Below are positions 1 to 64,000 of a stretch of 64,000 nucleotides of DNA, one piece after another. The stretch lies in contig NZ_JAATJG010000008.1 in assembly GCF_011927765.1 (NCBI RefSeq), forward strand, positions 62,001-126,000, read 5' to 3'. The notes under the pieces were generated by a model, which saw only the letters and a list, made by a program, of their open reading frames with translations, did not search any database and was not told the DNA's origin. The first letter of the stretch is position 1. Every line of letters starts with the position of its first letter. The position numbers were made by a program, and so were the translations under genes. The stretch is from Wenyingzhuangia aestuarii (GTDB lineage Bacteria; Bacteroidota; Bacteroidia; Flavobacteriales; Flavobacteriaceae).

Positions 1-1099
1 TTTGACTTCCTCCACTTTGAACACTTGCTAAGATTATTTTATTTTCTTTAGCATTATAACACATATCATTGTAAGAAAATATTCCTTCAATTATTTCTGC
101 TTTTTTTATATTTAAAGAACTCGGAATTAAATAAACCCTTTCTCCTAACAATACAAAAAACAACTCTGTGTTATTTATAACAACAGGTTCTGTTTGTGTA
201 ACTCTATAACCAAAATTAATTTTAGGTTTTAACTGACTTAAACCATATGATTTATTTTTTTGGGTTACCGGATTATACAAAGCAAAATGATAATTTGGCT
301 TGATACCCGAAAAACCAAACAACAACATGTTGTTATTAAATCCCTTTATATTTCTAACCCTAGAATCTCCTACAGGTCCCCATGCAATCATTTTAGATTT
401 AAATGGTTTTATTTGCATTGGCTTGAACTGAAAAAGTTCTCTTTTAGTATCTGTATTAGAAACAATACCATCTAACAATAAAATATCTGAACCATCTTTT
501 TGAGGCAATGCTCTTAAAAAATTTACTGTATGTGTATTCTTAGGTAAAGTTCCATCATCTGTCCATTTTTTATTAGGCTTTACTGTTGTCTTATAACTTG
601 TAGATGCAATTGTTGTTAATAGTTTTCCATCTTTAGAAACGTAATAAATATTTCTATCATTACCTCCACAAACAATGTAAGGATCTACACCTCCTGCTTT
701 ATGAATAACACATAGCGAAATTAAGGGAGCATTATTTTGTTTAAATTGCCAAAGTATGTTTCCTTTAATATCTAAGCAATAAAGTGTTCCGTTGGCATTA
801 ACGGCTAAAATTTCATCATAACCATCATCATTCAAATCACTCGTTATGATTTCGTGATTCATAATTCCATCAGAAAGTTCATTTTTCCAAACAACACCTT
901 TTGACTCATCTATAGCTAAAATAGCTCCATTATAAGAACTTGCTATAATTAAGTTTTCTTTTTTATTTGCCCCAAGTACTACTTTTGTTATGGTAACACC
1001 TGTTTCAATTCCTTTTATTGAAGGCTGTTTATCTTTTGCAAAAACACTTGAGATTAGTGCAATCCATAAATACATACCATATAGTATTCTATTAATCAT
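1..1099 (-). CDS. Propeller-type secreted protein, GH150/lambda-carrageenase-like paralogue (partial)
   Basis: An open frame runs without a stop from an ATG at 1099 to the left edge, so the 3' part is missing and only about 366 residues are visible. They start with a short hydrophobic signal (MINRILYGMYLWIAL), followed by beta-propeller-like repeats. These match the N-terminal part of the next gene upstream almost line by line, for example MNHEI, DDGYDEILA, NANGTLYCL, CGGND, YYVSKDG and GERVYLIPSSLN. The ATG lies inside the last codons of that gene (8 bp overlap with its stop at 1092), so the two are probably translationally coupled. The product is inferred to be a second secreted enzyme of the same family. 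Its catalytic part is outside the window, so enzyme activity cannot be judged. Confidence 0.8.
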   Translation of the reverse strand, partial: MINRILYGMYLWIALISSVFAKDKQPSIKGIETGVTITKVVLGANKKENLIIASSYNGAILAIDESKGVVWKNELSDGIMNHEIITSDLNDDGYDEILAVNANGTLYCLDIKGNILWQFKQNNAPLISLCVIHKAGGVDPYIVCGGNDRNIYYVSKDGKLLTTIASTSYKTTVKPNKKWTDDGTLPKNTHTVNFLRALPQKDGSDILLLDGIVSNTDTKRELFQFKPMQIKPFKSKMIAWGPVGDSRVRNIKGFNNNMLLFGFSGIKPNYHFALYNPVTQKNKSYGLSQLKPKINFGYRVTQTEPVVINNTELFFVLLGERVYLIPSSLNIKKAEIIEGIFSYNDMCYNAKENKIILASVQSGGSQ

Positions 1100-4000
1100 T
1101 TTTTATTATTTTATGAAAACTTCCTTTTAATTGTAAAAAATAAATACCTGAATTTAAATTGCTCACATTTAAACGATAGGTTTTATTTTTTTCTTTTTTT
1201 ATGTATTTTTTTATTACGGTATTTCCTAGTACATCTGTTATTGTAATATAATCTTCAACTTTTTCTGGTTTGTTTATTATAATATAATCTTTGGTAGGAA
1301 CAGGGTATATAGTATTTGTATTATTATTCATCACTTCTTTTGACGATAATGAAGAATTCCATTCTTTAAATTCTATATCAATAAACCTAAACATCCCTGC
1401 ACTTACATTTATTGATGTTGACATAGCTCCAACTTTAATGTTCTCCCCCGTAACAAGATCTTTTATTTTTACAGGTGTTACATTATTAAATGTTATCTCA
1501 GCTATTCTATCTTTGGGGTTTAAATATCCTTTATCTATTAATGTTAATCTAAAGTGGTTCTCATTTGTTTGGGCAACTACCCATGCAACATTTCCCGATA
1601 CATTTATTGGCAACTCTTTTGCTGCTTGTTTAATTTCTGTTTCTATAACACTTGCGTATTGTTTTGCATTGTATTTTTCTGTTCCATCAGCAGAGTAGTA
1701 ATATCTACCATCTGTGTAAAATTCTTTTAACCTTCCTTTGTAAAAAGGGTGTAACCTATTTTCTAAAGCTTCTCTTACCTTATTTTCTTGTACATAAACA
1801 CCTTTTTGAGGAGGTGTAATTAATACCATTCCGTTAGGATAAGGAGCTAAAAAATTAGATCTTCTATCTTTTACTCCAGATGCATAACTAGAAAAATCCC
1901 ACCCTGGTACTTGTGCACCAGACCAATCTGAACTTAATCTATTAAACACAAAAGGATTATTTGGATGAAAACTATTGTTGTAACGAACTGTTGCATCCAT
2001 GCTATTTCCTTCTCTTAAATAAATTTCTTCTGGTTCTAGCATGCTTAAATGTACCGGAGAAAAACTTACTATTTCATCAACTTTAGGAATATACAGAGCT
2101 CCAGAGCCTAACAATTCCCATAACAATGTCATGTACTCCGAATAATCTGAAGTTAAAGCAAAATTATTAATATACCTAGCTCCATAAGCAGTATGAAAAA
2201 TAGAATTTCTAAGAAAATGATTGGGTAAATTTTGATGAGAAAACTGTCTATTCCTCATATAAGATGCATTATCTCTAACAGCTCTGGTTCCCCACTCATT
2301 ACAAACCCCACTAGCCCATAATCCTAACCTACCAGCCAAACTTAAATCTTGTGTTTGATCTAACGTTTCTTCTAAAGCAGGAACCAAAACATTAGCAAAT
2401 TCTCCAGATAAAAATCTAGACCATTCTTTTTTGTAAATTACAGATTGCCAAAACACATGTTTAGGTCTTAAAAATAATTTTAAGTTATTACCTGCATTTG
2501 CATATTCACCTAAAGGATAAAATAATTTTTCTAAAACTTCACCAAAAGTTTCTTTGTGTAAAATAGTTAGTTCTGGCCAAATCCATACTGATCTTTTTCC
2601 TGATCCTCTATCAACTACTTTTTTAATAGTTTCTGCAGGTCCAAACATAAACGGATCAACTCCATGTCCTCCCCAAGTAGCTAAGCCCTCAGCATTGTAC
2701 CCTGAACTTAATTGATCTACAACTTCTGATTCTGTTAAACTATAATTTTTTCTTGAATCTCTTTGATTTCTTAAAGTTTCACTTTCAAGACCAGATCTAT
2801 CCCAATCATATACACTAGTCATCCATTTATATCCCATAAATTTTAAGTTGGAATACTTTTTCTTGATAACCAAAGCCTCAGCACTTAATTTTTTATCCGC
2901 GGCCTCAGACATCATTAAAATATCTAAAGGATTTCTCTCCCAGCTTGGTTTTTGGTACGTTTTTAATAAACTAGATATATTATTTGAATTCTCTATAATG
3001 GACGCAATTGTTCCTCCTGGTTGAAAAGCTTCAAATTCTGATTTCCAATTAGCACTTTGTAAATCGATAATATGAATTTGATTGCCTCCGCTTTGAATAC
3101 TTCCTAGTATGATTTTATGATTTTCTTTATCATAAACCATATCATTAAACGAAAAAGATCCTATTAAAACTTGAGTTGTTGCTAAATTAAGGGAGGTCGG
3201 AATTAAGTATATTCTTTCTCCCATTAAGACAAAATACATTTCTTGCCCAGAAATTTCTATCAAATCTGTTTGGGTAACTCTGTAACCTGTTAAAAGCTTT
3301 GGGATAATATCGTCTAAATTAATAGAGTTGATTGATTTTGTATTTAGATCCATCAGTCCTAAATGCTCTATTTTTTTTATACCCGAAAATCCCATTAATA
3401 ACACATTATTGCCATTAACTTTTCTTACTCTTAAATCACCTATGGGACCCCATCTAACCTTCTTAGCATTATTTAACGGAGTAACAGCATCTGGCTCAAA
3501 TTCAAAAAACTCTCCATTAGCATCTGTATTAGCTACAATTCCATGTAATAATAAATGATCTGAACCATCTGATTGAGGAATAGGTCTTAAAAAGTTAACG
3601 CTGTGTACGTTATAAGGCAAAGTACCATCATCTACCCAAGTACTATTAGGTCGTATTGTTGTTAGATAGGATGAAGAAGGTATTTCTTTTATTAAATCTC
3701 CATCTTTAGAAACATAATAGATGCTTAAATCATTACCTCCACATGCAATATATGGATTTACACCTCCTACTTTGTGAATTACACAAACAGAAATTAATGG
3801 TGAATTATTTTGTTTAAACTCCCACAATATTGCTCCTTCATAATTCAAACAATACAATGTTCCGTTTGCATTTGCTGCTAAAATTTCATCATAACCATCA
3901 TTGTCCAAATCATCAACCCATATTTCATGATTCATAACTCCTTCAGACAGTACTGTTTCCCATAAAACATTTCCCACATAATTTAAAGCAATTATATTTC

Positions 4001-4184
4001 CATTATAATTACTAGCTATTATTCTTGTTGAACTTTTAAATTTTGCAACTCTTACTTTTGTTACGGTACTACCTACGTTTAAAGATGTTAAACCTTGTGA
4101 ATACCCTAACACACCAACTAACAAAACTACAACTAACACAAATCTGCTTCTAGAACATTGCTTCATTTTTTTAAGCATTAACAA
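1092..4184 (-). CDS. T9SS-exported beta-propeller plus glycosidase-like protein, putative GH150 (lambda-carrageenase-like)
   Basis: A 1030-residue secreted protein. Residues 1-30 form a signal peptide. Residues about 30-420 look like a PQQ/FG-GAP-type beta-propeller (DLDNDGYDEILAANANG). Residues about 425-940 form a module rich in Trp, Tyr and acidic residues (YDWDRSGLESE, WGGHGVDPF, RSVWIWPEL). Residues 955-1030 are a typical type IX secretion sorting tail (YPVPTKDYIII, SGIYFLQLKG). A propeller in front of an unrelated catalytic module is the arrangement described for lambda-carrageenase (GH150). Together with the GH127 gene 17 bp upstream, this is why I suggest a sulfated-galactan role. The family assignment is inference from architecture. 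A generic FG-GAP surface protein or another uncharacterised glycosidase family is the alternative. The gene overlaps the next paralogue by 8 bp. Confidence 0.6.
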   Translation of the reverse strand: MLMLKKMKQCSRSRFVLVVVLLVGVLGYSQGLTSLNVGSTVTKVRVAKFKSSTRIIASNYNGNIIALNYVGNVLWETVLSEGVMNHEIWVDDLDNDGYDEILAANANGTLYCLNYEGAILWEFKQNNSPLISVCVIHKVGGVNPYIACGGNDLSIYYVSKDGDLIKEIPSSSYLTTIRPNSTWVDDGTLPYNVHSVNFLRPIPQSDGSDHLLLHGIVANTDANGEFFEFEPDAVTPLNNAKKVRWGPIGDLRVRKVNGNNVLLMGFSGIKKIEHLGLMDLNTKSINSINLDDIIPKLLTGYRVTQTDLIEISGQEMYFVLMGERIYLIPTSLNLATTQVLIGSFSFNDMVYDKENHKIILGSIQSGGNQIHIIDLQSANWKSEFEAFQPGGTIASIIENSNNISSLLKTYQKPSWERNPLDILMMSEAADKKLSAEALVIKKKYSNLKFMGYKWMTSVYDWDRSGLESETLRNQRDSRKNYSLTESEVVDQLSSGYNAEGLATWGGHGVDPFMFGPAETIKKVVDRGSGKRSVWIWPELTILHKETFGEVLEKLFYPLGEYANAGNNLKLFLRPKHVFWQSVIYKKEWSRFLSGEFANVLVPALEETLDQTQDLSLAGRLGLWASGVCNEWGTRAVRDNASYMRNRQFSHQNLPNHFLRNSIFHTAYGARYINNFALTSDYSEYMTLLWELLGSGALYIPKVDEIVSFSPVHLSMLEPEEIYLREGNSMDATVRYNNSFHPNNPFVFNRLSSDWSGAQVPGWDFSSYASGVKDRRSNFLAPYPNGMVLITPPQKGVYVQENKVREALENRLHPFYKGRLKEFYTDGRYYYSADGTEKYNAKQYASVIETEIKQAAKELPINVSGNVAWVVAQTNENHFRLTLIDKGYLNPKDRIAEITFNNVTPVKIKDLVTGENIKVGAMSTSINVSAGMFRFIDIEFKEWNSSLSSKEVMNNNTNTIYPVPTKDYIIINKPEKVEDYITITDVLGNTVIKKYIKKEKNKTYRLNVSNLNSGIYFLQLKGSFHKIIKND

Positions 4185-4201
4185 TTACATTTATTTAAAT
4201 A

Positions 4202-6244
4202 TTATTCCCAAATTAGAGACATAAACACAGTCATTTCTCCTTCACCTCTATTACTCCAAGAATAATAAGGAATAAATTTAGCTTTATATGTTTCCCATGT
4301 TGTTCCCTCTATATTAGGATACATTATATTTTCACGAGTACTTCTTTTTAATTTTACATTTCCATTTAAAGTGGTAACTCCTCCTAAAAGGCTAGATTCA
4401 TAGACAGATTCTAGTTTAATTTTTGAAGGTATATAAACATCTAATACATCTGTTTTAGCAGGTAAATCTGCCGTTTCTACACAGTATACCACTGGACCTC
4501 TTTTTATAGCTACTTGGTTTCTTGTTTCTTCTATTCTCCTATGTCCTGTGTATAATTTTACATTCATAGGTAAGTCTAAAGAAATTACATCACCTTTTTT
4601 CCACTTTCTATTAAGTACGGCATATGATCCTACAGAAATAGTTTGAGAAATTTCTTTACCATTTACTAAAATTTTAGTTCCATTTGCCCATTGAGGCACT
4701 CTAATAAATATATCAAATGCTGTTTTTTTACATTTCTCTATTTTTATAGATACATTACCTTCCCATGGATAATTAGTTGTTTGAAATAATTTTAATTTAG
4801 TACCATCTAACAACCTAGTGTCTAGTTTATTTCCTCCAAATAAATTAACTACCACACCATTAGAACTTAAGTTGTACGCCCATGCTGATAGCTTTGCTAT
4901 AGTTCTTACCAAGTTAGGAGGGCAACAAAAACATGGGATATAAGGCTGTCTTGTTTTATAATCTGTACCTCCTAAATGCTGATCGAAACTTCTTCTTAAC
5001 GGGTTGGTATAAAAATAATTTTCTCCTTTAATATCAATACCAGATAATGCACTATTGTACATTACAGTTTCTATAATATCAGCATATTTAGACTCACCTT
5101 TAATACTTAACATTCTATAATTAAACATTGCATTACATAGGTTTGCACAAGTTTCGTTGTATGAATTTGAATTGTGCATTTGGTAATCTAATGTAAACGC
5201 TTCGTGTACAAAATCTCTATGAGAAGATCCACCATCATGTGCCTGACCACAAGCACCCGTAATAAACATCTTTTTCTCAACAATGTTTCCCCATATTCTA
5301 TCCAAAGTATTAATCAGTGCTTTTTCACCCGTTTCTGCATAAACATCAGCAGCTCCAGTATACATATACAGTCCTAAAACAGCATGCCCTACAGCTTCTT
5401 TTTCTTCTCTAAAGGGTGTTCGTTCTTGGGTCATATCTCCAATCATATTAAAACGAACGGTTTTATGTGGTTTTACTTTAGATTTCCCTCTCATATCAAT
5501 AAATAATTGGGCCAATTCTAAATACTTTTTCTCATTAGTAGTTCTGTAAAGCTCTACCAATCCCGTAATTTGAACTTGATTGAAACCAAAACGCGCTAAT
5601 TCTTCTGGTTGAGGACTAAATATCTTATACAAATTGTCGGCGTTTTTAATGGCTATTTTTAAAAAATTAGTTTTTCCTGTAATTCTATAATATATACTTG
5701 CTGCAATATATAAATGACCACTATTATACATTTCATGAAAACGTCTTTCTTGATAGGGTTCTAGGTTATCATCAATACTAATTTCTGTATGTAAGTACCC
5801 CGATTCTTCTTGAGCCTTTCCTATAATTTCTATATATGATTCTAATCTTTCTAAAATTTTAGCATCTTTATTATTTGCGTAAACATACATAGCTGCCTCC
5901 ATCCACTTATAAAAATCACCATCATGCCAATGCATTCCTTGATGTTTTCCTTTTTTTAACCCTGCTGCTATTTTAAAATTATCTAAAGCAAATCCTACAT
6001 CTCCGGTTAAAATTTCTTCCATATGAGGAACCATTACCTCCTCTGCATTTTTGTATTTATCTGCCCAAAAACCCTCTGTCCATTTACAATCTCCAATATC
6101 AATACTTTTAAATTTCATATTAGGACTATTAATATTGTTAATAATTCCTTTGTTAGAGTTTAAATGCAACTTTTGTGCTGTAGTTGTTTTAGTTGTTAAA
6201 ACAACTAAAAGCACGCAAAAGAAACTAATATTTATAAATTTCAT
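4202..6244 (-). CDS. GH127 (DUF1680) glycoside hydrolase, exported
   Basis: A 680-residue protein with a signal peptide (MKFINISFFCVLLVVLTTK, cleavage near TTAQ) and a full DUF1680/GH127 body. The family's zinc and nucleophile site is visible: E364 and C366 in NETC, and C440-C441 in CFCCPPN, matching the Glu-Cys and Cys-Cys ligands known from beta-L-arabinofuranosidase HypBA1. GH127 members hydrolyse beta-L-arabinofuranosides. Some marine members are exo-alpha-3,6-anhydro-D-galactosidases of carrageenan loci. The carrageenase-like neighbours favour the second activity here, but that is inference. It is the first gene of the three-gene minus-strand operon, with a good promoter 36-67 bp upstream of its start. 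Confidence 0.88.
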   Translation of the reverse strand: MKFINISFFCVLLVVLTTKTTTAQKLHLNSNKGIINNINSPNMKFKSIDIGDCKWTEGFWADKYKNAEEVMVPHMEEILTGDVGFALDNFKIAAGLKKGKHQGMHWHDGDFYKWMEAAMYVYANNKDAKILERLESYIEIIGKAQEESGYLHTEISIDDNLEPYQERRFHEMYNSGHLYIAASIYYRITGKTNFLKIAIKNADNLYKIFSPQPEELARFGFNQVQITGLVELYRTTNEKKYLELAQLFIDMRGKSKVKPHKTVRFNMIGDMTQERTPFREEKEAVGHAVLGLYMYTGAADVYAETGEKALINTLDRIWGNIVEKKMFITGACGQAHDGGSSHRDFVHEAFTLDYQMHNSNSYNETCANLCNAMFNYRMLSIKGESKYADIIETVMYNSALSGIDIKGENYFYTNPLRRSFDQHLGGTDYKTRQPYIPCFCCPPNLVRTIAKLSAWAYNLSSNGVVVNLFGGNKLDTRLLDGTKLKLFQTTNYPWEGNVSIKIEKCKKTAFDIFIRVPQWANGTKILVNGKEISQTISVGSYAVLNRKWKKGDVISLDLPMNVKLYTGHRRIEETRNQVAIKRGPVVYCVETADLPAKTDVLDVYIPSKIKLESVYESSLLGGVTTLNGNVKLKRSTRENIMYPNIEGTTWETYKAKFIPYYSWSNRGEGEMTVFMSLIWE

Positions 6245-6279
6245 ATTTATTGATTGTTATAATTAATGTAATTTTAAAC

Positions 6280-6311
6280 CAAAGCTATCTTTTTAGGCCC
6301 CAACAAAACAA
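6280..6311 (-). promoter_or_regulatory. Promoter of the GH127 operon
   Basis: On the minus strand the -7 box TAGCTTTG (6280-6287) fits TAnnTTTG exactly. A TTG lies 21 nt further upstream (6309-6311), the spacing known for Bacteroidota sigma factor ABfA. The expected transcript starts about 30 nt upstream of the GH127 ATG. Confidence 0.6.
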
Positions 6312-6363
6312 AAAACACAATTACATTTGATTAACATTAGCTATGTTAAAAAATTAAAAAACT

Positions 6364-6371
6364 TAACTTTG
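6364..6371 (+). promoter_or_regulatory. Probable -7 box for the TPR/LuxR regulator
   Basis: TAACTTTG matches TAnnTTTG, 51 bp upstream of the ATG at 6423. No good TTG was found at the usual distance. A second match, TACATTTG at 6322-6329, lies further upstream. If 6364 is used, transcription begins near 6378 and the upstream TTG codon at 6327 cannot be the start. Confidence 0.35.
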
Positions 6372-6422
6372 ACAAAAAAAACAAATCATAAAAACCTAAA
6401 AAACAATAACTTAACAATAAAA

Positions 6423-7988
6423 ATGTTATTTTTATTAATTAACATTTTATTTACAGACAGCTTACAAAGTCAACAGTTAAAATCTCCTTTTTACGAAGGA
6501 ATTATTAATAAAAACATAGCCACTCTTGAAATAAAGAAGACCCTTTTGGACCTTAAAAAAAAGGCTATTCTTGAAAAAGATTCTATTTTATTAACCAAAA
6601 CATTAATCTCTATAAGTGCTTATGAACGTTCTAAGATTAATTATGAGCAGGCATTTATAAACGCAGGTGAAGCCCTTTATATTTCTAAAAAATTAAAGTC
6701 TGATTTGCTAATAGCCAAATCTAATGAAGAGTTTGGAGTTTTATTATACATGTATAAACAAGAAAAAGAAGCCGAAAAACACTTAACTGCAGCTCACAAA
6801 ATATTTACCTCTCTGTACAAAAAAAACAAATTAGGAATTAAAGATCTTTATCAATCTAACTATAATCTTGTACTGTTATCTCAATTAAAAAAAGATCCAA
6901 TTGGATTAGAAAAATATGTATCTTATTGCGATACAATTCTAAACCAGAATCATCTTTCAAAAAAATACAATGCTTTATTAAACGAAAAAAGAGCTAGTGT
7001 TTTTCAATGGAATTTAAACTATAGCAAAGCTCTAAAACTATTATACAACAGCGCAAACACATTAGAAAACCTTCCTAATCAAGACAAAGTATTTAAAAAC
7101 TTTTTATTTATAGTTTACGGAAGAATTGCAAACATACATCATTTATCAGCAAACAAATTTCTAGCTAATAAGTTTTATAACAAAGCGGTAACCCTTAAAG
7201 ATTACACTGGAGAAAACACTTTTTATCAATACTTTATATACAAAAAGTATGCGCTCCTTTTAGCAGAACTAAATCAATATGCTAAAGCATATAGTTACGA
7301 AGCAAAATCTAATGCGCTAGGACATACATATTGGAATCCAAGGAATCAAAAAAACAGTAGCTTTATTTCTATTAAAAATCAATTTAAAAACAATTTAGAA
7401 AATCAAAAAAAAGAATTAAATAAAAAACAACTTGAAGTTACAACTATTAAAAACAAACTATTACAATTAAAAGTGTTAATGCTCTTTGTTGTTTTAATTT
7501 TGTTAATAATTATTACTATTGTGTTTTATAGAGTTAAATCTTTAAAACATGAAAAGATTGAAAAAGATTCTGAAAAACTAATTCAAATCAAGAATAAAGA
7601 ACTTACCTACAACACGCTTCAATTAATAGAAAAAGAAAGAATGCTTACAGAGTTCTCTACTTTTTTAAAAGAAAACTACAACAACACCCATTCAAAACTA
7701 TTTCTAAAAAGAATTCACAAAAACTCTTCTACATTATGGGAAGCTTTTAACAATAGGTTTAAAGAACAAAACATAGGATTTTATGAAAAATTACAGAAAA
7801 AAATTCCTCACTTAACCTCTGCCGATTTAAAATTATGTGCTCTTATTAAATTAAATTTTTCGGGAAAAGAAATGTCATATCTACTTGGCATTTCACACGG
7901 TAGTGTAAATGTTGCCAGACATAGACTTAGAAAAAAATTGAAACTTTCTAAAGAAATCAATCTTACAGAATTTATGAATACTATTTAA
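6423..7988 (+). CDS. TPR-repeat membrane regulator with LuxR-type HTH
   Basis: The open frame extends upstream to a TTG at 6327, but I choose the ATG at 6423 (521 residues). It begins a clean signal sequence (MLFLLINILFTDSLQS), and a promoter-like box lies between the two possible starts. The order is signal peptide, TPR-like helices (about 30-310), a coiled segment, one membrane helix (about 350-372), a second coiled region, and a C-terminal helix-turn-helix (LTSADLKLCALIKLNFSGKEMSYLLGI). This layout is common in Flavobacteriia for membrane-bound regulators with a cytoplasmic LuxR-like HTH. The gene is divergent from the GH127 operon and so is a candidate regulator of it, though no binding site was recognised. 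It ends with a 4 bp convergent overlap with folP. Confidence 0.8.
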   Translation: MLFLLINILFTDSLQSQQLKSPFYEGIINKNIATLEIKKTLLDLKKKAILEKDSILLTKTLISISAYERSKINYEQAFINAGEALYISKKLKSDLLIAKSNEEFGVLLYMYKQEKEAEKHLTAAHKIFTSLYKKNKLGIKDLYQSNYNLVLLSQLKKDPIGLEKYVSYCDTILNQNHLSKKYNALLNEKRASVFQWNLNYSKALKLLYNSANTLENLPNQDKVFKNFLFIVYGRIANIHHLSANKFLANKFYNKAVTLKDYTGENTFYQYFIYKKYALLLAELNQYAKAYSYEAKSNALGHTYWNPRNQKNSSFISIKNQFKNNLENQKKELNKKQLEVTTIKNKLLQLKVLMLFVVLILLIIITIVFYRVKSLKHEKIEKDSEKLIQIKNKELTYNTLQLIEKERMLTEFSTFLKENYNNTHSKLFLKRIHKNSSTLWEAFNNRFKEQNIGFYEKLQKKIPHLTSADLKLCALIKLNFSGKEMSYLLGISHGSVNVARHRLRKKLKLSKEINLTEFMNTI

Positions 7989-8821
7989 GCACACCTATTT
8001 AATAAACTCCAAAACTTTACTACTTCAACAGCTTCTTTCACATCATGTACACGTAAAATTTGTGTGCCTTTTTGTAATGCTATCGTGTTTGCTATAGACG
8101 TTGCATTTAATGCCTCTTGCGGAGAAATTTCTAAAGGTTTGTACAACATAGATTTTCTAGAAACTCCTGTTAACACAGGTAATTTCATTTCCTGAAAATA
8201 AGCTAAGTTTTTTAGCAATTCGTAATTATGCTCTGTACTTTTTCCAAAACCAAAGCCAACATCTAAAATTATATCGTGCACATGCAATTCATTTAGTTTA
8301 TTCACCTTTTTAGATAATTCATAAAAAACTTCTGTTACCACATTTTTATACGCTGGAGCAGCCTGCATTGTTTGAGGATTCCCCTGCATGTGCATAATAA
8401 TATAAGGTACTTGTAATTTTGCAACAGTAATAAACATATCAGCATCTAAATCTCCTCCAGAAATATCATTAATTAAGCAAGCTCCCGCTTTTATACAAGC
8501 CTTAGCAACATTACTTCTAAACGTATCTATAGAAATTAAAATTTCAGGAAAATTAGCGACTAACAAATCTACCACAGGCACAATTCTACTCAATTCCTCT
8601 TCTTCAGAAATATGCTTGGCACCTGGTCTAGAAGAATAAGCACCTACATCTATAAAAGTAGCACCATCTTTTAACATTCTTTCTACTTGTGCCAGTATGG
8701 ATTTTTCATCCTTATATTTTCCTCCATCAAAAAATGAATCTGGAGTAATATTTAAAATCCCCATAACTTTGGGAGTAGACAAATCGATTAATTTTCCGTT
8801 ACAATTGATGGTAGTTTGCAT
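7985..8821 (-). CDS. folP: Dihydropteroate synthase
   Basis: Condenses 6-hydroxymethyl-dihydropterin pyrophosphate with p-aminobenzoate in folate synthesis, in the cytoplasm. Family signatures are clear: VMGILNITPDSFFDGG, FIDVGAYSSRPGA, SIDTFRSNVA, ACLINDISGG, and DVGFGFGKS followed by TGVSRKSM. The longest frame starts at 8911, but those 30 extra residues are unlike FolP and collide with the divergent gene. The ATG at 8821 gives MQTTINCNGKLIDLS and a normal family length of 278 residues. The gene is divergent from the DUF1599 gene, an association common in Bacteroidota. Confidence 0.95.
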   Translation of the reverse strand: MQTTINCNGKLIDLSTPKVMGILNITPDSFFDGGKYKDEKSILAQVERMLKDGATFIDVGAYSSRPGAKHISEEEELSRIVPVVDLLVANFPEILISIDTFRSNVAKACIKAGACLINDISGGDLDADMFITVAKLQVPYIIMHMQGNPQTMQAAPAYKNVVTEVFYELSKKVNKLNELHVHDIILDVGFGFGKSTEHNYELLKNLAYFQEMKLPVLTGVSRKSMLYKPLEISPQEALNATSIANTIALQKGTQILRVHDVKEAVEVVKFWSLLNRCA

Positions 8822-8912
8822 TAAAGACACTTTTGTTTTACAGATGAACAGAAACTCATAATTGTTTATTAAATTCGTTTCCGATATCGAAATTACAGAA
8901 AAAACACACATT

Positions 8913-9449
8913 ATGTCTCATACGTCAGAACAATACGATAAAATTATTAACGATTGCCAAAGCTTATTTTCTAAAAAAATGAGTGATTACGGTAGTGCTT
9001 GGCGAATTTTACGATTGCCAAGTTTAACCGATCAAATTTTTATCAAAGCACAACGTATTAGACAACTGCAAGAAAATGATGTAAGAAAAGTTGATGAAGG
9101 AGAAGTATCTGAATTTATAGGAATTATTAACTATTGTATTATGGCATTAATACAAATAGAAAAAGGAATTGCAGATCAGCCAGATTTAAACACGCAAGAA
9201 GCTGTAGAATTGTATGAAAAGCATATAAAAATTACGAAAGAATTAATGTTAAACAAAAATCACGATTATGGTGAAGCTTGGAGAGATATGCGAGTTAGTT
9301 CTTTAACCGATTTAATTTTACAAAAATTACTACGCGTAAAACAAATAGAAGACAACAAAGGAAAAACTTTAGTTTCTGAAGGAATTGATGCCAATTACCA
9401 AGACATGATTAACTATTCTGTTTTTGCCATGATTCACTTAACTCTTTAA
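8913..9449 (+). CDS. DUF1599 domain protein
   Basis: A 178-residue cytoplasmic protein built from two similar halves. The motif YGSAWRILRLPSLTDQI in the first half recurs as YGEAWRDMRVSSLTDLI in the second, each followed by a K-x2-R-x-(R/K)-Q helix. This is the DUF1599 pattern, and no biochemical role is established. The longer frame from 8862 overlaps the folP leader; the ATG at 8913 gives MSHTSEQYDK, a typical start. It sits 3 bp before the DoxX-like gene, with folP divergent, as in many Flavobacteriia. Confidence 0.88.
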   Translation: MSHTSEQYDKIINDCQSLFSKKMSDYGSAWRILRLPSLTDQIFIKAQRIRQLQENDVRKVDEGEVSEFIGIINYCIMALIQIEKGIADQPDLNTQEAVELYEKHIKITKELMLNKNHDYGEAWRDMRVSSLTDLILQKLLRVKQIEDNKGKTLVSEGIDANYQDMINYSVFAMIHLTL

Positions 9450-9452
9450 GCT

Positions 9453-10418
9453 ATGTTAAAAATCATCACCCAATTATTTAGAGTATTTACAGGAGCATTG
9501 TTTATTTTTTCGGGGTTTGTAAAATTGGTAGACCCCTTAGGATCTACGTATAAATTTGAAGAATATTTTGGAGCTGATGTTTTAAACCTAGAGTTTTTAA
9601 TTCCCTACGCATTACCTTTTGCTATTCTCTTAATTTTAATAGAATTGTTATTAGGAGTTGCCTTGTTATTAGGCTATAAAATCAAAGCAACTTTATGGAG
9701 TTTGTTTGGAATTACCATCTTCTTTTTATTTTTAACATGGTACTCTGCCTTTTATGATAAAGTAACAGATTGTGGTTGCTTTGGTGATGCAATTACACTA
9801 AGTCCGTGGGAAACATTTTACAAAAATGTAATTTTTATTGGATTGATTCTTTGGATGCTTATTCAGCAAAAACACATAAAACCTATTCTTAGCAAAACTA
9901 TTAACAAATGGATTTTATTTGTTGCCTGGTTTGCTTCTTTTTACATTATTTACCAAGCGCTTAGTTCTTTGCCTTTAATTGATTTTAGAGCCTATGCTGT
10001 AGGTAAAAACATTAAAGAAGGAATGAAATATAAAGACGATGGAGAAATTCCTCCCGTTCATGATTTTTACTTAGAATCGGAAACTGATGATTTAACAGAA
10101 AGCATTTTAAACGCTCCAAAAGTAGCTTTAATTGTAATGAATAAATTAGATCAAACAGACAAAGAAGCTTGGGAAACCTTAAAAGAATTCTCTGAGAAAG
10201 CAACAGCTAAAGGATACTTAGTGTACGCACTTTCTAGCAGTGGATCGGACTTGGTAGCTAAAACAAAAAAAGATAAGACCCCTCCTTTTGATATACTTTT
10301 TTGCGATGGAACTACCTTAAAAACTATGATGAGAGCCAACCCGGGAATTTTAATTCTTGAAAACGCAAACGTTGTTTCTAAATTCCATTGGAAGAATAGC
10401 GATAAATTTCAGTTCTAA
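9453..10418 (+). CDS. BT_3928-type DoxX-like membrane protein with C-terminal thioredoxin-like region
   Basis: A 321-residue protein with four or more membrane helices in residues 1-175 (for example LLILIELLLGVALLLGY). It has a conserved Cys motif, TDCGCFGDAI, between helices. A soluble C-terminal part (about 200-321) resembles a thioredoxin-like fold without a CxxC pair. This is the DoxX/BT_3928 family of Bacteroidota inner-membrane proteins. A role in redox or quinone chemistry is possible, but none is proven. It follows the DUF1599 gene with a 3 bp gap, so the two are very probably co-transcribed. Confidence 0.85.
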   Translation: MLKIITQLFRVFTGALFIFSGFVKLVDPLGSTYKFEEYFGADVLNLEFLIPYALPFAILLILIELLLGVALLLGYKIKATLWSLFGITIFFLFLTWYSAFYDKVTDCGCFGDAITLSPWETFYKNVIFIGLILWMLIQQKHIKPILSKTINKWILFVAWFASFYIIYQALSSLPLIDFRAYAVGKNIKEGMKYKDDGEIPPVHDFYLESETDDLTESILNAPKVALIVMNKLDQTDKEAWETLKEFSEKATAKGYLVYALSSSGSDLVAKTKKDKTPPFDILFCDGTTLKTMMRANPGILILENANVVSKFHWKNSDKFQF

Positions 10419-10466
10419 TTAAACTATTCACAACTTTTTAAGTCTTAGTTTAAATTTAAAACAAAC

Positions 10467-13139
10467 ATGACTTATTTTTCTGGAAGGTTTCTGTACATTT
10501 TGATAATGCTATGGAGCGCTTTTTTTTATGCACAAGAAATAGAAGTAAAAGGAACAATTATAGATGAAGTTACCAAAGAACCCATTGAATTTGCTACGGT
10601 TCAGATAGAAGCTACCAAAAACAACAGACTACTTGGTTACGGATTTACCGATGAAGAAGGAAAGTTTGAAATAGAAGGTGATTTAAAAAAAGAAACCGAA
10701 ATTTCTTTGGTAATTACCTACATAGGATACACTACTTATAAAAACAAAATTTCTGCAACCAGCACTGTAAGTGTTGGAGAAATAAGACTACACGAATCTG
10801 CCGAAAGTTTAAACGAAGTGGTTATTACAGCCACTCCTCCTGTTTTAATAAAACAAGACACTATTCAGTACAATGCCAATTCTTTTAAAACTAAAGAAGA
10901 TGCTGTTGCCGAAGATTTATTAAAAAAACTACCTGGAGTTTCTATAGATAATGAAGACGGAAGCATACAAGTAAACGGTGTAGATGTTACCAAAATATTA
11001 GTAAACGGAGAACCTTTTTTTAGCAACAACCCTAAAGTTGCCATGAAAATTTTATCTAAAGATGTAATTGATAAAATTGAAATTACCAACACCAAAAGTG
11101 ATGAAGAAAACTTTACCGGAAGCATAAACAGTGAAGACACTAAAACCATAAATATTACCTTAAAAGAAAAAGAAAATGGAAATATTTTTGGAAATGTTAC
11201 TGGTGGATATGGTACCAACAATAGATACGAAGCCAACGGAGTAGTTAACCGAATGTATAAAAAATCGTTATTAACTATTTTGGCCTTTAGCAACAACGTT
11301 AACAAAAATAATTTTAGTTACGGAGATGAAGATGATGCTAATACTTTAGACAAATCAAAAAGTATTAAAACAGAAACAAATATTGGTACTAACTATTCTG
11401 ATAAATTTATTGGAGGAGATAAAATAAACTTAGACTACCTATATTCTGATAAACAAGATGTAAGAGGAACAAGAGCAGACAATACCATACTGTTACCTAC
11501 AAAAACAAATTACAGCGTTGTAAACACAGATCAAAACATCAATCAAAAAGCACACACAGGAAACTTAAAATTAACCAATTCTCTTTTTGATAAACTTAGA
11601 TTAATTACCAATGCAAAATTTTATTCTAAAGATAGAGAATACACTAGACAGAATGATAGCGAAACAAAGGATGAAACTAACGAAATTATAAACAACAATA
11701 ATTCTCAATTACATCAACAACAGAAAAACCTGTATATAAACTCATCTATTAGTGCAATTTATAAGTTTGAAAAATTAAATTCTTACGCTATTTATAAAAT
11801 TTTTACTACAGCAAACTCTACCAAAAACAGCAACGTAAATCAATCCGAAACTAATTTTTTTGGTAGCAATGCTAGAACTGTTCTAAGGAATCAATCTACA
11901 GATTACAACAGACAAGACACTAGAATAGGAAATAGTTTTAAATACGGACAAAGACTGGGGAGTAACCATGTAATAGAATACGAAATAGAAAATAGAAACG
12001 AAAAACAAGAAACAGTTCAAGACGTTTTAGATATAGACGATACCAACAATAGTACTTTATTAAATACTAGCTTAAGTTACGATCAAGAAATTAATGTTCA
12101 TAAACTAGAACACCAACTTGCTTATATTTACAGAAAAAACAACTTTTATTACAATTTTAAGGTTAGTCATTTAACTACTGAATTAGATAATGTAGAATTT
12201 AATAGAGATATTGGATTGGTTCGTGACTTTAAAGATTTCCTATTCTCATCAAAAGCACGTTATAAGACTAAAAACGGATTAATTTTTAATGCCAACTACA
12301 GAACCAAAAGCATTATTCCAAGATATAATGAATTACTAACCATTACAGACAACACAAACCCTACAAGAATTACCATTGGTAACCCAGACTTAGATAGAGA
12401 ATTAGAGCATTTATTGAGTTTAAACATTCGTTTTTACAACAGAAAGAGTAAAATTTATTTCTTTAACAGGTTTAGTTATACAACAGTTCAAAATAAAATC
12501 ATCAACAAATCTAGTATAGATGACGAATTGATTACTACTAGAACTTACATCAATAATAGTAATAATAATATGTTTACGGTTAACGGAAGTATTTCTAAAG
12601 ACTATAAAAAATCTCCCTTATTTTACAACTTTAAGTTAAAGTGGTATAGTTCTGTTGGAAACAACTCTCACTTTATTAACAATGTAGCCTTCCAAAGTTT
12701 GTACTACAGATTTTCTCCAGCTTTATACACAGAGCTTAACTATAATGATTTGTTTGAGATTTCTCCGTACTACAGACTGTTTTTAGACCACACAGACTAT
12801 GATAACAAAGATGTAACAGATCAAGCCAATACACAGCATACCTTTGGTTTAAACATTACCACATTTGCCCCTAAAAGATTTACTATTTTTAATCAAATTC
12901 AATACAACTTGAATCCAAAATTTGAAAAAGATTACGGTAGAGAATCTTTAGTATGGAACGTTACTGCTAACTACAGTATTGTACCCAACAAAGCAAAATT
13001 AAAATTAACGGTATTTAATATTTTAAATCAGTACAACAATACCACAAGAAGTTTGTCTGAGAGTAGAAACTCTACTTATACATATGATGTATTACAACAA
13101 TATGCAATGTTAAGTTTTAAATATATATTTCAGAATTAA
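10467..13139 (+). CDS. Outer-membrane beta-barrel protein with carboxypeptidase-like N-terminal domain (TonB-dependent receptor family)
   Basis: An 890-residue protein. A signal peptide (ILIMLWSAFFYAQ) is followed by a carboxypeptidase-regulatory-like domain (EVKGTIIDEVTKEPIEFATVQIE, about 24-110), a plug-like region (about 120-220, DLLKKLPGVSIDNEDGSI) and a large barrel rich in Tyr and Asn ending in aromatic beta-strands (YAMLSFKYIFQN). It belongs to the outer-membrane beta-barrel family related to TonB-dependent receptors but lacks SusC-type signatures. The substrate is unknown. The 48 bp gap after the DoxX-like gene leaves operon membership open. A strong hairpin terminator follows. Confidence 0.85.
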   Translation: MTYFSGRFLYILIMLWSAFFYAQEIEVKGTIIDEVTKEPIEFATVQIEATKNNRLLGYGFTDEEGKFEIEGDLKKETEISLVITYIGYTTYKNKISATSTVSVGEIRLHESAESLNEVVITATPPVLIKQDTIQYNANSFKTKEDAVAEDLLKKLPGVSIDNEDGSIQVNGVDVTKILVNGEPFFSNNPKVAMKILSKDVIDKIEITNTKSDEENFTGSINSEDTKTINITLKEKENGNIFGNVTGGYGTNNRYEANGVVNRMYKKSLLTILAFSNNVNKNNFSYGDEDDANTLDKSKSIKTETNIGTNYSDKFIGGDKINLDYLYSDKQDVRGTRADNTILLPTKTNYSVVNTDQNINQKAHTGNLKLTNSLFDKLRLITNAKFYSKDREYTRQNDSETKDETNEIINNNNSQLHQQQKNLYINSSISAIYKFEKLNSYAIYKIFTTANSTKNSNVNQSETNFFGSNARTVLRNQSTDYNRQDTRIGNSFKYGQRLGSNHVIEYEIENRNEKQETVQDVLDIDDTNNSTLLNTSLSYDQEINVHKLEHQLAYIYRKNNFYYNFKVSHLTTELDNVEFNRDIGLVRDFKDFLFSSKARYKTKNGLIFNANYRTKSIIPRYNELLTITDNTNPTRITIGNPDLDRELEHLLSLNIRFYNRKSKIYFFNRFSYTTVQNKIINKSSIDDELITTRTYINNSNNNMFTVNGSISKDYKKSPLFYNFKLKWYSSVGNNSHFINNVAFQSLYYRFSPALYTELNYNDLFEISPYYRLFLDHTDYDNKDVTDQANTQHTFGLNITTFAPKRFTIFNQIQYNLNPKFEKDYGRESLVWNVTANYSIVPNKAKLKLTVFNILNQYNNTTRSLSESRNSTYTYDVLQQYAMLSFKYIFQN

Positions 13140-13161
13140 CTATAGAAAATAGTCTTAAAAG

Positions 13162-13193
13162 AAAAAGCCTCAGTTAAAAACTGAGGCTTTTTT
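13162..13193. terminator. Bidirectional rho-independent terminator
   Basis: A 12 bp perfect stem (AAAAAGCCTCAG / CTGAGGCTTTTT) with a 7-nt loop. It has T-runs in both directions, so it serves both the barrel gene on the plus strand and the tRNA on the minus strand. Confidence 0.85.
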
Positions 13194-13195
13194 AG

Positions 13196-13268
<73 letters not shown>

Positions 13269-13278
13269 ATTTGGATTG

Positions 13279-13309
13279 CAAATATAAGGCATATATATAA
13301 TTCTCACAA
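13279..13309 (-). promoter_or_regulatory. Promoter of tRNA-fMet copy 1
   Basis: On the minus strand, TTG (13307-13309), 20 nt, then TATATTTG (13279-13286). This is an exact TAnnTTTG box, 10 nt before the mature tRNA 5' end. The second tRNA copy has the same elements with the same spacing. Confidence 0.75.
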
Positions 13310-13367
13310 CAATTATTTCATAAAATATTTAATATGTTTTTAATTATTACTTAACATCTGATATTCT

Positions 13368-13375
13368 TACCTTTG
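13368..13375 (+). promoter_or_regulatory. Probable -7 box for the Rrf2 gene
   Basis: TACCTTTG fits TAnnTTTG, 23 bp before the ATG at 13399. No clear TTG lies at the usual upstream distance, so the call is tentative. The site is only 60 bp from the divergent tRNA promoter. Confidence 0.35.
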
Positions 13376-13398
13376 GCTAAACACTCAATTTTAACATT

Positions 13399-13845
13399 AT
13401 GCTTTCCAAGGCTTGTAAATATGCTATTAGAGCTATATTATTCCTAGCTATTCATTCTAATAAAGATAAAAAGATAGGAATTAAAAAAATAGCCGAGGAG
13501 TTACAAACCCCTCAACCTTTTTTAGCCAAATTGTTACAACAACTTAGTACACACAAGTTAGTTTCTTCTACAAAAGGACCTGGAGGTGGATTTTATTTGT
13601 CTGAACAAGACTTAAATATAAGACTATGGGATGTTGTTGTTAATATTGATGGTACAGATAAATTTGATGAATGTTTTTTAGGGTTAAGCGTTTGTAGCGA
13701 TAAATATCCTTGTCCGGTTCATCACATTGTAAAACCTTTTAAGAATCAGATTTTAGTAGATTTTAAACAAAAAACGATTGGAGAATTAAGAGATGAAATT
13801 GAAACTGATGGAACTTTATTGTCTTTAAAACTTTTAGAAAAATAA
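13399..13845 (+). CDS. Rrf2-family transcriptional regulator with Fe-S cysteines
   Basis: A 148-residue winged-helix protein. The N-terminal HTH is characteristic (KACKYAIRAILFLA, IAEELQTPQPFLAKLLQQL, STKGPGGGFYL). Three cysteines, C92, C99 and C105, have spacing close to the iron-sulfur ligands of IscR and NsrR, so the protein probably senses redox state, NO or Fe-S supply. It converges on nrdD, and anaerobic ribonucleotide reduction is a plausible but unproven target. The tRNA promoter is divergent to it. Confidence 0.9.
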   Translation: MLSKACKYAIRAILFLAIHSNKDKKIGIKKIAEELQTPQPFLAKLLQQLSTHKLVSSTKGPGGGFYLSEQDLNIRLWDVVVNIDGTDKFDECFLGLSVCSDKYPCPVHHIVKPFKNQILVDFKQKTIGELRDEIETDGTLLSLKLLEK

Positions 13846-13846
13846 A

Positions 13847-13884
13847 AAGTGTGTTTCCAATTCTGAACAATTGGAAACACACTT
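13847..13884 (-). terminator. Terminator of nrdGD
   Basis: A 16 bp perfect stem (AAGTGTGTTTCCAATT and its complement) with a 6-nt loop. On the minus strand it is followed by a T-rich run, so it mainly terminates nrdD. It may also protect the 3' end of the Rrf2 mRNA. Confidence 0.8.
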
Positions 13885-13915
13885 AACAACAACTAAAACA
13901 ACTTACGTATAACAA

Positions 13916-15697
13916 CTACGCTTTTTCTTTATGGTAGTAACGCAAAGCATGTTCCTTTTGCCTACCCGAACTAAAATTTGAAACTTTTTTAAGATACCCT
14001 ATTACTCTAGTAGCATGATCTACATTACTAGACCCACAACTAGAACAAGCATACAATGTTCTTTTATCTATATGATTACAGTCATTACAAACCGTTAATT
14101 TTATATTAAAACAAAAATAATTACATCCTGCTTTTGCTGTAGCCCCAATTAATTTTACAAAACCTTCTTGTGTTAAGGTTTCTTCTAAGTTTAAATGCAA
14201 AGCAGAACCTCCGTCTAAATACTGAATGTATTCTTTCCCATGCAACATAATTTTATCTAAAGCATTTAACTCCTCATTATCAACTGCATAAAAATAAGAA
14301 TTATAACAATCTCTATTTACATCAAAACCTTCTTCTTTGTCCCATTTGGCATTTTTAACACCCAAATTTTCTGCTGGTACAAATTCTGTATTAAACAAAT
14401 AGCCCCATTCCTCTTTGGCTTTTTTATTTTCATCAAAAATGGCTTGTAAATAATTATTAATAAAAGTCTTATAAGCTAAGGTATTGTGCGCTTTTATGCC
14501 TAAACTTTCGGCAGCCTCTACCATTCCATTAACTCCAATTGTTAAAAATTGTTTGTCTAAAGAAATAAATCCCGAATTATACACTGGCAACATATTTGCT
14601 TCGTTATAATCATCCATCAATTTTCTATAAGCCACTTGATATTTATGAATTTTTCTCACCTCTTTTCTAATGTCTTTTCCTTGCTGAATCAATCGATTCA
14701 TATTTAAAGTAATCACATTAATAGAACCTGTAGCTACACCACCTGCTCCCAAGGAGTAACTAAAAGTATGATCTGTAATTTCATTTCTCAATCGGCAACA
14801 AGATGCCAAACTATCTGCATTTTCAGATTGATAAATAAAGAACGAATTCCCCTCGCTTAATTCTTTGGCACACATTTTAGTAAATTCCTTGTCTTTAGGA
14901 CTTTCGTTTTCTATCAACATGGCTGCCGTTACAACAGGAAACGTTAAAATAGCTTTGGTTCTTTCTTGGTTAAACCAAGTCATAAAAAACTCTTGTAGTT
15001 TTTTTAATCGGCTCCAACTCGGTTTTTCTAGATCTGGAAACACAAAATCACCAAACATACTGGTAAAATAATGCTCATCATATAAAGAAATATTCCAAAA
15101 CACAGACTGATACCCTCTTGCAGCAGCTGGCTGATTTACAGCATACACTACATGTTGTAGGTGATTCTGAATGGTGTCTGTATTTGTTTCTAAATAATTT
15201 TCGCCATAATCTATAGCGGCAAAATGATCAAAATACATTAGAAACTCTACCGTTGCTAAAGCTCCTGCAAACTGAGAACTTACTGCAAACACTAAGTTTA
15301 CAAACTCTCCACAGTAACTTTCTAAATGCTTAGGTGCTTGGCTTTCGCCTCCTAACTTGGTTAACCCATCTAACAAAAATGGATACATACTAATAGATGC
15401 ACAATAGGGCTTTAAAGAAGTTTCATCATGCACATATATTTCGTGATTTTCTATTTGTCTTTCGTACTCATTGGCCAAATCAACTCCAAATAAAGAAGCT
15501 ATTTTACTTTTTACCAACGCTCTATTTACCTGAATGTTAATATCCTTATTTAATTCGGCCTCCATAGTGGCAATGTTTTTAGAAGTTACATTGGCATTTG
15601 CATCTACTTTAGAACCATCCGCAGCATTTTCTGAATATAAATAATGATTGATAAAATTAATTTTTTGAGCAATTTGTTCTTCTGTTAACCGTATCAT
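13916..15697 (-). CDS. nrdD: Anaerobic ribonucleoside-triphosphate reductase (class III), without ATP cone
   Basis: Reduces ribonucleotides to deoxyribonucleotides without oxygen, using a glycyl radical. The C-terminal hallmarks are all present: a zinc site from two CxxC pairs (C537/C540 and C551/C554), then RVIGYL with the radical glycine at G567. The protein has 593 residues, whereas enzymes carrying an N-terminal ATP cone are usually near 700. The sequence starts directly with the core (MIRLTEEQIAQKINF), so activity control by an ATP cone appears absent. nrdG lies 4 bp upstream. The pair implies growth or survival under low oxygen. Confidence 0.95.
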   Translation of the reverse strand: MIRLTEEQIAQKINFINHYLYSENAADGSKVDANANVTSKNIATMEAELNKDINIQVNRALVKSKIASLFGVDLANEYERQIENHEIYVHDETSLKPYCASISMYPFLLDGLTKLGGESQAPKHLESYCGEFVNLVFAVSSQFAGALATVEFLMYFDHFAAIDYGENYLETNTDTIQNHLQHVVYAVNQPAAARGYQSVFWNISLYDEHYFTSMFGDFVFPDLEKPSWSRLKKLQEFFMTWFNQERTKAILTFPVVTAAMLIENESPKDKEFTKMCAKELSEGNSFFIYQSENADSLASCCRLRNEITDHTFSYSLGAGGVATGSINVITLNMNRLIQQGKDIRKEVRKIHKYQVAYRKLMDDYNEANMLPVYNSGFISLDKQFLTIGVNGMVEAAESLGIKAHNTLAYKTFINNYLQAIFDENKKAKEEWGYLFNTEFVPAENLGVKNAKWDKEEGFDVNRDCYNSYFYAVDNEELNALDKIMLHGKEYIQYLDGGSALHLNLEETLTQEGFVKLIGATAKAGCNYFCFNIKLTVCNDCNHIDKRTLYACSSCGSSNVDHATRVIGYLKKVSNFSSGRQKEHALRYYHKEKA

Positions 15698-15701
15698 AAT
15701 T

Positions 15702-16151
15702 TTATTTTTTTTGAAAAAGTGAATTCATTTTCTTTCCTGTATCTACCTCTCTAAATTCCTGATTGGTATGTACCGAATCTAATCCACCTTTAGCAGGAAT
15801 CCATTTTCCGGTTTTAACCCAATTCAAATGGTTTAACAATTGTATATCTACATTTTCTAACCCTGTATACAAACAAGTTTTATATCCTAAACATCTTGCC
15901 TGTTGTAACCTTAAAATTAGTTCGTCTTTTTCCCACTCTCCTCCCATAAACAAAACACAGGTTGCATAGTTTCTATATCTAGATAAAATTGTTTGATAGG
16001 TATCTTCTTTTAATTCTTTACCATTTTCTTTTTTAAACAAAAAGGGAGAATGGCATCCATCACATTTTAAAGGACAACCACAAATAGAAAAACACAAACT
16101 AATTTCTCCGGGTACTTCTTGTAGGGTTACATCAAACTCAAAGTAATTCAT
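15702..16151 (-). CDS. nrdG: Anaerobic ribonucleotide reductase activating protein
   Basis: A 149-residue radical SAM enzyme that makes the glycyl radical on NrdD. The CxxxCxxC cluster motif is C26-PLK-C30-DG-C33, followed by CHSPF, and a downstream FMGGEWE stretch fits the family's SAM-binding glycine motif. It is the first gene of nrdG-nrdD, with a 4 bp gap. A weak -7-like box (TATCTTTA, minus strand, 16176-16183) lies 25 bp upstream. Confidence 0.95.
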   Translation of the reverse strand: MNYFEFDVTLQEVPGEISLCFSICGCPLKCDGCHSPFLFKKENGKELKEDTYQTILSRYRNYATCVLFMGGEWEKDELILRLQQARCLGYKTCLYTGLENVDIQLLNHLNWVKTGKWIPAKGGLDSVHTNQEFREVDTGKKMNSLFQKK

Positions 16152-16260
16152 ATTAAAAGATGTTTTTATCTTTTATAAAGATATGTTTTTTATTAAGAAT
16201 AACCATAAAACCTATTTTTAAACTTATTAAGAAAGTTATAAACACTAAAAGATTAGAACA

Positions 16261-16276
16261 TATGATGAAAATCATA
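16261..16276. promoter_or_regulatory. Possible Crp/Fnr-type operator
   Basis: TATGAT-GAAA-ATCATA is a perfect 6 bp inverted repeat with a 4 bp spacer. It contains the TGAT-N4-ATCA core of Crp/Fnr sites. It lies between nrdG and the HTCS gene, about 110 bp from the nrdG start and 76 bp from the HTCS start. Neither distance is the classic -41.5, so its target is uncertain. Two Crp/Fnr-type regulators are encoded at 33.7-35 kb. Confidence 0.35.
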
Positions 16277-16318
16277 CATCAGAAAACTTATAAATAGTTA
16301 AATTCTAACAATATTAGT

Positions 16319-16326
16319 TACATTTG
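16319..16326 (+). promoter_or_regulatory. Probable -7 box of the HTCS gene
   Basis: TACATTTG fits TAnnTTTG, 25 bp upstream of the ATG at 16352, giving a short 5' leader. No convincing TTG element was found upstream. Confidence 0.35.
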
Positions 16327-16351
16327 ATTAATTAGGAATAAACCAACTGTT

Positions 16352-19300
16352 ATGTACCAAAAACCAAACAAACATATTATAATTACGCTTTTACTTTTTA
16401 TAATTATTCATACATTTTCGTGGGCACAAACCCCGTTTTACTTTGATCATATTACAACAAGAAACGGACTATCTCAAAGTGATGTAAACAGCATACACCA
16501 AGATAAAAAAGGATTTATGTGGTTTGGTACACATGACGGATTGAACAAATTTGATGGTTACGATTTTACCATTTATAAACCAGATATAAACGACAGCTCT
16601 TCTATTGCTAGTAATTTAATTTACAGAGTAATTAGCGATAAAGAAGATAATTTATGGATTGGTACCACTGGTAAAGGTGTTGATTATTTTAACAAATCTA
16701 CTGGTAAATTTCATCATCTTAGACATGATAAAAACAATCCACAAAGCTTATCTAGTGACTACATTCACTCTCTATATATAGACAAAGAAGAACGACTTTG
16801 GGTAGGAACTACCAACGGACTAAATGTAGCTAACCTAAAAGATGATGTAGATAATTTAAGCTTTACCCACTATAATTTAATAAATAACAGAATTAATAGC
16901 AGTTTACATAAAAGTAAAATTTATTCAATTCTTCAAGATAGTCAAAATCAAATATGGGTAGGTTCATCTAAAGGATTATTTATGCTTTCTCGTGATTCTA
17001 TGGGAGAAATCTATTTTAAATGTGTAAACGATAAAATTGAATTGCCTTACGGTCCTGTAGACACTCTTGTAGAAGATAAATTTGGTAAACTTATTATTGG
17101 TACAGGACAAGGACTGTATGTTTTTAGATCTCAACCCGATGTAAAAAAACTAAAAAAAATATATGGTGGTTTTGTAAGTTTTGTAAATATAGATCAGCAA
17201 AATAATTTATGGGTAGGAAGTAATCATGGATTGCTATACTATAAAAACGAAGATGTTAACAGTTATCCTGAATTTAACTACCAATACTTATACGATCCTA
17301 AAGATGAAAAAAGCATTAGTAAAAATGTTATTAAATCAATCCATATAGACAAAACAGGGATTATTTGGGTTGGTACACAAGGGGGGGGTATTAATAAAAT
17401 TGACACCATGAAAAAAGGATTTAGAGTTGTTAAAAACAATTTAGATCCTAACAGTCTAAGCTACGATAACATTAGAGCCTTTTACGAAGATGAAGATGAA
17501 AACTTATGGATTGGTACAGAAGGTGGTGGAGTAAATATTACTCAAAAAAAGAGTAGTTACACCAAATTCTTTAAAATAAATGCATTTAGAAAATGTTTTG
17601 CCATAGCTAAAATATCACATCAAAATAAAATGTTGTTTGGATGTGAAGCTTCACCAGGCTTGTTTGAATTGGACCTTACTAAAATTAAAGACTTTTCTAA
17701 AATTAAAAATGAAGACATAAAACGTGTTGATGATATTCCAGAAAGTGTATTTGCTATACTAGAAGATAGCAATCAAAATATATGGATAGGTACATATAAT
17801 GGTGGTTTACACCGATGGTTAAAGAACCCTAACGGAGATGGATTTATAAAAGATGAACTTGTTTTTAATGATGCCAACCCTAACAGTTTAGCTAATAATA
17901 TTGTTAGAAATATATTTGAAGACAGCCAAAACAATCTATGGATAGGAACAGCAGATGGTCTTTCTAAACTACCTAAATCACAAATTACGGCTAAAAACCC
18001 CCAATTTATAAACTACAAAAACGTACCCAACAACAAAACATCTATTAGCCACAATTACATCTTAGAAATTACAGAATCTAGCAATCATGAACTATGGATA
18101 GGAACTTTAGGAGGTGGTATTAACAAGCTAATTACTCCTTTAAATCAAAATATTGCAGAGTTTACGAATTATTCAGAAGATGATGGATTAGCTAACAATG
18201 TAATTAAAGGTATTTTAGAAGACAGTGCTAACAATATGTGGATATCTACAAACAAAGGATTATCTAGATTTAAGCCCGAAGAAGGTATTTTTAAAAACTA
18301 CGATGTTAATGATGGTTTACAAGCCAACGAGTTTCAAGAATTGGCAGCTATTAAAAGAAAAAATGGAGAACTAGTTTTTGGAGGTATCAACGGATTCAAT
18401 GTTTTTTATCCTAAAACAATTATAGACAACCCTTATAAAGCCAAAGCTGTTATTACTCAATTCTCTATATCTAATCAACCCGTTCATAGAGGACAAGAAT
18501 TTAACGGTAGAGTTCTTTTTAACAAAATGATTCACGAAACAGATTTATTAGAATTAAAACATAACGAAAATAGTTTTTCTTTTGAATTTGCAGCCCTACA
18601 CTATTCTGCTCCAGAAAAGAATAAATTTGCTTACAGATTAGATGGTTTTGATACAAAATGGATTTATACAACCTCTAAAAAAAGGTTTGCTACTTATACA
18701 AACTTAGCTCCAGGAAAATATACATTAAGAATAAAAGCATCTAACAACGATGGCATATGGGAAGAATCTAAAGAAGAAATAAAGATTATAATTACTCCAC
18801 CTTTTTGGAAAACAACTACAGCCTATGTATTGTACTGTTTGCTTATTTCTTTAATTCTTTTCCTTTTTTGGAAAAATATAATTGCTCGTGCAGAACAAAA
18901 ACACCTTTCTGAACTAGAAGTAATAGAAAAGAACAAACAAGACGAACTTCAGAATTTAAAACTGGAGTTTTTCACAAATATTTCTCATGAGTTTAGAACC
19001 CCACTAACTCTTATAAAAGGACCTTTAGACTTTTTACAAAAAAAAGGATTGCAAATTAAACCTGAAACTCACGAAGAACAACTAAAACTAATTCAAAAAA
19101 ACACCAACTATCTATTAAGACTAGTAAATCAATTACTAGACTTTAGAAAAATGAACCAAGGAAAAACAACTTTGGTTATGAGAAATAGTAACATTGTAAA
19201 CTTTATACAAGAAGTAGCAGAACCATTTCAGTTTTTGGTACATAAAAAGAACATTAACTTTAATTTACACACCCCAGAACAAAACATATACAGTTGGTTT

Positions 19301-20575
19301 GATCATGATGCTATTGAAAAAATCATCAATAACTTACTATCAAATGCTTATAAGTTTACCCCTAAAGACGGAAGTATTAATGTTTTTGTTTTACATGAAA
19401 ACGATCAGGTAATTATTAAAGTAATTGATTCTGGTATTGGAATTGCCCAACACCAAATGAAAAATATTTTTGAAAGATATTATACCAAAAAAGACAAAAA
19501 CGAAAACAATCCTACAGGAATTGGAATTGGATTGGCATTTACCAAAAACTTAGTAGAGTTACACCAAGGAAATATTGAGGTAATTAGTGAAAAAGGAAAA
19601 GGAACAGAATTTATCATCACCTTACCAACACAAAAAGAAGCTTATTCAGACAATCCATCTATTGTTTGTAAAGAAGATACAGACGGTGATTATAATACAA
19701 GATCCTCAGAAATGGAATCTTTTGCTATTGATGTTAGTGATGATGTAACAGATCAGACCTTATCTAACAATCGTACTAATGAGCTTCCTATTCTATTAAT
19801 TGTAGATGATAATGAAGATATTAGAACATTTATTAGACACTCTCTAGAAGATGAATATAAAATCTACGAAGCCGAAAATGGTTTACAAGGTTTTGAAACC
19901 GCAATTAAAATTATACCTAACGTAATTATTACAGACTTGGTAATGCATATTATGGATGGTATGGAACTGTGTGAAAAACTAAAAACAACAGTAACTACTA
20001 GTCATATTCCTATTCTTATTTTATCAGCCAAATTATCTCAAGAAATTGAATTACAAGGTTTAAAAAATGGTGCTGATGATTATATTAGAAAACCATTTGA
20101 CATGGAAGTTTTAAATCTGAAACTTAAAAACATTACTAAAAAGAGAGCGTTGCTAAGAAAACGTTTTAATAGAGAAGTAAACTTAAAACCAGCAGAAGTA
20201 ACCGTAACCTCTGCAGATGAAAGGTTCTTAAAACAAGTAATTGAAATTATAGACAAGCACATGTCTAATACAGAGTTTAGTGTAGAAATGTTGGTTAACG
20301 AAATTGGACAAAGTAGAAGTAACTTATATTTAAAATTAAAAGAAATTACAGGTTTATCTTCTAGTGAATTCATCAGAAGTATCCGTTTAAAAAGAGCCAT
20401 GCAACTCTTTGATTCTACTGATTTACCCGTAAAAGAAGTAATGTACAAAACAGGCTTTAGTACAGCTTCTTATTTTTCTAAGTGCTTTAAAAAACAATTT
20501 GGAGCCAAGCCAAGTGATTATTTAAACAAGAAAAAAGGTAATAGTGATAATATTTCTGTTGATGATTTATTGTAG
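16352..20575 (+). CDS. Hybrid two-component system regulator (HTCS) of a glycan-utilisation locus
   Basis: A 1407-residue one-protein two-component system. The order is: signal peptide; periplasmic two-propeller sensor made of repeats such as DNLWIGTTGKGV and NLWIGTADGL (about 30-690); Y_Y_Y domain (about 747-816); membrane helix (821-843); histidine kinase with H879 in NISHEFRTPL; ATPase domain (about 975-1090); receiver domain (from about 1143) with phospho-acceptor D1195; and a C-terminal AraC-type DNA-binding domain (about 1300-1400). Such proteins bind an oligosaccharide in the periplasm and switch on a nearby SusCD locus. The susC-susD-lipoprotein operon converging from the right is the obvious target. 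A run of eight G at 17381-17388 lies inside the propeller coding region. A strong terminator follows. Confidence 0.95.
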   Translation: MYQKPNKHIIITLLLFIIIHTFSWAQTPFYFDHITTRNGLSQSDVNSIHQDKKGFMWFGTHDGLNKFDGYDFTIYKPDINDSSSIASNLIYRVISDKEDNLWIGTTGKGVDYFNKSTGKFHHLRHDKNNPQSLSSDYIHSLYIDKEERLWVGTTNGLNVANLKDDVDNLSFTHYNLINNRINSSLHKSKIYSILQDSQNQIWVGSSKGLFMLSRDSMGEIYFKCVNDKIELPYGPVDTLVEDKFGKLIIGTGQGLYVFRSQPDVKKLKKIYGGFVSFVNIDQQNNLWVGSNHGLLYYKNEDVNSYPEFNYQYLYDPKDEKSISKNVIKSIHIDKTGIIWVGTQGGGINKIDTMKKGFRVVKNNLDPNSLSYDNIRAFYEDEDENLWIGTEGGGVNITQKKSSYTKFFKINAFRKCFAIAKISHQNKMLFGCEASPGLFELDLTKIKDFSKIKNEDIKRVDDIPESVFAILEDSNQNIWIGTYNGGLHRWLKNPNGDGFIKDELVFNDANPNSLANNIVRNIFEDSQNNLWIGTADGLSKLPKSQITAKNPQFINYKNVPNNKTSISHNYILEITESSNHELWIGTLGGGINKLITPLNQNIAEFTNYSEDDGLANNVIKGILEDSANNMWISTNKGLSRFKPEEGIFKNYDVNDGLQANEFQELAAIKRKNGELVFGGINGFNVFYPKTIIDNPYKAKAVITQFSISNQPVHRGQEFNGRVLFNKMIHETDLLELKHNENSFSFEFAALHYSAPEKNKFAYRLDGFDTKWIYTTSKKRFATYTNLAPGKYTLRIKASNNDGIWEESKEEIKIIITPPFWKTTTAYVLYCLLISLILFLFWKNIIARAEQKHLSELEVIEKNKQDELQNLKLEFFTNISHEFRTPLTLIKGPLDFLQKKGLQIKPETHEEQLKLIQKNTNYLLRLVNQLLDFRKMNQGKTTLVMRNSNIVNFIQEVAEPFQFLVHKKNINFNLHTPEQNIYSWFDHDAIEKIINNLLSNAYKFTPKDGSINVFVLHENDQVIIKVIDSGIGIAQHQMKNIFERYYTKKDKNENNPTGIGIGLAFTKNLVELHQGNIEVISEKGKGTEFIITLPTQKEAYSDNPSIVCKEDTDGDYNTRSSEMESFAIDVSDDVTDQTLSNNRTNELPILLIVDDNEDIRTFIRHSLEDEYKIYEAENGLQGFETAIKIIPNVIITDLVMHIMDGMELCEKLKTTVTTSHIPILILSAKLSQEIELQGLKNGADDYIRKPFDMEVLNLKLKNITKKRALLRKRFNREVNLKPAEVTVTSADERFLKQVIEIIDKHMSNTEFSVEMLVNEIGQSRSNLYLKLKEITGLSSSEFIRSIRLKRAMQLFDSTDLPVKEVMYKTGFSTASYFSKCFKKQFGAKPSDYLNKKKGNSDNISVDDLL

Positions 20576-20597
20576 TTAATCTATAAACCAAAAAAAA

Positions 20598-20640
20598 GGA
20601 GGAGTGCATTTCTAATTAGAAATACACTCCTCTCTTTTTA
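20598..20640 (+). terminator. Terminator of the HTCS gene
   Basis: An imperfect long stem (GGAGTGCATTTC / GAAATACACTCC) followed by CTCTTTTTAT, 23 bp after the HTCS stop. Confidence 0.75.
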
Positions 20641-21014
20641 TACGATAAATACCTATCTACCTAACTCTTAAAACACTCTCTTTATAAAGTAGTTTTAATT
20701 CACCTATATGTTTTTTATTAATAACATCCTAAAACATTTGTACTTTACGAGTAATAACTTTGAATTACAACTATACATGTATGCTCCTTTTAATAACTCA
20801 TCTGCTAGAAATAAAAACACCACTTAAAGCCTTATAAATTGATTTTCTTACAATTAAACAACAACCTATAGATACTCTTATAAAACTAGATTAAACATCT
20901 CTTTAAACACTAGCGTTTATTAAAAAACTGACCATCAATATTTCATTGTTTTTATAGTAATATATATGGTCTATTAATTTTTAATTGTACTATATACTTT
21001 AGTAAAATCCAATA
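20641..21014. other. Intergenic stretch without recognised features
   Basis: This AT-rich stretch lies between the convergent HTCS and surface-lipoprotein genes and is bounded by their two terminators. I see no credible reading frame, RNA gene or repeat in it. Confidence 0.5.
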
Positions 21015-21046
21015 AAAAACTCCACTTAAAAATTAAGTGGAGTTTA
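21015..21046 (-). terminator. Terminator of the susC-susD-lipoprotein operon
   Basis: A stem of 13 bp (AAACTCCACTTAA / TTAAGTGGAGTTT) with a 3-nt loop. On the minus strand it is followed by a T-run, 23 bp after the lipoprotein stop. Confidence 0.8.
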
Positions 21047-21068
21047 ATATTAATAGTTAGCAGTTTAA

Positions 21069-22721
21069 CTATGGTCTAGTTTCATTAGACATGATAACAA
21101 TATCATCAACATAGAAGTCTGAATAATTCCCCCAAGCTGACAAGATACCAAATTTACCTTGGTGAGCTTTTAAGGCCTTGAATTTTACAGAACCTTCTTT
21201 CCATACATCAACATTAGCAGCGGTTCCAGCTTGTGGATTGAACACAAGTTGATTTGCTCCACCTGCATTATCAAAACGGAATAAAATGTTTAAACTACCT
21301 GATCTTACCAAATATTTAAATGTTATTTCGTAATCCTTACCCTCTCTTAAAAGAATACTTAGGTCTTTTGTATCAGCTCTTACATTGTTAGCTTGCGTAC
21401 CAGTTTTATCTCTGTTAATAGCTAGATTTATTACTTTTCCTGATGGAGTCACCGTTGAAGGAGTTGCGCTAGATGGTGCATCTACAATTAAAACTTCTGT
21501 AATAGCATCTATAGACTCATTTGGAGTCTCTTTTACCCAGTCTACACCAATAGAACTTTCAAACTGTCCTATAGACACAAGATACTTCTCTACAAAAGAA
21601 GTTACTTCTGCATCTGTAAACACCACAGGTACTCTAGTATCAGTAGATTCAATACCACTGTTTTCTAACCAAGTAACTGTAATATCATCATCTTGATAAA
21701 TTGGATCTATTAATTTTATATTAATGAACGTTGCATCCGTTTCATCTACAGAAACTGATTCTATAGGGAATACTGTTCCGTTAACTTTAACCTCAAAAAA
21801 TGCTTCTTTATTAGTAAACTCAACAAATTCTCCATTAAAAGGTATTTGAATTGTTTCGTTTTCTAACTCTCTAATATTACCCGTTAATTGGAAAGGTTGT
21901 GTAGAAGGTATTACTTTAATAGGAGCAGGAAAAATATACGTATCAGAATCTCCAGGAGTAGTTTCTCCTGTTCTGTTAGCCGTTATTCCTCCAACAAATA
22001 CTCCTAATTTTTTTAATAATAAAGTTGCATCTTCAGCTGCACTATTTGCTACGTTTTGACCACTATTTGGATCTCCTTCTACAGTAGGCCTTCTTACAAA
22101 GAAATTACGTCCAGTAGGCTCACCAATGGTTGTCTTATCTATAAAGTTTAAAGAACCACCAGCTTCTACATAAATAGTATCTGTAGATTTATGATTTACT
22201 ACAGCCCCATCTTGTCTTACTTCTAATTCAGCTATAATAGTATCATAAACCTTTACTACAAAAGTAGTATCAATTACCCACTTATTACCAACTTGAACTG
22301 ATGCCATTTCATAATCCTCCCCATTTCTGTGTCCTCTAAAAGCGACTGAATCTCTAAATTCATTATACAATCTAACTTTTTGCAATCCAGACTTTCTAAA
22401 TAAAACACTTACCGTTTTAGCGTTAGAAACTGTATCTCCATCATTAATAATTAAAGACTCTAAATTATTAGGCACACGCTCAATAGGTCCTTTTAAAAAG
22501 GCATTTCCTGTTTGTATTGTCCAAGCATGCTTAACTTCACCTAATGACAAATCAGCAAATGTCATATAGTCATATATATTCTTTTCTAATATTTGTGAAG
22601 TTCCTTCAGATGTATAAAAACCTACATCCGAAAAATCATCTGGAGAATCGTATCCCCCAGTAGTACATCCCACTATAAATGTGGAAAGCGCTATTAATGT
22701 TAATTTTATTTTATTTTTCAT
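21069..22721 (-). CDS. Surface glycan-binding lipoprotein of the SusCD locus
   Basis: A 550-residue lipoprotein with a signal peptide ending in the lipobox IVGC (C19), so it is anchored in the outer membrane. The middle is all-beta (PKD- or Ig-like), with a segment rich in Thr and Asp. The last 170 or so residues (VINLAINRDKTGTQ to FYVDDIVIM) have the look of a jelly-roll carbohydrate-binding module. Its place directly after susD (41 bp gap) is the usual position of a surface glycan-binding protein. The ligand is unknown. No catalytic signature was seen. Confidence 0.75.
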   Translation of the reverse strand: MKNKIKLTLIALSTFIVGCTTGGYDSPDDFSDVGFYTSEGTSQILEKNIYDYMTFADLSLGEVKHAWTIQTGNAFLKGPIERVPNNLESLIINDGDTVSNAKTVSVLFRKSGLQKVRLYNEFRDSVAFRGHRNGEDYEMASVQVGNKWVIDTTFVVKVYDTIIAELEVRQDGAVVNHKSTDTIYVEAGGSLNFIDKTTIGEPTGRNFFVRRPTVEGDPNSGQNVANSAAEDATLLLKKLGVFVGGITANRTGETTPGDSDTYIFPAPIKVIPSTQPFQLTGNIRELENETIQIPFNGEFVEFTNKEAFFEVKVNGTVFPIESVSVDETDATFINIKLIDPIYQDDDITVTWLENSGIESTDTRVPVVFTDAEVTSFVEKYLVSIGQFESSIGVDWVKETPNESIDAITEVLIVDAPSSATPSTVTPSGKVINLAINRDKTGTQANNVRADTKDLSILLREGKDYEITFKYLVRSGSLNILFRFDNAGGANQLVFNPQAGTAANVDVWKEGSVKFKALKAHQGKFGILSAWGNYSDFYVDDIVIMSNETRP

Positions 22722-22762
22722 TTATAAAAATTTTAGTTCAATATTTTATTACGGAAGAAGTT

Positions 22763-24604
22763 TTATTCTGAAACGATGTTATATAGGTTACCATTAGAAA
22801 TTATTTCTGAGTTAGGAACTGGCCAGTATGCTTTAGTTTCGTTATAATTTATAGCTGCTTCCTGAAATTCATTCCAGTTAGGGTCTATTTCTGGGTCTCC
22901 AACTGGTAGTTCCTCTACAATAGAACCCCACCTTGTAACCTTTGCTCCATCAGCCATGGTTACCTCATAATCATTAGCTTTATATCTCTTAGCAGCCAAC
23001 TCTTCAAATCTTGTTTTCTTTAAATTTGGAATTGCATAAGTACCATACTCTGCCCATCTTCTTAAATCAATATTTCTATCCCCGTCACCTTCACATGCCA
23101 ATTCTAAAGGATATTCTTTAAACCTTAAATGTTCCATTAAAGAAGCAGCATCGTACACAATATCATCATGGTCATTACTTGGATACTCTCCAGAACCATT
23201 AGGTCCTAACAATACAACACCTGCTCTTCTTCTTACTTTATTGATATACTTTAAAGCTTCATCAATATTTCCTAATTCAATTTGACACTCTGCGTATTGT
23301 AAATAAATCTCACCCAAACGAATTAATCTTTCATTAATTGCTGAACGAACTTTTCCTGGAGATAAAGCATCTTCATTCACAGCTCCTAAATCCCAGTTAG
23401 TGTGTTTACGGAAAAAACAAGTCATTTTAACATTAAAAATTGTTACTTGTCCTGGTAAATCTCCTTTTAACGGATTTGCGTTTGCATAATATGGAGTTTG
23501 CATTTCATCTACCAAAGCAACAGATTGAGATGTTCTTAAACTAAAAGATCTTTTTACTTCTGAAGTAGAACCATCACTATTCTCTACAGTTACATAGTTT
23601 CTTGGATCTTGTGTATCCAAAGGATCATTTCTATACTCTAAAATTAACCAGTTAGCAGCAACTGCATTCCACCATCCGTTTATTCCTGTTAATCCTTTAT
23701 GATAAGCAGTATTAGCAACATCTCTACCATCCCACTGATTTAAATTATCTTTAAAGTCCATAGAATATACTACTTCTAAAATAGACTCTTCATTCAACTC
23801 ATCTCTAGTTGTAAAGTTACTTCCTATATCTTCTGTTAAAGCATAACCATAATCATTAATTACTTTATCAAAGTAATCAGAAGCTGTTGTAAACTCTCCG
23901 TGATACATAGCTGTCTGCCCTAATAATGCTACCGCAGCACCAGCTGTTACCCTACCTTTATGACCATCGTTCCAAGAAATTGGTAGGCTTTTAGAAGCAT
24001 ATTCTAAATCTGCTTCCAAAAATGCTCTTACTTTTTCTGCTGGTTGAATTGGCTGAGCCATTTTTTCTGGTGTGTCATATGCTTTGTCATGAATTGGCAC
24101 CGCACCTCCATTAAAAGAATTGTATAATAAAAAGTACATATACCCTCTTAAAAATCTAGCTTCTGCATAAATATAAGCCGCTCTTTCTTCATCAGATTCA
24201 GAATTAAAAGTTCCTTTTAATCTGTCATAAGCATCTATTACTTGATTTGCAGAAAATATTGTGCTGTAATTTTGATGCCATTTCTGGTTTGGAATCGTAG
24301 ATGCTTCGTTAAAAATTTGTAAATAGTATTCATTAGAGTTTGTAGGTCTTTGAAAACCACTACCCCATGCCAAATCACTTCGCAACATGTCATCTGTCAT
24401 TCGGATGTTATTGGCACTCGCAAAATCTTTATAAGCTCCTGTTAATCCAAATTCTAAATCGTCTATTGTTTGCCAGAACGTTGTTGTAGATGGCTGATTA
24501 GGATTGTCTTCTATAAGAAAATCATCTTGACAACTGGTAAAAGTTAACGCCAACACACTAAAGAAGGCTAACTTTATATATATTATTTTTTTCATTACTT
24601 TCAT
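22763..24604 (-). CDS. SusD/RagB-family surface glycan-binding lipoprotein
   Basis: A 613-residue SusD homologue that forms the lid of the SusC transporter and binds glycan at the cell surface. The lipobox is TFTSC (C25), followed by QDDFL, an acidic lipoprotein-export type sequence. Typical SusD elements follow: NPNQPSTTTFW near the N terminus, ARFLRGYMYFLLYN, RLIRLGEIYLQYAECQIELG, KYINKVRRRAGV, and a C-terminal segment with AYWPVPNSEI. It lies 21 bp downstream of susC in the same operon. The start could also be M4 instead of M1. Confidence 0.95.
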   Translation of the reverse strand: MKVMKKIIYIKLAFFSVLALTFTSCQDDFLIEDNPNQPSTTTFWQTIDDLEFGLTGAYKDFASANNIRMTDDMLRSDLAWGSGFQRPTNSNEYYLQIFNEASTIPNQKWHQNYSTIFSANQVIDAYDRLKGTFNSESDEERAAYIYAEARFLRGYMYFLLYNSFNGGAVPIHDKAYDTPEKMAQPIQPAEKVRAFLEADLEYASKSLPISWNDGHKGRVTAGAAVALLGQTAMYHGEFTTASDYFDKVINDYGYALTEDIGSNFTTRDELNEESILEVVYSMDFKDNLNQWDGRDVANTAYHKGLTGINGWWNAVAANWLILEYRNDPLDTQDPRNYVTVENSDGSTSEVKRSFSLRTSQSVALVDEMQTPYYANANPLKGDLPGQVTIFNVKMTCFFRKHTNWDLGAVNEDALSPGKVRSAINERLIRLGEIYLQYAECQIELGNIDEALKYINKVRRRAGVVLLGPNGSGEYPSNDHDDIVYDAASLMEHLRFKEYPLELACEGDGDRNIDLRRWAEYGTYAIPNLKKTRFEELAAKRYKANDYEVTMADGAKVTRWGSIVEELPVGDPEIDPNWNEFQEAAINYNETKAYWPVPNSEIISNGNLYNIVSE

Positions 24605-24625
24605 GTTTTTAGATTTTTTAATAGA

Positions 24626-27600
24626 TTAAAATTCTAATTGAATACCAGCTCTTACCTGCCCTGTTACAGGATATCTACCTTTATCAATACCTCTAGTACT
24701 CAATCCATTTCCTCCTACTTCAGGATCATATCCAGTATATTTAGTTAACGTTAGTAAGTTTTGAGCTGCTAAATAGAACCTTAACTTGTTAACTCCCATT
24801 TTTTGTGTCTTCTTTTTAGGAATTGTATATCCTACAGTGATGTTACGTAATCTTAAATAACTTCCATCTTCTAACCAATAATCAGTGTGTCCACGGTAGT
24901 TATTGTGTGTAGCTGTTCTATATACTGGTATATTTGAATCTGTGTTAAATGATGACCATTGATATAATAAATCTTGATGATTTTGTGACTTGTAAGCCAA
25001 AGCTTTGTTACCATTTAATATTTCACCTCCAAAAGCACCATACCACTGCATAGCCATATCAAAACCTTTGTAGTATGCATTAAAATTCCATCCTATTTCA
25101 AATTCAGGAACTCCACTTCCTGCATAAGTTCTATCATCAATAGTAATTTTACCATCACCGTTTTCATCTACATAAATTAAATCTCCCATTAAAGCATTAG
25201 GATCTATTTGCTGATAAGCAAGTAATTGTTCTTGTGTTTGGATAACTCCATTAGTTTCGTGTAAGAAAAAAGCTCCTGCCTCATACCCTTCTCTAACCAA
25301 TGTCGTTAAATCTTGATCGTTTGAGTGACCTGAAATAGTACTATCATCAAAATAAATAACAGGATTACTTTCATCCATTTTTGTTACCTCATTCTCATTT
25401 TTGGTAAATGTTAATCCTGTATTCCAAGAGAACTTACCTTTATGTCTATAGTTTACCGCCAATTCTATACCCTGATTGGTCATATCTCCTACATTTCTTA
25501 CAACCGTTTCATCTGCAGAACCTCCTCCTGCTGAAGTTGGCACTAATACTGGAAGTAACATATCTTCTTTGTTAGTTCTATACAAGTCTAAATTCATTGT
25601 TAACTTGTTTGATAAAAAAGCCATATCAACCCCAAGGTTTTGTGATATAGAAGTTTCCCATTTTAAATTAGGATCTGCAAAGGTCTCTTGAGTTGCCCCA
25701 TTGTATAAAACTTCTCCACCATCACCTCCAAACACATAATCTCTACTTAACTGAATTACTGGAGCAAACGCATAATCTGGTGCACCATTATTCCCTGTTG
25801 TACCTCTACTGGCTCTAACTTTAAACTGAGAGATATATCTTTTAATTGGTGACCAAAAGTATTCGTCATGAACATTCCATCCTAAACTAACAGAAGGGAA
25901 AATTGCATAAGGTTCAGCTCTAAATCTTGAAGATCCATCTCTACGCACAAATGCATTAACTAAATACTTTCCTTTATAGTTATATTGAACTCTTGCCAAA
26001 CTACCAATAATTGTATTTCTTCTGTCCTGTGTCCATTGGTTTGTTCCCGACTCTACATAAGCTTCATCTTGTAAAGCATTATTTAACACAGTAATCTCAT
26101 TGTTAAATAAATCAAACTTACGAGCTAAAAATTGTGAATACTCATATTGTTCTGCAGAATATGCCAATGTAAAGTTTACATTATGACTACCAATACTCTT
26201 TTTATAATTTAAGAAACCATCTATTGTTTTCTTAGTCTGTAAAGTACTTGTATTCGTTACACTTGATTGTGTATTTTGAATTTTCGTACCATCATCTTTA
26301 ATAGCAATAAACTCAGGGTTTACTGTAACTTGGGTTCCGTTGTTATAACTAACAGCTCCTCTAGTGGTGAATTTTAAATTATCAGAAATGTTATAGGTAG
26401 CATTTATATTAACATCAAAGTAATGATTAACTCTATCATTTTTTTGATTTAACTTTTGCCCTAAGTAAGATACGTTCTGAGCTTCGTTATCATCTCCAAG
26501 ATTTTCTAAAACACTTGCATCAGTAACCAATTCTGGTTGTAATGGACTGTATTTAATTGCATCTTGAATTAATCCCCAAGGAGAAATCTTATTATCTTCT
26601 ACTCTAAAAGAGATTCCTGATTTAATATCCCACTTACCTTTTTTATAAGAGGTATTAGATCTTAAGTTAAAACGATCGTACTGAGAATTCCACAACACCC
26701 CTTCTTGACTAAAAAAACTACCGTTTACATTATATGATAAACCATTTTTTCCTCCAGAAATACTTAAGTTATGATTTTGAATTGTTGCATAATCATTCTC
26801 AATCAAATCGAATAAGTTAGTATCGTTTGTTAAATAATGAGGAGAACGCTCTATCACTGTCCAAGTGTTACCAAATCTAGTTCCTTTTAAAGCTTCACCT
26901 TCTAAATGCTCTACAAACAATCTTTGGTTTCTATCTAAAATAGGTGTGCTAGACGTGATTTTTTGAACACCAAAATAACTATTCAACCTTACATTCATTT
27001 GTCCTTCTCTTGCCTTTTTGGTCGTAATTAAAATTACCCCCGCAGCACCACGAGTACCATAAATTGCAGCAGATGCACCATCTTTTAACACATCAATACT
27101 TTCAATTTCATTCATACTCAATTTAGGATCATCTTCATAAGGAATTCCATCAACTACATACAAAGGCCTGTTGTTACCTAAAATAGAATTTACACCACGA
27201 ATTTGAATATTAGATTCTTCTCCTGGTTCACCAGAAGTAGCAACAACATTTACACCCGCAATTTGTCCTTGAATAGCAGAACCTAAATCTGCCGTTGCCG
27301 TTCTTTCAATTACCTCAGCTTTTACATTTGCAACAGCACCAGTAACCTCTTTCTTCTTTTGAGTACCATACCCAACTACAACCACTTCTTCTAACTGAGC
27401 AGCATCTTGCTTTAACTCAATCTTAACAATGGTTTTCCCTTTTACAGGAACTTCCTTTTTAGTGTACCCCATATAATCTACCACTAAAACATCATTATTT
27501 TTAACATCAATTTCAAAATTCCCATCAAAATCTGTTACGGTTAATCTACCTGTACTCTTTACACTAACAGTCGCTCCAATTGCAGGCCCATCAATCGAAC

Positions 27601-27715
27601 TAACGTTTCCAGAAACTTTCTTCGATTGTGCATGCATAAAACTGAAACTAAAAACACTAAGGAGTACAAACAGTACGCTCTTAGTTTTTAAGTTGTCAAA
27701 TAATTTGAATTTCAT
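24626..27715 (-). CDS. SusC/RagA-family TonB-linked outer-membrane transporter
   Basis: A 1029-residue TonB-dependent importer of oligosaccharides. After the signal peptide come a carboxypeptidase-regulatory-like domain (KVSGNVSSIDGPAIGATVSV, about 33-105), the SusC motif VVVVGYGTQKKKEVTGAV, and a plug with LYVVDGIPYEDDP and IESIDVLKDGASAAIYGTRG. A 22-strand barrel then ends in QVRAGIQLEF. It heads the operon susC-susD-surface lipoprotein. A strong promoter lies about 84 bp upstream. The transported glycan cannot be told from the sequence, because no polysaccharide-degrading enzyme lies in the operon. Confidence 0.97.
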   Translation of the reverse strand: MKFKLFDNLKTKSVLFVLLSVFSFSFMHAQSKKVSGNVSSIDGPAIGATVSVKSTGRLTVTDFDGNFEIDVKNNDVLVVDYMGYTKKEVPVKGKTIVKIELKQDAAQLEEVVVVGYGTQKKKEVTGAVANVKAEVIERTATADLGSAIQGQIAGVNVVATSGEPGEESNIQIRGVNSILGNNRPLYVVDGIPYEDDPKLSMNEIESIDVLKDGASAAIYGTRGAAGVILITTKKAREGQMNVRLNSYFGVQKITSSTPILDRNQRLFVEHLEGEALKGTRFGNTWTVIERSPHYLTNDTNLFDLIENDYATIQNHNLSISGGKNGLSYNVNGSFFSQEGVLWNSQYDRFNLRSNTSYKKGKWDIKSGISFRVEDNKISPWGLIQDAIKYSPLQPELVTDASVLENLGDDNEAQNVSYLGQKLNQKNDRVNHYFDVNINATYNISDNLKFTTRGAVSYNNGTQVTVNPEFIAIKDDGTKIQNTQSSVTNTSTLQTKKTIDGFLNYKKSIGSHNVNFTLAYSAEQYEYSQFLARKFDLFNNEITVLNNALQDEAYVESGTNQWTQDRRNTIIGSLARVQYNYKGKYLVNAFVRRDGSSRFRAEPYAIFPSVSLGWNVHDEYFWSPIKRYISQFKVRASRGTTGNNGAPDYAFAPVIQLSRDYVFGGDGGEVLYNGATQETFADPNLKWETSISQNLGVDMAFLSNKLTMNLDLYRTNKEDMLLPVLVPTSAGGGSADETVVRNVGDMTNQGIELAVNYRHKGKFSWNTGLTFTKNENEVTKMDESNPVIYFDDSTISGHSNDQDLTTLVREGYEAGAFFLHETNGVIQTQEQLLAYQQIDPNALMGDLIYVDENGDGKITIDDRTYAGSGVPEFEIGWNFNAYYKGFDMAMQWYGAFGGEILNGNKALAYKSQNHQDLLYQWSSFNTDSNIPVYRTATHNNYRGHTDYWLEDGSYLRLRNITVGYTIPKKKTQKMGVNKLRFYLAAQNLLTLTKYTGYDPEVGGNGLSTRGIDKGRYPVTGQVRAGIQLEF

Positions 27716-27798
27716 AAGTTTAAGTTAATTTATATTATGATTACAAAGTTGAATAATTTCTATCCTGAGAAGGGCAACACATTAACAAATCAACGCAC

Positions 27799-27828
27799 CA
27801 AATGTAGAATACTATATTAAATACTCAA
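27799..27828 (-). promoter_or_regulatory. Promoter of the susC operon
   Basis: On the minus strand, TTG (27826-27828), 19 nt, then TACATTTG (27799-27806), an exact TAnnTTTG box. The predicted leader is about 75 nt long. Confidence 0.65.
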
Positions 27829-28004
27829 CAAAACAGGGCTTTACACATATATTATTCAAAATAATTCTCTGTTTTACAACAAAAAAATATTTTAATAAGT
27901 TACAGTATTTTTAATATTAAATTAAAATAAGATGTAGTAAATGTTATTACAGAAATGTAATACTAGCTACAAAGGAAACATAGAAGTCTATATTATAGAA
28001 AAAA
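27829..28004. other. Intergenic region upstream of the susC promoter
   Basis: This AT-rich stretch lies between the susC promoter and the terminator of tRNA-fMet copy 2. It should contain the HTCS binding site if the regulator acts on susC, but no clear direct repeat was recognised by eye. No coding frame is credible here. Confidence 0.4.
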
Positions 28005-28005
28005 G

Positions 28006-28036
28006 AAAAACCCTCAACATATATGCTGAGGGTTTC
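28006..28036 (-). terminator. Terminator of tRNA-fMet copy 2
   Basis: A 9 bp stem (AAACCCTCA / TGAGGGTTT) with a loop of about 10 nt, followed on the minus strand by a T-rich stretch, directly after the tRNA. It separates the tRNA transcript from susC. Confidence 0.65.
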
Positions 28037-28040
28037 TTTG

Positions 28041-28113
<73 letters not shown>

Positions 28114-28123
28114 ATTTCGAGTG

Positions 28124-28154
28124 CAAATATAGCACATATAAGGACTTTGCACAA
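28124..28154 (-). promoter_or_regulatory. Promoter of tRNA-fMet copy 2
   Basis: On the minus strand, TTG (28152-28154), 20 nt, then TATATTTG (28124-28131). The element sequence and spacing equal those of copy 1, although the spacer sequence differs. Confidence 0.75.
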
Positions 28155-28261
28155 GGATTCTACAGAATAAAATGCATAAAAACCACATAAAACTCCCAAC
28201 ACTCTACCTTACAGATAATTAAAAATTATTTATTTACTTACTACACCCACTAAACAAAAAG

Positions 28262-28286
28262 GTGTCTAGACAAAAAACTAGACATC
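28262..28286. other. Short hairpin between tRNA copy 2 and the DUF1800 gene
   Basis: A 7 bp stem (TGTCTAG / CTAGACA) with an A-rich loop. On the minus strand a T-run follows. It could block transcription towards the tRNA, but no gene clearly needs it. Confidence 0.3.
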
Positions 28287-28388
28287 TAAACTCAAAAAAA
28301 CATATACATTCCCCAAAAAAAACATTTCTGCTTTAAACTTATCACAACAAAACAAGTCATACATAACACAATCCCTAAAACCTCTCTC

Positions 28389-29759
28389 ATGAAAAACCAT
28401 CACTTAATACATTTATACAATCGTGTAGGATTTGGAATACTACCCAAGGAGGTTCAAAAATTAAACAAATTAAGTACCGAAGAAAACGTAAAACTTCTTT
28501 TTAAAAAATCTAAAAAGAGGAAGTCTATTAAAGTTGACGTTTCTAGTATAGAGAAAGTAGGTTTATCAATAGAAGATAAAAACGAAAGACGAAAACTACA
28601 ACAGAAAGAAAATCGTCGTTTACTAAATGACCTAAACGTAAAATGGTTTGATCAACTATATACTTCTAAAACATTACTACATGATAAAATGAGATTGTTT
28701 TGGGCAAATCATTTTGTATGTTCTAGTAACTCTACTATACAAACCATTGAATATTTAAGCGTAATTGAAAAACACGCTTTAGGTAATTTTAAAGATTTTG
28801 TTGTAGCCATATCTAAAAACCCAATGATGATTCGCTACTTAAACAATCAACAAAATAAAAAAGAACACCCCAATGAGAATTATGCCAGAGAACTAATGGA
28901 GTTGTTTACTTTGGGAGTTGGAAATTATACAGAAAAAGATATTAAAGAATCTGCAAGGGCTTTTACAGGATGGTTTTCTAGTAAAAATGGCTTTACTTTT
29001 AAATCTAAATTTCACGATTTTGAATCTAAAACGTTTTTAGGAAAAACTGGGGATTTTGATGGTACTGACATTATAAATATAATTTTAGAACAAGAACAAT
29101 GTTCTTTATTTATATCTGAAAAAATATATAAAGAATTTGTAAACCCTAAACCCAACCAAAAACACATAAAAAAAATGGCTAAAGTATTTCGTAAAAATTA
29201 CGAAATAGCAGATTTAATGAAATTTGTACTTACTGCTGATTGGTTTTATGATGATGAAAATATTGGCGTTAAAATAAAATCACCTGTAGAACTATTGGTT
29301 AGTATTCACAACGTAATTCCTTATGAATTTAAAAGAGAGCGCTATTTTCAATATCTACAGTTTAATTTAGGACAAAAGCTATTGTACCCACCTAATGTTG
29401 CAGGATGGCCTGGAGACAAACAATGGATTGATGCCAATACCATTATGTTGCGTTTAAAACTAGCATCATCTATTGCACAACAAAAACAAATTGAACTAGA
29501 ACCAGAATCTGCTTTTGAAGATGATTTTGAAACAATCAATAAACGAAAAAAGAACAAAGCTTATTTTATTTTTACTACGCTAGACTGGCAAGCTTTTGAT
29601 CACAAAACCATAGGCACCAAAAATAAAGATTGGCAAGATGCACTCTTGGGCACCAAACTAAACAAACAAACTCAAGAAATTATAAATCCACTAATTAACA
29701 ACTCCACAAAAGATTTCTGCATTGCTATTATGTCTATTCCAGAATATCAAATGTGCTAA
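28389..29759 (+). CDS. DUF1800 family protein
   Basis: A 456-residue protein with the family pattern: an N-terminal HLYNRVGFG-type start, RLFWANHFV, ENYARELMELFTLGVGNYTEKDI, ARAFTGW, and late PPNVAGWPGDKQWID. Biochemical function is not established. The family almost always accompanies a DUF1501 protein, and the next gene, 12 bp downstream, is one. No obvious signal peptide is present at this start. The pair probably acts together at or outside the inner membrane, given the Tat-like signal of its partner. Confidence 0.92.
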   Translation: MKNHHLIHLYNRVGFGILPKEVQKLNKLSTEENVKLLFKKSKKRKSIKVDVSSIEKVGLSIEDKNERRKLQQKENRRLLNDLNVKWFDQLYTSKTLLHDKMRLFWANHFVCSSNSTIQTIEYLSVIEKHALGNFKDFVVAISKNPMMIRYLNNQQNKKEHPNENYARELMELFTLGVGNYTEKDIKESARAFTGWFSSKNGFTFKSKFHDFESKTFLGKTGDFDGTDIINIILEQEQCSLFISEKIYKEFVNPKPNQKHIKKMAKVFRKNYEIADLMKFVLTADWFYDDENIGVKIKSPVELLVSIHNVIPYEFKRERYFQYLQFNLGQKLLYPPNVAGWPGDKQWIDANTIMLRLKLASSIAQQKQIELEPESAFEDDFETINKRKKNKAYFIFTTLDWQAFDHKTIGTKNKDWQDALLGTKLNKQTQEIINPLINNSTKDFCIAIMSIPEYQMC

Positions 29760-29771
29760 AACGAATTTATC

Positions 29772-30965
29772 ATGAAAAGAAGAGATTTTATCATTAATAG
29801 TTCCTTAGCTAGTGGAATGTTATTTGTACCCAGTTTTTTACAAGCTTTTGAAAAAATTCCTAAAAACAAACTAGGCCACAAAAAACTAGTTGTTATTCAA
29901 TTATCTGGTGGAAACGATGGATTAAACACCATTGTACCTTATACTAACGATATTTATTATAAAAAAAGGCCCAAAATTGCCATTTCTAAAAACGATTTAT
30001 TAAGATTAAATGGAGAAATGGGAATTCCTTCATACATGTCTCCCCTTAAAAATTTATACGATAAAGGCTATTTAAGCATTATAAACAATGTAGGTTATCC
30101 AAACCCTGTAAGATCTCATTTTAGATCTGCTGATATTTGGCAAACAGCCACAGATGCAAACGAATATAAATCTACAGGATGGATTGGAGACTATATTGAT
30201 GTTAACAAACTAGACTCACACATGGCTATTGATGTTGACAATAAACTGTCTTTAGCCTTAAAAGGAAAAGACAAGAGTGGAATTGCTGCTTTTGATGCTA
30301 AACTATTGTACAGAAACTCTAACGATCCTTTTTTTAAAAAAGTATTAAACAAACATCATTTAGACGAACATTTAAACGAAGAGAATTTAGGCTACTTATA
30401 CAAACAAATGATTCAAGCAGAATCATCGGCATCTTATATTTATCAAAAATCAAAAACCTATAAATCAGGTACTAAATACAACAGTAATTCTTTTGAAAAG
30501 CAATTGGCTACTACCGCTACTTTTATCAATTCACATTTAGAAACTAAAGTTTACTATGTTTCTATGGGAGGATTTGACACACATGTAGGGCAAAACAACA
30601 AGCACAAAAGATTAATGACTGTACTATCTAACGGTTTAGAAAACTTTGTGAACGATTTAAAAGCGAACGATACTTTTAAAGACACATTAATTATGGTGTT
30701 TTCTGAATTTGGAAGACGAGTAGAGGAAAATGCCGGAATGGGAACAGACCACGGAGCGGCAAATAATTTATTTCTATTAACCGAAAATCTAAAAAAACCA
30801 GGAATTTATAATAACACTCCTAACCTTGCTGATTTAGACAAAAACGGAGACGTAAAGTATGATGTTGATTTTAGACAAGTTTACTCCACCGTTTTAGAAA
30901 AATGGTTAGAAGCCGATCCTAAAAAAATACTAGGAAAATCTTTTGAAAACCTCAATTTTATATAA
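29772..30965 (+). CDS. DUF1501 family protein, Tat-type signal
   Basis: A 397-residue protein starting with a twin-arginine signal (MKRRDFIINSSLASGMLF). The body has family motifs VVIQLSGGNDGLNTIVPY, RSHFRSADIWQTA, YVSMGGFDTHVGQ, FSEFGRRVEENAGMGTDHG and VDFRQVYSTVLEKWL. These resemble the metal-binding motifs of the alkaline phosphatase/sulfatase superfamily (GGFDTH, DHG). The substrate is unknown. It is paired with the DUF1800 gene and followed by a terminator. Confidence 0.92.
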   Translation: MKRRDFIINSSLASGMLFVPSFLQAFEKIPKNKLGHKKLVVIQLSGGNDGLNTIVPYTNDIYYKKRPKIAISKNDLLRLNGEMGIPSYMSPLKNLYDKGYLSIINNVGYPNPVRSHFRSADIWQTATDANEYKSTGWIGDYIDVNKLDSHMAIDVDNKLSLALKGKDKSGIAAFDAKLLYRNSNDPFFKKVLNKHHLDEHLNEENLGYLYKQMIQAESSASYIYQKSKTYKSGTKYNSNSFEKQLATTATFINSHLETKVYYVSMGGFDTHVGQNNKHKRLMTVLSNGLENFVNDLKANDTFKDTLIMVFSEFGRRVEENAGMGTDHGAANNLFLLTENLKKPGIYNNTPNLADLDKNGDVKYDVDFRQVYSTVLEKWLEADPKKILGKSFENLNFI

Positions 30966-30969
30966 CCTT

Positions 30970-30999
30970 AAAAAGACTAACTGTAATGTTAGTCTTTTT
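30970..30999 (+). terminator. Terminator of the DUF1800-DUF1501 operon
   Basis: A 12 bp perfect stem (AAAAAGACTAAC / GTTAGTCTTTTT) with a 6-nt loop and T-run, directly after the DUF1501 stop. Confidence 0.85.
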
Positions 31000-31152
31000 T
31001 GTTTTCACGTAAATTATCTTACAGTCTTATTTAAAGACTATAAAATCATTCTATTTTTAGTTTACACACTTATATTATAACATTCTTACGCTCCTTTTAA
31101 TTTTATCGTTTATTTTTAATCATCATTCCTTATTTTATTGATATCTATCAAC

Positions 31153-31183
31153 TTGTAAAGTCCTTAAAATTTAACGACTTTTG
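31153..31183 (+). promoter_or_regulatory. Probable promoter of proBA
   Basis: TTG (31153-31155), 20 nt, then GACTTTTG (31176-31183), seven of eight bases matching the usual -7 box shape. The start codon follows 41 bp later. Confidence 0.4.
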
Positions 31184-31224
31184 TGCTACCATATTTAGCT
31201 TTTAAAAGCTAGAAGCAATCATTA

Positions 31225-32304
31225 ATGAAAACAACATCTAAAAAGATTTTAATCAAAATAGGTTCTAATGTACTTACGTTGTCATCAGGAGCACCTAATG
31301 AAGATCGTATAAAGCACATTGTGGAGCAAGTTGCTTTCCTTAAAAAGGAAGGACATCAAGTTGTATTAGTATCGTCTGGAGCCGTTGCTGCCGGAAGATC
31401 TAAGATTGAAGTCCCCAGTTCTTTAGATGCTGTTAGCAAAAGACAGGTGCTAGCATCGGTAGGTCAAATAGCTTTGATGAATTTGTACAATCAATATTTT
31501 GCAAGTCATCAATTAATATGCTCTCAGGTATTAATTACTAAAGAATCTTTTAGTACAAGAGAACACTATTTAAACATGACCAATTGTATAGAGGCATTGT
31601 TAAAGTGTAACATTACACCTATTATTAATGAGAACGATGTGGTTTCTGTAACCGAATTAATGTTTACAGATAATGATGAAATTTCTGGTTTGGTAGCCAG
31701 TATGATTCAAGCAGATGAACTATTAATTTTAAGCAATGTAGATGGTATTTTTACAGACCATCCATCTAACCCAGAAGCAAAATTAATTCGTGATTTTGAT
31801 AATGAAGAGATAGATTTAGAAAACGCTATTAGCGAAGAAAAATCTGAATTTGGTAGAGGCGGAATGCTTACCAAAGTAAATACCGCAATTAAAATTGCAG
31901 CATTGGGTGTAAACGTATCTATAGGAAACGGTACAACTCCCAATATTACTGCTCAACTCTTACAAAGAGAAGCAGGAACCTTTTTTAAAGCTCATTTTGA
32001 CAAAAACAAAACGGCTGTAAAAAAATGGATCACCAATTCTGGAACTTTTTCTAAAGGAAAAATTTTTATTAACAAAGGTGCCCATACAGCTTTATTAAAC
32101 AATCAGGCTAACAGTTTACTACCTGTTGGAGTTGAAAAAATTGAAGGAGCATTTAAAAAAGGAGACATTGTTACCATTCTAGATTTAGACGGTAATGAAA
32201 TAGGTTATGGAAAGGCTTCTTATAGTGTAGAGAAAGCCCTTGTGATGCAAAAACAACACAACCAACCTGCATTAGTACACTATAATTACTTAACAATAAA
32301 GTAA
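31225..32304 (+). CDS. proB: Glutamate 5-kinase
   Basis: First step of proline synthesis: phosphorylates glutamate to gamma-glutamyl phosphate in the cytoplasm. The amino-acid-kinase domain (1-250) has [62 protein letters not shown] and [18 protein letters not shown]-terminal PUA-like domain (about 265-355) is present. The length of 359 fits the full-length type. proA follows after a 2 bp gap. Confidence 0.96.
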
Positions 32305-32306
32305 AC

Positions 32307-33557
32307 ATGGAACTTAAATTAGAACTAACATTTAAAAATTCAAGAAACGCAAGTAGATCTTTAATAGAACTATCTAACGATACTATTAATAAAATTTTAG
32401 TAGAAGTTGCCTCTAAAGCAGTTGCCAACACACCTGCTATTTTAGAAGCGAATCAAAAAGATTTAGATCGTATGAATATAGACGATCCAAAATACGATCG
32501 TTTGTTGTTAGATCCAGAAAGAATAAGAGGTATTGCAGGAGACATTAAAAATGTAGCCAACTTAGATAGTCCCGTTGGAAAAGTAATGGAGAACAAAGTT
32601 TTAGAAAATGGATTAGACATTTCTAAGATTAGAGTACCCATTGGTGTAATTGGAGTTATTTACGAAGCTCGTCCAAATGTATCTTTTGATGTGTTTTCTT
32701 TATGTTTTAAAACCAAAAACGCATGTATTCTTAAAGGAGGATCTGATGCTGAATTTTCTAACATTGCTATTGTTAACATTATTAAAGAAGTTTTAGAAGC
32801 GCACAACGTAGACACAAACGTTGTTACTTTATTACCTGCAGATAGAAGTGCTACTACAGAAATGTTAAACGCGGTAGAGTATGTAGATATTATTATTCCT
32901 AGAGGTAGTCAAGGATTAATTAACTATGTAAGAGAAAACGCAAAAGTTCCTGTAATTGAAACAGGTGCTGGTATTGTACATACTTATTTTGATAAAGACG
33001 GAGATCTAGCTAAAGGAACCGCAATTATTGCCAATGCAAAAACAAGAAGAGTAAGTGTATGTAACGCTTTAGACTGTTTGTTAATTCACGAATCTCAATT
33101 AGAAAATTTAAATCAATTAACCTCTGAGCTAGCTACTAAAAACACAGTTGTTTATGCCGATGAAAAAGCATTTAAACAATTAACAAGCTACCCTAAAGAA
33201 TTATTAAACAAAGCAGATGATTCTCATTTTGGAACAGAGTTTTTAGCCAACAAAATGGCTATTAAAACAGTTGCTACTATGGATGAGGCTTTAGACCATA
33301 TTGCAAAATACAGTTCTAAACATAGTGAAGCTATTATTTCTGAAAACGCAGACACTATTGCCAAATATTTAAATGTAGTAGATGCTGCTGCTGTTTATGC
33401 AAACGCTTCTACAGCTTATACAGATGGAGCTCAATTTGGATTAGGTGCAGAAATTGGAATTAGTACTCAAAAATTACACGCAAGAGGACCTATGGCTTTA
33501 GAAGAAATTACTTCTTATAAATGGGTAGTAAAAGGAAACGGTCAAACCCGTTCTTAA
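32307..33557 (+). CDS. proA: Gamma-glutamyl phosphate reductase
   Basis: Second step of proline synthesis, making glutamate-5-semialdehyde with NADPH. The protein is a 416-residue aldehyde-dehydrogenase-fold enzyme. Visible motifs are [36 protein letters not shown], the catalytic cysteine C252 in VSVCNALD, and [19 protein letters not shown]. It is co-transcribed with proB. A hairpin follows 50 bp after the stop. Confidence 0.97.
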
Positions 33558-33607
33558 CATTTGTATATAGGCAATAGTATAATATCATATAAAAATATTA
33601 TCTTTGA

Positions 33608-33649
33608 ATAGTTATCTGGTTGATTTATCACTAGATAACTATTTTTTTA
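33608..33649 (+). terminator. Terminator of proBA
   Basis: A 10 bp perfect stem (ATAGTTATCT / AGATAACTAT) with a 15-nt loop and seven following T. A TATCTTTG box (33599-33606) touches its left arm and could be a promoter for the next gene. In that case the hairpin would also lie in that gene's leader. Confidence 0.7.
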
Positions 33650-33674
33650 TTTCAACCTCCCCAAAAAAGTCATT

Positions 33675-34259
33675 ATGTCAATTAGAATTATAGATTTTTT
33701 ATCTAAAACTCATGAAATACCCCAAGCTGAAATAGAAATACTAATTAACTTAGTAAAACCTATAACTGTTAAAAAAGGTGAATTTTTATACGTTGAAGGA
33801 AAAACACCTAAACACGGAGCTTTTGTTCTTGATGGAATTCTAAGAGAATACTATACCGATGCCAAAGGTGTAGACTACATTAGAAGGTTTGCTTATGAAG
33901 ATTGGTGGATGGTAGATCTTTACGAATTATTACATGAAAAACCTGCACTTTGTAGTGTACAAGCCATAGAAGACTCTAACTTATTAACTTTTACCAAAAA
34001 AGATTGCGACATTTTAATCAAAAAATGTCCCATTGCCTCATGTGTATTACACGAAATATCGGCAGCAGAGAAATATTCTCTAGCTAAAAACGAAAAAAAG
34101 AAGAGAAGTTTAACAGCACAAGAAAACTATGAATCTCTTTTAGCAAACCACCCTGGTATAGATAAAAGAATTCCACTTTTTCACATTGCATCCTACTTAA
34201 ACATTAAACCCGAATCTTTAAGTAGAATAAGAAAGCACATGAATTTAATCAAAAGTTAA
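33675..34259 (+). CDS. Crp/Fnr-family transcriptional regulator, copy 1
   Basis: A 194-residue protein with an N-terminal cyclic-nucleotide-binding-type beta-roll (VKKGEFLYVEGKTPKHGAFVLDGILREYY, about 25-120) and a C-terminal winged HTH (RIPLFHIASYLNIKPESLSRIR). No Fnr-type N-terminal cysteine cluster is present. The ligand is unknown. A similar gene follows 116 bp downstream, suggesting an old tandem duplication. Confidence 0.88.
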   Translation: MSIRIIDFLSKTHEIPQAEIEILINLVKPITVKKGEFLYVEGKTPKHGAFVLDGILREYYTDAKGVDYIRRFAYEDWWMVDLYELLHEKPALCSVQAIEDSNLLTFTKKDCDILIKKCPIASCVLHEISAAEKYSLAKNEKKKRSLTAQENYESLLANHPGIDKRIPLFHIASYLNIKPESLSRIRKHMNLIKS

Positions 34260-34320
34260 ATGAATGTTAACAAATTCAAGGAAACAAACCTTGACGTATT
34301 ATTTATTGATTACAATTTAG

Positions 34321-34328
34321 TAACTTTG
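34321..34328 (+). promoter_or_regulatory. -7 box of the second Crp/Fnr gene
   Basis: TAACTTTG fits TAnnTTTG, 47 bp before the ATG at 34376. A TTG at the normal distance is not evident. The nearest candidates lie 12 and 27 nt upstream. Confidence 0.4.
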
Positions 34329-34375
34329 CACTGCTTTCTATGAAAAAGTATTACTAAACCCCAAAATAAAATGTA

Positions 34376-34954
34376 ATGCTTATTAAAATAATTGAATACT
34401 ACGAGAAAAGAGGTGTCACTCTACCCCAAGAAGAAATAGACACTATCTCTATGTTAATAAAACCGCTTACTTTTAAAAAGAAAGAATTTCTTTTTAAAAA
34501 GAATGACACAAAAACATCCGCCTTTTATATTGTAAAAGGTTGTGTAAGAGTGTTTATTAAAGATAAAAACAACAAAGAATACAATCGTTTCTTTGCATTT
34601 GATGATTGGTGGATTGGAGAATATCACCAAATTATTAATCGTTTACCCTCTACAACTACTGCACAAGCACTAGAAAGAACTGATGTAATAACTATTAGTC
34701 AAGAAGCTTTTGACATAATATTTACCCAATGTCCTGTTTTTACAAAATCTACTTTAAACTTCTATTTGTCTAGCTATGCTAAACTTTTAGAGAAAGAAGA
34801 AATTAAAAAAACAATGACCATAGAGGAACTTTATGATGATTTAATCAAAAACAAGCCTATGATCTTAGACAGAATACCATTATATCACATTGCAAGTTAC
34901 CTAGGAGTAAAGGCCGAATCTTTAAGTAGAGTCAAGAAAAAATTTAAAGATTAA
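34376..34954 (+). CDS. Crp/Fnr-family transcriptional regulator, copy 2
   Basis: A 192-residue paralogue of the previous gene, with the same layout: a beta-roll (FKKKEFLFKKNDTKTSAFYIVKGCVRVFI) and an HTH (RIPLYHIASYLGVKAESLSRVK). The two copies have clearly diverged outside the HTH, so they probably answer to different signals or promoters. It lies upstream of der and has its own -7 box. Confidence 0.88.
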   Translation: MLIKIIEYYEKRGVTLPQEEIDTISMLIKPLTFKKKEFLFKKNDTKTSAFYIVKGCVRVFIKDKNNKEYNRFFAFDDWWIGEYHQIINRLPSTTTAQALERTDVITISQEAFDIIFTQCPVFTKSTLNFYLSSYAKLLEKEEIKKTMTIEELYDDLIKNKPMILDRIPLYHIASYLGVKAESLSRVKKKFKD

Positions 34955-34996
34955 ACCTCTTTAAAATCCTTTAGACTTATAACCATACATTTTACG

Positions 34997-35004
34997 TATC
35001 TTTG
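34997..35004 (+). promoter_or_regulatory. -7 box of der
   Basis: TATCTTTG fits TAnnTTTG, 17 bp before the der ATG, so the leader would be very short. No convincing TTG was found upstream. Confidence 0.4.
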
Positions 35005-35021
35005 CACAAAATTTTCATTTT

Positions 35022-36338
35022 ATGAATAGTATTGTAGCCATTGTAGGAAGACCAAATGTTGGTAAATCTACTTTATTTAATAGATTAGTTCAACGTAGAG
35101 AAGCTATTGTTGATAATACAAGCGGTGTTACTAGGGACCGTCACTATGGAAAAAGTGATTGGAATGGAAAAGAGTTTTCTTTAATAGACACTGGAGGATA
35201 CGTTGAAGGTTCTGACGATATTTTTGAAGGAGAAATTAGAAAACAAGTGGTATTAGCACTAGAAGAGTGTGATATTATTATTTTTGTGGTAGACGTTACT
35301 GCAGGAATTACACCTTTAGACCAAGCGGTTTCTAACTTGTTAAGAAAAAGCAAAAAACCTATCTTTTTAGCAATCAACAAAGTTGATAACGCTATGCGTG
35401 ATGCGGATGCTTATGAGTTTTACAACTTAGGTTTAGGAGAATACTACACCATATCATCTATAAATGGTGGTGGTACTGGAGAACTTTTAGATGCTATAGT
35501 TCAAAAAATGCCAGAACCAGAAGAAGATGAAGCTGTTAATCCAGATGATGAACTACCAAAGTTTGCTGTAGTAGGAAGACCTAATGCAGGAAAATCATCT
35601 TTTATTAATGCATTAGTAGGAAAAGACAGAAATATTGTAACAGATATTGCTGGTACTACAAGAGATACTATAGATACTGCTTATAATAAATTTGGTTTTG
35701 ATTTTAAATTAGTAGATACTGCGGGAATCCGTAAAAAATCTAAAGTAAAAGAAGATATTGAGTTTTACTCAGTAATGAGAGCTGTTAGAGCTATTGAACA
35801 TTGTGATGTTGCTATTTTAATGATTGATGCTACACGTGGATTTGAAGGACAAGATCAAAACATATTTTGGTTAGCTCAAAAAAACCGTAAGGGTATTGTT
35901 ATTTTAGTAAACAAATGGGATTTGTTAGACAAAGAAACAAATACCATGAAAAAATGTGAGGAAATGATTCGTAAAGAAATAGCTCCTTTTACAGATGTGC
36001 CTATTATATTTACTTCTACCATTACTAAACAACGTTTATTAAAAGCTTTAGAAACTGCTGTAGATGTTCACAAGAGCAGAAGCAATAAAATTGCTACAAG
36101 CAAACTAAACGAAACTATGTTACAGGTAATTCAAAACTACCCACCTCCTGCAGTAAAAGGAAAATATATTAAAGTTAAATACTGTATGCAGTTGCCAACA
36201 CCAACTCCACAGTTTGCTTTCTTTGCCAACTTACCGCAATATATTAGAGATCCTTATAAGCGTTTCTTAGAAAACAAAATGAGAGAGATTTATGACTTTA
36301 AAGGAGTTCCAATTACCATTTACTTTAGACAAAAATAA
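35022..36338 (+). CDS. der: Ribosome biogenesis GTPase Der (EngA)
   Basis: An essential tandem GTPase for 50S subunit assembly. Two G domains are visible: G1 motifs GRPNVGKST (residues 9-17) and GRPNAGKSS (about 187-195), G3 motifs DTGG and DTAG, and G4 motifs NKVD and NKWD. A C-terminal KH-like domain contains the end motif ([13 protein letters not shown]). The length of 438 is normal. Confidence 0.97.
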
Positions 36339-36409
36339 CTAGTGTTAGGTACATAAGGCCATAACGACCAATAATTTGTATCTTCGCAATGGATTATACA
36401 AGTTAAACT

Positions 36410-38791
36410 ATGTACATATTAAAAAGTCCAATAAGCAATAAAGAGTTACCTATCAAGATACATATAAGTTTTGAAAAAATTTATATGTATCTTGAAGAAA
36501 TAACCACTAACGCAGATCATATATTTTTTGACACAGCCAACAAGTTGTTACAAGAAATGAATGAATACCCTGTGTTAAGAGAGGGCTTTACGGACTTTTC
36601 TTTATTACATACCTATGAGAAACAAATACAAAAATTACTTTCTATTTTGTTTCCGGATTTACTACAAAGCAATGAAATAAAAGCAGCTTCTATTCCTTTT
36701 GACATGACTTCTTTTATGCTGTCTAAAAGATTTAAGTCTATTATAGATAATGCTGGTGATAATTTTGTTTTTGATATCAGAAACTTTGATAACGAAAACA
36801 TGTACATTATGACATGTATCTATATTTTAGCTTTTCATTACAATCGTCATATAGATTTTAAACGTCCATTTTTTTACGACATTCCAGATACAAAAACCAA
36901 CACTGTAAAAAGTTACAGAGCTTTGTACAATGCTGATTTTGCTTCTATTATTAAAACAGATACTGCTCCTGAATTATCAGAAGAAGATATACATCATTTA
37001 TTAAACAACTTTGAAAACATTGACGTTTGGAAAGAGAAATTCCCTCCTAACTCATATATTTTTAAAGGTTTTGGAATGATCAATCTTTTTGATGTTACTC
37101 AAGACGAAACCATTTCTAAAATAAAAAACACCTTTATAAAAAGAAACATTGATAGTATTGTTGAATTAGAAGATCAAATAAAAAAACTATTTAATCTCCC
37201 TAATTTAAAACTAGGTATTTCTATTTATAGCAAAAAGAAAGAAAGCCATATAAACTATATAAAACACAACAAAGAGCATAGTTTAATTACTAAAGACATT
37301 TGCTGTAGCCCAGAAAATCATTTCTGTAATGGTATTATAAATAGAGTATTTAATTCGTCTTTAATTACAGCAATTCCAGATTTAGAAGCTTATTTTAAAG
37401 AAGGAACAGCTACAGATAATGGTTTTTATAAAACAGTATCAGAACATAATCTGCAAAGTATTATTTTAGTACCTATAGAGGTAAATAGTGACTTTTTAGC
37501 CATTTTAGAACTAGCATCCCCTAACAAGTATGAGCTAAACTCTATAAACGCTAATAAATTAAAAGACATTTTACCCGTATTGAGTACTGCTTTAGAAAGA
37601 TCTGTTGATGAACGTCATAATTTATTAGAATCTGTAATTCAAGAAAACTACACCACTATTCATCCAAGTGTAAAATGGAAATTTTACAATGCTGCAGATG
37701 AGTATATTTATAACAATACACCAAACTCTAAGTTAAAAAACATTTCTTTTAAAAATGTGTATCCACTATATGGGCAGTGTGATGTTAAAGGTTCTTCTGA
37801 AGCAAGAAACAATGCTATTCAAGAAGATTTATCTTACCAATTGGATAAAACAATTGTGTTATTTGGAAAGGTATATGAAAAAGAAAAACTTAGTATTTAC
37901 AAAGAGATTATCTATCGTTTAAACAAAACGTTAAACTCCATTACAGATGGAATTAAAACTACAGACGAATTACAAGTTACAGCACTGTTAAAAAACGATA
38001 TTTATCCAATCTTAGAACATCTTAAAAAAACAAATCCTGAATTTATTGATATCATCACAAGTTATGAAAATGATATAGATCCTAATTTAAAGATTGTTTA
38101 TAAGAAACGTAAAGCCTACGAAGATTTTATTACTCATTTAAATACTAATCTTGCCAAACATTTAGATAAGGCTCAAAAAGAAGCACAGGCATTTTTCCCT
38201 CATTATTATGAGCGTTTTAAAACCGATGGACTAGATTACAACATGTACATAGGAGAAGCTATTACTAATACTAAAGAGTTTCATTCTATTTACATACAAA
38301 ACTTAAGACTTTGGCAGTTACAGCAACAATGTGAATTGGAATACATTGCTAAAGAAATAGATATTCAGCACAGCGATATTAGTTTACAAGTTACATCTCT
38401 TATTTTAGTACACTCCGTACCGTTAGACATTAAGTTTAGAATGGATGAGAAAAAATTTGATGTAGACGGAGCTTACAATATGCGATATGAAATTATCAAA
38501 AAAAGAATTGATAAATCATACATAAAAGGAACTAAAGAACGCTTAACACAGCCTGGTAAAATTGCCATTGTGTATACACACGAGCACGATTTAGCCGAAT
38601 ATTTAAAATATATAGCATACTTAAAAGAGCAAGAATACTTTACCGGAAATACTGAGTTTTTAGACGTTGAAGATTTACAAGGAGTATCTGGTTTAAAAGC
38701 CTTAAGAATTACTATTAATTACAATAAGAAAAATAAAGATGAATTATCTTTTCAGAAGTTAATGGAGATTGCTAAAATTAGCAGTCACTAA
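36410..38791 (+). CDS. Large GAF-domain-like protein of unknown function
   Basis: A 793-residue soluble protein, without signal peptide or membrane helix. Residues about 285-400 look like a GAF domain (ITAIPDLEAYFKEGT, LQSIILVPIEVNSDFLAILEL). The first 250 residues and the long helical C-terminal half match nothing I recognise. Similar GAF-containing proteins of this size occur in Flavobacteriia. The gene converges on the HD/Pycsar-like gene with a 4 bp overlap. A TATCTTCG box (36379-36386) is a candidate promoter. The function is unknown. Confidence 0.75.
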   Translation: MYILKSPISNKELPIKIHISFEKIYMYLEEITTNADHIFFDTANKLLQEMNEYPVLREGFTDFSLLHTYEKQIQKLLSILFPDLLQSNEIKAASIPFDMTSFMLSKRFKSIIDNAGDNFVFDIRNFDNENMYIMTCIYILAFHYNRHIDFKRPFFYDIPDTKTNTVKSYRALYNADFASIIKTDTAPELSEEDIHHLLNNFENIDVWKEKFPPNSYIFKGFGMINLFDVTQDETISKIKNTFIKRNIDSIVELEDQIKKLFNLPNLKLGISIYSKKKESHINYIKHNKEHSLITKDICCSPENHFCNGIINRVFNSSLITAIPDLEAYFKEGTATDNGFYKTVSEHNLQSIILVPIEVNSDFLAILELASPNKYELNSINANKLKDILPVLSTALERSVDERHNLLESVIQENYTTIHPSVKWKFYNAADEYIYNNTPNSKLKNISFKNVYPLYGQCDVKGSSEARNNAIQEDLSYQLDKTIVLFGKVYEKEKLSIYKEIIYRLNKTLNSITDGIKTTDELQVTALLKNDIYPILEHLKKTNPEFIDIITSYENDIDPNLKIVYKKRKAYEDFITHLNTNLAKHLDKAQKEAQAFFPHYYERFKTDGLDYNMYIGEAITNTKEFHSIYIQNLRLWQLQQQCELEYIAKEIDIQHSDISLQVTSLILVHSVPLDIKFRMDEKKFDVDGAYNMRYEIIKKRIDKSYIKGTKERLTQPGKIAIVYTHEHDLAEYLKYIAYLKEQEYFTGNTEFLDVEDLQGVSGLKALRITINYNKKNKDELSFQKLMEIAKISSH

Positions 38792-40005
38792 ATTCCTAAC
38801 TCTAAATTGTAAAAAGCAATTCCAAAAGCAATAACAGAAGCTATAATACCAACCATAAAAATAGTATATGTTACTCTTAACAATCTATATTTTCTAGCCA
38901 ACACAATCCCTAAAAAGTACAAATCTTTATTTAGGGATTTGTACAAATATTCTCTATCATCCATTAAAGTAAAAATTCCTTTATCAAAAACCTCTAAGGG
39001 CATTTTGTAAAAGTTTCCAAAGAATAACAAATTCACTTTTTTATTATCAATATCTTCTTGTGTAAATGTTCCAGATGTTACTTTGGGTCTTGTAGAAATT
39101 ATAGCAAAAATCATAGAAGTTACAGCAGTTAACAAAAATATTAACGTAGGAACTATTAAGTAATGATTGTCTGCTTTATCTAATTTTGGAAATAAATTAG
39201 ACAGGGCTAAAGACAAAATAATAGCATTTACACTTAATAAAATATTGGCTTTTGCATCTGCAATATCACTCAGTTTAATATGGTTCCTAAGCGTAACCCT
39301 GTACATGGTTTCAATGGTTTTATCAGCCTTTGTACTAGGTTTATTTTCTTTTTCTACAGATTTAGCTTTCTTTTTTTCTCTCTTTAACAAAGCCTCATCT
39401 TCTTTCTGAATGGCATTTTTTAATTTCTTTTCATTTGCGGCTAAATTAGATGCTTTCATGGCACTCCAATTTCTAAAAGCAAAGTCTGTATAAAATTTAT
39501 GAGCTCTTAAAAACTCCGAGTTGCATTGATACCATTCTACATCGGTCATTGTTTTTCCCTCCAACAACTCCCACTCTGCTCTTAATAATTTACTATCAGT
39601 CTCAAAAGAAGTAGTTGCTACATGAAACAAATCTGCATCACATATTATTCTTTCAATATCGTTTTTAGGTTCTTGAGGCATTTTTGTAGCCAAAATGCAA
39701 TTCACAACTTTCTCAATTTTTTCTTGAGGAAAATTGTGATCTTTTAAAAAAGGAATTACCTCATTTATACTAGCTTCTTCATGATTTTCACCACCGCGAG
39801 TATAACCAACATCGTGAAACCATGCTGCAATCAATACACATTCACTATCTTCGTCAGAAATTTGTTCTTCTTTTGTTAAGGTTTTAACCGCATCTACGAC
39901 ATCTTGTGTATGCGATATGCTATGATATATAGTGCCTGTAGGTAAATTGTGTTTTAAATAACTAACAACATATAATTCTGCAGATTCTATAATAGATGAG
40001 TCCAT
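38788..40005 (-). CDS. HD-domain hydrolase fused to a Pycsar-effector-like membrane domain (DUF5706)
   Basis: A 405-residue protein of two parts. Residues 1-190 are an HD phosphohydrolase with H32, H64-D65, H75 and D123/D125 (HTQDVVDA, AAWFHDVGYTRGG, ICDADLFH), the usual metal ligands of nucleotide phosphodiesterases. After a charged linker (200-232), residues 233-405 match the Pycsar effector membrane family: SDIADAKANILLSVNAIIL, then helices at about 254-272, 283-303 and 380-399. PycTM effectors respond to cCMP or cUMP and damage the membrane during phage infection. Here no nucleotide cyclase is adjacent, so a defence role is uncertain and housekeeping signalling is equally possible. Confidence 0.82.
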   Translation of the reverse strand: MDSSIIESAELYVVSYLKHNLPTGTIYHSISHTQDVVDAVKTLTKEEQISDEDSECVLIAAWFHDVGYTRGGENHEEASINEVIPFLKDHNFPQEKIEKVVNCILATKMPQEPKNDIERIICDADLFHVATTSFETDSKLLRAEWELLEGKTMTDVEWYQCNSEFLRAHKFYTDFAFRNWSAMKASNLAANEKKLKNAIQKEDEALLKREKKKAKSVEKENKPSTKADKTIETMYRVTLRNHIKLSDIADAKANILLSVNAIILSLALSNLFPKLDKADNHYLIVPTLIFLLTAVTSMIFAIISTRPKVTSGTFTQEDIDNKKVNLLFFGNFYKMPLEVFDKGIFTLMDDREYLYKSLNKDLYFLGIVLARKYRLLRVTYTIFMVGIIASVIAFGIAFYNLELGI

Positions 40006-40076
40006 GTTTTTTGATTGCTTTTTACCAAATTTATTAAAAATAAGTTTACTTTTAGTTTACCATTACATCAAATAAA

Positions 40077-43000
40077 ATGAAATTAATTTCTTTTAAAAAA
40101 TTCTATCCCTTCCTTTCTCTTTTATTTTTGATGAGTTGTGCCACTTATGAGAAACAAATATCTGAACAATTTAAAGATTGGAATGCCAACAAAACATCAT
40201 CAAAAGAGTTAAGTAATATTTATTTAATAGGCGATGCAGGTAATAGTCCCAACAGTAATAAAACCTTACAAGGTTTAGCAAAAGAACTTGCTAAAGAATC
40301 TAGTAATAGTAGCCTTATTTTTTTAGGAGACAACGTATACCCTAAAGGAATTTCTCCTAAAGATGGAAAAAAACAACAAGACGGAATTTCTAGATTAAAT
40401 GCACAATTAGACATCATAAAAGATTACAAAGGAAAAACTTTTTTTATCCCTGGAAATCACGATTGGTATTATGGACTTGATGGTCTTAAAAAACAAGAAA
40501 AATTAATAGAAGAAGCTTTAGGAAAAAACACATTTTTACCAGAAAACGGTTGTCCGTTAGAAGTGGTTCATTTAAACAAAGATGTAGATATTATTGTAAT
40601 AGACTCCCAATGGTTTATTACCGATTGGAACAAGCATCCTGAAATGAACGACAAATGTGACGAAATTAAAACTCGTGAAAAGTTTTTTGTAGAATTAGAA
40701 GGGCTCATCAATAAAAGTCAAAAAAAAATTACTTTGCTAGCCATTCATCACCCTATGGCAAGTAGAGGTACTCATGGAGGTCAAAATTCTTTTAAAGAAC
40801 ACATTTTTCCATTACCTGTTAATATTCCTTTACCTGGTTTAGGAAGCGTTTTTCAGGCTGTTAGAAAAACTAGTGGTTTAAGTCCACAAGATTTAAATGC
40901 CTACAGATATCATCAACTAACAGAAAGAGTTACTACGTTGGCTAAAGAACACCCTAATCTTATTTTTGTATCGGGACACGATCATAATTTACAATACTTG
41001 TTAAAAGATGGAATTCCACAAATTGTTAGTGGAGCAGGTTCTAAAACATCGCCTACTTACTTAGGTAAGGAACCAGGCTTTAGCTATGGAAAAAACGGAT
41101 ATGCAAAACTTAGTATTTATCCTAAAAAACAAGTTTCTGTTACTTTTAAAAACAACGACACTACCCTTTTTGAAACTACCATTTTTAAAGCCAAACAAGA
41201 AAAAAAAGAAAGTCCTTACGACAACCTAAACATTGCCCCATATAAAACTGCTGCTATTTATAGTAAAGAACTTACAGACAAAAGCAAAACTTACAAAGCT
41301 GTTTGGGGACATCATTACAGAAATGAATACAGTACACCTATAAAAGCCAAAACTGTTTTGTTAGACACTTTGTATGGTGGGTTAAAAGTGGTTAAAAAAG
41401 GAGGAGGACATCAATCTAAATCTTTACGTTTGGTAAATCCGCAAGGAAAACAATATGTAATGCGTGCCTTAAAAAAGAGTGCCGTTCGTTTTTTACAAAC
41501 GGTTGCTTTTAAAAATGACTATATCACCAACCAATTAAAAGATACCTATACCGAAAATATTTTATTTGATTTTTATACATCAGCACATCCATACACTCCA
41601 TTTATTATTGGTGATTTGTCCGATGCAGTTCAAGTATACCACACCAATCCAAAATTATTTTATGTTCCCAAACAAAAAAGGTTAATTCCTTTTGACGATG
41701 AGTTTGGAGATGCCTTATACATGATTGAAGAAAGACCCGAAGATGGACATACCAATCTGGCTTCTTTTGGTACTCCTGATGATATTATTAGTACTGATGA
41801 TTTATTTGCAGAACTTAGAGATAACAAAAACAACAAACTTGATGAGCATAATTATGTAACAGCTCGTTTGTTTGATATGATTTTAGGGGATTGGGATAGA
41901 CACGTAGACCAATGGAGATGGGCAGTTTTTAAAAACGGAAAACACAAAACTTTTAGACCTATTCCTAGAGATAGAGATCAGGCTTTTTCTAATTATGATG
42001 GAGCTTTATTAACCACTTTAACCACGCTTGTAGATCCTATTAAGTTGATGCAAACGTATAACAAAGACATTCGTAATTTATTTAAATTTAACGATGAACC
42101 CTACCCTATTGATGTTTCTCTTTTACAAGAAAGCACATATCAAATTTGGGAAGAACAGGCCAAATACATCAAACAAAACTTGACCGATGAAATCATCAAC
42201 AAAGCCTTTGATCAATTGCCAAATGCTGTTCAAAACAAAAATGTTGATAGAATTAAAGAAGTTCTAAAATACAGAAGAAATCATGTAGTTGAAATTGCTA
42301 CTGAGTATAGAAAAATTTTAGAAAAATTTGCCATTGTAAAAGGAAGTGATAAAGACGATTGGTTTGAAATAACTGCCAACAAAGAAAAAACAACCATTAA
42401 AGTTTTTAACATTAGTAATGGAGAAAAAGAAGATTTACATTTTGTTAAAGAGTTTAAGAACAAAAACACCAAAGAAATTTGGGTATATGGTTTAGATGAC
42501 GATGATTATTACCAAGTAAAAAACGTTCACAAAAAGAGTCCTAAAATTCGTTTAATTGGTGGGCAAAATCATGATACATATAACGTTACTAATGCAAAAA
42601 ACATTACTGTTCACGATTTTAAAACGCTTAAGAATACTTTTGAAGGTCGTTTTAAAAAACATTTAGTGGATCAGTACGACAAGAATACTTATGAATATAG
42701 AAAAGTAAAAGACAATACCTTAACCGTATTACCACTTATTGGTTATAACCCCGATGATGGCTTTAATTTTGGACCAAGCATTACCTATGCTCGTTACGGA
42801 TTCAATAGACAACCTTTTACCAATCAACATCACTTTAGTCTTAAATACTTTACAGCAACTACTGGTTTTGATTTTAAGCACAAAAGTGAATTTGCCACTT
42901 ATTCTAACTATTGGAATTTATTTGTAGAAACAAGATTAACTAGTTCTAATTTTAGCAATAACTTTTTTAATTTTGGGAACACCACAGTTAATAATGATGA

Positions 43001-43739
43001 TAGTTTTGGATTAGACTACAACAGAGTAAAATCTGAAATAAAAAGTATAGAACCAGGAATTACATGGAATAATTTAAGAGGAGCTAATTTTAACATTAGT
43101 ATTCCACTAACCGTTTATGAACTTGAAGAAACGGAAGGAAGATATTTAAACACACTTCCTATTGAATTTGATGAGCAAAATTTTGCAGGAATTAAAACTA
43201 GCTTTAATTACTCTAATTACGACAGTAAAGCACTAACAACCTTTGGTTTTGATTTTAATATAGCTACCGGATGGGATTATAATATTTCTAAAGAATCTTC
43301 TTTAGCTTACCTTAAAACTAATTTAGGAATGGTATTACCTATTTCTTTAAATCACAAATGGGTAGTTGCAAGTAAAATTCGCTCACAATTTAATTTTGGG
43401 GAAGATTTTCAATTGTATCAATCTGCGTTTATTGGAGGTAACAACGGATTAAGAGGTTTTAGAAACGAACGTTTTGCAGGAAAAAGTGCTTTTACACAAA
43501 ACTCAAACATTAGGTATACCATTAGCCAAGTTAAAACTCCTATTCTACCTGTTACTTACGGACTTAGTTTAGGATATGATTATGGTAGAGTTTGGTTCCC
43601 TAACGAAGAATCTGACAGATGGCATACTTCTTACGGAACTACTTTATGGTTTAGCGCACCTTTGGCAATGTTAAATTTTAACTTATTTAATAGTATAGAA
43701 GGTCCAAGATTTACGTTTGGTGTTGGGGTAAATTGGTAA
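40077..43739 (+). CDS. Lipoprotein with metallophosphoesterase, kinase-like region and Omp85-type barrel
   Basis: A 1220-residue outer-membrane protein. The signal peptide ends in a lipobox (FLMSC, C21). Residues about 48-335 form a calcineurin-like metallophosphoesterase with D53 (GDAGN), D85 (GDNVYP), N127-H128 (GNHDW), AIHHPM and GHDHN. Residues about 435-720 carry motifs reminiscent of atypical protein kinases: KGGGHQSKSLRL with YVMRALKK, then GDWDRHVDQWRW (604-615) and RDRDQAF (631-637). Residues about 890-1220 look like an Omp85/BamA-type barrel, with GLRGF and a final aromatic strand. The phosphatase and barrel calls are firm. The kinase-like part is my inference from spacing and motifs. 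The target is unknown. Confidence 0.78.
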   Translation: MKLISFKKFYPFLSLLFLMSCATYEKQISEQFKDWNANKTSSKELSNIYLIGDAGNSPNSNKTLQGLAKELAKESSNSSLIFLGDNVYPKGISPKDGKKQQDGISRLNAQLDIIKDYKGKTFFIPGNHDWYYGLDGLKKQEKLIEEALGKNTFLPENGCPLEVVHLNKDVDIIVIDSQWFITDWNKHPEMNDKCDEIKTREKFFVELEGLINKSQKKITLLAIHHPMASRGTHGGQNSFKEHIFPLPVNIPLPGLGSVFQAVRKTSGLSPQDLNAYRYHQLTERVTTLAKEHPNLIFVSGHDHNLQYLLKDGIPQIVSGAGSKTSPTYLGKEPGFSYGKNGYAKLSIYPKKQVSVTFKNNDTTLFETTIFKAKQEKKESPYDNLNIAPYKTAAIYSKELTDKSKTYKAVWGHHYRNEYSTPIKAKTVLLDTLYGGLKVVKKGGGHQSKSLRLVNPQGKQYVMRALKKSAVRFLQTVAFKNDYITNQLKDTYTENILFDFYTSAHPYTPFIIGDLSDAVQVYHTNPKLFYVPKQKRLIPFDDEFGDALYMIEERPEDGHTNLASFGTPDDIISTDDLFAELRDNKNNKLDEHNYVTARLFDMILGDWDRHVDQWRWAVFKNGKHKTFRPIPRDRDQAFSNYDGALLTTLTTLVDPIKLMQTYNKDIRNLFKFNDEPYPIDVSLLQESTYQIWEEQAKYIKQNLTDEIINKAFDQLPNAVQNKNVDRIKEVLKYRRNHVVEIATEYRKILEKFAIVKGSDKDDWFEITANKEKTTIKVFNISNGEKEDLHFVKEFKNKNTKEIWVYGLDDDDYYQVKNVHKKSPKIRLIGGQNHDTYNVTNAKNITVHDFKTLKNTFEGRFKKHLVDQYDKNTYEYRKVKDNTLTVLPLIGYNPDDGFNFGPSITYARYGFNRQPFTNQHHFSLKYFTATTGFDFKHKSEFATYSNYWNLFVETRLTSSNFSNNFFNFGNTTVNNDDSFGLDYNRVKSEIKSIEPGITWNNLRGANFNISIPLTVYELEETEGRYLNTLPIEFDEQNFAGIKTSFNYSNYDSKALTTFGFDFNIATGWDYNISKESSLAYLKTNLGMVLPISLNHKWVVASKIRSQFNFGEDFQLYQSAFIGGNNGLRGFRNERFAGKSAFTQNSNIRYTISQVKTPILPVTYGLSLGYDYGRVWFPNEESDRWHTSYGTTLWFSAPLAMLNFNLFNSIEGPRFTFGVGVNW

Positions 43740-43775
43740 TTACACTAATAATTAAGTAGTTTTTAAAAAACACAA

Positions 43776-45494
43776 CTAGTCATTAACTCTAATATCTTTC
43801 AACATCAATTGTAGAGAAGTATAACCGTTCCAATTATTTTCTTCCAAAGTAAAGGTAGCTTCAAAAGTTTCGGCTTCTTGAATTTTTTCTAATTGATTCC
43901 CCATACCAAAACCAATGGCATTGTATGTTTTTTCATCGGCACCGTAAATAATATTTAAACGTAAATGTTCAGGTAAATCATTTTCGTTTTCTACTTTACC
44001 AATTCTTTTACCGTAACCATTATCTCGTAAACCGCTAGCTTTAAAAACAGGTTTCATATTGGCTGGACCAAAAGGAGCAAATTGTGATAATATTCTATAA
44101 AACTTAGGAGTTAAATCTACCAAATCTACCTCAGCATCAATGGTAATTTCAGGATGCTTTTGTTCTTCTAACAAGGTTTCTTTAACCACTTGCTCAAAAG
44201 CGTTTTTAAAAGCGTTATAGTTCTCTGGCAACAAAGTTAATCCGGCAGCATATTTATGTCCTCCAAATTGCTCTATATGTTCTGAGCAAGCTTCTAAAGC
44301 ATTGTACACATCAAAACCTTTAACAGAACGTGCCGATGCGGCTAATTTATTTCCGCTTTTGGTAAACACCAATGTAGGTTTGTAGTAATTCTCTATGAGT
44401 CTTGAAGCCACAATACCAATAACACCTTTATGCCAAGTTTCACAAAAAACAACGCTCGTGCTGTTTTGCTCTTCATTATTTTCTCTAATTTGTTGTAAAG
44501 CTTCATCTGTTATTTTTTTGTCTAATTCTTTTCTATCGGCATTGTATTGATCTATTTCTTTAGCAAACTTTTTAGCCAAAGCCATATCTTGCTCTGTCAT
44601 TAACTCTACAGCATGAATTCCTTGTTTCATTCTACCCGCTGCATTAATTCTTGGAGCAATGGTAAAAACCACATCGGTAATGGTTAATTCTGTTTTCTGA
44701 ATTTGTTCCAAAATAGCTTTAATTCCAGACCTAGGATTTGTGTTGATGACTTTTAATCCGTGATAAGCTAAAATTCTATTTTCTCCATCCATAGGAACTA
44801 TATCTGCAGCTATACTTACTGCCAATAAATCTAAATAAGGCATTAGTTCCTCAAAAGGTTGATCTATAGTTTCTGCAATGGCCTGAATTAATTTAAATCC
44901 TACTCCACACCCAGACAATTCATCAAAAGGATAAAAACAATCTACTTGTTTAGGGTCTAAAACCGCTACAGCATCTGGAACAGTAGCTCCTGGTCTGTGG
45001 TGATCGCAAATAATAAAATCTATGTTTTTTTCTTTGGCATAAGCAACTTTATCAATGGCTTTAATTCCACAGTCTAAAGCAATAATTAAAGTAATATTGT
45101 TGTCTTCGGCAAAGTCAATTCCCTTGTAGGAAATTCCATATCCTTCTGCATATCTATCGGGAATATAGGTAACCACATTTGGATATAAAGTTAATAAATA
45201 AGAAGACATTAACGCTACGGCTGTAGTTCCATCTACATCATAATCTCCAAAAACCATAATGGTTTCTTCTGCTTCTATGGCTTTAAAAACTCTAGTTACA
45301 GCTTGCTCCATCCCTTTCATTAAAAAAGGATTGTGTAGCTCTAACAAATTGGGTCTAAAAAAACTCTTTGCTTTTTCAAAAGTATCTACCCCACGTTGTA
45401 TCAACAACGCAGCTAAAACCTTATCTATTCCTAAGGAATTTGATAAACTTTGAACAGTTTCTTGATTGGGTTTGGGTTTGGAAATCCAACGCAT
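43776..45494 (-). CDS. recJ: Single-stranded-DNA-specific exonuclease RecJ
   Basis: A 5'-3' single-strand exonuclease for recombination and repair. DHH-family motifs are present: VFGDYDVDGTTAVALM, ALDCGIKA, ICDHHRPG and SGCGVGFKLIQA. The DHHA1 part has FGGHKYAAGLTL, and an OB-like C-terminal part is present. The length of 572 is normal. It lies downstream of the CotH gene on the same strand but with a 139 bp gap, so it is probably separately transcribed. Confidence 0.96.
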   Translation of the reverse strand: MRWISKPKPNQETVQSLSNSLGIDKVLAALLIQRGVDTFEKAKSFFRPNLLELHNPFLMKGMEQAVTRVFKAIEAEETIMVFGDYDVDGTTAVALMSSYLLTLYPNVVTYIPDRYAEGYGISYKGIDFAEDNNITLIIALDCGIKAIDKVAYAKEKNIDFIICDHHRPGATVPDAVAVLDPKQVDCFYPFDELSGCGVGFKLIQAIAETIDQPFEELMPYLDLLAVSIAADIVPMDGENRILAYHGLKVINTNPRSGIKAILEQIQKTELTITDVVFTIAPRINAAGRMKQGIHAVELMTEQDMALAKKFAKEIDQYNADRKELDKKITDEALQQIRENNEEQNSTSVVFCETWHKGVIGIVASRLIENYYKPTLVFTKSGNKLAASARSVKGFDVYNALEACSEHIEQFGGHKYAAGLTLLPENYNAFKNAFEQVVKETLLEEQKHPEITIDAEVDLVDLTPKFYRILSQFAPFGPANMKPVFKASGLRDNGYGKRIGKVENENDLPEHLRLNIIYGADEKTYNAIGFGMGNQLEKIQEAETFEATFTLEENNWNGYTSLQLMLKDIRVND

Positions 45495-45633
45495 AGCTTT
45501 TAGGTTTCTAATTTAGAGATATAAAACAAACTTAATAGAAAACAGTGCAATTGGGCAACATATATAAAAATTATTTAAGGGCTTTAATTACAAATAACAA
45601 TAAATACCATTGCTCCTAAACCAACAAGTTACA

Positions 45634-47010
45634 TTAATCTGCTACATAAGAACTTACTGCTGAATTTCTTGTTGAACAAAAATCTTTAAGTTCTTCTACT
45701 TCGGATGTAAATCCGCTTGTACCTCCACTTAAACTTGTATAATTAGAATTTTCACTAGTTGCAGATGAATAGATTAAATTCTGGTACGTAGTATAAGTAG
45801 CACTCATACTTGCTGGAATGTAATAATTATCGTTAAAATCTTTTAAATAGGCTTTATAATCTTCTTTATAAGAATCTACATTAATTAAATAAGAAATTAA
45901 AGGCCAACTAGAACTTACTTCACTCATAGCCAAAGAAACGGCTCCTCTATTTCCTTGTCCACTACTAAAAGCTTCGTTATTATCCCAAACAATCCATTTG
46001 ATTAAATCATCTGCTGGATCGTGATACAAATAATAGTTATGACTCATATTTCCATATGTATCCCAATTTTGAATGGTGTTATTTACTGCTAAATATTTTA
46101 AGAATCCTTGTACATCAAAAACACTTTCTAAGTTGCTTTTCCACGTTGCCTCATCGGTAGTTCGTAAAGAAGAATGTAAAACATTATACAACTCCTGAAT
46201 ATCAGACCAATCTGCTGCTGCTTCATTTGTTTTTTTCTCAAAATTACTTAAACTAAATCCGCTTGAAGCAAACTGTGCTCCATCACCATCGGGTTTGTAA
46301 CAATTACCTGTATTGCTCCCAAATACAGAAGTTAACATGGTATCAAAAACCACTTCATCTAAGGTGTACAATCCATAATAAACAGGAGTTCCCGTTCCCT
46401 GATCTACATATACTTCATAAAACGCAGTTTGTACAGCAGGCACCCCAAAAGCAGTAAACAAATCTGTTGCCGATTTTTCTCTCATAAAAGAGTTATCATT
46501 ATAATTACTCCCTAACGACAAATCTTTAAATCCATAAAATCTTTGATCTTTAATTTCGGGATATTCATCTTCAAATTTATCAAACTTTAATCGCAAAGGT
46601 AATTTCCCATTCCCACTATTGTAAGCAGAATACAAGCTAGAATTTCCTTTATATCTTACTCCTACTTCGTACCACTGTGTTCCATTAAAATAAAAATCGC
46701 AAGCAACGTATTCTGGAGTTTCTGTTGTAAAATCATTCCCTCTATTTTGAGAAGCTAATGATGCTAAATTAGATCGCATGCTAGAATATTCACTAGAACT
46801 TAAAACAATGTCTATTCTATTAACCTGATCTTGAGGAAAAACCACAGAATAGTCTATTCCAGATTCATCTGTATGTGTTTCTAAACTCCAATCTGTTAAT
46901 CCCTCTCCTTGATTTACAATTACCTCTTCTATTTCAATAGTTTCTCTACAAGATACCATTGCTAGAATTAGGATAGCAAGAGTGATGATATTTATGTGTC
47001 TTATTTTCAT
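45634..47010 (-). CDS. CotH-type kinase lipoprotein, copy B
   Basis: A 458-residue lipoprotein (lipobox AMVSC, C21). CotH proteins are atypical protein kinases, known best from Bacillus spore coats. Signatures are VGVRYKGNSS, KLPLRLKFDKF, GLYTLDEVVFD, a catalytic-loop-like NWDTYG (D317), and the metal-site motif WDNNEAF (D343). The protein should sit in the envelope on the periplasmic or outer face. It ends the cassette DUF4956-DUF2490-CotH, 6 bp after the barrel gene. The copy at 50459-51829 is very similar. Substrates are unknown. Confidence 0.9.
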   Translation of the reverse strand: MKIRHINIITLAILILAMVSCRETIEIEEVIVNQGEGLTDWSLETHTDESGIDYSVVFPQDQVNRIDIVLSSSEYSSMRSNLASLASQNRGNDFTTETPEYVACDFYFNGTQWYEVGVRYKGNSSLYSAYNSGNGKLPLRLKFDKFEDEYPEIKDQRFYGFKDLSLGSNYNDNSFMREKSATDLFTAFGVPAVQTAFYEVYVDQGTGTPVYYGLYTLDEVVFDTMLTSVFGSNTGNCYKPDGDGAQFASSGFSLSNFEKKTNEAAADWSDIQELYNVLHSSLRTTDEATWKSNLESVFDVQGFLKYLAVNNTIQNWDTYGNMSHNYYLYHDPADDLIKWIVWDNNEAFSSGQGNRGAVSLAMSEVSSSWPLISYLINVDSYKEDYKAYLKDFNDNYYIPASMSATYTTYQNLIYSSATSENSNYTSLSGGTSGFTSEVEELKDFCSTRNSAVSSYVAD

Positions 47011-47016
47011 GAAATT

Positions 47017-47694
47017 TTAGTTTAAGTTGTATGTATATTTTACTCCTATAATGTTAGTTGCCTTTGGATACGTTGTGTTTAACTCTTTATCAAACCTATA
47101 GTAAACTCCCATTTTTGCAGATTTATGCACTTTAAAAGATGTTCCTAATGTTAGTCTATACCCATCAAGCTGATTCTCTGATTCTGCTCCAACAGAACGG
47201 AATAATTCTCCTGATAATTCTGGATCTAGCTTCCATTTTTTAATATTATAATCTACGGCTGCTTTAAATCGGAAATATTGTTTTGCCTCATTGTTAATAT
47301 TGAGTTCATTTTTGTTTTGATAACGAACTCTATATTTAAAACTAAAATCGCTAAGCTTGTGCTTGTATTGTCCGTCTAAGTGATATCTAAAATGATTTTC
47401 ATAACCTTGTACATTTCCTGTATTATCATTATTCTTTATGTAACGGATGGCTCCACCAAATTCAAAATGTTTAAATGGAGAATATTCTAAATCTAACTGA
47501 CCAAAATATTGATTTACTTCTGAGCTGTTATTTTCTAACCTCAACTGCCCTTGTAATGCCACAGTCCATTTTTTATTGATTTTATATTTTAAATTTAAAC
47601 TAGACCACGTTTCCAAATCTCTAGTTACCAGAGTTTCTTGTCCATAACTCCATACAGAAGTTAATAACATTATTGTTGCAAAAAATATCCTCAT
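47017..47694 (-). CDS. DUF2490-type outer-membrane barrel protein, copy B
   Basis: A 225-residue protein when started at the ATG 47694, which gives a clean signal peptide (MRIFFATIMLLTSVWSYGQ). The longer frame from 47715 would overlap the preceding gene and prefix MKINKTT. The paralogue at 51.8-52.5 kb supports the shorter form. The body alternates aromatic and polar residues in short beta-strands (DLETWSSLNLKYKINKKWTVALQGQLRL, GVKYTYNLN at the end), typical of a small DUF2490 barrel. It lies between the DUF4956 and CotH genes with spacings of 7 and 6 bp, so it is translated with them. Confidence 0.82.
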   Translation of the reverse strand: MRIFFATIMLLTSVWSYGQETLVTRDLETWSSLNLKYKINKKWTVALQGQLRLENNSSEVNQYFGQLDLEYSPFKHFEFGGAIRYIKNNDNTGNVQGYENHFRYHLDGQYKHKLSDFSFKYRVRYQNKNELNINNEAKQYFRFKAAVDYNIKKWKLDPELSGELFRSVGAESENQLDGYRLTLGTSFKVHKSAKMGVYYRFDKELNTTYPKATNIIGVKYTYNLN

Positions 47695-47701
47695 TGTTGT
47701 T

Positions 47702-48301
47702 TTATTTATTTTCATAGTATATAATCATGTTGGCACGTTTTCTTTTGTAGTCTACCTCTTCTATTTTTACTTTATCTATATTAAATCCTGTTTTATTTTT
47801 TAAGTCGGCCTTTAAAAGGAAATCGTTTTCAGGTTTTAAATTTTCTAGTATATCATATACTATTTTTCTAGATATCTGATGTTTTAAGCCCCAAAACCAT
47901 TCGGTAAGTGATAATACTAGGATGATTAATAAATTTGCAGAAAACACTTCTACATAACTCATTTTTTTATTCGCTAACGAGTTTATTACAGACACTCCAA
48001 TAACCACAAATAGATAGGTCATTTCTTTAATATCTATAGAATTGGTTCTGTATCTTATAATTCCAAAAATGGCAAATAACCCTAAAGCCATTCCTAAGTC
48101 TAGTTCAAACTTCTTTAGGGTAAAGCATAAAAAGAAAACAATTACACTAATCATGTAATAAGTAAAAAAATACTCTTTATTTCTTGCTCTTTTGTAGTAC
48201 AAGCATCTTATGATAATTGTTAAAAAGCTAATGTTGATACAAAACCTAAAAAGCATTTTGTAAAAATCATCATCAAAAATTGGGATTCCGTAAATTTCCA
48301 T
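47702..48301 (-). CDS. DUF4956 membrane protein, copy B
   Basis: A 199-residue inner-membrane protein with about four helices in the first 140 residues and a soluble C terminus (KVKIEEVDYKRKRANMIIYY). I choose the ATG at 48301 (MEIYGIPIFDDDF) rather than 48328, because the paralogue starts with the same sequence. A 76-residue block (from NKEYFF to NKKMSY) is identical to copy A. DUF4956 proteins are often found with CotH and VTC-type polyphosphate polymerase genes. No VTC gene is present here. Confidence 0.87.
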   Translation of the reverse strand: MEIYGIPIFDDDFYKMLFRFCINISFLTIIIRCLYYKRARNKEYFFTYYMISVIVFFLCFTLKKFELDLGMALGLFAIFGIIRYRTNSIDIKEMTYLFVVIGVSVINSLANKKMSYVEVFSANLLIILVLSLTEWFWGLKHQISRKIVYDILENLKPENDFLLKADLKNKTGFNIDKVKIEEVDYKRKRANMIIYYENK

Positions 48302-48426
48302 TAAGGTTCTTTTGTTAGTTGTGTGCAACTTGTTCTATATATTAAACAAACAACCCTTTAAATACCCTAGTAAAATTTTACAATAAATTAACTACAACTT
48401 TGCAGAAACACCCTATTAAACAAGAA

Positions 48427-48469
48427 ATGAGCAAATTAACAAACAAAACATGTTTATCAATTTGCTCAT
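48427..48469. terminator. Hairpin between the LRR gene and the second cassette
   Basis: An 11 bp stem (ATGAGCAAATT / AATTTGCTCAT) around a 21-nt loop. On the minus strand only a weak T-rich stretch follows, so it may be a leaky terminator or an mRNA-stabilising element between the surface protein and cassette B. Confidence 0.45.
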
Positions 48470-48513
48470 AAAAAAAGATGAACAAGAAGTATTGTATGTG
48501 TAAAATCTATAAT

Positions 48514-50442
48514 TTATTCAACATACATTTTTGTTAAAACTGTATTCCCTAAATTATCTTTGGCTATTACAATATAAATTCCATCTAAATTTTGATTAGA
48601 AACCTGTTGTCCTTTGGTATTATATATACTAAGAGATACATATTTTTCTAGATTGTTTGTTATTGATCCGTTATTAGAATTTAGCAACAAACCTGGTATT
48701 TGATTACTTGTAGTATCTATTAACTTGCTTCCTTCTGTTATTGTTTTAAAGCCTTGCCAATAAGATTGATTGTAGGCATAAAAAGTATCAACAGGTATAT
48801 TTAAATCTATCTCGTTTTTATTTGTAAATAAATCATTGTATTCAAAAGGATTAGAGCTTTCTGAAACAACAGTGGTTATAGGGTTGTTGTTAAATGCTAA
48901 ATAGTCAATATTTTTTACATTTTCTGGAATGGTAATATTGGTTAAATTATTACTGTTAAATGCAGAAATACCAATAGTTTCTACAGCACTACCAATTGTT
49001 AATGTTTGAATATTGTTATTGTAAAAAGCAAGGTTAGAAATGGTAGTTACACTATTAGGTATAACAATATTTGTTAGGTTGTTACTGTGAAAAGCATAAG
49101 AACCAATAGTTTCTACAGCATTCCCAATTGTTACATTTTCTAAGCTATTATTATAAAAAGCTGCATTGGCAATAACTTCTACATTATCTGGAATTACAAT
49201 ACTTGTTAAAGCATTGTCCGAAAAAGCTTCGTTTCCTATATAATTAACTTTAAAAGACATATCAACATTCGTTAAATTATTCCCTTTAAAAGCATAAGAA
49301 TCTATTGTGTAAACGTTGTCTGGAATATTTATACTGATTAAATTATTGTCAGAAAAAGAATCGTAACCTATTAAATTTAAACCGCTTGGTAACACTACAC
49401 TTGATAGATTTTTGTTTTTAAATACAGATGCCCCTATTTCGGTTACCGTATATGTAATTTCATCGTGAATTATTTCATTAGGAAGAACTAGATCTGTACT
49501 GTTTCCAAAGTATTTTTCTATTTTAACATATCTATCACTCACATTTACAATAGAGTATTCAATATTATCAACCACAAAGGCTTCTAGTTCAATTGGCTTT
49601 CCATTTATTGTACCAAAATCTATCCAACCTGCATTTGTATAGGTGTCTAAAGTATTATCTGGTATTGTTAAATTGATATCAAAATTGTTGTCAAATGTGT
49701 CTGATGGCAAAGTAGCCGGGCTTGTACTTAACGAGTTTACATTAACAATAGAGTTGTATAAAAAAACTCCCTCTCCAATAAAAGATACACTAGAACCCAG
49801 AGTAACACTTTCTATATTATTACTAGAAAACGCATTTTTTGCTATGCTTACTACCTTGTTAGGAATAACTACTTGAGTGATGGAATTGTTGTTAAAAGCA
49901 GCTTCTCCTATATCTTCTAAATTAGCTCCCAAAACAAGTGTTTCTAGAGAGTTACTAATAAAAGCATAGTCCCCTATAGTTATTACATTATCTGGTATTG
50001 TTACACTGGTTAAAGAATTATTTGCAAACGCTGATTTTCCAATAAACGTAACACTTTCTGGAAGGGCTACATTGGTTAAAGAATTATTAGAAAAGGCATC
50101 GGATTCTATTCTAAGAACTCCATTTGAAATTGTTAATGATGTTAGTTGATTGCTAGAAAATGCTCCAGATTCTATTAAATTAACTGTACCTGGAATACTT
50201 ACACTTATTAAAGAATTTTCATAAAAAGCTCCATTCTTAATTTTTGTAACCTGATACGTATCATCCTCATTATTTACCGTGTTAGGAATCTCTATTGTTG
50301 TATCGCTTCCCTCATAATCTCTAACTTCTACTTCTCCAGTACTAATAACACCATACTGAATATTATTTACTGTAAATATTTGAGCGTTTGACAGGTAACT
50401 ATTAAGTAATAAACTCAATACTAATAGTAGTTTTATTTTCAT
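48514..50442 (-). CDS. BspA-type leucine-rich repeat surface protein with T9SS-like tail
   Basis: A 642-residue exported protein with signal peptide MKIKLLLVLSLLLNSYLSNA. It has two blocks of about 23-residue LRR_5 repeats (pattern NNSLTSVTIPDNVITIGDYAF), each introduced by a similar header: FTVNNIQYGVIS near residue 23, and FVVDNIEYSIVN near residue 287. The C terminus resembles a short type IX sorting domain (VSLSIYNTKGQQVSNQNL, TKMYVE). BspA-type proteins bind other proteins or surfaces. The gene lies 16 bp downstream of CotH copy A in the same operon, so it may be a partner or substrate of the CotH kinases; that is inference. Confidence 0.85.
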   Translation of the reverse strand: MKIKLLLVLSLLLNSYLSNAQIFTVNNIQYGVISTGEVEVRDYEGSDTTIEIPNTVNNEDDTYQVTKIKNGAFYENSLISVSIPGTVNLIESGAFSSNQLTSLTISNGVLRIESDAFSNNSLTNVALPESVTFIGKSAFANNSLTSVTIPDNVITIGDYAFISNSLETLVLGANLEDIGEAAFNNNSITQVVIPNKVVSIAKNAFSSNNIESVTLGSSVSFIGEGVFLYNSIVNVNSLSTSPATLPSDTFDNNFDINLTIPDNTLDTYTNAGWIDFGTINGKPIELEAFVVDNIEYSIVNVSDRYVKIEKYFGNSTDLVLPNEIIHDEITYTVTEIGASVFKNKNLSSVVLPSGLNLIGYDSFSDNNLISINIPDNVYTIDSYAFKGNNLTNVDMSFKVNYIGNEAFSDNALTSIVIPDNVEVIANAAFYNNSLENVTIGNAVETIGSYAFHSNNLTNIVIPNSVTTISNLAFYNNNIQTLTIGSAVETIGISAFNSNNLTNITIPENVKNIDYLAFNNNPITTVVSESSNPFEYNDLFTNKNEIDLNIPVDTFYAYNQSYWQGFKTITEGSKLIDTTSNQIPGLLLNSNNGSITNNLEKYVSLSIYNTKGQQVSNQNLDGIYIVIAKDNLGNTVLTKMYVE

Positions 50443-50458
50443 AATTTACGCTTAGTTA

Positions 50459-51829
50459 TTAATTAGTTAAATACGACGTTACAGCTTCATTCCTAGAAAC
50501 ACAAAAGTTTTTCATGGTTTGGATAGCTGTATCAAAATCATCAGAACCCACAAACAAACTTGTATATTCTGAACTTTCTGACGATACGCTAGGTAAAATT
50601 AAATTGTAATAATTGTCGAATATGGAATTCATTCTTGTTGGGTTGTAATAATTATCTACAAAATCTTTTAAATAGGTTTTGTAATCCGCCTCATAAGCAT
50701 CTACATCCATTAAAAACGAAATCAATGCCCAATCATCACTTACTTCATCCATACCTAAAGACAAAGCTTGTAATTGAGCAGAACCACTTAAAAAAGCTTC
50801 GTTATTATCCCAAACAATCCATTTGATCAATCCATCTGCAGGATCGTTATACAGAAAATAATTATGTCTCATATTTCCGTACGTATCCCAGTTTTGTATA
50901 GTATTGTTTACAGCTAAATATTTTAAAAAACCTTGTACATCAAAAACACTCTCTAAATTGGTTTTCCAAGTTTCAACATCGGTAGTTCTTAAAGGAGAAT
51001 GTAATACATTGTATAATTCTTGAATATCTGACCAATCGGCTAGTTCTTCATTTGTTTTTTTCTCAAAATCTTCCAAATTAAATTCATTGGCAGAAAACAT
51101 AGAACCTCTTCCTTCTGGTTTGTAACAATTTCCTGTATTACTACCAAAAACAGACGACAACATGGTATCAAACACCACCTCATCTAAAGTATACAATCCA
51201 TAATACACAGGGTCTCCTGTACCCTGATCTACATATACTTCATAAAAAGCTGTTTGTACTGCGGGTACACCAAAATCTCTAAACAATTCTGTTGCTGTTT
51301 TCTCTCTCATATAAGAAGCATCGTTGTAATTACTTCCTAAAGACAAATCTTGAAAACCATAAAATCGTTGGTTTTTAATTTCAGAGAATTCATCTTCAAA
51401 AACATCAAACTTAAGTCTTAAAGGTAACTTACCATTCCCATTATTATAAGCACCAAACAAGCTTGAATTTCCTTTATATCTAATTCCTACATGGTACCAT
51501 TGATGACCGTTAAAATAAAAATCGCAAGGAGCATAAATAGGTTTCTCATCCGAAAAAACATCGGGTCCTTCTGCAGCAGTAATTAAACTTGCCAAATTAG
51601 ACCTCATATTTTTATACTCTTCTTTAGAAAAAACAATATCAACTCTATTTACTTTATTTTCAGGAAAAATAACATCATAATTAACTCCCTCTAAATCTGT
51701 ATGAGTTTCCATAGTCCACTCCTTAATATCTTTATTAGGAACAATTTCTACTTCTCTACACGATACTACTAACAGTACTATGATTAAAACCAATAATACA
51801 GGTTGAGTATTTTTAATTCTTATATTCAT
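50459..51829 (-). CDS. CotH-type kinase lipoprotein, copy A
   Basis: A 456-residue paralogue of the gene at 45634-47010, with the same motifs: VGIRYKGNSS, GLYTLDEVVFD, NWDTYG and WDNNEAF. The lipobox is LLVVSC. The two proteins are nearly identical through the catalytic part and differ more in the N-terminal 100 residues and C-terminal 100 residues. It is third in cassette A, 6 bp after the DUF2490 gene and 16 bp before the leucine-rich repeat gene. Confidence 0.9.
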   Translation of the reverse strand: MNIRIKNTQPVLLVLIIVLLVVSCREVEIVPNKDIKEWTMETHTDLEGVNYDVIFPENKVNRVDIVFSKEEYKNMRSNLASLITAAEGPDVFSDEKPIYAPCDFYFNGHQWYHVGIRYKGNSSLFGAYNNGNGKLPLRLKFDVFEDEFSEIKNQRFYGFQDLSLGSNYNDASYMREKTATELFRDFGVPAVQTAFYEVYVDQGTGDPVYYGLYTLDEVVFDTMLSSVFGSNTGNCYKPEGRGSMFSANEFNLEDFEKKTNEELADWSDIQELYNVLHSPLRTTDVETWKTNLESVFDVQGFLKYLAVNNTIQNWDTYGNMRHNYFLYNDPADGLIKWIVWDNNEAFLSGSAQLQALSLGMDEVSDDWALISFLMDVDAYEADYKTYLKDFVDNYYNPTRMNSIFDNYYNLILPSVSSESSEYTSLFVGSDDFDTAIQTMKNFCVSRNEAVTSYLTN

Positions 51830-51835
51830 AATTGT

Positions 51836-52516
51836 TTATTTAAGACTGTAAGTATATTTAACCCCAACAATATTTGTTGTTAATGGGTAATCTGTATTTA
51901 CTTCCTGATCGTATCTATAAAAAAGTTTCATTTTAGCAGACTTGTGTACTTTAAAAGTAGTACCAAAAGTAATTCTATAACTTTCTAATTGATGATTTAC
52001 ATTGGCTCCTGCAGAACGAAATAGTTCTCCTGACAACTCGGGATCAAACTTCCATTTTTTTATGTTATAAACAGCTTCTGTTTTAAAACGGATTGTTTGT
52101 TTTGATTCATCTTCAACCTCTAATTCGTTTCTAGTTTGATAACGAACTCTATATTTTAAATCTAAATTATTTAGTTTGTGCTTGTAGGTTCCGTCTATAT
52201 GATATCTTAAGTAATCTTCGTATCCTTGAATTTTACCTGTATGATCATTCTTTTTTATATAACGTAATGCTCCCGAAACTTCAAAATGTTTAGAAAAGCT
52301 ATACTCTACATCAAACTGTCCAAAGTATTGATTTACCTCTGAACTATTAGTATCTAACCTTAATTGCCCCTGTAAAGCTACAGACCACTTTTTGTTGATT
52401 TTGTATTTTAAATTTATACTTGACCATGTTTCTAGATCTCTAACAACTAGTGTGTCTTGACCATAGGTTACCACAGATATTAAAAACATTCCTATCAATA
52501 AAAACTTGTTTAGCAT
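51836..52516 (-). CDS. DUF2490-type outer-membrane barrel protein, copy A
   Basis: A paralogue of the gene at 47017-47694. The longest frame begins at 52579 inside the DUF4956 gene. The ATG at 52516 gives a normal signal peptide (MLNKFLLIGMFLISVVTYGQ) and a 4 bp gap, so I use it (226 residues). The body (DLETWSSINLKYKINKKWSVAL, VGVKYTYSLK) is a small barrel like copy B. Confidence 0.82.
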   Translation of the reverse strand: MLNKFLLIGMFLISVVTYGQDTLVVRDLETWSSINLKYKINKKWSVALQGQLRLDTNSSEVNQYFGQFDVEYSFSKHFEVSGALRYIKKNDHTGKIQGYEDYLRYHIDGTYKHKLNNLDLKYRVRYQTRNELEVEDESKQTIRFKTEAVYNIKKWKFDPELSGELFRSAGANVNHQLESYRITFGTTFKVHKSAKMKLFYRYDQEVNTDYPLTTNIVGVKYTYSLK

Positions 52517-52520
52517 TGCC

Positions 52521-53120
52521 TTATTTATTTTCGTAGTAAATGGTAATGTTTGCAAATTTTCTTCTAAAGTTAACTTCATGAATTTTTATTTTCTCAATAC
52601 TTAGACCTGTTTTTTCCTCTAAATCGTCCTTTAATAGTTGATAATTTTCTGGTTTTAAATTTTCTAAAACTTCGTAAGTAATTTTTCTAGATACTTGATG
52701 TTTTAAACTCCAAAACCACTCCGTCAACCATAAAACTAAAATAATCAGTAAGTTAGCCATAAACAATTCCAGATAACTCATTTTTTTATTTGCCAAAGAA
52801 TTAATTACAGAAACCCCAATTACTACAAATAAATAGGTCATTTCCTTAATATCAATAGAGTTGGTTCTATATCGTATAATTCCAAAAATAGCAAACAGCC
52901 CTAGAGCCATACCTAGGTCTAATTCAAACTTTTTAAGAGTAAAACACAAAAAGAATACAATTACACTAATCATGTAATAGGTAAAAAAATATTCTTTGTT
53001 TTTGGCTTTTTTATAGTAAAGTCCCCTAATAATAATAGTTAGAAAACTGATATTGATACAAAATTTAAAAAGCATTTTGTAAAAATCATCATCAAAAATA
53101 GGCATGTTATATATTTCCAT
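52521..53120 (-). CDS. DUF4956 membrane protein, copy A
   Basis: A 199-residue inner-membrane protein, first gene of cassette A and of the whole seven-gene minus-strand run. The membrane core is identical over 76 residues to copy B, while DNA differs at many synonymous sites there. The C-terminal soluble part has diverged (KIKIHEVNFRRKFANITIYY). The 244 bp region upstream shows no clear TAnnTTTG box. Confidence 0.87.
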   Translation of the reverse strand: MEIYNMPIFDDDFYKMLFKFCINISFLTIIIRGLYYKKAKNKEYFFTYYMISVIVFFLCFTLKKFELDLGMALGLFAIFGIIRYRTNSIDIKEMTYLFVVIGVSVINSLANKKMSYLELFMANLLIILVLWLTEWFWSLKHQVSRKITYEVLENLKPENYQLLKDDLEEKTGLSIEKIKIHEVNFRRKFANITIYYENK

Positions 53121-53304
53121 ATTATTTATTCAGGTATGTAAATAGGTGTGTTTCTATATTTTATGCAAAAATGAGGAAAAAAAAATGGAATTTTACTATA
53201 AAAACGCAGTAGATTAAACTTAACGCTACCTAACACCATAGCTACAAACCTATTACAGCTAGTTAGGTTTGTTATTTTTCTATAGTTTACAAAGACCCCT
53301 CTAT

Positions 53305-53348
53305 AAAACAAACAAGACATTTCTACATAGAAATGTCTTGTTTGTTTT
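53305..53348 (-). terminator. Terminator of the sigma-factor operon
   Basis: A 21 bp perfect stem (AAAACAAACAAGACATTTCTA and complement) with a 2-nt gap, effectively a 4-6 nt loop. It lies 17 bp after the O-methyltransferase stop. It separates this operon from the DUF4956 cassette. Confidence 0.8.
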
Positions 53349-53364
53349 AATATGTAAAAGAATT

Positions 53365-54006
53365 TTATTTTACTCTTGTAATGGTTAATCCATCTCTAAT
53401 AGGTAGTAGTATTGTTTCCACTCTATCGTCTTCATTTACTTTTTTGTTATAAATAACAAGTTCTTTAGTATCTATATCTTTAGGGTCAATTTCTTGAACC
53501 ACTTTTCCACTCCACAACACATTGTCTGATAAAATTACTCCACCTGGATTCATTTTATCAATAATCAAATCAAAGTAGTTAGAATAATTAGCTTTATCTG
53601 CATCTATAAAAACCAAATCAAACTTTTCATCAATAGTAGGAAGAATATCTATGGCGTTTCCAACATGTTGATGCATTTGTGCTCCCCAAGGAGATAAGTC
53701 AAAATATTTACGTTGCAAATCAAACAACTCTTCGTTTTTATCAATGGTATGTAAGGATCCTGTAGATTTCATTCCCTCACACATACAAAGTGCAGAATAT
53801 CCGGTATAAGTACCTATTTCTAAAATGTTCTTAGGATTGATTAATTTAGATATAATTGATAATAATCTACCTTGATAAGTACCACTTAACATACGCGGAT
53901 TTAGTACCGTTTGCCAAGTTTCTGTATTTAATGCCTGTAAAAGTTCAGGCTCTTTTTGAGAATGATTTACTGCGTATTGATCTATCTCATCTGGTAAAAA
54001 GTGCAT
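53365..54006 (-). CDS. Class I SAM-dependent O-methyltransferase (caffeoyl-CoA OMT-like)
   Basis: A 213-residue cytoplasmic enzyme. The SAM-binding motif I is ILEIGTYTGYSAL, followed by LHTIDKNEE, and the metal-site region FDLVFIDADKANYSNYFD and GGVILSDNVLWSGKV. The family methylates hydroxyls on catechol-like or other small molecules. The substrate is not known here. It lies 1 bp after the anti-sigma-like gene, so it is part of the sigma-factor operon. Confidence 0.9.
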   Translation of the reverse strand: MHFLPDEIDQYAVNHSQKEPELLQALNTETWQTVLNPRMLSGTYQGRLLSIISKLINPKNILEIGTYTGYSALCMCEGMKSTGSLHTIDKNEELFDLQRKYFDLSPWGAQMHQHVGNAIDILPTIDEKFDLVFIDADKANYSNYFDLIIDKMNPGGVILSDNVLWSGKVVQEIDPKDIDTKELVIYNKKVNEDDRVETILLPIRDGLTITRVK

Positions 54007-54007
54007 G

Positions 54008-54280
54008 CTATTTTTCTTTATCGAATTCTTTAATTTGTGCTTTTAGCTTTTCTTTATCTTCTGCACTTAAACAACATTTATGTGTTTCTTGATATCTTTT
54101 AGCCATTGCACACATATCAGACAATTCTGAATTTTGCTTGCTAAACAACCTACACACTTTACAAAACATAAAATGTATATTCAATTTAATTTTATCTGTT
54201 AATGTGGCTGCTCCGTATTGCGATTTAGTACAAATTGCAGTAGCCTCCTCACATGTAATTTTCATTTTTCCCATGGCCAT
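54008..54280 (-). CDS. Small Cys-rich protein, probable zinc anti-sigma factor
   Basis: A 90-residue protein with H36-x3-C40-x2-C43 (HFMFCKVC), the zinc-associated anti-sigma motif, plus C10, C17, C57 and a CC pair near residue 69. It starts 2 bp after the sigma factor stop, the usual place for its anti-sigma factor. M1, M3 and M6 are all possible starts. Homologues are sometimes labelled glycine dehydrogenase, which this sequence does not support. A role in redox sensing through the zinc site is possible. Confidence 0.7.
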   Translation of the reverse strand: MAMGKMKITCEEATAICTKSQYGAATLTDKIKLNIHFMFCKVCRLFSKQNSELSDMCAMAKRYQETHKCCLSAEDKEKLKAQIKEFDKEK

Positions 54281-54282
54281 AC

Positions 54283-54855
54283 TTACTTTTTAAACCAATT
54301 ATCTTCCATACACTTTCTTAGTTGAGTTCTAGCTCTATGGATAATAACCCAAAGGTTAGACGAGGTTATATCCAACTCATTACAAATATCTTCGGTCTCA
54401 AAACCTTGAATCGTTTTCATTTCAAAAACCATTCTATATTTTTCTGGTAATTTTTGAATACATGCTTGTAAAGCAGCTCCTAATTCTTCCGATTCCATTT
54501 CTGCATCTGCTCCTCCATTCCATTCTTGAGGAACTCGTTCTTCTATCCAATCACCTTCTCTTTCACTATCCTGATAAAAGTTCATACGAACCTCAGCTTT
54601 TCCTTTTTTGGAATTTATTTTACGGTAGTGATCTATAATTTTTCTTTTTAAAATAGAAATCAACCAAGTTCGCTCGCTTGCTTTCCCTTCAAAATTTTTC
54701 ATAGATTTTAGACCCGCAAAAAAAGTTTCTTGCACCAAGTCTTTCGCCTTTTCAGCATCACTAACCCTAGCAATCGTATAATTAAAAAGATAGTCCGCAT
54801 AAGCATCTATCCATTTATCCGGATCTAGTGTATGTATTTTAGTTTCTTCTGACAT
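54283..54855 (-). CDS. ECF-type RNA polymerase sigma factor
   Basis: A 190-residue sigma-70 family protein. Region 2 has DAYADYLFNYTIARV, AKDLVQETFFAGL and ERTWLISILKRKIIDHYR. Region 4 has QKLPEKYRMVFEMKTIQGFETEDICNEL and LWVIIHRARTQLRKCM. It heads the operon sigma, anti-sigma-like, O-methyltransferase, with gaps of 1-2 bp. Its target promoters are unknown. Confidence 0.93.
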   Translation of the reverse strand: MSEETKIHTLDPDKWIDAYADYLFNYTIARVSDAEKAKDLVQETFFAGLKSMKNFEGKASERTWLISILKRKIIDHYRKINSKKGKAEVRMNFYQDSEREGDWIEERVPQEWNGGADAEMESEELGAALQACIQKLPEKYRMVFEMKTIQGFETEDICNELDITSSNLWVIIHRARTQLRKCMEDNWFKK

Positions 54856-55012
54856 GTTCCCTTGTAGGTTTTACGTGATAAAGATAAGGTATTTCTCAAC
54901 AAATGTGCCACTTCACTACCTAGAATCTAATCGCAGTAATCTTTAATTAATTACGGTGTTTCCTTAAAAAAGAGTAATTTTACACACTGAATTTTTTAGA
55001 TTCTATAAAATT

Positions 55013-55831
55013 ATGTCTGCAATAAAAAAAGAATACAAGAGAATTACCACAAACACGCTAATCAAAATGAAAAGCAAAGGAGAAAAAATCTCTATGCTTA
55101 CGGCTTATGATTTTACCATGGCTAAAATTATTGATACAGCAGGTGTTGATGTAATATTAGTTGGAGATTCTGCTTCTAACGTAATGGCCGGTCACGAAAC
55201 TACGTTACCTATTACTTTAGATCAAATGATTTACCATGCCAGTAGTGTGGTAAGAGCTACTAAAAGAAGTTTGGTGGTGGTAGATATTCCTTTTGGAAGT
55301 TATCAATCAGACTCTAAAGAGGCTTTGCGTTCTGCTATTAGAATTATGAAAGAATCTGGAGCTCACGCTGTAAAAGTAGAAGGTGGTATTGAAATTGAAA
55401 ATGCCTTATCTAGAATTATTCAGGCAGGAATTCCTGTTATGGGACATTTAGGATTAACTCCTCAATCTATTTACCAATTTGGAACTTATACCGTTAGAGC
55501 TAAAGAAGAACAAGAAGCAGAAAAATTAATTGCCGATGCTAAATTTTTAGAATCTAAAGGTTGTTTTGCTTTGGTTTTAGAAAAAATTCCAGCAAAATTA
55601 GCACAAAAAGTAGCAGATAGTTTAAGTATTCCTGTTATTGGAATTGGTGCGGGGGCTGCTGTAGACGGACAAGTATTGGTAACTCACGATATGTTAGGAA
55701 TGACTCATGAATTTCATCCTCGTTTTTTACGTAGATATTTAAACTTGTATGATGATATGAGTAATGCCGTAGAACAATATACCAAAGATGTAAAATCTGT
55801 TGATTTTCCTAACGAAAAAGAACAATATTAA
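55013..55831 (+). CDS. panB: 3-methyl-2-oxobutanoate hydroxymethyltransferase
   Basis: First committed step to pantothenate: adds a hydroxymethyl group from methylene-tetrahydrofolate to ketoisovalerate. Motifs include [77 protein letters not shown] and [21 protein letters not shown]. The length of 272 is normal. It is the first of a run of plus-strand genes reaching 60.7 kb. Confidence 0.96.
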
Positions 55832-55847
55832 GTTTTATACAACCTAC

Positions 55848-56342
55848 ATGAAACTATTTTTTAAAATACTTCTGATTAATACATTGTTTCTAACATCTTG
55901 TAAAGAAAAAAACAGAAACACCAATAAAATAGTTTCAGATACTATTACAAAAAAAGAAGACGTTTTATTAAAAAATCAATCTTTAGAAAATACGGCAACA
56001 ACCACTAAAGAACATTATATCTGTTACAATGCAGACAATAATAAAAACTTAAAAATTTGGATTAGGTTTCACAACAACAAAGCTATTAGCGTAAAATACA
56101 AAGGATCAAAAACAGCTATCAGCCTTAACTACCTTAAAGAAGAGTTTCTAAAAGGAGGAGCACATCCTACTATAATTACTCATTACAACGAATTATATAA
56201 CGGTAAAATAAACGGACAATATATTTTAACACATTCTGGAATATGGGATTATGTAAAATATATTAGAGGAAAAGATCAAAAAGAATTCAATTTCACTATT
56301 GATCATAACTCAAACAATTATAGTAGCAAACCTTGTTTTTAA
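55848..56342 (+). CDS. Small lipoprotein of unknown function
   Basis: The ATG at 55848 gives MKLFFKILLINTLFLTSC, a lipoprotein signal with Cys 18. The longer frame from 55800 overlaps panB and adds no signal. The 164-residue mature part is basic and Asn-rich (YICYNADNNKNLKIWIRFHNNKAISVKYKGS), and I recognise no domain. It lies between panB (16 bp) and the hydroxyacid dehydrogenase (27 bp). Confidence 0.75.
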   Translation: MKLFFKILLINTLFLTSCKEKNRNTNKIVSDTITKKEDVLLKNQSLENTATTTKEHYICYNADNNKNLKIWIRFHNNKAISVKYKGSKTAISLNYLKEEFLKGGAHPTIITHYNELYNGKINGQYILTHSGIWDYVKYIRGKDQKEFNFTIDHNSNNYSSKPCF

Positions 56343-56369
56343 GAATAAAACCGCCAGTAATTTCCAATT

Positions 56370-57311
56370 ATGAAAATACTTCACATAGATTCTAACCACG
56401 CTATATTACAAGAAGATTTAGCACTTTTTGGTTGTGAAAATCACGAAGATTATACTTCGACTAAAACAGAAGTAGAAAGCAAAATTCATTTATACGATGG
56501 AATTGTCATCCGCAGTCGTTTTAACATTGATAAAACATTTTTAGATGCAGCTAGCAATTTAAAATTTATAGCACGTGTAGGTGCTGGTTTAGAAAGTATA
56601 GATTGTGATTATGCAAAACGCAAAGGAATTGTTTTAATTGCAGCTCCAGAAGGAAACAGAAATGCTGTTGGAGAGCATGCCTTGGGAATGATTTTAAGTT
56701 TATTTAACAATCTTAAAAAAGCAGATTTAGAAATAAGACAAGGACAATGGTTGCGCGAAGCCAATAGAGGTTTAGAACTAGAGGGTAAAACCGTTGGATT
56801 AATTGGCTACGGAAACATGGGAAAAGCCTTTGCTAAAAAACTAAAAGGTTTTGATTGTAAAGTTATTTGTTACGATTTAAAAGATCATGTAAGTGATGAA
56901 AATTGCTCACAAGTTAGTTTGGAAGAATTGCAAGCACAAACAGATGTTTTAAGCATTCATACCCCACACAACGAGCAATCTTTTAAAATGATTGATGCAA
57001 ATTTCATCAATGGATTTCAAAAATCATTTTACATTATCAATACCGCAAGAGGAACTGCTATTGTAACGAATGACTTAGTAGATGGATTAAAATCTGGTAA
57101 AGTATTAGGTGCTTGTTTAGATGTTTTAGAGTACGAAAAACTATCTTTTGAAAATCTTTTTGAAAACAATCAACTACCTCCTGCTTTTGAATATTTAATT
57201 CACGCAGATAATGTTTTATTATCTCCACATATTGCTGGTTGGACTGTAGAATCTAAGTTTAAATTAGCAAAAACCATCACTCAAAAGATACATCAACATT
57301 TTTTTAATTAA
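56370..57311 (+). CDS. D-isomer-specific 2-hydroxyacid dehydrogenase (phosphoglycerate dehydrogenase-like)
   Basis: A 313-residue NAD-dependent enzyme. Motifs are LKFIARVGAGLESID, the NAD site VGLIGYGNMGKAFAKKLKG, SIHTPHNEQSFKMI, the catalytic Arg in NTARGTAIV, the Glu in CLDVLEYEKLSF, and the His in SPHIAGWTVES. The type without a C-terminal ACT domain matches short SerA-like enzymes. Its place 40 bp before cysE suggests a link to serine and cysteine synthesis. Other hydroxyacids are possible substrates. Confidence 0.85.
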   Translation: MKILHIDSNHAILQEDLALFGCENHEDYTSTKTEVESKIHLYDGIVIRSRFNIDKTFLDAASNLKFIARVGAGLESIDCDYAKRKGIVLIAAPEGNRNAVGEHALGMILSLFNNLKKADLEIRQGQWLREANRGLELEGKTVGLIGYGNMGKAFAKKLKGFDCKVICYDLKDHVSDENCSQVSLEELQAQTDVLSIHTPHNEQSFKMIDANFINGFQKSFYIINTARGTAIVTNDLVDGLKSGKVLGACLDVLEYEKLSFENLFENNQLPPAFEYLIHADNVLLSPHIAGWTVESKFKLAKTITQKIHQHFFN

Positions 57312-57351
57312 AGAATTGTAATGTTTACTTTTATGCTTAGACAACTTTAGC

Positions 57352-58128
57352 ATGAAAGAAATAATAAAACAACTACAAAGCATTAAACAAAACACTGATT
57401 TAAACTATAGTGTAAAAACTAGCGTTGAAGATTTTACTGAAAAAATATTTAGTGTTTTATTTGATGATAGCATAGATTTAGCCAACGGATTTAAAGAATT
57501 AGAACTTTTATTTAAAAAAGCAGCTAAAATTTCATGCGCTTCTACTCAAGAAATCTGTGACAAAACATGGATTCATTTTGCAGAAAAACTGCCCTCTATT
57601 TTAGAAGATTTAAATAAAGATGCAGCCTATTTTATGGAATCAGATCCTGCAGCTAGAAGAGTAGAAGAAATCTATTTTGCGTATCCTGGGTTTTATGCCA
57701 TAGCTATTCACCGTTTAAGTCACGAAGTATACAATCAAAAATTATATCTTTTTGCTAGATTAATGAGTGAATATGCTCATAGATTAACAGGAACAGACAT
57801 TCATCCTGGAGCTACAATTTACGCACCTGTATTTATAGATCACGCTACGGGAATTGTTATTGGAGAAACTTGTATTATTGAACCTAATGTTAAAATTTAT
57901 CAAGGAGTTACCTTAGGAGCATTAAGTGTTAGTAAAGATAAACAAGATACCAAAAGACATCCTACCGTAAAATCTAACGTTTGTATTTATGCCAATGCTA
58001 CTATTTTAGGAGGGGAAACCGTTGTGGGAGAAAACTCTATTATTGGAGGTAACGTTTGGGTTACTAAATCAGTTCCTAACAACTCCGTTGTATACAACAC
58101 TATAGAAGCTAATATTAAATCTAGATAA
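57352..58128 (+). CDS. cysE: Serine O-acetyltransferase
   Basis: Acetylates serine to O-acetylserine, the substrate for cysteine synthase. A helical N-terminal region (about 1-125) is followed by a left-handed hexapeptide-repeat beta-helix: GTDIHPGATIYAPVFIDHAT, GIVIGETCIIEPNVKIYQGV, CIYANATILGGETVVGENS, IIGGNVWVTKSVP. The catalytic His is probably the one in FIDHATGIVIG. PAP2 and cysM follow. Confidence 0.94.
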   Translation: MKEIIKQLQSIKQNTDLNYSVKTSVEDFTEKIFSVLFDDSIDLANGFKELELLFKKAAKISCASTQEICDKTWIHFAEKLPSILEDLNKDAAYFMESDPAARRVEEIYFAYPGFYAIAIHRLSHEVYNQKLYLFARLMSEYAHRLTGTDIHPGATIYAPVFIDHATGIVIGETCIIEPNVKIYQGVTLGALSVSKDKQDTKRHPTVKSNVCIYANATILGGETVVGENSIIGGNVWVTKSVPNNSVVYNTIEANIKSR

Positions 58129-58137
58129 TTACTAAGT

Positions 58138-58983
58138 ATGCAAAACTTACCTCAAAAAATAGTCATTCTATTTATGTTGTTATGCACAACATTGTCGTAT
58201 TCACAAGAGTCTTTAGAAAGTGTAGTAGCTAGAGAACAATCGCTTAAAGAAGATTTTGGATACACCTGGAAAGGGATTGCCAATTTTTACGCATCTCCTT
58301 TTAAATGGAAAAAAAAGCAATTTCTACAAACAGGATTGGTTTTAGGAAGCTATGCTGCTTTAACTTTTATTGATGAACCCGTAAATCCTTTTTTTAAAAA
58401 ACTACAACCTAAAGTTCCTACTCCTATAAGAGAATTTGGAGATTGGTTTGGAGGACCTATTAATGCAGTGGTTTTTTCTGGAGGTTTATTTACTTACGGA
58501 TACATTGCCAAAAAACCTAAAATTAAAAAAACAGGAATCTTACTAATGTCTTCTATTGCAGCTGCAGGTTTTTTACAAACTACTATTAAAACAATGGTAG
58601 GTAGAGCAAGACCCTCTGCAGAAGTAGGTGCCAGAGCTTACAAGCCTTTTACCCCACTAGCTAAATATCACTCTTTCCCATCGGGTCACTCTGTGGTAGC
58701 TACGGTTTTTGCACATAGTATTGCCCGCCAAGTAGACAATCCTTGGGCAAAAGCAGGAATTTATGCTGTGGGAGCTATTACACCTGTTTCTAGGTTATGG
58801 GATGGTGCTCATTGGTTTTCTGATGTAGCTTTAGGAACCTTTATAGGTTTTATTACCGTAGACAGTATAGATAAGTATTTAACCAAAATATACGAAGGAG
58901 AACAAGTTAAAAAAGAACTTACCAACGTATGGAAACTAGATGGTGGACTTATGAATTTTAAAATTAGTTACACTTTTAATTAA
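58138..58983 (+). CDS. PAP2-family phosphatase, exported or membrane-linked
   Basis: A 281-residue protein with an N-terminal signal (IVILFMLLCTTLSYSQ). The acid phosphatase motifs are complete: KTMVGRARP (motif 1), FPSGHSVVA (motif 2), SRLWDGAHWFSD (motif 3). PAP2 enzymes dephosphorylate lipids or small phosphates in the periplasm. It lies between cysE (9 bp) and cysM (5 bp), an arrangement without an obvious metabolic reason. Confidence 0.9.
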   Translation: MQNLPQKIVILFMLLCTTLSYSQESLESVVAREQSLKEDFGYTWKGIANFYASPFKWKKKQFLQTGLVLGSYAALTFIDEPVNPFFKKLQPKVPTPIREFGDWFGGPINAVVFSGGLFTYGYIAKKPKIKKTGILLMSSIAAAGFLQTTIKTMVGRARPSAEVGARAYKPFTPLAKYHSFPSGHSVVATVFAHSIARQVDNPWAKAGIYAVGAITPVSRLWDGAHWFSDVALGTFIGFITVDSIDKYLTKIYEGEQVKKELTNVWKLDGGLMNFKISYTFN

Positions 58984-58988
58984 CAACT

Positions 58989-59873
58989 ATGTATCATAAA
59001 TTATTAGAATATATTGGAAACACTCCGTTGGTAGAAACTACCAATTTAGTACAAAATCCAAACGTAAAATTATTATTAAAATTAGAAGGTAACAATCCTG
59101 GAGGAAGCGTAAAAGATCGTGCAGCTTATTACATGATCAAAGGAGCTTTGGAAAGAGGAGATATTAAAGATGGAGACAAGTTAATAGAAGCTACTAGTGG
59201 AAATACTGGAATTGCTTTAGCCATGATTGCCCAACTTTTAAATATTGATATTGAACTAGTATTACCCGAAAACTCTACAGTAGAACGTGTACAAACTATG
59301 CGTGCGTACGGGGCTAAAGTAACTTTAACATCTGCCAAAACAGGAATTATTGGTTCTAGAGATTATGCTGATGAAAAAGTAGCTCAAGGAGGATATGTAA
59401 TGTTAAACCAATTTGCTAACGATGACAACTGGAAAGCACATTACAACACTACCGGACCCGAAATATGGAGAGATACCCATGGAGAAGTAACACATTTTGT
59501 ATCTGCTATGGGAACTACAGGTACTATTATGGGAACCTCAACTTATTTAAAAGAACAAAACCCGAACATACAAATTGTAGGAGCACATCCTAGTGATGGT
59601 TCTCAAATTCCAGGAATTAGAAAATGGCCAGAAGAATATTTACCTAAAATCTTTAATAGATCAAAAGTAGATACTATTATGGAGGTTTCTGAAGCTGATG
59701 CAAGAACCATGACTAAGCGTTTAGCTAATGAAGAAGGTATTTTTGCAGGTATGAGCTCTGGTGGATCTGTTGCCACAGCTGTAAAGTTGGCAAATAAATT
59801 AGAGAGCGGTGTAATTGTTGCTATTATTTGCGACAGAGGGGATAGATATTTATCATCGGACTTGTTCGATTAA
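58989..59873 (+). CDS. cysM: Cysteine synthase (O-acetylserine sulfhydrylase), CysM-type
   Basis: Makes cysteine from O-acetylserine and sulfide or thiosulfate, with PLP. The PLP lysine is K42 in GGSVKDRAA. Further motifs are EATSGNTGIALAMIA, VSAMGTTGTIMGTS, GSQIPGIRKWPEEYLPKIF and AGMSSGGSVATAV. The length of 294 and the KWPEEYLP stretch favour the CysM type. It is coupled to cysE through the intervening PAP2 gene. Confidence 0.93.
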   Translation: MYHKLLEYIGNTPLVETTNLVQNPNVKLLLKLEGNNPGGSVKDRAAYYMIKGALERGDIKDGDKLIEATSGNTGIALAMIAQLLNIDIELVLPENSTVERVQTMRAYGAKVTLTSAKTGIIGSRDYADEKVAQGGYVMLNQFANDDNWKAHYNTTGPEIWRDTHGEVTHFVSAMGTTGTIMGTSTYLKEQNPNIQIVGAHPSDGSQIPGIRKWPEEYLPKIFNRSKVDTIMEVSEADARTMTKRLANEEGIFAGMSSGGSVATAVKLANKLESGVIVAIICDRGDRYLSSDLFD

Positions 59874-59883
59874 TTAACCTCTT

Positions 59884-60687
59884 ATGAAAACTACAACCTT
59901 ATTTATTGCGACTGTTTTTGGTGTAGCATCTTTATTTACAGCCTGTAAAGAAGCTCCTAAACAAGAACAAAAAACTCAGAATACTCAAGTTCAAAAAACT
60001 AGTATTCCAGAAATTGATGTCATTCAAAATGCACATCATAAAAATCATTTTCTAACAAAAGAAGCCATTCAATTTGATATTACCATCTCTTTTGGAGGCA
60101 ATGAAATATTAAAAGGAAACATGTTATTAACTACAGATTCTTCTAAAGGAGTGATTACCTTAGAAGATGGTAGTAAAATATATACTTTAGATAATAAGGT
60201 ATATCACACACCCAACATTAAAAACGAAAATAGAGTTCGATTTAATGCCTACACTTGGGCTTATTTCTTTTTACTACCCTATAAACTTTATGACGAAGGA
60301 ACTAAATGGGATGAGTTTGAAAAAACAACATTAAATGGTGAAGAAAAAAATAGTCAGCGTTTAACCTTTACTTCTGGTACAGGTGATGCTCCCGATGATT
60401 GGTATTATATTTATTCTGATCCTAAAACTAATTTAATTTCTGCAGCAGCTTACATTGTTACCCTTGGAAAAACAAAAGAAGAGGCAGAACAAGACCCTCA
60501 TGCTATAAAATACGGCAATTATAATCTAGTAGATGGAATTCCGTTTGCTACCCATTGGACTTATTGGGGATGGAATAAAAAAGAAGGTTTAACCAAACAA
60601 ATTGGAGAAGCTACTTTAAGTAACTTTCAATTTATAGATTTTAATAAAAACCTATTTACTCCTCCAAGTAACTTCATCGAAAAATAA
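59884..60687 (+). CDS. Lipoprotein, DUF6503-like
   Basis: A 267-residue lipoprotein (lipobox LFTAC, C21, followed by KEAPKQEQ). The mature part has a LolA-like look: AIQFDITISFGGNEIL, NKVYHTPNI, WAYFFLLPYKLYDEGTKW, DDWYYIYSDPKTNLISAA and DGIPFATHWTYWGWN. It resembles a flavobacterial family annotated as DUF6503; that name is from memory. The function is unknown. It is last in the plus-strand run, with a strong terminator after it. Confidence 0.75.
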   Translation: MKTTTLFIATVFGVASLFTACKEAPKQEQKTQNTQVQKTSIPEIDVIQNAHHKNHFLTKEAIQFDITISFGGNEILKGNMLLTTDSSKGVITLEDGSKIYTLDNKVYHTPNIKNENRVRFNAYTWAYFFLLPYKLYDEGTKWDEFEKTTLNGEEKNSQRLTFTSGTGDAPDDWYYIYSDPKTNLISAAAYIVTLGKTKEEAEQDPHAIKYGNYNLVDGIPFATHWTYWGWNKKEGLTKQIGEATLSNFQFIDFNKNLFTPPSNFIEK

Positions 60688-60692
60688 AAACA

Positions 60693-60726
60693 AAAAAAAC
60701 GAGACCTAATTGGGTCTCGTTTTTTT
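60693..60726. terminator. Bidirectional terminator between two convergent genes
   Basis: A 14 bp stem (AAAAAAACGAGACC / GGTCTCGTTTTTTT) with a 6-nt loop and T-runs on both strands. It lies right after the lipoprotein stop and touches the penicillin-acylase stop. Confidence 0.88.
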
Positions 60727-63088
60727 ATTTAAATACTAATTTATTTTTACTCTTTTTAATTTCCTCTTCATTTATCAACATTTTAAAATATCTTCCTGAA
60801 TTGTAATAATTTGCCTGATTGCTATAGTAAGGACTTTTAAAAACTCCAGATTGACCTGTAGGAACTACTGCGTATGAATTTTCTACATCCGAAAAATCTA
60901 TAATTCTACGAGCTGAAGGTCCTGCATTAGATTTGTACAAACCATTTTCTGTATAATCAAACATGGTATTATTAATGGTTTCGTTTCCTCCCGTAATTGG
61001 AGTTTCAGCTACATTCAATAATTTCTTTAACAAGTCTATTTTTGCCAAAGCATGTTCGTGTGTTACGGTGTGTACTTTTTTCCAATGCCATTCATCCACC
61101 TTATCTCCTAACTGAGAAGTTAGCTCTGCAACCGATTCTTTAAAACTTTTCATTACAATAGTTTCAAAAGTTTCTTTTTCATCGGTAGTAATATCATCCC
61201 ACCAAACAGAAGTAGTATTGTATATGTATTTATTCTGTGTTCTTTTGCTTAAATGAGAATCCACATAATCCTTAAAAAACGTAGCTCCAAATTCATCTTT
61301 AAAGGTATGTTTTAACAATTTAAAATTCAGTTTATTGTAAATAGTTGGCCCCACATTTAACAACCCGTGATTTCCTTTCCATTTGATTAATCTATCTAAA
61401 ACCAACAATTCATAAGGGCTTAACTTTTCTATATCAATTCCTTTTACAATGGCTTTTATATTGTTTAAAACTACAGGACTTGTATGACTTGTAGCCAAAC
61501 TTAGCATATCACTCATACCTATTTTCTCATTTTTTTCTAACTCTTTATGAATAGCCACTCCTCTATCCTCGGACAAATAATATCCTTGATACAATTCTCC
61601 ATCTACAGCAGCGGGCTGTGTGTTAGAGGTTACTAAATATCCTTTAGGTGGGTTAATCGCTTTTGGATTTTTATCAAAATTTACCCATGTTTTTTCTGTA
61701 TGAATACTATCCATACCATTTAACACAAAACGAGTATTAACAGGATCTTTAAATCTATACAACTGCCCTACTGACCATAAAGCTATGTTGTTCTCCTTAT
61801 CTCCATACACAAAATTTAACCCAGGAGCAGAAAAACCTCTTAATTGATTTTCAAAATCATACACATTTTTTGCATGATTAATTCCATAAGATGTTTGTAA
61901 TACCGTGTTGGGCTTTTCGTTAAACACCCATTGTACAGCTATAGGATTTACGGAATCTAAGGTTTTTAACTGACTGTTAAATACAGGTCCTAAAATGGAT
62001 TTTTTAATCTGTATTTTTTTCTCTGTCCCTCCTTTAATTTTAATCACTTTGTTTACATAATCATACGTATGAATTCCGGTAGAGATTTCGTACTTGGTGC
62101 TATCTGTAGGATGTTTTTTTAAGGTATAAAAATTCATATCATCATTCTCAAACATAGTCAAGCCAAAAGCATAATCTCTGTTGTGAGATAATAATGGAAA
62201 AGGCATTAATCCTAAATGAAAACCGTAGCGTTCGTACTTAGGAGTTTTAATATGTGCTTGGTACCATACACTAGGTTGTGCGTATCCAATATGTGGATCA
62301 TTTTCAAATAACACTTTACCTGTAGTTGTTTTTTGAGGAGCTACTACCCAGGCATTACTTCCTATAAATTGTGGAAAAGGTAACTTTTTAAGAAGCGTTG
62401 TAACACTCGCTAAAGCTTTCTGAGTTCGTGCATCGTAATTTTCTTGATACACCGTACGGGCATCAACATCAATAGCCAAATCTTTTAAATACTCATTTCC
62501 ATATGTAGTTTGAATATATGTTAATAACGGATCTACTTTAAAAGCATGTGCAAAGTTAAAAGCCATATAAGCTGTTACATAATACATATCTTTTGTAGTG
62601 TAATGTTCTTTATCAATTCCTAAAAGCGTAAATTCAACAGGAGTTTTTCCTGTATCTATATAAGCATTTACCCCTTTTAAATAAGCTGCTACCAACTTTT
62701 GTACTTTCGGATTTTTAGCTAGTGCTTGTACTTGTTTGTTTACTGTTTCATCTATTCCTAAAGAAGAAAAAAACACATCAACCTCAACCAAATCTTCTCC
62801 TAAAATCTCAGCAAGTCTACCCGCTGCAATTCTTCTTAACAATTCCATTTGCCACAAACGTTCTTGTGCATGTACATAACCCAAAGCAACCATAGCATTT
62901 TGCTCTGTTTCTGCAAAAATGTGAGGGACTCCAATGGTATCAAAATACACTTCTGTATTGGTTAAGCCATCAATTTTTATAGTACCATTATATACTGGTT
63001 TTAAACTTTCTACATACAAATAAACTCCTACCACTAGCAAAATAACTATAGAAAGAAGTCCCCATAAAATTCTTTTAAAAATTTTCAT
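60725..63088 (-). CDS. Penicillin-acylase-family N-terminal nucleophile hydrolase
   Basis: A 787-residue envelope enzyme that matures by self-cleavage. The N-terminal membrane anchor (ILWGLLSIVILLVVGVYLY) is followed by an alpha-chain region (DTIGVPHIFAETEQNAMVALG, HAQERLWQMELLRR). The catalytic serine is S244 in FIGSNAWVV, which becomes the N terminus of the beta chain. Beta-chain motifs include LFENDPHIGYAQPSVWYQAH and a late PTGQSGVFKSPYY. The family deacylates penicillins, acyl-homoserine lactones or other amides. The substrate cannot be told here. Confidence 0.93.
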   Translation of the reverse strand: MKIFKRILWGLLSIVILLVVGVYLYVESLKPVYNGTIKIDGLTNTEVYFDTIGVPHIFAETEQNAMVALGYVHAQERLWQMELLRRIAAGRLAEILGEDLVEVDVFFSSLGIDETVNKQVQALAKNPKVQKLVAAYLKGVNAYIDTGKTPVEFTLLGIDKEHYTTKDMYYVTAYMAFNFAHAFKVDPLLTYIQTTYGNEYLKDLAIDVDARTVYQENYDARTQKALASVTTLLKKLPFPQFIGSNAWVVAPQKTTTGKVLFENDPHIGYAQPSVWYQAHIKTPKYERYGFHLGLMPFPLLSHNRDYAFGLTMFENDDMNFYTLKKHPTDSTKYEISTGIHTYDYVNKVIKIKGGTEKKIQIKKSILGPVFNSQLKTLDSVNPIAVQWVFNEKPNTVLQTSYGINHAKNVYDFENQLRGFSAPGLNFVYGDKENNIALWSVGQLYRFKDPVNTRFVLNGMDSIHTEKTWVNFDKNPKAINPPKGYLVTSNTQPAAVDGELYQGYYLSEDRGVAIHKELEKNEKIGMSDMLSLATSHTSPVVLNNIKAIVKGIDIEKLSPYELLVLDRLIKWKGNHGLLNVGPTIYNKLNFKLLKHTFKDEFGATFFKDYVDSHLSKRTQNKYIYNTTSVWWDDITTDEKETFETIVMKSFKESVAELTSQLGDKVDEWHWKKVHTVTHEHALAKIDLLKKLLNVAETPITGGNETINNTMFDYTENGLYKSNAGPSARRIIDFSDVENSYAVVPTGQSGVFKSPYYSNQANYYNSGRYFKMLINEEEIKKSKNKLVFK

Positions 63089-63190
63089 TTTCTGAATGAT
63101 TTTAATCGTCTTTAAATATAAAGATTCTAGTTTCTTTGACTTAGGAAAAATCGCTTAATTTTTGTTAATTTGTGAATCAACCTAGCCTAA

Positions 63191-64000
63191 ATGAAGAAAC
63201 TACAAATGGTTGACCTAAACAGTCAATACCTAGACATTAAAGAACAAATAGACACTTCTATTCAGGAAGTTTTAAGCAACTCTACTTTTATTAATGGTCC
63301 ACAAGTAGCTTCTTTTAAAAACAATTTAGCAAACTACTTAAATGTAAACCATGTAATTCCTTGTGCTAACGGAACCGATGCTTTGCAAATTGCCTTAATG
63401 GCTTTAGATTTAAAACCAGGTGATGAAGTTATTACGGTAGATTTTACCTTTGCTGCTACCGTAGAAGTAATTCAATTATTAGGATTAACATCTGTTTTAA
63501 TAGATGTGGAAGCTGATACTTTTAACCTAAGTATTGATGCTTTAAAAAAAACAATCACTCCAAAAACAAAAGCCATTATTCCTGTACATTTATTTGGTCA
63601 ATGTGCTAATATGGAAGCTATTTTAAACATTGCCAAAGAACATAATTTATACGTAATAGAAGACACTGCACAAGCTCTAGGAGCTGAGTACACTTTTAGT
63701 GATGGAACTATTAAAAAAGCGGGAACTATGGGAACTATAGGAACTACTTCTTTTTTTCCATCTAAAAACCTAGGTTGTTATGGTGATGGTGGTGCTATTT
63801 TTACCAACAATGATGAATTAGCTCACAAACTAAAAGGAATTGTAAACCACGGAATGTATAAAAGATATTATTACGATGTGGTGGGTGTAAACTCTAGATT
63901 AGATAGCATACAAGCAGCTATTTTAGATACTAAATTACCTCTTTTAGACACGTACAACAAAGCCCGACAAAAAGCAGCCGCATATTACAACAACGCTTTT
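63191..64000 (+). CDS. DegT/DnrJ/EryC1-family aminotransferase (partial)
   Basis: An open frame from the ATG at 63191 to the right edge, 270 residues visible. The start is typical of sugar aminotransferases (KKLQMVDLNSQYLDIKEQID). Further motifs are FINGPQVASFK, VIPCANGTDALQIALMAL, VDFTFAATVEV, KAIIPVHLFGQ, VIEDTAQALGAE, and the PLP lysine in SFFPSKNLGCYGDGGA. Such enzymes make amino sugars for surface polysaccharides. The C terminus and any following glycan genes are outside the window. It is divergent from the acylase gene. Confidence 0.92.
   Translation, partial: MKKLQMVDLNSQYLDIKEQIDTSIQEVLSNSTFINGPQVASFKNNLANYLNVNHVIPCANGTDALQIALMALDLKPGDEVITVDFTFAATVEVIQLLGLTSVLIDVEADTFNLSIDALKKTITPKTKAIIPVHLFGQCANMEAILNIAKEHNLYVIEDTAQALGAEYTFSDGTIKKAGTMGTIGTTSFFPSKNLGCYGDGGAIFTNNDELAHKLKGIVNHGMYKRYYYDVVGVNSRLDSIQAAILDTKLPLLDTYNKARQKAAAYYNNAF

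Follow-up and report, generated by a model that had tools for sequence, protein, structure and literature searches.

What does the middle third of a protein do when a phosphatase precedes it and an outer-membrane barrel follows it? The question is raised by an open reading frame in the 64,000-nucleotide stretch of DNA analyzed here, henceforth referred to as the window, which runs from an ATG at 40077 to 43739 on the forward strand and encodes 1220 residues. The computed order of parts, from the N- to the C-terminus, is a lipobox, a purple-acid-phosphatase-like domain, a middle region without annotation and an Omp85 barrel. A preliminary description had proposed, from motifs in the middle region, that a single surface protein could add and remove phosphate. 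All motif positions on which that proposal was built (the phosphoesterase set, GGG, K467, GDWDRHVDQWRW, DRDQAF and LRGF) agree with the sequence. The features are listed below.

40077..40139, forward strand: lipoprotein signal peptide and lipobox (Cys21 codon 40137-40139; from sequence)
40200..41219, forward strand: predicted purple-acid-phosphatase (TRAP)-like metallophosphoesterase domain (residues about 42-381; Pfam Metallophos, TRAP profile, five blocks)
41343..42326, forward strand: kinase-like domain (residues about 423-750; AlphaFold2, Foldseek, VIA, conserved catalytic set)
41400..41414, forward strand: glycine-rich loop GGGHQ at the beta-1/beta-2 junction (residues 442-446; conservation and secondary structure)
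41475..41477, forward strand: K467 at the end of beta-3, the VAIK-lysine position (conservation; strand in the model)
41568..41570, forward strand: D498 in an alpha-C-like helix, possible salt-bridge partner of K467 (conservation; helix in the model)
41886..41921, forward strand: catalytic loop GDWDRHVDQWRW (residues 604-615; conservation, profile alignments with CotH and HipA)
41967..41987, forward strand: metal-binding (DFG-equivalent) loop RDRDQAF (residues 631-637; D632 and D634; aligned with CotH IPxDxDxxF)
42327..42665, forward strand: beta-rich linker from the kinase-like domain to the barrel (residues about 751-863; AlphaFold2 secondary structure)
42711..43736, forward strand: Omp85-type beta-barrel (residues about 879-1220; LRGF 1125-1128; Foldseek, NCBIfam below cut-off)

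The N-terminal domain is a predicted TRAP-like phosphatase with putative activity. The complete calcineurin-type metallophosphoesterase set that had been claimed for it was recovered (GDAG 52-55, GDNVY 84-88, GNHD 126-129, AIHHP 222-226 and GHDH 300-303). Pfam Metallophos (PF00149) matched residues 48-241 above cut-off (E 9.9e-7), phosphatase profile A4 matched human tartrate-resistant acid phosphatase (TRAP; E 4.3e-13), and GAP50 was matched by the phosphatase profile with E 2.3e-7. The window protein carries all five metal-ligand blocks (D / GDxxY / GNH(D/E) / xxxH / GHxH), the signature of TRAP-like purple acid phosphatases. Five blocks were counted in 89 of 95 class-1 relatives under a rule in which the H block was loose; the stricter count, repeated on a different set (L001-L090), found them in 43 of 47 phosphatase-fused proteins. 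The other four (L072, L073, L079 and L084) have a phosphatase without the expected blocks and an intact kinase set, so the pairing of phosphatase and kinase is not always functional.

The middle region (residues about 423-750) looks like a kinase fold of the CotH/HipA/PI4K group. An AlphaFold2 model of residues 391-818 (pLDDT 89.9, pTM 0.89) has its elements ordered as in kinases and displays the bilobal fold of the atypical protein-kinase-like (PKL) superfamily. Foldseek with this model returned nine PDB chains at E<=0.001, namely six of CtkA (best E 8.2e-6), two of CotH (best E 6.2e-4) and MSMEG_1954, which is presumably kinase-like. Structure comparison with VIA gave PI4K-IIb (Z 14.9) and CotH (Z 14.7) and also matched CtkA and HipA; the 50 rows shown, from Z 14.9 to 10.2, are kinase-fold entries by title, apart from a few that we assume to be kinase folds as well, and cover mostly model residues 5-360. 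Neither the model nor the Foldseek and VIA rows given above showed a fold unrelated to kinases, the outcome named beforehand as fatal to the proposal, and the predicted structure bore out the suggested likeness to atypical kinases.

Profile-profile comparison supported relatedness to CotH, which outscored all 36 control families (41.6, against 24.3 for the best of them), with WD and IPxDxD in register between CotH and the middle region; the HH-suite probability of the match was nevertheless only 38% (E 3.3e-4) when whole CotH proteins were compared, and the set of CotH domains gave 11%. HipA (PF07804) scored 20.4, inside the control range, with three controls scoring higher. In the window copy the middle region passed no Pfam or NCBIfam cut-off. 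At E<=1, Pfam CotH (PF08757) and HipA_C matched neither the window protein nor its middle segment and Fam20C (PF06702) did not match the window protein, and membership in these three families was rejected on this basis. Across 60 members, Pfam CotH matched one (E 0.017) and Fam20C one (E 9.3e-4, the best kinase-family value), with no family matched by more than two members at E<=1. The NCBIfam search on members gave one irrelevant match only, direct profile matches to PDB kinases were weak (CtkA E 0.25), and a Fam20C search of 99 genomes yielded two weak matches, neither above cut-off. Judged by sequence, the middle region would represent a CotH-like family not filed in Pfam or NCBIfam.

The residues expected of a kinase are in place. 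GGG 442-444 and K467, from the glycine-rich stretch with lysine (442-467) singled out earlier, are present and conserved, and GDWDRHVDQWRW (from 604) and RDRDQAF (631-637) proved to be the right kinase-type motifs, conserved in 95 sequences. Residues G442, G443 and G444 are kept in 84, 85 and 78 of the 95, and K467 and D498 in 88 each. Within the catalytic loop the counts are 90 for D605, 85 for D607, 90 for R608, 79 for H609, 86 for Q612 and 93 for W613; within the metal loop they are 85 for D632, 83 for D634 and 82 for F637, which places the four aspartates whose conservation had been put in question at 83-90. In the model these motifs take the positions of the glycine loop, the lysine of beta-3 and the catalytic and metal-binding loops, such that the PKL residue set (G-loop, beta-3 Lys, catalytic Asp, metal Asp) is correctly placed by conservation and model secondary structure. 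D607 is likely the catalytic base. Because the motifs are conserved in 95 sequences and fall, in a confident model, where kinases have their counterparts, they go beyond chance. A shared fold is no proof of kinase activity, as SelO and SidJ are of related fold and perform other chemistry.

The C-terminal barrel proposed earlier is real: the full-length model matched BamA (2.5e-11) and TamA (1.7e-10) by Foldseek, the LRGF element lies at 1125-1128, and 117 of 130 long relatives carry [VILM]RG[FYN] among their final 220 residues. NCBIfam Omp85_fam (NF047779) matched with E 1.9e-12 and 47.4 bits, under its 200-bit cut-off. A BamA/TamA-type barrel with the RGF/Y motif places the protein in the Omp85 superfamily, and PF00149 N-terminal to the barrel (in the model), with no POTRA family detected by Pfam, places it in the Omp85 ‘Metallo’ subfamily. 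The N-terminal side of a BamA-type barrel lies in the periplasm. The claimed lipobox is present (...LFLMSC with Cys21); the next residues, ATYEK, include a single acidic one. Among class-1 relatives, a simple sequence rule recognized lipoboxes in 67 of 95, of which 58 are free of acidic residues from +2 to +6 and 9 have one, the remaining 28 falling outside this count. For surface lipoproteins of Bacteroidota, a K-(D/E)2, SDDDD or SDDFE signal is reported (PMC5080379). The anchor of the window protein lacks a surface-export signal; surface exposure, as first suggested, is thus disfavored, and the phosphatase and kinase-like domains probably face the periplasm.

The reading that we consider on balance probable is that two opposed phosphate enzymes, both with predicted activities, sit on one lipid-anchored outer-membrane chain, probably in the periplasm. 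A TRAP-like phosphatase would be followed by a CotH/HipA/PI4K-type kinase domain, from which a short beta linker would lead into an Omp85 barrel; the barrel would hold the kinase domain against the inner side of the outer membrane. The kinase domain would bind nucleotide and move phosphate to a membrane-near envelope protein or lipid, and the phosphatase would reverse the transfer or clear its products as the eraser of a writer-eraser pair. One envelope molecule could then add and remove phosphate. Activity would raise the question of what is phosphorylated, and by which donor, where ATP is scarce.

The kinase-like domain was matched in 112 of 296 sampled genomes, all of them Bacteroidota, yet the middle third of the window protein carries no Pfam or NCBIfam label. 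A plasmid search gave 5 of 72,556 records (Hymenobacter, Persicobacter and Parabacteroides). A scan of contigs found at least 594 stretches, of which at least 590 were confirmed and the best 80 loci taken. Neither the phosphatase nor the barrel always accompanies the domain; in L037 and L038, which are close relatives, it forms a stand-alone lipoprotein directly adjoined, on the same strand, by a phosphatase gene of the same kind. On a careful tree of 93 rows, from which the degenerate L085 and L086 were left out, phosphatase presence needs eight changes, so the tree does not show a one-gain history; some of its placements are uncertain on account of seven long branches. It is a rather doubtful extension that this is a phylum-wide, unrecognized periplasmic kinase family acting as a single-chain writer-eraser on the outer membrane, possibly fed by polyphosphate or some other donor in place of cytosolic ATP; envelope components of these bacteria would then be reversibly phosphorylated.

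The substrate may instead be a lipid, glycan or small molecule (an outer-membrane lipid, LPS or an inositol-like compound), with the phosphatase acting on the same pool, which is possible if somewhat unlikely. This is a variant of the best explanation with another substrate. Barrel and lipid anchor keep the domain at the membrane, and a PAP2-family gene is found nearby in 8 of 60 and 21 of 80 loci (raw counts). The top VIA row is the lipid kinase PI4K-II, tied with CotH (Z 14.9 and 14.7); differences of up to 1 Z count as ties, which leaves the substrate type unreadable from these rows, and the likeness in sequence profile is to CotH, a protein kinase.

It is quite unlikely that the middle region is a pseudokinase, its fold kept as a nucleotide sensor or scaffold controlling the phosphatase or barrel without phosphate transfer. 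Little ATP is available beyond the cytosol, and among proteins not fused to the phosphatase, degeneration is frequent: one or more of K467, D607 and D632 are missing in 11 of 33 kinase-plus-barrel proteins, 2 of 8 shorter forms and both 693-aa forms. The 33 include L041, whose start lies near a contig end and whose N-terminal part may be lost. However, all three residues are kept in every one of the phosphatase-carrying copies (47 of the 95, by profile), a retention that would call for explanation if the domain is active, and conservation is also strong at the G-loop, D498, R608 and Q612; a pure scaffold would have no need of this.

Phosphate scavenging, in which the TRAP-like domain frees phosphate from polyphosphate or organic compounds and the kinase-like domain takes nucleotide or polyphosphate as substrate in a non-signaling role, is likewise improbable. 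Neighbors were counted in two locus sets, of 80 and 60, as raw numbers without a matched control. In the 60-locus set the genes nearby include PPK1 (9), SixA-type (9), PAP2 (8), a phosphate-selective-porin-type protein (3) and SdiA-regulated/phytase-like proteins (17), in favor of scavenging; PPK1, SixA-type and PAP2, being concerned with phosphate, also speak for the writer-eraser reading. By contrast, PPK1, SixA-type and porin-type genes are near in 0 of 80 loci of the other set, and the kinase-like domain is found without phosphatase and without barrel. The absence of PPK1 from those 80 loci means that the polyphosphate link does not extend to the window's own clade; outside that clade, the polyphosphate kinase system is, by neighborhood alone, a candidate partner for the favored writer-eraser reading, as is, more generally, the SdiA-regulated/phytase-like beta-propeller protein. 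Sampled neighbors of the latter type resemble lipoproteins by eye. The two CotH kinase genes noted earlier within 10 kb are present: Pfam CotH matches both (E 2.3e-63 and 1.8e-60), at distances of 1.9 and 6.7 kb downstream. They sit in a block at about 45,496-53,328 that is absent from the closest relative (L091), otherwise collinear there, and CotH is near in 0 of 80 and 4 of 60 loci; linkage to them was rejected.

That two short motifs resemble kinases by chance and the middle region is an unrelated linker fold is extremely improbable: the Pfam, NCBIfam and direct PDB profile matches of members are weak or absent, but fold and conservation led to its rejection, together with the order of elements and the first rank of CotH against 36 controls.

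As a proposed pairing of phosphatase and kinase in a single polypeptide, the window protein resembles several known systems in part. Like TRAP and GAP50, the window protein has GDxxY, GNHD and GHxH blocks; unlike them, its phosphatase domain is bacterial, lipid-anchored and N-terminal in a three-domain envelope protein. With CotH (PF08757; PDB 5jd9 and 5jda) it shares the fold (Z 14.7, 255 aligned, rmsd 4.1), a WD catalytic loop and the IPxDxDxxF metal loop in register, whereas identity is 12%, the catalytic loop is of CtkA-style DRH type, and phosphatase and barrel are fused to it. CtkA of Helicobacter pylori gives the best Foldseek rows and its DRH catalytic loop aligns, as does the HipA loop of HipA/HipT, although identity is 9-11% in CtkA rows and 8-13% in HipA rows. 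To our knowledge, neither CtkA nor HipA is joined to a phosphatase or barrel. Type II PI 4-kinases (Z 13.6-14.9) and Fam20A (Z 10.3) are alike in fold; these, and Fam20C, are eukaryotic enzymes with other substrates. A Riemerella metallophosphoesterase is reportedly the subject of Niu et al. 2021. Among the open-licence papers listed by the literature searches, no outer-membrane-fixed kinase fold beside a phosphatase was found described.

The Lani_1194 kinase family of Flavobacteriales was set aside as the same family because 94% of its members are reported to be joined to a methyltransferase (PMC9758233). A term search of the main text of Bacteroidota BAM and TamL papers found no kinase, phosphatase or phosphoesterase. 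The closest architecture is the Omp85 ‘Metallo’ subfamily, phosphatase (PF00149)-barrel fusions without POTRA. In the part of Heinz and Lithgow 2014 (PMC4104836) that treats it, PF00149 is called a metalloprotease and proteolysis is suggested; section 10 has no middle domain, and ‘kinase’ is absent from the main text. The window protein shares with this subfamily, as described there, the PF00149 domain, the Omp85 barrel and the absence of POTRA, and differs in a kinase-like middle region, a domain also found without phosphatase. For the ‘Metallo’ proteins it would offer a chemistry quite different from the proteolysis suggested in that part of the 2014 work.

The gene encoding the window protein, given on the line below, was matched by Pfam to Metallophos alone (residues 48-241, E 9.9e-7), and the sole NCBIfam match was a sub-threshold hit to Omp85.

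40077-43739, + strand, open reading frame of 1220 codons

The source assembly (3.53 Mb, 43 contigs) contains a single match to the middle domain (residues about 423-750). The motifs proposed for this region in the preliminary description, namely GGG at 442-444 with K467, a loop from 604 with D605 and D607, and RDRDQAF at 631-637, were all present at those residues of the translated frame.

A structural model of residues 391-818 was obtained with AlphaFold2 from an alignment with 65 relatives (47-72% identity). Mean pLDDT was 89.9 and pTM 0.89, the least confident stretch being model residues 81-100 (block means 53-55; protein residue = model residue + 390). The predicted order of elements is that of a protein kinase.

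Elements of the middle domain in the AlphaFold2 model (protein numbering)
437-441, beta-1
442-446, glycine loop
447-453, beta-2
459-467, beta-3, with K467 at its end
491-500, helix carrying D498, one of several after beta-3
526-530, beta-4
546-552, beta-5
590-603, long helix
604-612, GDWDRHVDQ loop
613-620 and 623-630, two strands after that loop
after 623-630, D632-R-D634 loop

Foldseek returned nine PDB chains with E<=0.001, comprising six of CtkA (best 8.2e-6), one of MSMEG_1954 and two of Bacillus cereus CotH (6.2e-4 and 8.7e-4), with modest TM-scores of 0.23-0.37 on the query. In a second structural comparison, VIA-align, the top match was PI4K-IIbeta (Z 14.9, rmsd 4.8, 262 aligned), followed by CotH 5jd9 (Z 14.7, rmsd 4.1, 255 aligned), CtkA (Z 13.6), Vps34 (11.7), HipA (11.5) and Fam20A (10.3). 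Because rows less than 1 Z apart are tied, PI4K-II and CotH are not separable by this method. By the tool's own guidance, the best Z for models lacking a clear match is typically 7 to 8, or 14 for five mostly helical ones; the middle-domain model is mixed. The kinase resemblance proposed earlier is borne out at the level of the predicted fold by matches to CtkA, CotH, PI4K-II, HipA and Fam20A, and we regard a kinase-like fold as nearly certain. This grade, like those for activity, location and writer-eraser function below, is our judgement.

Conservation was assessed in 95 sequences, including the window protein, from loci L001-L090, which carry its relatives. The glycine loop (G442 84/95, G443 85/95, G444 78/95) and the positions R463 (83/95), K467 (88/95), D498 (88/95) and E551 (89/95) were largely kept. 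The four aspartates singled out in the preliminary description were likewise retained, D605 in 90, D607 in 85, D632 in 85 and D634 in 83 sequences, together with W606 (88), R608 (90), H609 (79), Q612 (86) and W613 (93) in the catalytic loop, R633 (83) and F637 (82) in the metal loop, and G642 (all 95). In a profile-profile comparison, with 36 unrelated family alignments from neighbouring genes as controls, the highest score went to whole CotH proteins (41.6 over 189 columns; E 3.3e-4, HH-suite probability 38%). Next came the CotH domain set (30.4, probability 11%), ahead of the best-scoring control (24.3). HipA (20.4) fell inside the control range, and SelO, a control that has a kinase-like fold of its own, scored 16.5. 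GDWD was aligned opposite g-WD of CotH, and PIPRDRDQAF opposite IPyDyDntF. A profile search of PDB sequences was weak, giving CtkA at E 0.25 with the DRH loop aligned and one non-kinase ranking ahead. Pfam gave one Fam20C match (9.3e-4) and one CotH match (0.017) among 60 members; among the 25 of 42 families listed, none matched more than two of these members at E<=1. NCBIfam gave one, irrelevant, match across the members.

The middle domain was detected at E<=0.001 in 112 of 296 sampled Bacteroidota genomes (61 of 140 genera); when 198 genomes of the class were searched by profile, 18 had it at E<=1e-6.

Layouts of the 95 sequences, assigned by length, with the number retaining K467, D607 and D632 together
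Phosphatase, kinase-like domain and barrel: n=47, 1198-1340 aa, 47/47
Kinase-like domain and barrel: n=33, 818-1028 aa, 22/33
Kinase-like lipoproteins or exported proteins: n=8, 498-570 aa, 6/8
With N-terminal membrane anchor: n=5, 423-425 aa, 5/5
Degenerate forms: n=2, 693 aa, 0/2

The phosphatase profile matched 47/47 of the first layout and 0/48 of the remainder. N-termini, inspected by eye, were mostly export-signal-like or anchor-like. On a tree of 93 rows the layouts grouped strongly (10 changes versus a shuffled mean of 38.1), and presence of the phosphatase required 8 changes. In the phosphatase-fused class the middle domain is predicted, with fair confidence, to be catalytically active. 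Four of the 47 fused proteins (L072, L073, L079, L084) lack several expected phosphatase blocks while retaining the kinase set, and their phosphatase half may, from sequence, be dead. Because of these degenerate phosphatases our confidence in the overall reading of the window protein was lowered slightly, and it is favoured moderately. A putative writer-eraser pair acting on one substrate is a tentative proposal that we consider somewhat less likely than not.

Several variants were seen among the relatives. One subfamily (L065, L066, L068, L087) retains K467, D605, D607 and R608 with R aligned at 632 and Y at 634, a common loss of the metal-binding Asp that possibly marks a pseudokinase branch. 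The five anchored forms of 423-425 aa (L031-L035) all end in C-F-x-C (CFDC or CFEC), perhaps a metal or disulfide site. Stand-alone kinase-like proteins lie side by side in L036 (two) and L039 (three), which suggests local duplication.

The phosphatase profile matched tartrate-resistant acid phosphatases best in the PDB (4.3e-13), then GAP50 (2.3e-7). A model of residues 21-1220 (pLDDT 85.5, pTM 0.82) matched BamA (2.5e-11), TamA (1.7e-10) and GAP50 (1.2e-8). Using the definition in PMC5080379, no acidic lipoprotein export signal was found at the lipid anchor of the window protein, which has one acidic residue at +2 to +6, or in 67 recognised lipoboxes of relatives (none in 58, one in 9); a SusD-like lipoprotein of the window, as read here, differs in having CQDDF. 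Since this signal was not found, we would place the enzymes, with good confidence, on the periplasmic side and not at the surface as first described.

Neighbouring genes were counted in the fetched flanks of 60 loci (L031-L090) and 80 further loci. The counts are raw, without a matched control, and related genomes are not independent: PPK1 9/60 (six family codes) versus 0/80, SixA-type phosphatase 9/60 versus 0/80, CotH 4/60 versus 0/80, PAP2 8/60 versus 21/80, SdiA-regulated/phytase-like propeller 17/60 versus 56/80, HD-PycTM protein 22/60 versus 62/80, and phosphate-selective-porin-type protein 3/60. The neighbour clusters labelled c2 and SdiA belong to a single family (hhalign 98.7%, E 3.1e-16). 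In two closely related loci (L037, L038) a stand-alone kinase-like lipoprotein is adjoined on the same strand by a separate phosphatase-profile gene (E about 3e-13 and 6e-13), and L101 carries an additional separate phosphatase ORF in a locus also bearing a fused gene. A gene that we take from its sequence to be SelO-like, often with MsrA, occurred near phosphatase-fused genes in 13/78 further loci and 1/17 in L031-L090 (L074, L129, L139, L140, L158 and others). Beside the window protein's gene lie:

38788-40005, - strand, divergent neighbour in which Pfam finds an HD domain and, C-terminally, a PycTM (Pycsar effector) part
36410-38791, + strand, upstream protein of 793 aa, for which Pfam gave nothing above cut-off, with a weak GAF in a relative

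The family of the 793-aa protein was nearby in 5/60 versus 49/80 loci. The window's CotH genes sit in a block without counterpart in the closest relative, L091, whose alignment passes from window position 45,496 to 53,328 with 43 bases between. The whole cassette block, absent from L091, comprises:

45634-53120, - strand, DUF2490/DUF4956/CotH cassette in two near-copies (DUF2490 scanned in one copy)
48514-50442, BspA-type leucine-rich-repeat protein, flanked by the two cassettes

In the titles and abstract openings listed by searches of open-licence papers, no Omp85 protein was said to carry a kinase-like domain. A phosphatase-plus-barrel fusion has already been described by Heinz and Lithgow 2014 (PMC4104836), with PF00149 termed a metalloprotease; its main text mentions no kinase, whereas the window protein has a kinase-like middle. 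The two residues at which changes inactivate Bacillus CotH, D228 and D251 (PMC7821199), lie 23 residues apart, compared with 25 from D607 to D632 in the window protein.
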